22,615 nt of DNA from positions 1 to 22,615 of IMG/VR virus record IMGVR_UViG_3300037847_000772. One strand, 5' to 3'. The DNA is from a virus. Position 1 is the stretch's first letter, and every line of letters begins with the position of its first letter. Below, piece after piece: positions 1-22,615 of this stretch. The notes under the pieces were generated by a model. The model worked only from the letters and a program-made list of their open reading frames with translations. It made no database searches and was not told the DNA's origin. The position numbers were made by a program, and so were the translations under genes.

Positions 1-137
1 TATTGTTTATTTTTGTGTTTGTGTCTGCGAATATATTTTATTGCATTACCTTCACACCAATCTAACTTCCATGCTTTAATTAATTCGGTTAGTTCTGGTT
101 TATTATCTTTGTAATAGCCTGGACTTGTATTTATCAT
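1..137 (-). CDS. DUF3310-family phage protein, N-terminal 45 residues (cut by left edge)
   Basis: The leftward frame starts with ATG at 137 and is open to the left edge, so the C-terminus is missing. The visible residues include a Tyr-Tyr-Lys near residue 8, a Glu-rich helix, a Trp-Lys-Leu-Asp-Trp segment (residues 23-27), and an Asn-Ala-Ile-Lys-Tyr-Ile-Arg-Arg block (31-38) followed by His-Lys. This matches the DUF3310 (SaV-like) pattern, in which a tyrosine/lysine start precedes a GNAIKYI-R-x-x-K motif. The family is common in phages and its biochemical role is not settled; some members are annotated as nucleotide kinases. The start overlaps the stop of the upstream gene as ATGA, so translation is probably coupled. 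Family identification is from memory of the motif. Confidence 0.75.
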   Translation of the reverse strand, partial: MINTSPGYYKDNKPELTELIKAWKLDWCEGNAIKYIRRHKHKNKQ

Positions 138-307
138 GGCGTATATATTACCTCCTCATCAGTTAGTTCTCTTGTTGTGACATTAAATTCTTTTAAAATT
201 TTATTTATATCTTCTGCCTTTAAATCTGTATCACAAGAATACACAACAAAAGATTTTTCGTAAAATACTGGTTCTACAAATGGTACAAATTTTGTTTTAT
301 TATTCAT
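134..307 (-). CDS. small hypothetical protein, 57 aa
   Basis: I do not recognise this 57-residue protein. It starts with ATG at 307, six bases after an AAGG ribosome-binding site. The start overlaps the preceding stop as ATGA (304-307), and its own stop overlaps the DUF3310 start as ATGA (134-137). The product has a hydrophobic first half (VPFVEP, FVVYS) and an acidic second half with a predicted helix (AEDINKILKEF). No membrane helix or known motif is visible. The tight coupling on both sides is the main reason to accept it as a gene. Confidence 0.6.
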   Translation of the reverse strand: MNNKTKFVPFVEPVFYEKSFVVYSCDTDLKAEDINKILKEFNVTTRELTDEEVIYTP

Positions 308-492
308 TTTATGCCTTTCATTTCTAAATATTTTGGAAAATCATTTTCAAATGCTTCCATCATATCTTCATATTTTTTTATTAGTTTATTTATTTTAGTA
401 TCAGTATCTTCTACATTATCATCTAAAGATACTACTACTGGTTTTAGTTCTTTTAATTCATCTATGAATGTTTGTAATTCATTTACATACAT
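304..492 (-). CDS. small acidic coiled-coil-like protein, 62 aa
   Basis: The product is unrecognised. The frame could start at 504, but the upstream in-frame ATG overlaps the GGAGG ribosome-binding site. The ATG at 490-492 sits five bases after that GGAGG and overlaps the upstream stop as TAATG, so 492 is the preferred start. The protein is almost entirely charged helix: residues about 5-18 (ELQTFIDELKELK) and 32-62 (KINKLIKKYEDMMEAF) have the heptad-like spacing of a coiled coil. A small regulatory or binding partner is possible but unproven. Confidence 0.65.
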   Translation of the reverse strand: MYVNELQTFIDELKELKPVVVSLDDNVEDTDTKINKLIKKYEDMMEAFENDFPKYLEMKGIK

Positions 493-704
493 TATTTCCT
501 CCATTCATTAAGATGACAATTAGCACAATACCAATATGTGCCATTACCATACACTAAATCATCACCTTTGCATTGACAGCCATTCGGCTGATTTTTTTCT
601 TTATATATAATTTTAGATTGTGGTGTTAATGTGTCAAAGTATGTGCCAACTAGGATTTTAGTTTTGCTCGTTTTTCTTTTTTTTCTTTTAAAACTAGAGT
701 ACAT
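492..704 (-). CDS. small Cys-rich protein with possible zinc ribbon, 70 aa
   Basis: A basic N-terminus (residues 6-16, mostly Lys/Arg) is followed by a C-terminal half with Cys43, Cys45, Cys60, Cys63 and His64. This pair of CxC and CxxCH elements resembles a zinc-binding knuckle. Tyr and Trp lie between them (YGNGTYWYCANCH). The family is not recognised; zinc and nucleic-acid binding are inferred from the Cys spacing and basic tail. The only in-frame ATG (704) lies 55 bp inside the upstream XRE gene and has no clear ribosome-binding site. The true start may therefore be a rarer codon further in, and the N-terminus is uncertain. The stop overlaps the next gene as TAATG. Confidence 0.6.
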   Translation of the reverse strand: MYSSFKRKKRKTSKTKILVGTYFDTLTPQSKIIYKEKNQPNGCQCKGDDLVYGNGTYWYCANCHLNEWRK

Positions 705-898
705 TCAAGTGCATTTGCCCAACAACAAAATAGAAATCCACTTGGTTTCCTTATACCAACTTCCCATTTTGATACTAAACCTCTAGCACAACCAATCATT
801 TCATCAAGTCTTGATTGCGATAATCCTAGTTTTTTTCTCTGTTCTACAAATTGAGGTATAACAGTATCAAAAAATATACCTAGTTCTTTATTTGACAT
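650..898 (-). CDS. XRE/Cro-CI-type helix-turn-helix regulator, 82 aa
   Basis: This is a small DNA-binding protein of the lambda Cro/CI (XRE) type. Residues about 20-50 (RKKLGLSQSRLDEMIGCARGLVSKWEVGIRKP) show the typical pattern: R-x-x-LGLSQ opens helix 1-2, the turn follows at GCARG, the recognition helix is LVSKWE, and the loop is G-x-R-x-P. A short helical, Lys-rich tail follows. At 82 aa it consists of little more than the DNA-binding domain. It sits immediately downstream of the large structured RNA candidate. A TTGACA-like promoter lies just upstream with almost no leader, so translation may be leaderless; no Shine-Dalgarno is seen. It probably regulates the leftward arm or the divergent promoters, but the target is unknown. 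Confidence 0.8.
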   Translation of the reverse strand: MSNKELGIFFDTVIPQFVEQRKKLGLSQSRLDEMIGCARGLVSKWEVGIRKPSGFLFCCWANALECTLVLKEKKEKRAKLKS

Positions 899-903
899 AG
901 TTT

Positions 904-933
904 TTCATATCTGAATATTATTCGGTTTGTCAA
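904..933 (-). promoter_or_regulatory. candidate leftward sigma70 promoter before the XRE gene
   Basis: On the minus strand a perfect TTGACA (plus 928-933) is followed after 18 bases by TATGAA (plus 904-909, 4 of 6 matches to the -10 consensus). Transcription would begin within a base or two of the XRE start codon at 898, giving a leaderless message. The 12-mer AACCGAATAATA lies between the two boxes (916-927) and recurs at 3076-3087, so it may be an operator. Confidence 0.35.
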
Positions 934-939
934 GCTACG

Positions 940-1483
940 CTGGGGAAGTCTTGTATCAGCCCTAAAGGCGTTACCTGTTAAGTATATCAGCCACTTCCCC
1001 AGATTCCATAGAGAAGTAATGGGGTAGTATCATGTTCCATATGCTTTGACCTATTGCCCATTACTCCCTAAAGTAAATAGAGCTACTAATATATACAGGA
1101 TAAAAATCCCAGCGTTTCACAGCTATTTACTTAATTCCTAGAAAGGCACCTGTTTTTTTGTAGACTACTTTCGCCTAATCTAGCAAACCATTGGGGGAAG
1201 TGGATAAACCATTGGTATCTTTTTACAAAGACGTTTCCTATTCAATATATTTGGAAACTCAATCACACTTCCCTAATTCTACTATATACTTTCTTTGTGG
1301 GCAGTATAATACCCCTGATTAGTAGTTTTGTTACCAACAGATAACAAACGCTATCTCAGATTACTAGTTCAGTAGAATGTTCATCTAAACTTTTTTTGTG
1401 GCCGTTTGCAAAACTTCTAAACGGATTCAGTAGCCACTATTACTTCACTTGCAATATATATTTAGCACTAATATTGAAGTAAT
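940..1483 (-). ncRNA. candidate large structured non-coding RNA: eight tandem stem-loops
   Basis: This block has no credible coding sequence and is almost fully accounted for by consecutive inverted repeats. Stems are 940-949/993-1002 (10 bp perfect), 1015-1023/1057-1065 (9), 1071-1080/1123-1132 (10), 1138-1142+1144-1147/1173-1176+1179-1183 (9 with small bulges), 1195-1202/1266-1273 (8), 1276-1283/1371-1378 (8), 1398-1407/1419-1423+1433-1437 (10, interrupted) and 1439-1447/1475-1483 (9). Linkers are only 1-19 nt. Several units contain nested hairpins: 1218-1222/1227-1231, 1233-1238/1253-1258 and 1327-1333/1342-1348. The fifth unit is therefore a three-way-junction shape. Minus strand is favoured: flanking genes are leftward, the 1223-1226 loop reads GUAA (a GNRA tetraloop) on that strand, and the 1096-1110 hairpin gains G-U pairs there. 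One unit (1015-1065) gains pairs on the plus strand, so strand is not certain. It begins five bases after the stop of the 120-aa gene. Confidence 0.7.
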
Positions 1484-1487
1484 TAAT

Positions 1488-1850
1488 TTATACATCACAG
1501 AATATTACATCAAAACCCCAATGGGTTTCTAAGTACCAATCCTGTATATTATCTTTACCAAAGTTATATGATTTTGGTTGACTACCTAATGAATAGGCAA
1601 CACCCCAATCAAATGGGCCTGACTCCCATACAACTTGTATATTATTTGTATTACTGCCAGCCATTTCACTTTCGGTATGTGTAAATTTATTTGGATATGG
1701 TTGAGGTTTTGATACTTCAATATCAGGTTTCATTCCATATGCTTTGCAATGTTTAACTAAACTTTGATACATCATTTCTGCTGCTTCTTTTTTATTAATC
1801 TTTTTAGTATTAAAATCAGGCAGCCATGCTGGTAATAATTGTTCACTCAT
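1488..1850 (-). CDS. hypothetical phage protein, 120 aa
   Basis: The product is unrecognised. An in-frame ATG exists at 1865, but a GGAGG site lies eight bases before the ATG at 1848-1850, so the protein most likely begins MSEQLLPAW. The N-terminal half has a helix rich in Lys and Glu (KKINKKEAAEMMYQSLVKHCKAYG). The C-terminal half is aromatic and Gly-rich (VVWESGPFDWGVAYSLG, DWYLETHWGFDVIFCDV), which suggests a compact beta domain. The start lies 8 bp inside the upstream gene. The stop at 1488-1490 abuts the structured RNA candidate, so one transcript may carry both. Confidence 0.7.
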   Translation of the reverse strand: MSEQLLPAWLPDFNTKKINKKEAAEMMYQSLVKHCKAYGMKPDIEVSKPQPYPNKFTHTESEMAGSNTNNIQVVWESGPFDWGVAYSLGSQPKSYNFGKDNIQDWYLETHWGFDVIFCDV

Positions 1851-2040
1851 TTTTATATCCTCCAAATTCTTTTTTTAGATCTTCTAAATCAAAACCATTA
1901 TCATTTTCAAGTTTAGCAACACGATCTTCTAACAGTTTAATATCTCTCATGTTTTTAATAACTTGATCTGATAGTTTTTTTATAAAACCATTTTGTATAT
2001 CAATCATTTTTTCGTTTAATTCTTGCATTACTTTATCCAT
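1843..2040 (-). CDS. small coiled-coil protein, 65 aa
   Basis: The ATG at 2038-2040 overlaps the upstream stop as TAATG and follows a GGAGG site at seven bases, so the start is secure. The protein is one long charged helix with hydrophobic residues at heptad spacing, particularly residues 20-50 (IKKLSDQVIKNMRDIKLLEDRVAKLEND). A dimeric coiled coil is likely. The family is not recognised and the function is unknown. Many phages carry such short coiled-coil proteins as accessory factors. Confidence 0.7.
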   Translation of the reverse strand: MDKVMQELNEKMIDIQNGFIKKLSDQVIKNMRDIKLLEDRVAKLENDNGFDLEDLKKEFGGYKNE

Positions 2041-2231
2041 TATTTATCCTCCTTGTTTAGCTCATGTTGAACATCATGTATGCTTGGTATTAGTTCATGT
2101 TCTAATTCTTCGGCTTTGTTTTTATCCCATATATCAACATTAGCCTCACCATACTTTTTGATAAATTCTTCTCTAGTATGTCCTTGTGCGTATTCTTCCA
2201 TATCTAATACCCAATTACCTATTTTACTCAT
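2040..2231 (-). CDS. small conserved-looking phage protein, 63 aa
   Basis: It starts with ATG at 2231, overlapping the upstream stop as ATGA, with an AAGGA site about eight bases away. The first half has a distinctive pattern: IGNWVLDMEEYA followed by REEFIKKYG and VDIWD. I recall similar short proteins with an N-W-V-x-D-M start and an R-E-E-F-I-K-K block in marine phage genomes, but I cannot name a family. The product is acidic and mostly helical, without membrane segments. It is probably translated together with its neighbours. Confidence 0.65.
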   Translation of the reverse strand: MSKIGNWVLDMEEYAQGHTREEFIKKYGEANVDIWDKNKAEELEHELIPSIHDVQHELNKEDK

Positions 2232-2485
2232 GCTGCTTTTCCTTTCTTTGGTTTACCATAACCTTCAAATACTTCTATTCTAAGATCCAGATCTAATAAT
2301 CTACCATGAAGTGTTTTATTACTTTTAGGATCAAATTCACTTATAGCTTTTATTATTCTTTGATCTATTATTTCAATTATTTTTGGTATTGGTAGATGTT
2401 TATATATTTGATCATCTATCAATTCTAATAGTTCGGTATTATCCATACTTTGGATTGCTTTTACCTTAGTTTTTTTCTTCGGCAT
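2228..2485 (-). CDS. small basic-ended hypothetical protein, 85 aa
   Basis: The ATG at 2483-2485 follows a GGAG site at seven bases. The protein has a Lys-rich N-terminus (MPKKKTKVKA), an acidic helix-rich centre (NTELLELIDDQIYKHLPIPKIIEIIDQRIIKAI) and a basic C-terminus (GKPKKGKAA). The ends could contact nucleic acid, but the family is not recognised. It is the first gene after an intercistronic hairpin (2506-2530), which may process or partly terminate the leftward message between this gene and the 169-aa gene upstream. Confidence 0.65.
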   Translation of the reverse strand: MPKKKTKVKAIQSMDNTELLELIDDQIYKHLPIPKIIEIIDQRIIKAISEFDPKSNKTLHGRLLDLDLRIEVFEGYGKPKKGKAA

Positions 2486-2505
2486 TATTTACTCCCATAG
2501 TATAA

Positions 2506-2530
2506 AACGATAGCCAAACCGACTATCGTT
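2506..2530 (-). terminator. intercistronic hairpin, possible weak terminator (leftward)
   Basis: An 8-bp perfect stem (2506-2513 with 2523-2530, AACGATAG/CTATCGTT) has a 9-nt loop. On the minus strand it is followed by TTTTAT, a short U-run. It lies in the 70-bp gap between two leftward genes and may be an attenuating terminator or an RNA-processing or stability element. Confidence 0.45.
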
Positions 2531-2544
2531 ATTATTATCATATC

Positions 2545-2563
2545 TAAGATAACCATTATCTTA
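2545..2563 (-). repeat. 8-bp hairpin over the stop codon of the 169-aa gene
   Basis: TAAGATAA (2545-2552) pairs with TTATCTTA (2556-2563) around a 3-nt loop. The stop codon of the upstream gene lies in the stem. No U-run follows, so a 3'-end stability or processing hairpin is more likely than a terminator. Confidence 0.4.
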
Positions 2564-3065
2564 AACTCTCTGTATATTCGTTAATCATGTCAGTAATTTG
2601 ATCCTCATCTTCTTGACTAGTATCGTATCCATGCATACTTTTTAAATCTTGACACACTTTAGCTAGTATTTCACTAGCAGTTTCATACTCATAATGTTTA
2701 ACGATTAAATCACCAACTGTACTTTCAAAATCGAAATCAGGTTTCGGTTCTGTTTTGAAGAACGGTTCCTTTTTTTCTGATGATGTTTTGATAGTATTTA
2801 CATTGCCAAATATTTCACCAGTAGTTGGATCCCATATGTTTCCATTATCATCAACATTGAATACTCTTTTCTTCAATTTAGATAATCCTTTGAGCTTTCG
2901 CTCCATAACATTTAGGTCATAGATGTCGCCCATAGTCTTTGCGAAATCATCTGATATAAATAGTCTGTAATACCATACACCTTTACGTTTAGCAGCTTTA
3001 TATAGTTTACTGTTCAGTAATGTGCTGCCAACCCACATACCTGAACGCCAAGTAGTTCTAATCAT
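2556..3065 (-). CDS. hypothetical protein, 169 aa
   Basis: The start at 3065 follows AGGAG at six bases. The protein has a basic N-terminal part (residues 1-70) with several aromatic residues (TTWRSGMWVGS, KGVWYYRLFISDDF) and a KLKGLSKLKKR patch. A short segment, NVDDNGNIWDPTTGEIFGN (residues about 70-88), follows. The C-terminal half is acidic and helical (VGDLIVKHYEYETASEILAKV, EDEDQITDMINEYTESL). The Asp/Asn/Gly stretch could be a turn or a metal-binding loop, but there is no clear EF-hand. I do not recognise the family. It lies in the leftward operon between two intercistronic hairpins. Confidence 0.7.
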   Translation of the reverse strand: MIRTTWRSGMWVGSTLLNSKLYKAAKRKGVWYYRLFISDDFAKTMGDIYDLNVMERKLKGLSKLKKRVFNVDDNGNIWDPTTGEIFGNVNTIKTSSEKKEPFFKTEPKPDFDFESTVGDLIVKHYEYETASEILAKVCQDLKSMHGYDTSQEDEDQITDMINEYTESLR

Positions 3066-3092
3066 ACTTTTCTCCTATTATTCGGTTCGGTT

Positions 3093-3118
3093 AAATTACC
3101 ACCGATTTGTGGCAATTT
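3093..3118 (-). repeat. 10-bp intercistronic hairpin with G-U pair (leftward transcript)
   Basis: On the minus strand, AAAUUGCCAC and GUGGUAAUUU pair over ten positions, including one G-U wobble, around a 6-nt loop. On the plus strand the same position is an A/C mismatch, so the fold favours a leftward RNA. It lies between the 55-aa gene and the ribosome-binding site of the 169-aa gene and lacks a U-run. A processing or stabilising element is plausible. Confidence 0.45.
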
Positions 3119-3123
3119 TTTGT

Positions 3124-3291
3124 TTAATCTTCAAATTGTTGATAATAATACCAGTATTTATCAAGGTCATATTGTGATTGACCATGATATTCATATACCC
3201 AGTCTTTGAAGCTCTCATATGATTTATATTTGATTATATCTTTTAACCAAATAATTCTCATATATATTCTGTATTTTATTATATTAATCAT
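3124..3291 (-). CDS. small aromatic-rich protein, 55 aa
   Basis: A leftward frame begins with ATG at 3289-3291, five bases after an AAGGA site, and ends with TAA at 3124-3126. The product is unusually rich in Tyr and Trp: nine tyrosines and a tryptophan fall in the last 32 residues (WVYEYHGQSQYDLDKYWYYYQ). The N-terminal third is basic and hydrophobic (IKYRIYMRIIWLKDIIKY). No family is recognised. The good ribosome-binding site, the co-directional neighbours and the otherwise empty gap support it being real despite its size. Confidence 0.55.
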   Translation of the reverse strand: MINIIKYRIYMRIIWLKDIIKYKSYESFKDWVYEYHGQSQYDLDKYWYYYQQFED

Positions 3292-3322
3292 AGTATTCCT
3301 TTATTTACCAATAGAAACGCGC

Positions 3323-3370
3323 GCGAATTTTTTTTCGCTTTTTGAGAATTACCCCTGCTATACAGCAGGG
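3323..3370 (-). terminator. hairpin pair downstream of the 204-aa gene (leftward)
   Basis: CCCTGCT (3353-3359) and AGCAGGG (3364-3370) form a 7-bp GC-rich stem with a 4-nt loop that contains the stop codon of the 204-aa gene. Fifteen bases further along the leftward transcript, GCGAA/TTCGC (3323-3327, 3334-3338) can form a second small stem next to a CGCGCGCG run (3318-3325). There is no proper U-run, so efficient termination is doubtful and 3'-end protection is an alternative. Confidence 0.4.
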
Positions 3371-3972
3371 ATAACTTCAGGGCTTATAGTACCATCTTCA
3401 TTATCAAGAGGTTTTTCTAATTTGCCCATTGTGTCATTGTAAAACTTAGCAAGTTCTTGTTTTTGTTTTGCTTTAATTGTTTTAACTTTGTTTTGTCTTT
3501 CTTCACTAGGCAGATATTTAACAGCTTTGCTAGAGTCAAATGGTTTATACTCATCACCTGTTACTTCTTTAAAGTAAATAGTGTAGGCTTTAGCAGTTGC
3601 AAAAGCATGATTGAAATTATGCTCTCTGGCTGCTTTTTGCTTTTCAAGTGTATCAAGTTTAGTATTTGCAATCTCTTGCGAACGTGCATACATAGCTAAA
3701 CTATCAATTCTTGAACTAGCGCCCATTTTATCCTTTTCCCATTTAAGACCATTTTCTGCGTAATTAAGCATTTTATCAGCATATTGAACTTGGTTCATAA
3801 TGCTAGGAATTATGCCATTCATTAAGTAAGTAAATGACGCTAAGGAATTATTAACTGGGTTTCCTTCTGCGTCAATATCCATTAATTCCGAATGAACATG
3901 GATATCGTACATATCTCTTAAACATTTTAATTTAGTTTCAATTAAATCATTTATCATATTATTATTAATCAT
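3358..3972 (-). CDS. hypothetical helical phage protein, 204 aa, first gene of the leftward arm
   Basis: In-frame ATGs exist at 4017 and 3990, but an AAAGG site lies about nine bases before the ATG at 3970-3972, so that start (MINNNMIND) is preferred. The protein is largely helical. A central segment (residues about 95-135) reads DTLEKQKAAREHNFNHAFATAKAYTIYFKEVTGDEYKPF. I recall similar 'leucine/glutamine helix, then Y-x-x-V-T-G-x-x-W/Y-x-P' endings in other podovirus hypothetical proteins. The C-terminal part is basic (KVKTIKAKQKQELAKF) and ends in a GC-rich hairpin at the stop codon. As the promoter-proximal gene of the leftward arm it may be expressed early. Function is unknown. Confidence 0.75.
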   Translation of the reverse strand: MINNNMINDLIETKLKCLRDMYDIHVHSELMDIDAEGNPVNNSLASFTYLMNGIIPSIMNQVQYADKMLNYAENGLKWEKDKMGASSRIDSLAMYARSQEIANTKLDTLEKQKAAREHNFNHAFATAKAYTIYFKEVTGDEYKPFDSSKAVKYLPSEERQNKVKTIKAKQKQELAKFYNDTMGKLEKPLDNEDGTISPEVIPAV

Positions 3973-4002
3973 AGTTTTATTACCTTTCATAATATTAAGT
4001 TT

Positions 4003-4033
4003 GTATGCCTTGTGCATACAGGCTTATGCCTGT
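4003..4033 (-). repeat. two adjoining small hairpins in the leader of the leftward arm
   Basis: GTATGC (4003-4008) pairs with GCATAC (4014-4019), and ACAGGC (4018-4023) pairs with GCCTGT (4028-4033) around a TTAT loop. The two stems share two bases and are probably alternative or coaxial. They would lie at the 5' end of the leftward transcript if the candidate promoter at 4043-4072 is used. Confidence 0.4.
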
Positions 4034-4042
4034 TCGTGTGCC

Positions 4043-4072
4043 ATACTAGGAAAACTTAGTCAACATTATCAA
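4043..4072 (-). promoter_or_regulatory. candidate leftward promoter for the left arm
   Basis: On the minus strand TTGATA (plus 4067-4072, 5 of 6 to the -35 consensus) is followed after 18 bases by TAGTAT (plus 4043-4048, 4 of 6 to the -10 consensus). Transcription would start near 4036 and give a leader of about 60 nt before the 204-aa gene. The location is right for the head of the arm, but the match is only moderate. Confidence 0.35.
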
Positions 4073-4084
4073 ATATGGAAAATC

Positions 4085-4125
4085 GTTCGTGGATAAGAGA
4101 GTGAAGCTCTCGTGGCTCCACGAAC
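4085..4125. repeat. nested hairpin: 8-bp outer stem with inner stem
   Basis: GTTCGTGG (4085-4092) and CCACGAAC (4118-4125) form a perfect outer stem. Inside it GAGAG/CTCTC (4097-4101, 4107-4111) forms a second stem, and GTGG/CCAC (4112-4115, 4118-4121) offers an alternative pairing. It lies between the two divergent transcription units. No coding frame here is convincing. It could be an RNA leader or processing element, or a protein-binding palindrome. Confidence 0.5.
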
Positions 4126-4193
4126 TATTTTATACAAGAGAATACATGTTTACTTGGTTTTTCTTGTGTGGCACTAGCTACAGTTATTTAATG

Positions 4194-4280
4194 TATATCC
4201 TTCCTATTTATAACTTATATACATCTTATTCTTATTTTATTCATAATTTATTCTTATCTTTTTTCTTTTTATTTATTTTA
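4194..4280. other. 87-nt G-free tract upstream of the terminase genes
   Basis: No G occurs on the plus strand from 4194 to 4280. The tract is T-rich with scattered C and A and contains repeated TTATTCTTAT-like units (around 4227-4236 and 4249-4258). The minus strand is correspondingly free of C. Such strand asymmetry in easily melted DNA is seen at replication origins and at unstructured leader regions. Here the position, just before the small terminase gene, also suits a packaging site. No direct evidence distinguishes these. Confidence 0.5.
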
Positions 4281-4290
4281 GCCCAGATCG

Positions 4291-4346
4291 AAGCCCTTTA
4301 GGGCCAAGACCTTAGGCTTGGCTTTAGCGAGAGCTGGAAATAGCTA
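4291..4346 (+). repeat. cluster of short GC-rich stems before the terminase promoter
   Basis: Directly after the G-free tract come three small stems: GCCC/GGGC (4293-4296, 4301-4304, loop TTTA), CCAAG/CTTGG (4304-4308, 4317-4321) and AGCT/AGCT (4332-4335, 4342-4345). An AAGCC/GGCTT pairing (4291-4295, 4320-4324) could enclose the first two. The base composition differs sharply from the neighbouring AT-rich DNA. Role unknown; a terminase- or replication-protein-binding site is possible. Confidence 0.35.
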
Positions 4347-4373
4347 CATAACATCACACTAAGACGAATATGC

Positions 4374-4401
4374 TTGACATGATTTTATCAATGATTACAA
4401 T
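4374..4401 (+). promoter_or_regulatory. sigma70-type promoter for the rightward packaging/virion operon
   Basis: A perfect TTGACA (4374-4379) is followed after 16 bases by TACAAT (4396-4401, 5 of 6 to the -10 consensus). Transcription would start near 4408, just before an AGGAG ribosome-binding site (4410-4414) and the ATG of the small terminase gene at 4421. This is the best promoter match I see in the window and implies use of the host RNA polymerase. Confidence 0.65.
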
Positions 4402-4420
4402 TATCCAACAGGAGCGTGAT

Positions 4421-4798
4421 ATGAATAACGACGATTTAACAGACAAACAGAAGGCGTTAGTCGATACAATCGTATCAACAGGGTGCAGTATTGTTGAAGC
4501 TGCAGAAAAGGCTGGATATTCAACAAAAATAAGTAGAGATAGTGCAAGAGTAAGTGCAAGTCGTACACTACGTCTACCAAAAGTACAGAAGTACATGATG
4601 GAATGTGTATCTAGAACGATAGGACTAGGTGCTGTAGTAGCGTCTAACAAGCTAGTCCATCTCAGTAACAACGCTAAGTCTGAATACGTACAGCTAGAAG
4701 CAAGTAAAGATATACTAGACCGCGTAGGATTACGAACACCTGATAAAGTAAACCATCAAGTGGTTGGAGACGTAAAGATAAACATTGATCTAACGTAG
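4421..4798 (+). CDS. terS: terminase small subunit, 125 aa
   Basis: The protein recognises viral DNA and loads it onto the large terminase for packaging. Residues about 4-60 have the small-terminase pattern: LTDKQKALVDTIVSTGCSIVEAAEKAGYS (helix-turn-helix with the 'eAA-xx-AGYs' signature), then RTLRLPKVQKYMMECV, matching the 'rlLr.p.Vq.yl' segment. A helical oligomerisation region with repeated Ala/Ser follows, then a DRVGLRTPDKV tail. The frame is open back to 4370, but AGGAG lies six bases before the ATG at 4421, so that start is preferred. It is the first gene after a strong promoter and precedes the large terminase by about 1.4 kb, with several small genes between. Confidence 0.8.
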   Translation: MNNDDLTDKQKALVDTIVSTGCSIVEAAEKAGYSTKISRDSARVSASRTLRLPKVQKYMMECVSRTIGLGAVVASNKLVHLSNNAKSEYVQLEASKDILDRVGLRTPDKVNHQVVGDVKINIDLT

Positions 4799-4821
4799 TA
4801 ACGAACAGGGGGGGATTAAAA

Positions 4822-4841
4822 ATCGTCGAGTCCACGACGAT
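4822..4841. terminator. 7-bp hairpin after terS, terminator-like on the minus strand
   Basis: ATCGTCG (4822-4828) pairs with CGACGAT (4835-4841) around a 6-nt loop. On the minus strand the stem runs directly into TTTTTAA, which fits a rho-independent terminator against leftward readthrough. On the plus strand it is followed by AAAC, so rightward termination is unlikely. Confidence 0.4.
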
Positions 4842-4944
4842 AAACATGTCATACACACAACAGAGTTAAAAAAAGTAAATCAAATGTGCGTAGACAAAAA
4901 TATTTCTAAGATTTAAGGTAAATTGTCTTTAGACGATAAACCAA

Positions 4945-4973
4945 GAGAGGGTTTCTCTCACGCCTTGCAAGGC
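4945..4973 (+). repeat. hairpin plus 12-bp palindrome before the 45-aa gene
   Basis: GAGAG (4945-4949) pairs with CTCTC (4955-4959), and GCCTTGCAAGGC (4962-4973) is a perfect palindrome. Both lie in the 190-bp leader between terS and the tiny basic gene at 4991. The GAGAG/CTCTC stem echoes the one at 4097-4111. They may set mRNA stability or act as a regulator site. Confidence 0.35.
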
Positions 4974-4990
4974 AAAAAGAAAGAAAGAAG

Positions 4991-5128
4991 ATGGCTAAAA
5001 GAGGATTATACGCGAATATAAATGCTAGAAAAAAGGCTGGTACTTCTAGACCTAAGTCTAAGAGTACAATATCAGCCAAATCTTATGCCAATATGAAAGC
5101 TGGATTTCCAAAAAAGAAGAAAAAGTAA
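4991..5128 (+). CDS. tiny Lys-rich phage protein, 45 aa (MAKRGLYANI type)
   Basis: The frame runs from ATG at 4991 to TAA at 5126-5128. It is very basic: Lys and Arg make up about a third of residues, and the tail is five lysines. The opening MAKRGLYANINARKKAG and the C-terminal SYANMKAGFPKKK resemble short conserved proteins I remember from marine podovirus genomes, where they lie near the terminase genes. The function is unknown; binding to DNA or RNA is inferred from charge alone. The ribosome-binding site is a weak A/G-rich run. The next gene starts immediately after the stop. Confidence 0.65.
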   Translation: MAKRGLYANINARKKAGTSRPKSKSTISAKSYANMKAGFPKKKKK

Positions 5129-5377
5129 ATGAGTTCTCCAGCCTGGCAACGAAAAGAGGGTAAAAACCCTAGTGGGGGATTAAATGCCAAAGGTAGAGCT
5201 AGTTATAATAGAGCTACTGGTGGCAATTTAAAAGCTCCGACCAAGAAAAAGGGGAGCAAAAGAAGAAAATCATTCTGTGCTAGAATGAAAGGAATGAAAA
5301 AAAAGCTGACTTCGGCTAAAACAGCTAGAGATCCTAACTCTAGAATAAATAAATCACTCAGAGCTTGGAACTGCTAA
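5129..5377 (+). CDS. DUF6321-like small basic protein, 82 aa
   Basis: The protein matches the pattern I recall for DUF6321: AWQRKEGKNPSGGLNAKGRASYNR near the N-terminus, a KAPTKKKGSKRRKSFCARMKGMKKK centre, and the C-terminal TAxDPNSRINKSLRAW-C. It is rich in Lys, Arg and Gly, with two cysteines (one in SFCARMKG, one as the last residue). The family is widespread in phage and environmental sequences, often near terminase genes, and has no established function. The ATG immediately follows the stop of the 45-aa gene, so coupled translation is likely. Confidence 0.75.
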   Translation: MSSPAWQRKEGKNPSGGLNAKGRASYNRATGGNLKAPTKKKGSKRRKSFCARMKGMKKKLTSAKTARDPNSRINKSLRAWNC

Positions 5378-5385
5378 TAAGTGAA

Positions 5386-5414
5386 TTGAAATAAATATTT
5401 TATTTCTTTATAGA
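5386..5414 (+). promoter_or_regulatory. AT-rich hairpin overlapping a possible promoter
   Basis: GAAATAAA (5388-5395) and TTTATTTC (5399-5406) form an 8-bp all-AT stem followed by TTTAT, which could weakly terminate rightward transcription. The same bases include TTGAAA (5386-5391) and, 17 bases on, TATAGA (5409-5414), a moderate sigma70 match. Which reading is correct cannot be decided from sequence. Confidence 0.3.
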
Positions 5415-5458
5415 TTGTAGTTTACCCAAACAACAATTATAATAAAGGAATGAAAGAA

Positions 5459-5638
5459 ATGACCATAGATGATTTAACGACTACTGTAAGAGAGCTTCAA
5501 GACGAAGTTAAGGCAATTAAAGAAATAAATAAAGTTTTGATGGATAAACTTGGTAAAGCATATGAAGATAGAATTGTCTTGCGTAATAAATTATCTAACG
5601 TTAAAAAGAATCAAGAAAGAGAGGTACTAAATGCCTAA
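5459..5638 (+). CDS. small coiled-coil protein, 59 aa
   Basis: The product is an almost continuous charged helix (DDLTTTVRELQDEVKAIKEINKVLMDKLGKAYEDRIVLRNKLSNV) with Leu/Val/Ile at heptad spacing, so a coiled coil is likely. An ATG at 5450 touches the AAGGA site directly, whereas the in-frame ATG at 5459 has a nine-base spacing and is preferred. Its end overlaps the following 39-aa gene by eight bases. The family is not recognised; it resembles the short coiled-coil proteins found beside terminase genes in other phages. Confidence 0.6.
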   Translation: MTIDDLTTTVRELQDEVKAIKEINKVLMDKLGKAYEDRIVLRNKLSNVKKNQEREVLNA

Positions 5639-5750
5639 AGTTGGATCTAAAAAATTTCCATATACAGCTGCTGGAATGAAAAAAGCAAAAGCTGCTGCAA
5701 AAAAATCAGGAAAAAAAGTTGTCAAGCAAAGCAAAAAGAAAGGGTACTAG
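5631..5750 (+). CDS. tiny Lys-rich phage protein, 39 aa (MPKVGxKKFPYT type)
   Basis: The frame runs from ATG at 5631 to TAG at 5748-5750, seven bases after AGAGG. Lys makes up over a third of the protein (KKAKAAAKKSGKKVVKQSKKKG). The start MPKVGSKKFPYTAAGMKKAK resembles a short family I remember in marine and other phages. It is too small for an enzyme and is presumably a nucleic-acid-associated or virion peptide; this is inference. The 3' end overlaps the TTG start of the nuclease gene by 32 bp. Confidence 0.6.
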   Translation: MPKVGSKKFPYTAAGMKKAKAAAKKSGKKVVKQSKKKGY

Positions 5751-6309
5751 AGTAGAGAACGAAATAGTTAAACTCTTTCAAGCTGAAGGATTTGAAGCTA
5801 GACGACAACCTCTTTCTGGTGCTATACAAGCATTCCCTCATGACGTTCAGGTGGCTGATTTGTTTGAGGGAACGAATATAGAAGTTAAAGCTAGAAAAAA
5901 TGGCGAGGGCTTCGCCCAATTAGATAAGTGGAAAGGATCTGCTGATCTTTTAATATTAAAGAAAGACTTTTCTAATCCAATGGTATATCTTGATTGGGAT
6001 TTATTTAAGGAGTTTCTCTATGAGTATAGACAAAACAGACGACGTAACGAATCTGGAGAACAGGCAGCTGTTCAACATTTCTCTAGCAGAAAGACGGAAG
6101 CTAAGAGCGATCGTAAGAAAAGTACATCTAAAATTCCTTCCAGAAAGTTTGATAACGGACAAGGAATGCGACAAATTAATAGAAAGTCTTGGCCCAAAAA
6201 TCAGAGAAAATTTGCTAAAAGTAGCGATAGACAAGAATCTAATATAGATGGCACAACTCAATTACAAACCAGATGGCAATACCTTAAAAGCATTTCTCAA
6301 GGGAAATGA
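5719..6309 (+). CDS. PDDEXK (Hjc-like) nuclease with a long out-of-frame overlapping tail
   Basis: Residues 1-100 look like an archaeal-Hjc/phage Holliday-junction-resolvase-type PDDEXK nuclease: KGTRVENE (Glu13), FEARRQPLSGA, HDVQ (Asp42), and IEVKAR (Glu55-Val-Lys57), followed by the helix and strand KWKGSADLLILKKD. Such enzymes cut branched DNA and could resolve replication intermediates before packaging. The start is TTG at 5719, eight bases after AGGA; no ATG is available. After about residue 100 the frame continues for 96 Ser/Arg/Lys/Gln-rich residues that coincide with the 75-aa gene (6020-6247) and the first codons of terL. This tail looks like a read-through shadow frame. A lost stop codon, or a sequencing or frameshift change near 6010, would explain it. 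Confidence 0.75.
   Translation: MSSKAKRKGTRVENEIVKLFQAEGFEARRQPLSGAIQAFPHDVQVADLFEGTNIEVKARKNGEGFAQLDKWKGSADLLILKKDFSNPMVYLDWDLFKEFLYEYRQNRRRNESGEQAAVQHFSSRKTEAKSDRKKSTSKIPSRKFDNGQGMRQINRKSWPKNQRKFAKSSDRQESNIDGTTQLQTRWQYLKSISQGK
6020..6247 (+). CDS. small conserved phage protein upstream of terL, 75 aa
   Basis: An AAGGAG site lies about seven bases before the ATG at 6020. The stop at 6245-6247 is immediately followed by the terL ATG, so the gene is coupled to the terminase. The C-terminal two-thirds (RRKLRAIVRKVHLKFLPESLITDKECDKLIESLGPKIRENLLKVAIDKN) resembles a short protein I recall in cyanophage and other marine podovirus genomes, with a K-x-x-L-x-x-x-G-P-x-x-x-E/R helix near the end. No enzymatic motif is visible. 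It is nested wholly in another frame of the nuclease gene, and its start, spacing and amino-acid texture make it the genuine frame here. Confidence 0.7.
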   Translation: MSIDKTDDVTNLENRQLFNISLAERRKLRAIVRKVHLKFLPESLITDKECDKLIESLGPKIRENLLKVAIDKNLI

Positions 6310-7765
6310 ATTTTTTAGGGGTTTACGAGGGCCAGTAGGTAGTGGCAAGTCTGTCGCTTGTTGTATTGAGGTACTTAGACGTGCTTTACAACAAGAAAAA
6401 AATGCACAAGGGAAAAGAAAAAGTAGGTGGGCCGTTATTCGGAACACTAATCCGCAACTTAAAACGACTACTATCAAAACGTGGTTAGATTGGTTTCCTG
6501 AACAAGATTGGGGTACATTTTCTTGGTCAGTACCTTACACACATAGAATAAATGTAGGTGAACTAGATTTAGAGGTCATATTCTTAGCTTTAGATAGGCC
6601 TGAAGATGTTAAAAAGCTTTTATCATTAGAACTAACAGGCGTATGGGTAAACGAAGCCAGAGAACTTCCTAAGAGCATTATTGACGCTTGTACTATGAGG
6701 GTAGGTAGATACCCTAGTATGCGTGATGGTGGTGCTACATGGTATGGAGTTATTGCAGATACCAACGCACCAGAAGAAGATCATTGGTGGCCTATTATGG
6801 CTGGTGATGTTCCAGTACCAGATCATCTCTCAAGAGATGAAGCATTAATGTTAGTTAAACCTGATAACTGGAATTTTTTTACACAACCTTCGGCTATGAA
6901 AGAAAAAAAAGATAAAGAAGGTACATTAGAAGGATATGATAAAAATAAACTATGCGAAAATCAAAATAACCTAACACAAGATTATTATTCTAATATTATT
7001 AAAGGTAAAACAAAAGGTTGGATAGATGTTTATGTAATGAATAAACTAGGATCTTTAGAAGAAGGTAAACCAGTATATCCTAGCTGGAATCAAGAAGTAC
7101 ATTTATCTTCTGAGGATCTATCGCCTGGCCCTTTACCAGTATTTATTGGTATAGACTTTGGATTAACACCAGCTGCAGTGTTTGGTCAAAAAATGCCTAA
7201 TGGTAGATGGCTTATACTTCAGGAGCTAGTTTGTTTTGATATGGGTATTGCTAGGTTTAGCGAACTATTAAAACATGAAATAGCAAAAAATTATAGAAAC
7301 TTAGATATAGAAATATATGGAGATCCAGCTGGAGATTTTAGAGCGCAAACAGATGAAACAACACCATTTCAAATACTGCGACAAAATGGCTTAATGGGTA
7401 AACCTACACATAGTAATGATGTAGCTCTTAGAATAGAGTCAGTAGAAGTTACACTTGGTAGATTAATAGAAGGTAAATCAGGATTTATATTAGATCACCG
7501 GTGTATAAATCTTAAAAAAGGTTTTAATGGTGGTTATTTCTACAGAAGATTACAAACATCTGGTGATAGGTATGACGAAAAGCCAATGAAGAATAGATAT
7601 TCCCATGTCCATGACGCATTACAGTATATGATGTTAGGAGCTGGTGAAGGTAAACAATTAATATCAGGAAAAACAAAAAAACCAACTGTCGTCAAAACTA
7701 GAAGTTGGAATATATTTGGTAATAAAAAAAGAAGAAGTGTATGGCAAAACAGAATGAATGGTTAG
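6248..7765 (+). CDS. terL: terminase large subunit, 505 aa
   Basis: This is the ATP-driven packaging motor and headful/end-cutting nuclease. The N-terminal ATPase has a Walker A GPVGSGKS (residues 28-35), the RNTNPQLKTTTIKTWLDWFPE adenine/arginine region, and a Walker B GVWVNEA near residues 131-137 with the catalytic Glu. The C-terminal RNase-H-fold nuclease has GIDFGLTP (about residue 301, first Asp), YGDPAGD (about 356, second Asp) and HVHDALQYMM (about 454, third acidic site). The length fits the family. The sequence texture matches the phage terminase group starting FFRGLRGPVGSGKS found in F116-like and marine podoviruses rather than T7 gp19. It begins right after the stop of the 75-aa gene. 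Its last 25 bases overlap the next gene. Confidence 0.93.
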   Translation: MAQLNYKPDGNTLKAFLKGNEFFRGLRGPVGSGKSVACCIEVLRRALQQEKNAQGKRKSRWAVIRNTNPQLKTTTIKTWLDWFPEQDWGTFSWSVPYTHRINVGELDLEVIFLALDRPEDVKKLLSLELTGVWVNEARELPKSIIDACTMRVGRYPSMRDGGATWYGVIADTNAPEEDHWWPIMAGDVPVPDHLSRDEALMLVKPDNWNFFTQPSAMKEKKDKEGTLEGYDKNKLCENQNNLTQDYYSNIIKGKTKGWIDVYVMNKLGSLEEGKPVYPSWNQEVHLSSEDLSPGPLPVFIGIDFGLTPAAVFGQKMPNGRWLILQELVCFDMGIARFSELLKHEIAKNYRNLDIEIYGDPAGDFRAQTDETTPFQILRQNGLMGKPTHSNDVALRIESVEVTLGRLIEGKSGFILDHRCINLKKGFNGGYFYRRLQTSGDRYDEKPMKNRYSHVHDALQYMMLGAGEGKQLISGKTKKPTVVKTRSWNIFGNKKRRSVWQNRMNG

Positions 7766-8154
7766 TTTATTTCTACGAAAATAACGATTACCATAGACAT
7801 ACAAAATTTTTTAAAAAAGGATTTAAGCATTGTGGAGTAATGGGTTATGATCCTGAAAAAAAAATATGGTTAATTGCTGAGTTTTTATTTGGTAAATTAA
7901 ATATAGAATTATTAAATGAAGAAGAAGTAGATAAAATATTTAGATTAATACAGATGAAAAAAGGACATATAGTTAAAGTGCCAGTACAGAATAAAGTATC
8001 TAAATTCCCAGTTATTATGGGATCTTGGATAAAAGAACATAGCTGCGTTAGTTATGTGCAACGATTAATAGGCTGGTCTAGGTTTTGGATATTTACACCT
8101 AATCAGCTATATTGTGCGTTGAAAAAAAATGGTTTTTGTGAAATAGACTTATAG
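7741..8154 (+). CDS. putative papain/NlpC-like fold protein, 137 aa
   Basis: The product is not firmly recognised. It contains His30-Cys31 (GFKHCGVMGYD) after an N-terminal YFY segment, and a later SCVSYVQRLIG helix with Cys102, then FTPNQLYCALKKNG. A His early and a nucleophile-like Cys late, at the start of a helix ending in 'LIG...TPxQLY', recalls circularly permuted papain-like (NlpC/P60-type) phage proteins that sit next to terminase genes. A peptidase or amidase role is inference, and the exact catalytic set cannot be fixed here. The ATG overlaps the end of terL by 25 bp and lacks a clear Shine-Dalgarno, so translation is presumably coupled. Confidence 0.65.
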   Translation: MAKQNEWLVYFYENNDYHRHTKFFKKGFKHCGVMGYDPEKKIWLIAEFLFGKLNIELLNEEEVDKIFRLIQMKKGHIVKVPVQNKVSKFPVIMGSWIKEHSCVSYVQRLIGWSRFWIFTPNQLYCALKKNGFCEIDL

Positions 8155-8156
8155 AT

Positions 8157-8378
8157 ATGGGTGCATTTCAGAAACCAAAGTATAGAGAAACTGCTGCAGA
8201 TAAAGCAATTCGTGAAGATATTGAAAAAAGACGACAAGAAGAATTAGAAACACAAGAAAAATTAGAAGCAAAAGAAGCAAGAAAGAAAAAAAGAAAAGCA
8301 AAGGGAATGTTAGGTATGAGATCATTATTCTCTAGAGCTGGTGGAAAAGGATTTTACCAAGAAGGAAAGGAAATATAA
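8157..8378 (+). CDS. small charged phage protein, 73 aa
   Basis: This short protein starts two bases after the preceding stop. The centre is an extended, highly charged helix (REDIEKRRQEELETQEKLEAKEARKKKRKAKG). The C-terminus reads MLGMRSLFSRAGGKGF, an 'R-S-L-(F/L)-S-x-x-G-G-x-G-(F/Y)' ending that recurs in small proteins just before the portal in many T7-like genomes. The N-terminal MGAFxKPK also fits. The following 257-aa protein ends similarly (KGKRSFFSG), so the two may share an interaction motif. Function unknown; a head-assembly role is suggested by position. Confidence 0.65.
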   Translation: MGAFQKPKYRETAADKAIREDIEKRRQEELETQEKLEAKEARKKKRKAKGMLGMRSLFSRAGGKGFYQEGKEI

Positions 8379-9151
8379 TGGGTGCAGAAAATGGAACAGG
8401 TAGTTCAGGTTCTTCTGGAGGAGGGGGTAATAACAATAATAACAATAATAATAATCAAGCTACCCAAATTGCTAAAAAAGTTAAAAAACAAATTGGTTTA
8501 ACAGCAGTAGGTGGTCTTGGCGGAACTAATCAAGGATATATTGCTTCAAATTTAGAAGGACAAGATAAACTTTTTTATGGAAAAGAAGCAGCTGAAGCTG
8601 CTAAAAAAGAAATGGCTAATGCTGGTCTTGGTACATATAATGAAGCAACAGGAAGTTTTCAAAATGTTGTAAAAGATCCTAAAACTGGAAAAATGAAAAT
8701 TGTAAATACTGGAGCAACAATGGGTGCTGCTATGGGTACTGGTGAAGGAACAGTAATGGGTCAATTACCAATATCAAAAGCTATGTTTGAACAACAAAAA
8801 AAATTACAAATGATGGCATTAGCTCCATTATCTTTAATGGCTCCTTTCCCAGTTTCAACTGCTTTAGGTCTTGCGTCTAATGAAGCAAGAAAAGCACAAT
8901 ATGATAATTATATAAATACTTTTAATCAAGGTTTTATAAGACCAACATCATCTTATGGAATAACATCAAGTCAATCAAACCAAAGAATAACAGATACTAA
9001 AGCAACTACTGAAACAGGAGAATCTAGTTTTGTTGAAACTGAAGCAGAAAGAGCAAAAAGAATGGCAGCAATATCTAGAAGAAGTGAAGCACTTAAAGGC
9101 AAAAGGTCTTTTTTTAGTGGAGTTAAACAAACAATAGCAGGTCAATTATAA
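8378..9151 (+). CDS. virion-block hypothetical protein with Gly/Ser/poly-Asn N-terminus, 257 aa
   Basis: The first 27 residues are a low-complexity linker: Gly/Ser-rich, then four Gly and nine consecutive Asn (residues 18-26). The middle has a KEAAEAAKKEMANAGLGTYNEATG segment and a hydrophobic stretch (MMALAPLSLMAPFPVSTALGLAS) near residues 145-170. The C-terminus is basic (AERAKRMAAISRRSEALKGKRSFFSG). I do not recognise a family. It lies directly before the portal with a one-base overlap of stop and start (TAATG) and is likely a minor virion or head-assembly protein. The Asn tract uses mixed AAT/AAC codons, so it is not a simple triplet slippage tract. Confidence 0.65.
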   Translation: MGAENGTGSSGSSGGGGNNNNNNNNNQATQIAKKVKKQIGLTAVGGLGGTNQGYIASNLEGQDKLFYGKEAAEAAKKEMANAGLGTYNEATGSFQNVVKDPKTGKMKIVNTGATMGAAMGTGEGTVMGQLPISKAMFEQQKKLQMMALAPLSLMAPFPVSTALGLASNEARKAQYDNYINTFNQGFIRPTSSYGITSSQSNQRITDTKATTETGESSFVETEAERAKRMAAISRRSEALKGKRSFFSGVKQTIAGQL

Positions 9152-10752
9152 TGGCATTTATACCAGTAGCAGAAAAAAATATTTCAACAGGATATACTGA
9201 CGGAAAATTTAAAAATTTTTTTAAGAAATATCAAGACGCAGAAACAATCTTTGATCATTGGAAAGATAAGTATGAAGAAGCATACGAATATACAATGCCA
9301 CAAAGAGAATCATTCTATGAAGAAACAGTAGGAGAAAGACGTACTGATAAAATATTTGATGAAACTGCAGTAGTAGGTATTCAAGAATTTGCTAGTAGAT
9401 TACAAGCTGGAATAGTTCCTACTTATGGAAGATGGGCAAACTTTGAAGCTGGATCAGATATACCTGATGATCAAAAACCAGCAGTTAATGAAGCATTAGA
9501 TGAAATAACAAAGTATGTATTTGAAATATTAGCTGGATCTAACTTTAACCAAGAAGTACATGAAGCATTTATGGATTGTGCTATTGGTACTGGTGTAATG
9601 CTAGTAGAAGAAGGTGACGCATTAAATCCAATTAAATTTACAGCTATTCCTTTGCCTAAAGTTATGTTGAACAATGGGCCTGATAACAAAGTAGATACAG
9701 TATTTAGAAAAAGACAGATAGCATATAACCAATTAATGACAGCTTATCCAAAAGCAGAAATGTCTGAAAAGATGATGAAAGCTATTGAGAACAATGAAAC
9801 AAAAAAAGCAAACATAGTTGAGGGTGTTTACAAAATTTATGATGAAGCAAATACAGAAAAATACAAATATTGTGTTGCTTGTATGAATGAAGAAGAAATA
9901 ATTTTTGAAAAAGAATTAGATGGAGTTGGCAGCAATCCTTATATTGTATTTAGATGGAATAAAGGATCAGGAGAAGTATATGGTCGTGGCCCAGTATTTA
10001 ACAGTATGGCTGCAATTAAAACAACTAATCTTACAGTAGAATTAATATTACAAAATGCTCAAATGAATATTAGTGGTATTTATACTTATGAAGATGATGG
10101 TGTATTAAATCCTGATAATATTAATCTAGTGCCTGGCGCTTTAATTCCTGTAGCTCCAAATAGCAGAGGACTTACACCTTTAGCTGGTGCTGGTAGATTT
10201 GATGTAGCTCAATTAATATTATCTGATATGCGTCAGAATATTAAAAAAGCATTATATATGGAAACACTTGGTAGACCAGAAGGTACGCCAATGTCTGCTA
10301 CTGAAGTATCTGAAAGAATGGCAGATTTATCAAGACAAATAGGATCTTCATTTGGTAGATTACAAGCTGAGTTTGTGACACCTCTACTTCGTAGAGTAAT
10401 TAGAATATTGTCTAAACAAGGCAGAATTGAGATACCAAAAATTGATAACAGAGAAGTAACTGTAATATCTCAATCACCATTAGCACAAGCTCAACATCAA
10501 CAAGATGTTGCAGTGGTTAATAATTTTAATGCTATCCTAGCTCAAACATTCGGCCCACAAATCCTTAATATGATTGTAAAACAAGATGAAGTAGCTAGAT
10601 ATTTAGCAGATAAACTAGGTTTACCAGAAAAATTAATTAGAGATCCTCAAGAACAACAAGGATTAATTCAAGAGTTGCAAAACATGGCGCAACAGTCTAA
10701 TATGGCACAAAATGAGTTGGGAATCCCTAGTCAACCGCCACAAGGAGCATAG
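9151..10752 (+). CDS. portal / head-tail connector protein (T7 gp8-like), 533 aa
   Basis: The dodecameric portal forms the DNA channel at one capsid vertex and contacts terminase, scaffold and tail. The sequence matches the T7-type connector family. The N-terminal WKDKYEEAYEYTMPQRESFYEE region is followed by 'GERRTDKIFDETAVVGIQEFASRLQAGIVPTYGRWANF', then 'DCAIGTGVMLVEEG', 'IPLPKVMLNNGPDNKVDTVFRKRQI', 'PYIVFRWNKGSGEVYGRGPV', and the C-terminal 'GRPEGTPMSATEVSERMADLSRQIGSSFGRLQAEFVTPLLRRV'. The length agrees with gp8 (about 535 aa). It is followed, with a 41-bp overlap, by a small Bbp19-like gene and then the scaffold, as in other T7-like phages. Confidence 0.92.
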   Translation: MAFIPVAEKNISTGYTDGKFKNFFKKYQDAETIFDHWKDKYEEAYEYTMPQRESFYEETVGERRTDKIFDETAVVGIQEFASRLQAGIVPTYGRWANFEAGSDIPDDQKPAVNEALDEITKYVFEILAGSNFNQEVHEAFMDCAIGTGVMLVEEGDALNPIKFTAIPLPKVMLNNGPDNKVDTVFRKRQIAYNQLMTAYPKAEMSEKMMKAIENNETKKANIVEGVYKIYDEANTEKYKYCVACMNEEEIIFEKELDGVGSNPYIVFRWNKGSGEVYGRGPVFNSMAAIKTTNLTVELILQNAQMNISGIYTYEDDGVLNPDNINLVPGALIPVAPNSRGLTPLAGAGRFDVAQLILSDMRQNIKKALYMETLGRPEGTPMSATEVSERMADLSRQIGSSFGRLQAEFVTPLLRRVIRILSKQGRIEIPKIDNREVTVISQSPLAQAQHQQDVAVVNNFNAILAQTFGPQILNMIVKQDEVARYLADKLGLPEKLIRDPQEQQGLIQELQNMAQQSNMAQNELGIPSQPPQGA

Positions 10753-10969
10753 AAAAGAAACATCTGAAATAGATCAAACATTTGCTAGTGTTTTTTCTGG
10801 GCCTGATGGAAAAAAATTATTGGAATTTTTTGATAGTATTGTTATGAATGTTACTATTAATCCTAATGCTGATAGTAGAGTATTATGGCATTTAGAAGGG
10901 CAACGATATATGCTGCAACAAATTAAGAATAGAATTAAACGAGGTAGAGAATGGCAGAAGAAGAAGTAA
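10712..10969 (+). CDS. small Bbp19-like phage protein between portal and scaffold, 85 aa
   Basis: Residues 20-80 (IDQTFASVFSGPDGKKLLEFFDSIVM...NADSRVLWHLEGQRYMLQQIKNRIKRG) resemble the short protein often found between portal and scaffold, with 'F-x-x-x-x-G-x-x-x-L-x-x-L' and 'x-x-x-x-EGQR-x-x-x-x-I-x-x-x-I-x-R-G' patterns (Bbp19-like in my recollection). Its role is unknown. The ATG at 10712 lies inside the portal gene and has no good ribosome-binding site, so coupled re-initiation is likely. It overlaps the scaffold gene by 19 bp. Confidence 0.65.
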   Translation: MSWESLVNRHKEHRKETSEIDQTFASVFSGPDGKKLLEFFDSIVMNVTINPNADSRVLWHLEGQRYMLQQIKNRIKRGREWQKKK

Positions 10970-11685
10970 TTACTCAAGAACAAACTGAATCTAGTAAACC
11001 AGATTATGTTCAAGATAAATTTTGGAATAAAGATACTAATGAAATTAATATTGAAGAATTATCTAGTAGTTATAATTCTTTAGAAAAAAAATTAGGAGCA
11101 AGAACAGAAGATCTATCTAAACAAATTAGAGAAGATATAGCTAATGAAGTTAAAGCTAATGTTCCTGAAAAGTATGAAATTAATATGCCTGAGATACCTG
11201 AAAATATACAAATGGACATTAATCCTGAAATGCCTTTATTACAATGGTGGTCAGATACAGCTAAAGCTAAAGGATTATCTCAAGAAGAATTTAACAAAGG
11301 TATAGAAGCATTTGTTAATAATGAAATATCTTCATTACCTGATACTGATAATGAAAGAGAATTATTAGGTGAAAATGCTAATCAACGTATAGAAGCTGCT
11401 GATCTTTGGAGTAAGAAAAATTTATCAAGTGATTCTTATGAAGCTATTGCAGAATTTGCAAGTACAGCAAAAGGTGTAAAAGCATTAGAAGAAATAATGA
11501 AACTTAATAAAGACGCACCAATACCACAAACAGAAACAGCTATTGAAGCTGCTCCTAGTTTAGAAGATTTACGATCTATGATGAAAGATCCTCGATACTG
11601 GAAAGATGGTGAAAGAGATCAAGCATATATAAATAAAGTTTCTGCGTTATATGAAAAGTATTACGGATCTCAAAAAGCGAGTTAG
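10951..11685 (+). CDS. capsid assembly scaffolding protein (T7 gp9-like), 244 aa
   Basis: Scaffold proteins line the procapsid interior and are lost on maturation. This protein is strongly acidic and helical, with no Cys. An N-terminal region reads DYVQDKFWNKDTNEINIEELSSSYNSLEKKLG, a 'P-x-K-F-W-D-x-x-T-x-E-(I/V)-N-x-E-x-x-x-x-S-Y-x-x-L-E-K-K' motif typical of T7-like scaffolds. A middle helix is WWSDTAKAKGLSQEEFNKGIEAF, and the C-terminal part (DLRSMMKDPRYW...RDQAYINKVSALYEKYY) matches the end of such scaffolds. Position between portal and major capsid gene supports the call. A GAGG site lies just before the ATG. Confidence 0.88.
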   Translation: MAEEEVITQEQTESSKPDYVQDKFWNKDTNEINIEELSSSYNSLEKKLGARTEDLSKQIREDIANEVKANVPEKYEINMPEIPENIQMDINPEMPLLQWWSDTAKAKGLSQEEFNKGIEAFVNNEISSLPDTDNERELLGENANQRIEAADLWSKKNLSSDSYEAIAEFASTAKGVKALEEIMKLNKDAPIPQTETAIEAAPSLEDLRSMMKDPRYWKDGERDQAYINKVSALYEKYYGSQKAS

Positions 11686-11923
11686 AGTTAAATGGAGAGA
11701 CGCCATATCTCATGCTGAATGGCTAAGTCCACAAGAAGCTATAAAGTTTAAACCAGCTATTAATACTACTGAAGGTTTCTTATTAATAAAAAATAAAGAT
11801 GTCGTTATTTGTTATATGTCATACAATGACACAGATATAGGTGATACAACTGTTATTCCACATGAAAACGTTGTTGATATTTGTGAATTGAAAATTCCTA
11901 AAAAATATGGCAGTAAGAAATAA
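11651..11923 (+). CDS. small conserved phage protein, 90 aa
   Basis: The frame begins 35 bp inside the scaffold gene. It contains VRVKWRDAISHAEWLSPQEAIKFKPAINTTEGFLLIKNKDVVICYMSYNDTDIGDTTVIPHENVVDI. This is the compact beta-rich pattern I recall for a small protein widespread in phages: 'V-x-W-x-D-x-x...G-x-(L/F)-(I/L)...d-x-x-V-(I/V)...D-x-x-x-(I/V)-P'. The fold is probably SH3- or OB-like, and the function is unknown. The protein lies directly before the major capsid gene, separated from it by a 95-bp leader. Overlapping out-of-phase start and no Shine-Dalgarno suggest translational coupling. Confidence 0.6.
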   Translation: MKSITDLKKRVRVKWRDAISHAEWLSPQEAIKFKPAINTTEGFLLIKNKDVVICYMSYNDTDIGDTTVIPHENVVDICELKIPKKYGSKK

Positions 11924-12018
11924 ATAGACCTCTAAGGCCCAAGATATGCCTGAAAAGATAACATATCAAACTCCTGTGAGACAATCTAGGTAACAACTAA
12001 GCAAACACGGAGGTTTAA

Positions 12019-12864
12019 ATGTCTGCTTCTATTACTAATGCTTTTATCACTCAGTTTGAGGCTGAAGTGCATATGGCATATCAAAGAATGGGTAGTAAGC
12101 TAAAAAGCCTAGTGCGTACTGTAAATGGAGTAAGTGGCGAATCTGTAAAGTTCCAAAAAGTAGGAACAGGAGAAGCTACTACAAAAGCTAGACACGCAGA
12201 AGTAGTTGCTATGAACATTTCTCACACAAATGTTACTGCAACTCTATCTGATTTCTATGCGTCTGATTACGTAGACAAACTAGACGAGCTTAAAACCAAC
12301 ATTGACGAAAGATCTGTTGTTGCAAATAATGCAGCATATGCTCTTGGTCGTAAAACTGACTCAATCATCACAGACGCTATGAGTTCTGCTACTACACTAG
12401 CAAACAATGCTGGTGCGCAAGGTGGTACTGTGGCAACTGACATGAACGTAGATAAGTTCCAAGAAATGCAAGCGCTTTTCGGAACTAATGATGTTCCTGA
12501 TGATGGTTCAAGATACTGGGCAATCGGCCCTAACCAATGGTCTAACTTACTAGATGATGATCAATGGTCAAGAATGGAATACATTGGATCTAACGAATTA
12601 CCTTTCTCTGGTATGAATTACACAGCGAAAAAATTCTTAGGTTTCTTAGTATTTGTTCATTCTGGTCTAGATACATCTGGCTCTACTGATAGACACACTA
12701 TTGCATGGCACAAGTCATCAATGGGTTTAGGTGTAGGATCTGAAGTTAGAACTGAAGTAAACTATATACCTGAAAAGGTTTCACACTTAATGACTTCTTA
12801 CTTATCTATGGGATCAATTCTAATTGATACTAATGGTATTAGAGTACAGAAGTGTGCAGAATAA
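12019..12864 (+). CDS. major capsid protein (T7 gp10-like), 281 aa
   Basis: This HK97-fold shell subunit opens with SITNAFITQFEAEVHMAYQRMGSKLKSLVRTV, a pattern of the Phage_capsid_2/T7-like group. It has a 'DYVDKLDELKTNIDERSVVANNAAYALGRKTDSIITDAM' spine-helix segment, and late 'GSRYWAIGPNQWSNLLDDDQWSRMEYIG', 'FLGFLVFVHSGLD' and 'AWHKSSMGLGVGSEVRTEVNYIPEKVSHLMTSYLSMGSILID' stretches. GGAGG lies five bases before the ATG. A 95-bp non-coding leader precedes it. Codons here end in C more often than in the neighbours (AAC, GAC, TTC), as expected for the most highly expressed gene. At 281 aa it is shorter than T7 gp10A (about 345). Confidence 0.92.
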   Translation: MSASITNAFITQFEAEVHMAYQRMGSKLKSLVRTVNGVSGESVKFQKVGTGEATTKARHAEVVAMNISHTNVTATLSDFYASDYVDKLDELKTNIDERSVVANNAAYALGRKTDSIITDAMSSATTLANNAGAQGGTVATDMNVDKFQEMQALFGTNDVPDDGSRYWAIGPNQWSNLLDDDQWSRMEYIGSNELPFSGMNYTAKKFLGFLVFVHSGLDTSGSTDRHTIAWHKSSMGLGVGSEVRTEVNYIPEKVSHLMTSYLSMGSILIDTNGIRVQKCAE

Positions 12865-12879
12865 TAAGGAGATATTAAT

Positions 12880-13131
12880 ATGGCTTATGCATTAGCAAAC
12901 CCAATAAAAAAGGCTTGTCAATTAGGCGATACCAATTCTCTTTGGTATTATACTGATGGCGATGCTATTGGAGATATAGATAATGACGATTACTTTATCT
13001 TATCTTACAAAGAACTAACCGCTGGTGATATTATTATTGTAAATAGTGGTGGATCAAACGCAGTTGTAGATATATTAATTGTATCTGTAAATGACGGAGG
13101 TTCAAACCTAAATACAGTATTATTAGCATAA
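12880..13131 (+). CDS. putative capsid decoration / head-associated protein, 83 aa
   Basis: It sits 15 bp after the major capsid gene with an AAGGAG site nine bases before the ATG. The sequence MAYALANPIKKACQLGDTNSLWYYTDGDAIGDIDNDDYFILSYKELTAGDIIIVN, followed by a beta-rich VVDILIVSVND tail, matches a short phage protein I recall between capsid and tail genes. That family starts MAYxLANP and contains SLW-Y-TDGD. Location and size suggest a head decoration or stabilising protein, but this is inference. A strong hairpin follows its stop, so it probably ends the capsid transcript. Confidence 0.6.
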   Translation: MAYALANPIKKACQLGDTNSLWYYTDGDAIGDIDNDDYFILSYKELTAGDIIIVNSGGSNAVVDILIVSVNDGGSNLNTVLLA

Positions 13132-13137
13132 TTATAG

Positions 13138-13157
13138 TGGGGGATTTTTATCCCCCA
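13138..13157 (+). terminator. rho-independent-type terminator after the capsid genes
   Basis: TGGGGGAT (13138-13145) pairs with ATCCCCCA (13150-13157) around a TTTT loop, a very stable stem for this AT-rich genome, followed by TTTAATT. It would end or thin transcripts after the capsid and decoration genes, giving more capsid than tail mRNA. The U-run is short, so partial termination is likely. Confidence 0.75.
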
Positions 13158-13197
13158 TTTAATTAAAAAATATGACAGAAATAAATAGGATAAAATT

Positions 13198-14004
13198 ATG
13201 GCAATAAGTGCAGCATTAGGTGTAGGTAAAAAAATAGTAGGTAAAGCTATTAAAGCAGCTAAGAAAAAGAAAAAAGATTTAGAAAAAACTAAAGCTGGTA
13301 AAAAAGTTAAAGAAACTGTTTCTAAAGCAGCTGAAAAAACAAAAGAACAAATAAAACCAAGTATTGAAAAAATTAAAAAAGGCGCAAGAACAGCGTCAGT
13401 AAAAGTTCGTAGAAAAGCTGGCCCAAAAGTTAGAGAAGGTGTAAGAAAAGCTGCACAAGTCACTGCTGCTGGAGGAATAGGTGCTGCTGGAGTTGCTGCT
13501 GCAACTGCTGCTACTCCTACTCTTATGGGAGCTGGGGTTGGGGCTGGTATAGGAGCTGGATTATCTAAAGATCCTATGAAAGGTTTAAAAAAAGGTGGTA
13601 TTATAGGTGGAGCATTAGGATTAGCTGCAAGTGCTGGATTAACAGCATCAATTTTAAAAAAATCTACTCCTGATGAAGCTCAATATACAACAAAAAAAGA
13701 CGCTGGTGGAAGTTTTGTAACTCAATTAGGTAAAGGAAAAAATGCAAATATATTTACAAGCTCTAAACAACTTACAGGAAAAGATTTAGATATTGTTAGA
13801 AAAGGTATTGCTATTATGGATTCAATACTTTTAAGTGACAATCCAAAATCAAGACAAAAAGAATTTATGGAAATAGCAATGTATTTAAGTGCAAAACATG
13901 GAATTACATCAATACAAGGGGCTAATTTAAATGTTGTTATACCACAAGGATTAAATGAAAAAGGAAATAGAAATCTTCTTGTTAGACATGAAGGAAAATT
14001 TTAG
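13198..14004 (+). CDS. virion-block protein with basic N-terminus and Gly/Ala-rich segment, 268 aa
   Basis: I do not recognise the family. Residues 1-85 are very Lys-rich helix (AIKAAKKKKKDLEKTKAGKKVKE and similar). Residues about 89-153 are Gly/Ala-rich and hydrophobic (AAGGIGAAGVAAATAATPTLMGAGVGAGIGAGL, then GGIIGGALGLAASAGLTASIL), like glycine-zipper membrane segments. The last hundred residues are mixed (GKDLDIVRKGIAIMDSILLSDNPKSRQKEFMEIAMYLSAKHG). Basic plus membrane-active character, and the position between capsid and tail, fit an ejected internal virion protein analogous to T7 gp13 or gp6.7, but this is inference. TAGGA lies before the ATG. Confidence 0.65.
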   Translation: MAISAALGVGKKIVGKAIKAAKKKKKDLEKTKAGKKVKETVSKAAEKTKEQIKPSIEKIKKGARTASVKVRRKAGPKVREGVRKAAQVTAAGGIGAAGVAAATAATPTLMGAGVGAGIGAGLSKDPMKGLKKGGIIGGALGLAASAGLTASILKKSTPDEAQYTTKKDAGGSFVTQLGKGKNANIFTSSKQLTGKDLDIVRKGIAIMDSILLSDNPKSRQKEFMEIAMYLSAKHGITSIQGANLNVVIPQGLNEKGNRNLLVRHEGKF

Positions 14005-14007
14005 TGT

Positions 14008-14616
14008 ATGGCAGTAACCAAAATAGATATAGCTTCAAGAGCATTAGTAATGATAGGAGCAAATCCTATTTCATCATTTACTGATGGTACTACTGAAGCA
14101 TTAGTTACAAATACAATTTATGAAGAAGTAGTAGAGTCTACTTTAACTAGACATAATTGGAGATTTGCAACTGGACAACAACAACTATCTTTATTAGCTG
14201 ACGCACCTACTGGTAGATTTGAATATGCTTATCAAATACCAGCTAATCCACAATGTTTAAAAATTTTAGCTGTTACTTGTAATGACGCATTAATACAATA
14301 TCACAGATACGAAGATAAAATATATTTAGATGGTTTCGGATCACAAAGCACAGTTATAATGGATTATGTTTTTAGACAAAGCGAAGATCAATTTCCACCT
14401 CATTTTAGATTAGCAGTAGAATATAAACTAGCTAGTATCTTTGGTGGATCAGTAGCAAGAGACGCAGCTCTAGTTAGAGAGTTTGATCAACTAAGTGAAA
14501 GACAATTATTAATAGCTAAAAATACTGATTCACAAGAAACTACTACTAAAACACTTTCTACTGACAGATTTATAACAGAAAGAAGAAGCAGTCGTAGTGG
14601 ACTTGTAGTCGGATAA
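14008..14616 (+). CDS. tail tubular protein A (T7 gp11-like), 202 aa
   Basis: This gatekeeper ring attaches below the portal. The sequence shows the family's pattern: 'IASRALVMIGANPISSFTDGTTEALVTNTIYEEVVESTLTRHNWRFAT' then 'YAYQIPANPQCLKILAV', 'YHRYEDKIYLDG' and 'FPPHFRLAVEYKLASIFGGSVARDAALV'. The length is near T7 gp11 (196 aa). The gene ends with an overlap of one base with the tail tubular protein B gene (TAATG), the standard gp11-gp12 arrangement in T7-like phages. Confidence 0.92.
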   Translation: MAVTKIDIASRALVMIGANPISSFTDGTTEALVTNTIYEEVVESTLTRHNWRFATGQQQLSLLADAPTGRFEYAYQIPANPQCLKILAVTCNDALIQYHRYEDKIYLDGFGSQSTVIMDYVFRQSEDQFPPHFRLAVEYKLASIFGGSVARDAALVREFDQLSERQLLIAKNTDSQETTTKTLSTDRFITERRSSRSGLVVG

Positions 14617-16829
14617 TGCCTAGAAAAATAAGACAAGTATATACTAACTTTTCTGCTGGAGAAATTAACAATTTGCTTAATGCTAGAACAGACGCTAAAG
14701 CATATTTTGAAGGTGGTAAACAAGTACGCAACTGGTATCTATTAGATGAAGGTGGTGTTATGCGTAGACCAGCAACAGAATATTTAGCTACTATGCCAGC
14801 AGAATGTAGAATAATTCCTTTTATATTTTCAGATGATGAGGTAGCAATATTTGCACTGTCTAACAATCGGTTAGATGTTTATTCCAGTGCTGGAGCTGTA
14901 ATTCAAAGCAATATTACTTCTAATTGTAATTGGACTACAGCTCAATTATTTCAATTAAATTTTGCACAGTTTGGTGACACAGTATTTATTACACACAGAG
15001 ATAATCCTATTAGAGAAATAAAAAGAACAAGTGCTACTTCATTTAGTGTATCTGCTTACGCTTTTGAAGAAGATGATAGTGTAAGTGCTGGTGGTGTAAA
15101 TAAAAGTTTACAACCATTTTATAAATACGCAGATACAACTACAACATTAACACCAGCTGCAACATCTGGAACTGGAGTCACAATTACTGCTAGTGCTGAT
15201 ACATTTGTGTCAGGACATAATGGAACATATATTCTTATTGGTGGTAAACAATGTAAAATAACTAATTACACAAGTGCTACTTCAGTAGATGTCACTATAT
15301 TAGAAACATTAGCTGGAACAAGTGCTGAAGCAGACTGGGAAGAACAATTAATATCTTCCGTAAGAGGTTATCCTCAAGCTGTATCTTTTCACGATAATAG
15401 ATTGTGGTTTGGTGGAGTAAGAGATAAACCTTCTGCTATTGTAGCAAGTGAAATAGGTGGTTATTTTAGTTTTGATTTAGGAACTGGTTTAGCAAATGAA
15501 GGTATTAATGTTGCTATTACAGGTGATCAAGTAAACGAAGTTAGACATTTAGTATCTTCAAGAAACTTACAAATATTTACTGATAGTGGTGAATATTATG
15601 TACCAATATCTTCTCAATCTGCTGCTATAACTCCAGCGAGTATAGCATTTCTTAGACAAACACCTTATGGCTGCAACAGAGCTGCACCTATACCTTTTGA
15701 TGGTGCTTCTTTATTTAGTCAAAAAAATGGTAAAGCAATTAGAGAGTATGTATTTTCTGATGTTGAACAAGCATATAGATCTACAAGTGTTTCTGTATTA
15801 GCTTCTCATTTAATTGATACACCAAAACAATTATCAATGATGACAGGTAATGAAACTAAACCAGAACAATTTGCTTTTTTCTTAAATAGTGGAACAACTG
15901 ATGATGGTAAATTAGCTGTGTTTCATTCTATTCGTGATGAAAAAATAGCTGGTTGGACTATGTGGGAAACACAATCTGGTGATAAGTTTCATAGTATTGC
16001 AGCATTAAATGATCAATTATTTGTTATAGTAAAAAGAGTAGTACCTTCAGGTACAAAATATTTTTTAGAAAGATTTGCAAATGATGATAGTATAACTCTT
16101 GATTGTTCTACTACTACTACTGTATTTCAAAAAGGTACACCTTTAGTAAATGGTGCTAGTCAAACTGGAAACTCATTATCAGTAGATGGATTTAGTTCTG
16201 CACCACAAATACAAGAAACTTTTACTATTGCTGGTAATGCAACTAAATATACCATTACTGCTGTAACACAAACTGCTGCTGGTTATGATTTAACACTAGA
16301 TCAAAACTTAGCTGTTTCTCCAGCAGATAATGCAGCCATAACTGTAGTAGATGGATTTATTCATACAGTAAATGCAATTTATGAAAATACAGACAAAGTA
16401 TATGCTGTATATGGAAATGGATCTCTTGGAGAATTTACAGTAAATAGCAGCAATAGAATTACACTTACTTCTGCACCTTTTCCTACTGGTACTAGAGTAG
16501 GATTTAATTTTACTCCTATATTAGAAACTATGCCAATAGATAAAGAAATTGATACTGGGCCATTAACAGGACAGCCAAGACGAGTAAATAAAGCTATTGT
16601 AGATATATCTGGTGGTTTAGATATTACAATGAAAGCACAAGACTTAGAAGCTAAAGAGCTAGTTATACAACAAGTTGATTTTACAATTAATAGTGATACA
16701 ACACCAGTAACAGAAAAAAAGGAATTTAATTTTTTAGGTTATAGTAAAAGTCCAACAATTACTATTAGCCAAAACGATCCTTTACCATTAAAGGTATTAG
16801 GAATAGCTATGGAGATACAATTCGCATGA
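14616..16829 (+). CDS. tail tubular protein B / nozzle (T7 gp12-like), 737 aa
   Basis: This large tail-nozzle protein plugs and extends the DNA channel. Family features visible are the start RQVYTNFSAGEINNLLNARTDAKAYFEGGKQVRNWYLLDEGGVMRRPATEYLA, the beta-propeller-like repeats 'FIFSDDEVAIFALSNNRLDVYSS', 'HDNRLWFGGVRDKPSAIVASEIGGYFSF' and 'RNLQIFTDSGEYYV', and 'NGKAIREYVFSDVEQAYRS'. The C-terminal region (MPIDKEIDTGPLTGQPRRVNKAIVDI, and ending near PLKVLGIAMEIQFA) also fits. The length is close to T7 gp12 (794). It overlaps the next gene by four bases (ATGA). Confidence 0.93.
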   Translation: MPRKIRQVYTNFSAGEINNLLNARTDAKAYFEGGKQVRNWYLLDEGGVMRRPATEYLATMPAECRIIPFIFSDDEVAIFALSNNRLDVYSSAGAVIQSNITSNCNWTTAQLFQLNFAQFGDTVFITHRDNPIREIKRTSATSFSVSAYAFEEDDSVSAGGVNKSLQPFYKYADTTTTLTPAATSGTGVTITASADTFVSGHNGTYILIGGKQCKITNYTSATSVDVTILETLAGTSAEADWEEQLISSVRGYPQAVSFHDNRLWFGGVRDKPSAIVASEIGGYFSFDLGTGLANEGINVAITGDQVNEVRHLVSSRNLQIFTDSGEYYVPISSQSAAITPASIAFLRQTPYGCNRAAPIPFDGASLFSQKNGKAIREYVFSDVEQAYRSTSVSVLASHLIDTPKQLSMMTGNETKPEQFAFFLNSGTTDDGKLAVFHSIRDEKIAGWTMWETQSGDKFHSIAALNDQLFVIVKRVVPSGTKYFLERFANDDSITLDCSTTTTVFQKGTPLVNGASQTGNSLSVDGFSSAPQIQETFTIAGNATKYTITAVTQTAAGYDLTLDQNLAVSPADNAAITVVDGFIHTVNAIYENTDKVYAVYGNGSLGEFTVNSSNRITLTSAPFPTGTRVGFNFTPILETMPIDKEIDTGPLTGQPRRVNKAIVDISGGLDITMKAQDLEAKELVIQQVDFTINSDTTPVTEKKEFNFLGYSKSPTITISQNDPLPLKVLGIAMEIQFA

Positions 16830-17299
16830 GTGCTAACGCTTCTACAATGTTTGCAGCTGCAGCAATAGTAAGTGCAGTAGGTACGGTTGCTAGTGTTCAA
16901 GCACAACGTAAAGCATTAGTAAGAGAAAATTATAGATTAGAAACAGAAAAAAAATTAGCAGCAGTTCAAGCATTAGAAGAAGAAAATGCTAGAAAAGAAA
17001 TGTTAAATAATACGATTGCTCAAAATTTAGCATGGCAATCTATATCTGGGTATGCAGATGATAGTAGAAGTTTTTTAAATATAAATGCTCAAGCTAAAGA
17101 TAAAGCAAATAAAGATATAGCTAATATTAGACTAATGGGAAAAAATATTCAGAATAAATATTCTTCTATGTTGTATGAAAATAAATACAAAGATCAAGAT
17201 TTAGTATTTGGAGGTTATATATCTGCTATTGGAGAATTAACAACTGGATATGCTCAATATGATTATTATGGAAGTGGTGGAAAGGGGAAAAAGGCTTAA
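16826..17299 (+). CDS. internal virion protein (T7 gp14-like), 157 aa
   Basis: The protein follows gp12 with an ATGA overlap, the position of T7 gene 14. An N-terminal hydrophobic Ala-rich segment (ASTMFAAAAIVSAVGTVASVQA) is followed by a long charged helix (RENYRLETEKKLAAVQALEEENARKEMLNNTIAQNL) and a small aromatic/Gly tail ending GSGGKGKKA. This arrangement matches internal core proteins that are ejected and form a channel in the outer membrane. Sequence similarity to T7 gp14 is weak by eye; position and architecture carry the call. Its stop overlaps the next start (TAATG). Confidence 0.75.
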   Translation: MSANASTMFAAAAIVSAVGTVASVQAQRKALVRENYRLETEKKLAAVQALEEENARKEMLNNTIAQNLAWQSISGYADDSRSFLNINAQAKDKANKDIANIRLMGKNIQNKYSSMLYENKYKDQDLVFGGYISAIGELTTGYAQYDYYGSGGKGKKA

Positions 17300-19551
17300 T
17301 GGCTTTAACAACTGGTAAAAGACAAGTAACTACTACAGCTTCTTCTGTAGCAAATAGAATGGGTGTTGTTCCAGCTTACACTGGTGATCCAGTTTCTACG
17401 ATTGCAAAGGTTGCAACAGAAAAATTAGATTTTTTTGCTAAACGTCAAGCTGCATTAGAAGAAGCAAAATATAAAGCTGACTTAGAAATTAAAACATCAA
17501 AATTTATAAATGATAAAGCTAGAGAATATTTTAATGATCCAAATACTTTTACAAAAGTAACTGACTCATACATTGATTCTTTAGTTACTGAAGCACCAAC
17601 AAGATATAAGTCATGGACTAAAACTATGATTTCTGGCAAAGCTATTGTTAAAGGTGAAAGAATATTTGCTAATAGAATTAAACAAGATCATGATGACGCA
17701 ATAAAATTACAAACAGAAAGAGTAAGAACTTTTAATGAAGAAACATTAGAAGATTTATTTGATATGGCAACAGTATCGCAAGGCGATCCTGAGTTAAGAA
17801 AAGATAGTGTATTAACAAATAATATAGACGATTATCATAAAAATGTATGGCTACCTAAAGTATCAGAAATGTATAAAACTCATGTAGAAGTATATAACGC
17901 AGCATATCCTGAAGATAGAAATGCTATGCTTACACCACAAGAATTTTTAAGAACAATGCAAATTTCTTTTGAGCAGCTAAGAGTTAATACTAAAGTAAAA
18001 AATATGATTGATAGTGCTATGTTAGAAATTACAGAAATGGGTGGTGATTATCAAATAGGTAATGATAAAATTAAACAATTAAATTTAACAATTTCAAAAA
18101 TGTTAAATGAAGAATATATGAAAAATCCTCAAATAGATGTTTTAGATGGTAAATCTACTTTAGTTAATACTACTAAAGATGAAAGAGGTGCTATTATTGA
18201 ACAAGCTAAACAATTTATGGAAGGGCATTTAGGAGTTTATAATCAACAATTAATAAAATATGAAAGTGAAAAAAAATTAGCAATAGCAGATCAACTTAAT
18301 AGTGATTTATATGGTTTTGTAAATAACCCTGATGATTATTTAAATATAACACAAAATCAATTAGAAAAAAATATGATTGATTTAGAATTAGATGAAAATA
18401 AAAAAATGCAATATAGAAATGCATATCTTGGAGGACAATTAATTCATGAAAGTATAGGTAGAAATTTGCAAAATTTTGTAGGAGATAGTTCTGGTATTAA
18501 AATGGACACTTTTTCAGGACAACTATTTACATTGTTAGATCAACAACGTTATTTAGAAGCTCTTGGTATTAGTAATCAAGAAGATCTAAAAAAATTAGTT
18601 ATTCAACAACACATGAAAAAAATATTTCCTAGTTTAAAAGAAGTTAAAACAGATTCTGGTACGCAAACATATATAGTAGGTGGTGTTGATGATATAAGAG
18701 ATACTTGGCTTGGAACTGAATCTGTATTTACATTAGATGATAGTGGTAATACTGTTTTAGATCAAAATCAAAACGCAATAGCTACTGAAAAATTTAATAC
18801 AATGACAGCTTATGCAAAAATGATAGGTGAGCCAATACCGCAACTAACAAGTTTTTTTAATGACATAATGAATATTAATGTAAAATCTGAAGCTGATTTA
18901 ATGAAATTAGATAATGCTGCATTTATGGTTAATTATTTTATGGATACAGATGGATTTGAATTTATGTTTAAAGGATTAGATGGTGATGTAAAAAAGAACA
19001 TTTTAAAATTACAAGAATATCATAAATTACGTCATGCTGATTTTGATAGAGTAACCAGAATAGATGTAGCACAAAGTTTTTTTGAAGGTTTGAAAAAACC
19101 AGATACTACAAAAAGTGGAAAAATAAAAATAGCTATGGATAATTTTATTAATTATGGAGAAGAAGGTGATGAAAGTGCAGATCAAATAGATCTAAAAAAA
19201 ATGGTAGATGAATATATAGCAAAATATCAAGATAGAAGAATTATAAGTCCAGGCACAGGTATTGGTTTGCTAGCAGCTACACCAGCTTTTACTTCTTTAG
19301 CAACTGGTGAAATGACTTTTATACATGGTGATGGAACTGTTGATAGTATGGAAGTAGACGCAAATAAAGTTAGAAAAGTTATAAGACCTTATTTAGATAT
19401 TTATTTAACTAATATGTTTGAAGATGAAAGTTATGTAACAAAAGAATCAGTTGAAAAAAATTTAGAAAAAGCAATGAAATTTATAATGGAAGATTTTGCT
19501 AATGATGGATTTAATTGGAAAGTTTTTAGTGGGGATAGTTATAGTGAGTAA
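17299..19551 (+). CDS. internal virion protein (T7 gp15-like), 750 aa
   Basis: The long, acidic, almost entirely helical product lies in gene 15 position and has a length close to T7 gp15 (747 aa). The N-terminus has TTASSVANRMGVVPAYTGDPVSTIAKVATEKLDFFAKRQAALEEAKYKADLEIKT, typical of the 'short disordered start then helical bundle' seen in gp15-like proteins. Later stretches such as NQLEKNMIDLELDENKKMQYRNAYLGGQLIHESIG and FANDGFNWKVFSGD fit a tube-forming internal core protein. It is probably ejected with DNA into the cell. Its end overlaps the lysozyme-domain gene. Confidence 0.82.
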   Translation: MALTTGKRQVTTTASSVANRMGVVPAYTGDPVSTIAKVATEKLDFFAKRQAALEEAKYKADLEIKTSKFINDKAREYFNDPNTFTKVTDSYIDSLVTEAPTRYKSWTKTMISGKAIVKGERIFANRIKQDHDDAIKLQTERVRTFNEETLEDLFDMATVSQGDPELRKDSVLTNNIDDYHKNVWLPKVSEMYKTHVEVYNAAYPEDRNAMLTPQEFLRTMQISFEQLRVNTKVKNMIDSAMLEITEMGGDYQIGNDKIKQLNLTISKMLNEEYMKNPQIDVLDGKSTLVNTTKDERGAIIEQAKQFMEGHLGVYNQQLIKYESEKKLAIADQLNSDLYGFVNNPDDYLNITQNQLEKNMIDLELDENKKMQYRNAYLGGQLIHESIGRNLQNFVGDSSGIKMDTFSGQLFTLLDQQRYLEALGISNQEDLKKLVIQQHMKKIFPSLKEVKTDSGTQTYIVGGVDDIRDTWLGTESVFTLDDSGNTVLDQNQNAIATEKFNTMTAYAKMIGEPIPQLTSFFNDIMNINVKSEADLMKLDNAAFMVNYFMDTDGFEFMFKGLDGDVKKNILKLQEYHKLRHADFDRVTRIDVAQSFFEGLKKPDTTKSGKIKIAMDNFINYGEEGDESADQIDLKKMVDEYIAKYQDRRIISPGTGIGLLAATPAFTSLATGEMTFIHGDGTVDSMEVDANKVRKVIRPYLDIYLTNMFEDESYVTKESVEKNLEKAMKFIMEDFANDGFNWKVFSGDSYSE

Positions 19552-21052
19552 TGTAGAGCAATATAGTTTATTTGATCATTATGGTAAATTAGGTTTTACC
19601 AAAAAACAAATACAAGATGATATGATATTTACTTTACAAAATAGATTAATGAACATGAGTGATACACAAAAAATTGAATATGGAATTAATGAAGAATTTT
19701 TTAACAAAACAAATTTATTTGATATGTTTGACGCTGGAAGAATAAGAGCTGTATATGATGAAAAATCTACTGAACCATATCCTACTTATAATTTACAAAT
19801 TGATTTTGATGGTGATGGTGTATTTTCTATTGTTCCTAATCCTAGAAATACAGCAGTAAATTTTAGACCTATGAAAAGTGGACAATTTGCAGATAGTAAA
19901 TTTACTAGAGAAACTTTTTTTCAAACGTATTTTAAAGAACAATATGAAACTATGAAATCTGCTATGCCTAGTGATGTAAGAGATTTTTTAGCTGCTAATC
20001 CTTGGGCTGATGGTTTTCTTGAATCAACAATAACTGGTTATTCTAGATTTGCAGAATTTGATAGAGAATTTACAGAAAAGTTTGCAAATTTTATTGATGA
20101 TTTTTCTAATCAAGAAGATAAAGTTGGAGCGCCTAGTGTATTTAAAAAAATAGTAAGAACTGTATTTGAAAACACAATAGGTTTTGACGCTAATAAAGAT
20201 AGATTAGAATTTCAAGTACAAGAAGCTCAAAGAGATTATATTAAACAAGCTATGTATGGACAGGTAAATGAAAACAATTTTTTAAATAATCCTTTCTTAG
20301 CACATATATATAAAAATGAAGGAGCATTTAGTCATTCGGTTTATGATCCTATGAACAAAGATACTTCTTATGAACATTTATCAAAAATGGAAAATGGTAA
20401 ATATGTTAATGATCCAACTATAGGTTATGGATTATCTTTAAATGATAAATGGGTAACAAATCAATTAATTAACAAAGGATATAATATTGAATCTTTATTA
20501 AAAGGAGATCAAAAATTAAATTTAAATCATGGTATGGAAATATCAGTAAATTACATGAATATTAAAAAAGATGATTTAGTTAATTTTTTTGGTGAAGATT
20601 TAGCTAAACCAGAAAATAGTTATTTAATGATGGCTTTATTAGATTTAAGTTATTTAAGTGGCTTTAATGTAGAAGGTAGTTTTATTGGAGACAGAATGAA
20701 GTCAGCAGTAAAAGGTGCTTTAACTGCTAAAACAACAGAAGAAAAATTAGGATTTTTAGGAAATTTTGCTTCTTATATTCCTAGTGATTTATTAGAAGAA
20801 AATAAAAAAGCATATATTGGATATGATAATGAAAAACAAACTTTTGCAATGTACCCTGAAGCTACAATAGCACAAGAGTTATTTAATGATAGTTCTAGAT
20901 ATGGTCAGTATAAAGGAAGATTTTTAAACAATTATCAATTATTACAAATGTGGGCGCAAGGTAGTTCTACTGCAGCTTCTGTACCAACATTTGATTTAGA
21001 ATTGCCTTCATTAAATGAAGATGAAAATATGCCAGTTATAGAAATAAAATAA
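19544..21052 (+). CDS. internal virion protein with lysozyme (GH24)-like domain, 502 aa
   Basis: An in-frame ATG exists at 19496, but GTG at 19544 (in GTGAGTAATG, overlapping the upstream stop) has a GGGGA run eight bases before it and is preferred. The N-terminal half is unrecognised helix and loop. Residues about 250-400 look like phage T4-type lysozyme: IYKNEGAF has Glu259, a YDP segment follows, then NDPTIGYG (Asp290, Thr292), and later LMMALLDLSYLSGFN as the conserved helix. This matches the E...(D)...T-I-G-(Y/I)-G pattern of GH24 muramidases, with a longer insertion than T4 lysozyme. A virion-associated wall-degrading role during ejection is likely. In T7 the equivalent activity sits at the start of gp16, so the domain is on a separate protein here. 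Confidence 0.75.
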   Translation: MSNVEQYSLFDHYGKLGFTKKQIQDDMIFTLQNRLMNMSDTQKIEYGINEEFFNKTNLFDMFDAGRIRAVYDEKSTEPYPTYNLQIDFDGDGVFSIVPNPRNTAVNFRPMKSGQFADSKFTRETFFQTYFKEQYETMKSAMPSDVRDFLAANPWADGFLESTITGYSRFAEFDREFTEKFANFIDDFSNQEDKVGAPSVFKKIVRTVFENTIGFDANKDRLEFQVQEAQRDYIKQAMYGQVNENNFLNNPFLAHIYKNEGAFSHSVYDPMNKDTSYEHLSKMENGKYVNDPTIGYGLSLNDKWVTNQLINKGYNIESLLKGDQKLNLNHGMEISVNYMNIKKDDLVNFFGEDLAKPENSYLMMALLDLSYLSGFNVEGSFIGDRMKSAVKGALTAKTTEEKLGFLGNFASYIPSDLLEENKKAYIGYDNEKQTFAMYPEATIAQELFNDSSRYGQYKGRFLNNYQLLQMWAQGSSTAASVPTFDLELPSLNEDENMPVIEIK

Positions 21053-22615
21053 TGCCTGACGTATATATTGCTAGTGGTAATCCTTATTATCAAACTTATG
21101 ATGATATATATAATCAACAAAACGAACAACCTACAGCTTTTAATTTTGTAAATATAGCAAGAGGTGTTCTTGATGAAAATGTTGTAGCGATTGGTGCTAA
21201 AAGATTAGTACAAACTGTTTTTAATAATAGACCAGATTTATATGAAGTTGATATAACTTACGATCCTTTTTATGATCCACAATTACAACCCTATAAAGAA
21301 TTTATGGGTAATTTTTTACATTCTAATAGCAAAGAACATACAACTTATTTGTTAGATAGATTCAAAAAGAAAATGAAATCTATAAATGGAGATCCAGGCT
21401 ATATTATTGGAAGAATACTTGGAGGTCTTACAGATCCATCAAGTATATTTATGTTTACTAAAGGTGCTAATCTTTTACTTAAAGGTAGTAGATTAAAACG
21501 AAGTGTATTAGGTGGAAGTATTATAGGTGGTGAAGAAGCTATCAAAGGCTATCTTGATGATACAAGAACAAGTGCAGAAAGAGCTACTATTACTGCTGCT
21601 GGATTTATAGTTCCAGCATTATTTCCATCAATAGCTAATGGTAAATCTGCTAAAAAATTTGATAAGTATGCAGCTATGTATGATGAACAAGACGCATTTG
21701 CTGCTGGCACTACTGGTGCTGCTGTACCAAGAAGTACCAGAATACTTAAAGAAGAAGATATACAAGAAATGAATAAAATAGCTCCTACTGGTTTAGGTAT
21801 ATTTGGAGAACAAGGCCCATACAATCCTGTATTTAGAGTAATGAAACAAGGTGTAAGTGAAGCTCAAGAAATGATGGAAAGAATGTTAGAGCTGCCATTA
21901 TTCCAAAATAAAAATTTAAAAGACATGATAACTAGACCAAGTGTAGAACGTAAAATTAAAATGAGATATGCTCCATTAGTTGTTTCTACTACAAAAAAAA
22001 TAGAAGCTGCCTACAATAGTTATCTTGCTAGAAATGGAGCTAAGAGTCAAAACTTTTTAGAAAGAAGTTTAGATACAAAGTTTGTTAAAAAGAAAGCATA
22101 CTTTACTCCTAAAGAATTTAGACAACAAATTTGGGAATATAAAATGGGAGCAAGGTTTGGAACACAAACAGTATTTGATGAAGATGTAATTACTGCCTCA
22201 AAAGCTATTGATGATTTTTATAGAACAATAGGTAAAGAATATGAAAGTTTGCAAATACCACAAAAAGCTATGCAAAAACATATAGATTATCTTCAAAGCA
22301 TTTTAGATAACATAAAATACAGAAAAGATTATTCTCCACTTATTGAAGAATTAACTCTTACAATAGATAAAATGCAAAAAAGAATAGAGTATGTAAATAA
22401 AAATGGAGCATTATTAGATAACTATATTAATATTGTTTATCGCAGAGATGTTATAGACGCTAATTTTGATGGTTTTGTAAATACATTAAGAGTAGCGCTT
22501 AGAGAAAGAAATCCATCTATTACTAATGATGAAATACTAGATATTGCAGAAGGATTTAAAGGGTATCAACCTGTAATAGCTATGCCTAATATAGCTGATG
22601 AAATTAAAATTGCTT
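21052..22615 (+). CDS. large internal virion protein (T7 gp16-position), N-terminal 521 aa, cut by right edge
   Basis: The frame starts with ATG at 21052, overlapping the upstream stop (TAATG), and stays open to the window edge. In T7-like phages the position after gp15 belongs to the largest internal protein, gp16. The visible part has a Tyr-rich start (YYQTYDDIYNQQ), 'KEFMGNFLHSNSKEHTTYLLDRFKKKMKSINGDPGYIIGRILGGLTDPSSIF' and a Gly-rich hydrophobic stretch 'RLKRSVLGGSIIGGEEAIKGYLDDTRTSAERATITAAGFIVPALFPSIANG' near residues 145-200, then long helices. The 'G-x-x-x-G-x-(L/F)-x-D-P-S' element is common near the start of internal virion proteins of marine podoviruses, in my recollection. No lysozyme motif is visible; that domain is on the upstream gene. 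Confidence 0.75.
   Translation, partial: MPDVYIASGNPYYQTYDDIYNQQNEQPTAFNFVNIARGVLDENVVAIGAKRLVQTVFNNRPDLYEVDITYDPFYDPQLQPYKEFMGNFLHSNSKEHTTYLLDRFKKKMKSINGDPGYIIGRILGGLTDPSSIFMFTKGANLLLKGSRLKRSVLGGSIIGGEEAIKGYLDDTRTSAERATITAAGFIVPALFPSIANGKSAKKFDKYAAMYDEQDAFAAGTTGAAVPRSTRILKEEDIQEMNKIAPTGLGIFGEQGPYNPVFRVMKQGVSEAQEMMERMLELPLFQNKNLKDMITRPSVERKIKMRYAPLVVSTTKKIEAAYNSYLARNGAKSQNFLERSLDTKFVKKKAYFTPKEFRQQIWEYKMGARFGTQTVFDEDVITASKAIDDFYRTIGKEYESLQIPQKAMQKHIDYLQSILDNIKYRKDYSPLIEELTLTIDKMQKRIEYVNKNGALLDNYINIVYRRDVIDANFDGFVNTLRVALRERNPSITNDEILDIAEGFKGYQPVIAMPNIADEIKIA

Follow-up and report, generated by a model that had tools for sequence, protein, structure and literature searches.

Discrete, abundant RNAs that form homo-oligomeric cages are the hallmark of GOLLD and ROOL, and the PeSL elements of T4-type phages are mobile promoter/stem-loop regulatory cassettes located between phage genes. 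Both GOLLD and ROOL are encoded by phages, measure several hundred nt and adopt an elaborate fold, one conserved large fold, with a variable 5' half in GOLLD (PMC12286853). Phage tRNA arrays with embedded non-coding RNAs have been described, for example in cyanophage S-CREM1 (PMC9964418), and manA RNA (Rfam RF01745) is known from marine phages (Weinberg 2010, PMC2864571).

The hairpin arrays described here resemble GOLLD and ROOL in being phage-borne, several hundred nt long and elaborately folded. However, they have neither a covariance-model match nor a single conserved large fold, consist of exchangeable separate modules and have no tRNAs nearby. In contrast to PeSLs, they chain many different RNA folds at one place, with no promoter per unit and in a fixed orientation. 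They share with phage tRNA arrays an intergenic location and a variable series of tandem structured RNA units that includes manA, but no tRNA is present in any examined array, and hairpins are swapped within a constant frame. Like integron gene-cassette arrays, they are composed of ordered, exchangeable units with inverted-repeat ends, whereas here each unit is non-coding and consists of the hairpin itself. Phage genomes are known gene mosaics; here, non-coding RNA folds about 30-100 nt long are the units of the mosaic. The novelty is the arrangement, a phage array of exchangeable structured RNAs, and does not rest on a known function. No description of modular arrays of exchangeable structured RNAs in phages or pelagiphages was found in the literature covered, which was partial and had preprints outside it.

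Layout and folding of the locus

The locus lies in a 22.6-kb virus record, analysed as one stretch of 22,615 nt (the window), whose TerL and portal are 66% and 58% identical to those of Pelagibacter phage EXVC031P Hodr. The Hodr isolate contains neither the unit D described below nor manA. The deposit OQ414635.1 (L012) is titled EXVC031P Hodr and bears locus tags of EXVC032PBaldr, apparently a labelling slip. The minus strand is the coding strand of the genes flanking block 940-1483, and on this strand the array starts directly past the stop codon of a 125-aa gene and has its 3' end near a TTGACA promoter, which is followed by an 82-aa XRE gene. The features, in minus-strand order, are as follows (L numbers denote loci):

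1488..1865, minus strand: upstream conserved gene of unassigned function, 125 aa from TTG; an ATG at 1850 gives 120 aa
1440..1482, minus strand: module 1, hairpin TTACTTCA..TGAAGTAA; recurs near the 3' end of the L116 array
1398..1437, minus strand: module 2, hairpin GTGGC..CCAC; relatives of ~70% identity in the L017, L024 and L034 arrays
1276..1378, minus strand: module 3, unit D, with closing stem, P2 arm and P3; covariance model match at 1272-1384, E 2e-14
1195..1273, minus strand: module 4, slot E, GGGAAGTG..CACTTCCC with nested hairpins, then CCAATGG; relatives in L002 and L116
1138..1183, minus strand: module 5, weak hairpin CTAGA..TCTAG; the sole window unit for which no relative was found
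1071..1132, minus strand: module 6, core UAGCUG-GAAA..CUGGG-hairpin-..UAUAUAUUAGUAGCUCUA on an AAGUAAA/UUUACUU stem, located by pattern scan; core shared with relatives
1012..1068, minus strand: module 7, GGGAGTAATGGG..CCCATTACTTC; recurs in L090, and near the 5' end in L116
940..1002, minus strand: module 8, last hairpin CTGGGGAAGT..ACTTCCCCAG, then CGTAGC; recurs in L018
904..933, minus strand: promoter-like TTGACA-18-TATGAA with palindrome GAATAATATTC, between the array and XRE
650..898, minus strand: XRE-type regulator, 82 aa, HTH_3 (Pfam PF01381, E 3.8e-9); adjoins most arrays

An earlier note, made from the letters of the window, had described a gene-free chain of eight consecutive stem-loop units between a 120-aa hypothetical gene and an XRE regulator. 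All eight units were located within 940-1483, and the two neighbours are those listed above. The linkers are short, with an upper bound of 19 nt as claimed, but the measured range is 2-19 nt rather than 1-19 nt. Perfect closing stems, reported for most units, are indeed present; the weaker units are 1138-1183, with a closing stem of 5 bp, and 1440-1482, whose 8-bp closing stem is absent from the minimum-energy fold of the isolated unit. The UCUUU-GUAA-AAAGA hairpin described for the minus strand lies in unit 1195-1273, and the twice-occurring sequence CCAATGGTTT (AAACCATTGG on the plus strand) was recovered at 1185-1194, whereas its second copy is at 1206-1215, one base off the claimed position. 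The block contains no ORF of at least 50 aa, the longest in an ATG scan being 24 aa. Hidden coding sequence was considered and rejected, with none in the window and only a 51-aa ORF in two relatives. This ORF (MEWNVNFKLKRKEWDDDSW...) is located within the hairpin arrays of L002 (3516-3671) and L116, like an extra module.

Folding of 920-1495, a check proposed with the original description, was better than that of dinucleotide shuffles (100 per strand) on both strands, with -130.4 kcal/mol on the plus strand (z -2.3, 2/100 shuffles as good) and -147.5 kcal/mol on the minus strand (z -2.7, 0/100 as good). Averaged over 72 homologous arrays, z was -3.1 for the gene strand against -2.7 for its complement. 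Structure prediction shows each unit as a hairpin or a branched fold. The view of the block as a structured non-coding phage locus is upheld, and it falls outside all Rfam families, including GOLLD, ROOL, HEARO and raiA; covariance models of these four found nothing at the gathering threshold in either the window or 19 related loci, and a permissive Rfam scan of 850-1560 returned only chance-level matches to other families. No tRNA gene was detected in the window or in 27 related loci. BLASTN of the window block and the L080, L116 and L113 arrays against INPHARED phages found no convincing homologue, and the 125-aa gene is without a Pfam match.

With the palindrome GAATAATATTC inside it, the promoter TTGACA-18-TATGAA on the 3' side stops within a few bases of the ATG (window 899-933, minus strand), suggesting that the XRE mRNA is near-leaderless and self-regulated.

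Mosaic arrays in related phages

Scanning for the D pattern, the frame of slot E, the core of module 6 and members of the XRE family retrieved more than 100 loci, with many contigs found twice; the comparison set comprises 72 distinct gaps, a few of which are incomplete or hold a single hairpin. These arrays, from marine phages related to Hodr, span 97-844 nt. For ten close relatives of the 125-aa gene, the upstream flank is retained, as in most cases is the downstream one, but the block between the flanks, which measures about 330-600 nt, is built from different hairpins. Local folding of the 72 arrays yielded 367 hairpins in 111 clusters, 54 of them recurrent, and modules have been gained, lost, reordered and swapped. 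Of the eight window units, seven are related to units of other arrays, some of which stand in a different order; for instance, the first window unit lies near the 3' end of the L116 array and the seventh near its 5' end. The order is nevertheless partly constant, with A-B-C before D and D before slot E. No unit is common to all 72 arrays, and the smallest arrays bearing D consist of two hairpins in 163 nt (L016, L028, L035).

Matches between arrays were on the same strand in 4278 cases and inverted in none. Their end points avoid hairpin interiors (343/847 deep in hairpins, against 514 ± 17 expected), and a 54-nt module is identical between phages whose TerL genes share only 69.4% of nucleotides. 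The locus is a minus-strand mosaic array whose modules are separable and are exchanged between diverged phages in one orientation. The exchange may take place via homologous recombination at the short constant junctions AGAACA, UAGGGA, UCCCCCAAUGG and CAGCGUA.

These comparisons bear on the proposal, made in the earlier note, of a single large ornate RNA recalling GOLLD and ROOL. Such an RNA with variable peripheral helices would accommodate the size, the phage setting, the elaborate fold, and the gain and loss of extra domains in a partly constant order. However, it is very unlikely, because some arrays have only two hairpins, no universal core is present, the order changes and exchange end points lie outside hairpin interiors; nor is there an Rfam match.

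Unit D, slot E and manA-like modules

Alignment of homologous loci revealed compensatory changes in the stems of unit D (window 1276-1378). With up to 31 copies aligned, RNAalifold gave a closing stem and two inner helices, whose pairs are 96-97% paired, with double changes in eight of them. The covariation score was 0.189, against 0.074 ± 0.008 for shuffled alignments and at most 0.064 when slid. The closing stem contains an A-U to G-C change, P3 a C-G to G-C change, and one pair of P2 occurs as A-U, C-G and G-C. Unit D is a conserved new motif with compensatory changes. Since the 5' strand of P3 sits in the loop of an invariant GGUA/UGCC helix and is followed by an A-rich stretch, D probably folds with an H-type pseudoknot, pairing GGUA/UGCC together with UAUAC/GUAUA. 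The GGUA/UGCC helix shows no variation in A4, and with the gap moved it reads GCUA/UGGC in L112 and L081. The window copy carries an extra hairpin inserted in the P2 arm.

The covariance model located D once in each of nine large records, at differing neighbours, and a dispersed intergenic repeat of the REP, RUP or ERIC type was rejected on account of this single copy per large record. Tandem D units occur in one array (L112/L117) and, by reading of adjacent pieces, in contig 3300030118_003882. The D pattern is absent from 84,980 bacterial and archaeal genomes.

Unit D is followed by UAGGGA, then by one of 33 distinct hairpins and usually by CCAAUGG. The closing stems of these hairpins are 7-16 bp long and all share GGGA..UCCC, while every Watson-Crick pair occurs at the stem positions beyond it. 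The position after D is a slot that takes many unrelated hairpins closed by GGGA/UCCC. In L129, L183 and L184, identical flank types (SSB upstream, a terminator downstream) enclose three different slot-E modules. The module-6 core likewise occurs on three stems, namely AAGUAAA/UUUACUU in the window and GGGAG/CUCCC and GGGAAG/CUUCCC in relatives, and one of the three occupies slot E. Motif D, this core and the frame of slot E lend themselves to direct searches and tests.

The 3' module (F) of many related arrays matches manA RNA at 33-42 bits in seven records (E to 2e-11), below the Rfam cut-off of 55.2 bits. The alignment of module F is full length (model positions 1-192, E 2.6e-7) and includes the pseudoknot strands and the UGACUGAA..UAAGGU core, and the manA family seems broader than its Rfam model. 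The window's own block contains no significant manA match. Divergent, sub-cut-off manA RNAs are present in small Hodr-related marine phages, at L080:1303-1491, L130:4781-4975, L090:138-332 and elsewhere.

Strand and neighbouring genes

In internal pairs of maintained helices on the gene strand, one-sided changes gave G-U in 26 contexts and A-C in 12 (213 vs 42 by cells), and the counts reverse when the other strand is folded. A broader count over all predicted pairs was uninformative (1905 vs 1859), and the test is weak because the copies are related and the narrower count was a rerun after the broad one. An intrinsic terminator on the gene strand follows the arrays of L129, L183 and L184; no terminator-like site (G+C-rich hairpin and U run) is found within 940-1483. 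Given the G-U excess on the gene strand, the terminators after three arrays and the divergent manA module, the array likely acts as RNA.

A function at the DNA level, as a replication origin or recombination site with strand-specific single-stranded hairpins, is improbable. The proximity of SSB, DnaA_C, ParB-like and XRE genes, the usual occurrence once per genome and the stability of the hairpins on both strands would suit it, but one-sided changes favour G-U on one strand, intrinsic terminators follow the array, a relative of manA RNA is among the modules, and arrays range from two units upward and lack a shared core.

The genes upstream of arrays include DUF3768, DUF932, SSB, the 125-aa gene and a 91-aa gene, and those downstream XRE, DnaA_C, ParB-like and an 88-aa gene, or none on the array strand; the share of XRE is inflated by the search with the XRE family. 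These varied neighbours indicate that the array is not tied to one gene. All arrays lie directly after a stop codon and are co-directional with their neighbours. In SSB-type loci, the array is followed by a small protein carrying the C-terminal DNA-binding domain of DnaA (PF08299; L131:12670-13035).

Possible roles of the arrays

The explanation favoured here is that the arrays encode exchangeable early noncoding RNAs, largely independent of the neighbouring genes. Specifically, the array may be a set of minus-strand modules of non-coding RNA that fold separately, belong to an early operon and mostly act in trans, a reading to which we give a probability of about 0.5. The array sits between two early genes, with the stop codon of the first just ahead of it and the promoter or ribosome site of the second behind it, and would be read at the end of or inside the early operon, presumably together with the early genes. 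Less certainly, its modules would be independent RNA domains that act mostly in trans, for example by binding host or phage proteins during takeover, and D would be the fixed domain beside a variable slot-E hairpin; this would explain both the changing neighbours and the fast diversification of the array. Several points stand against this reading. The array and its neighbours invariably run in one direction, which is also expected of a cis element; folding on the gene strand is only slightly better than on the other strand; the G-U count carries little weight; and the manA matches score under the Rfam cut-off and do not include the window.

The main rival is a cis role, in which the hairpins would be processing or stability sites of an early polycistronic mRNA, for RNase III or RNase E cutting or 3'-end protection. 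Early genes of phage T7 are separated by RNase III sites, and if only hairpin shape mattered, sequences would be free to swap. The invariable position after a stop codon in the direction of the neighbours, the acceptance of hairpins of very different sequence in one slot, and the location of the L129, L183 and L184 arrays at the 3' end of the SSB transcript all agree with this role. However, the conservation of D and the module-6 core goes well past a simple hairpin, taking in unpaired bases and a specific fold, a genome has a single array rather than one per operon, the host gene varies, and relatives contain a manA-like module; we regard the cis role as unlikely overall.

A more elaborate form of the trans-acting RNA reading, offered tentatively, is a combinatorial RNA system in which D would be the fixed domain and the slot-E hairpin the variable part, with further optional modules including the manA-like one. 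Shuffling by recombination would then provide each phage with its own set of trans-acting RNAs, for example against varying host factors or defences. If the arrays are functional RNA sets, these marine phages, relatives of a SAR11 phage, offer a natural library of exchangeable RNA domains numbering in the dozens.

manA RNA between tRNA genes

manA is listed in Rfam as a cis-regulatory class and has long been a riboswitch candidate. Together with the position of most sampled arrays upstream of XRE, this could point to a riboswitch-like regulator of the downstream gene. Such a role is extremely unlikely for the arrays, as the XRE promoter lies between array and XRE, the downstream genes vary, and in three loci none follows on the array strand. 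In the arrays, the manA-like RNA is one module among many, whereas in two cyanophages manA sits directly between tRNA genes, in the order Leu-manA-Asn in S-CREM1 (L157 2133-2503) and Arg-manA-Asn in ACG-2014f (L158 1406-1764), where both tRNAs and manA are unannotated. A location between tRNA genes is more easily reconciled with excision from a longer transcript than with a riboswitch in a 5' UTR, and the occurrence of manA in two settings, RNA arrays and tRNA clusters, suggests a role other than riboswitch. The tRNA region of S-CREM1 (L157:1630-2135; 9629-10134) contains further unannotated structure-prone stretches, and ARAGORN predicts a tRNA-His at L157:1969-2040 that is unlisted in the record.
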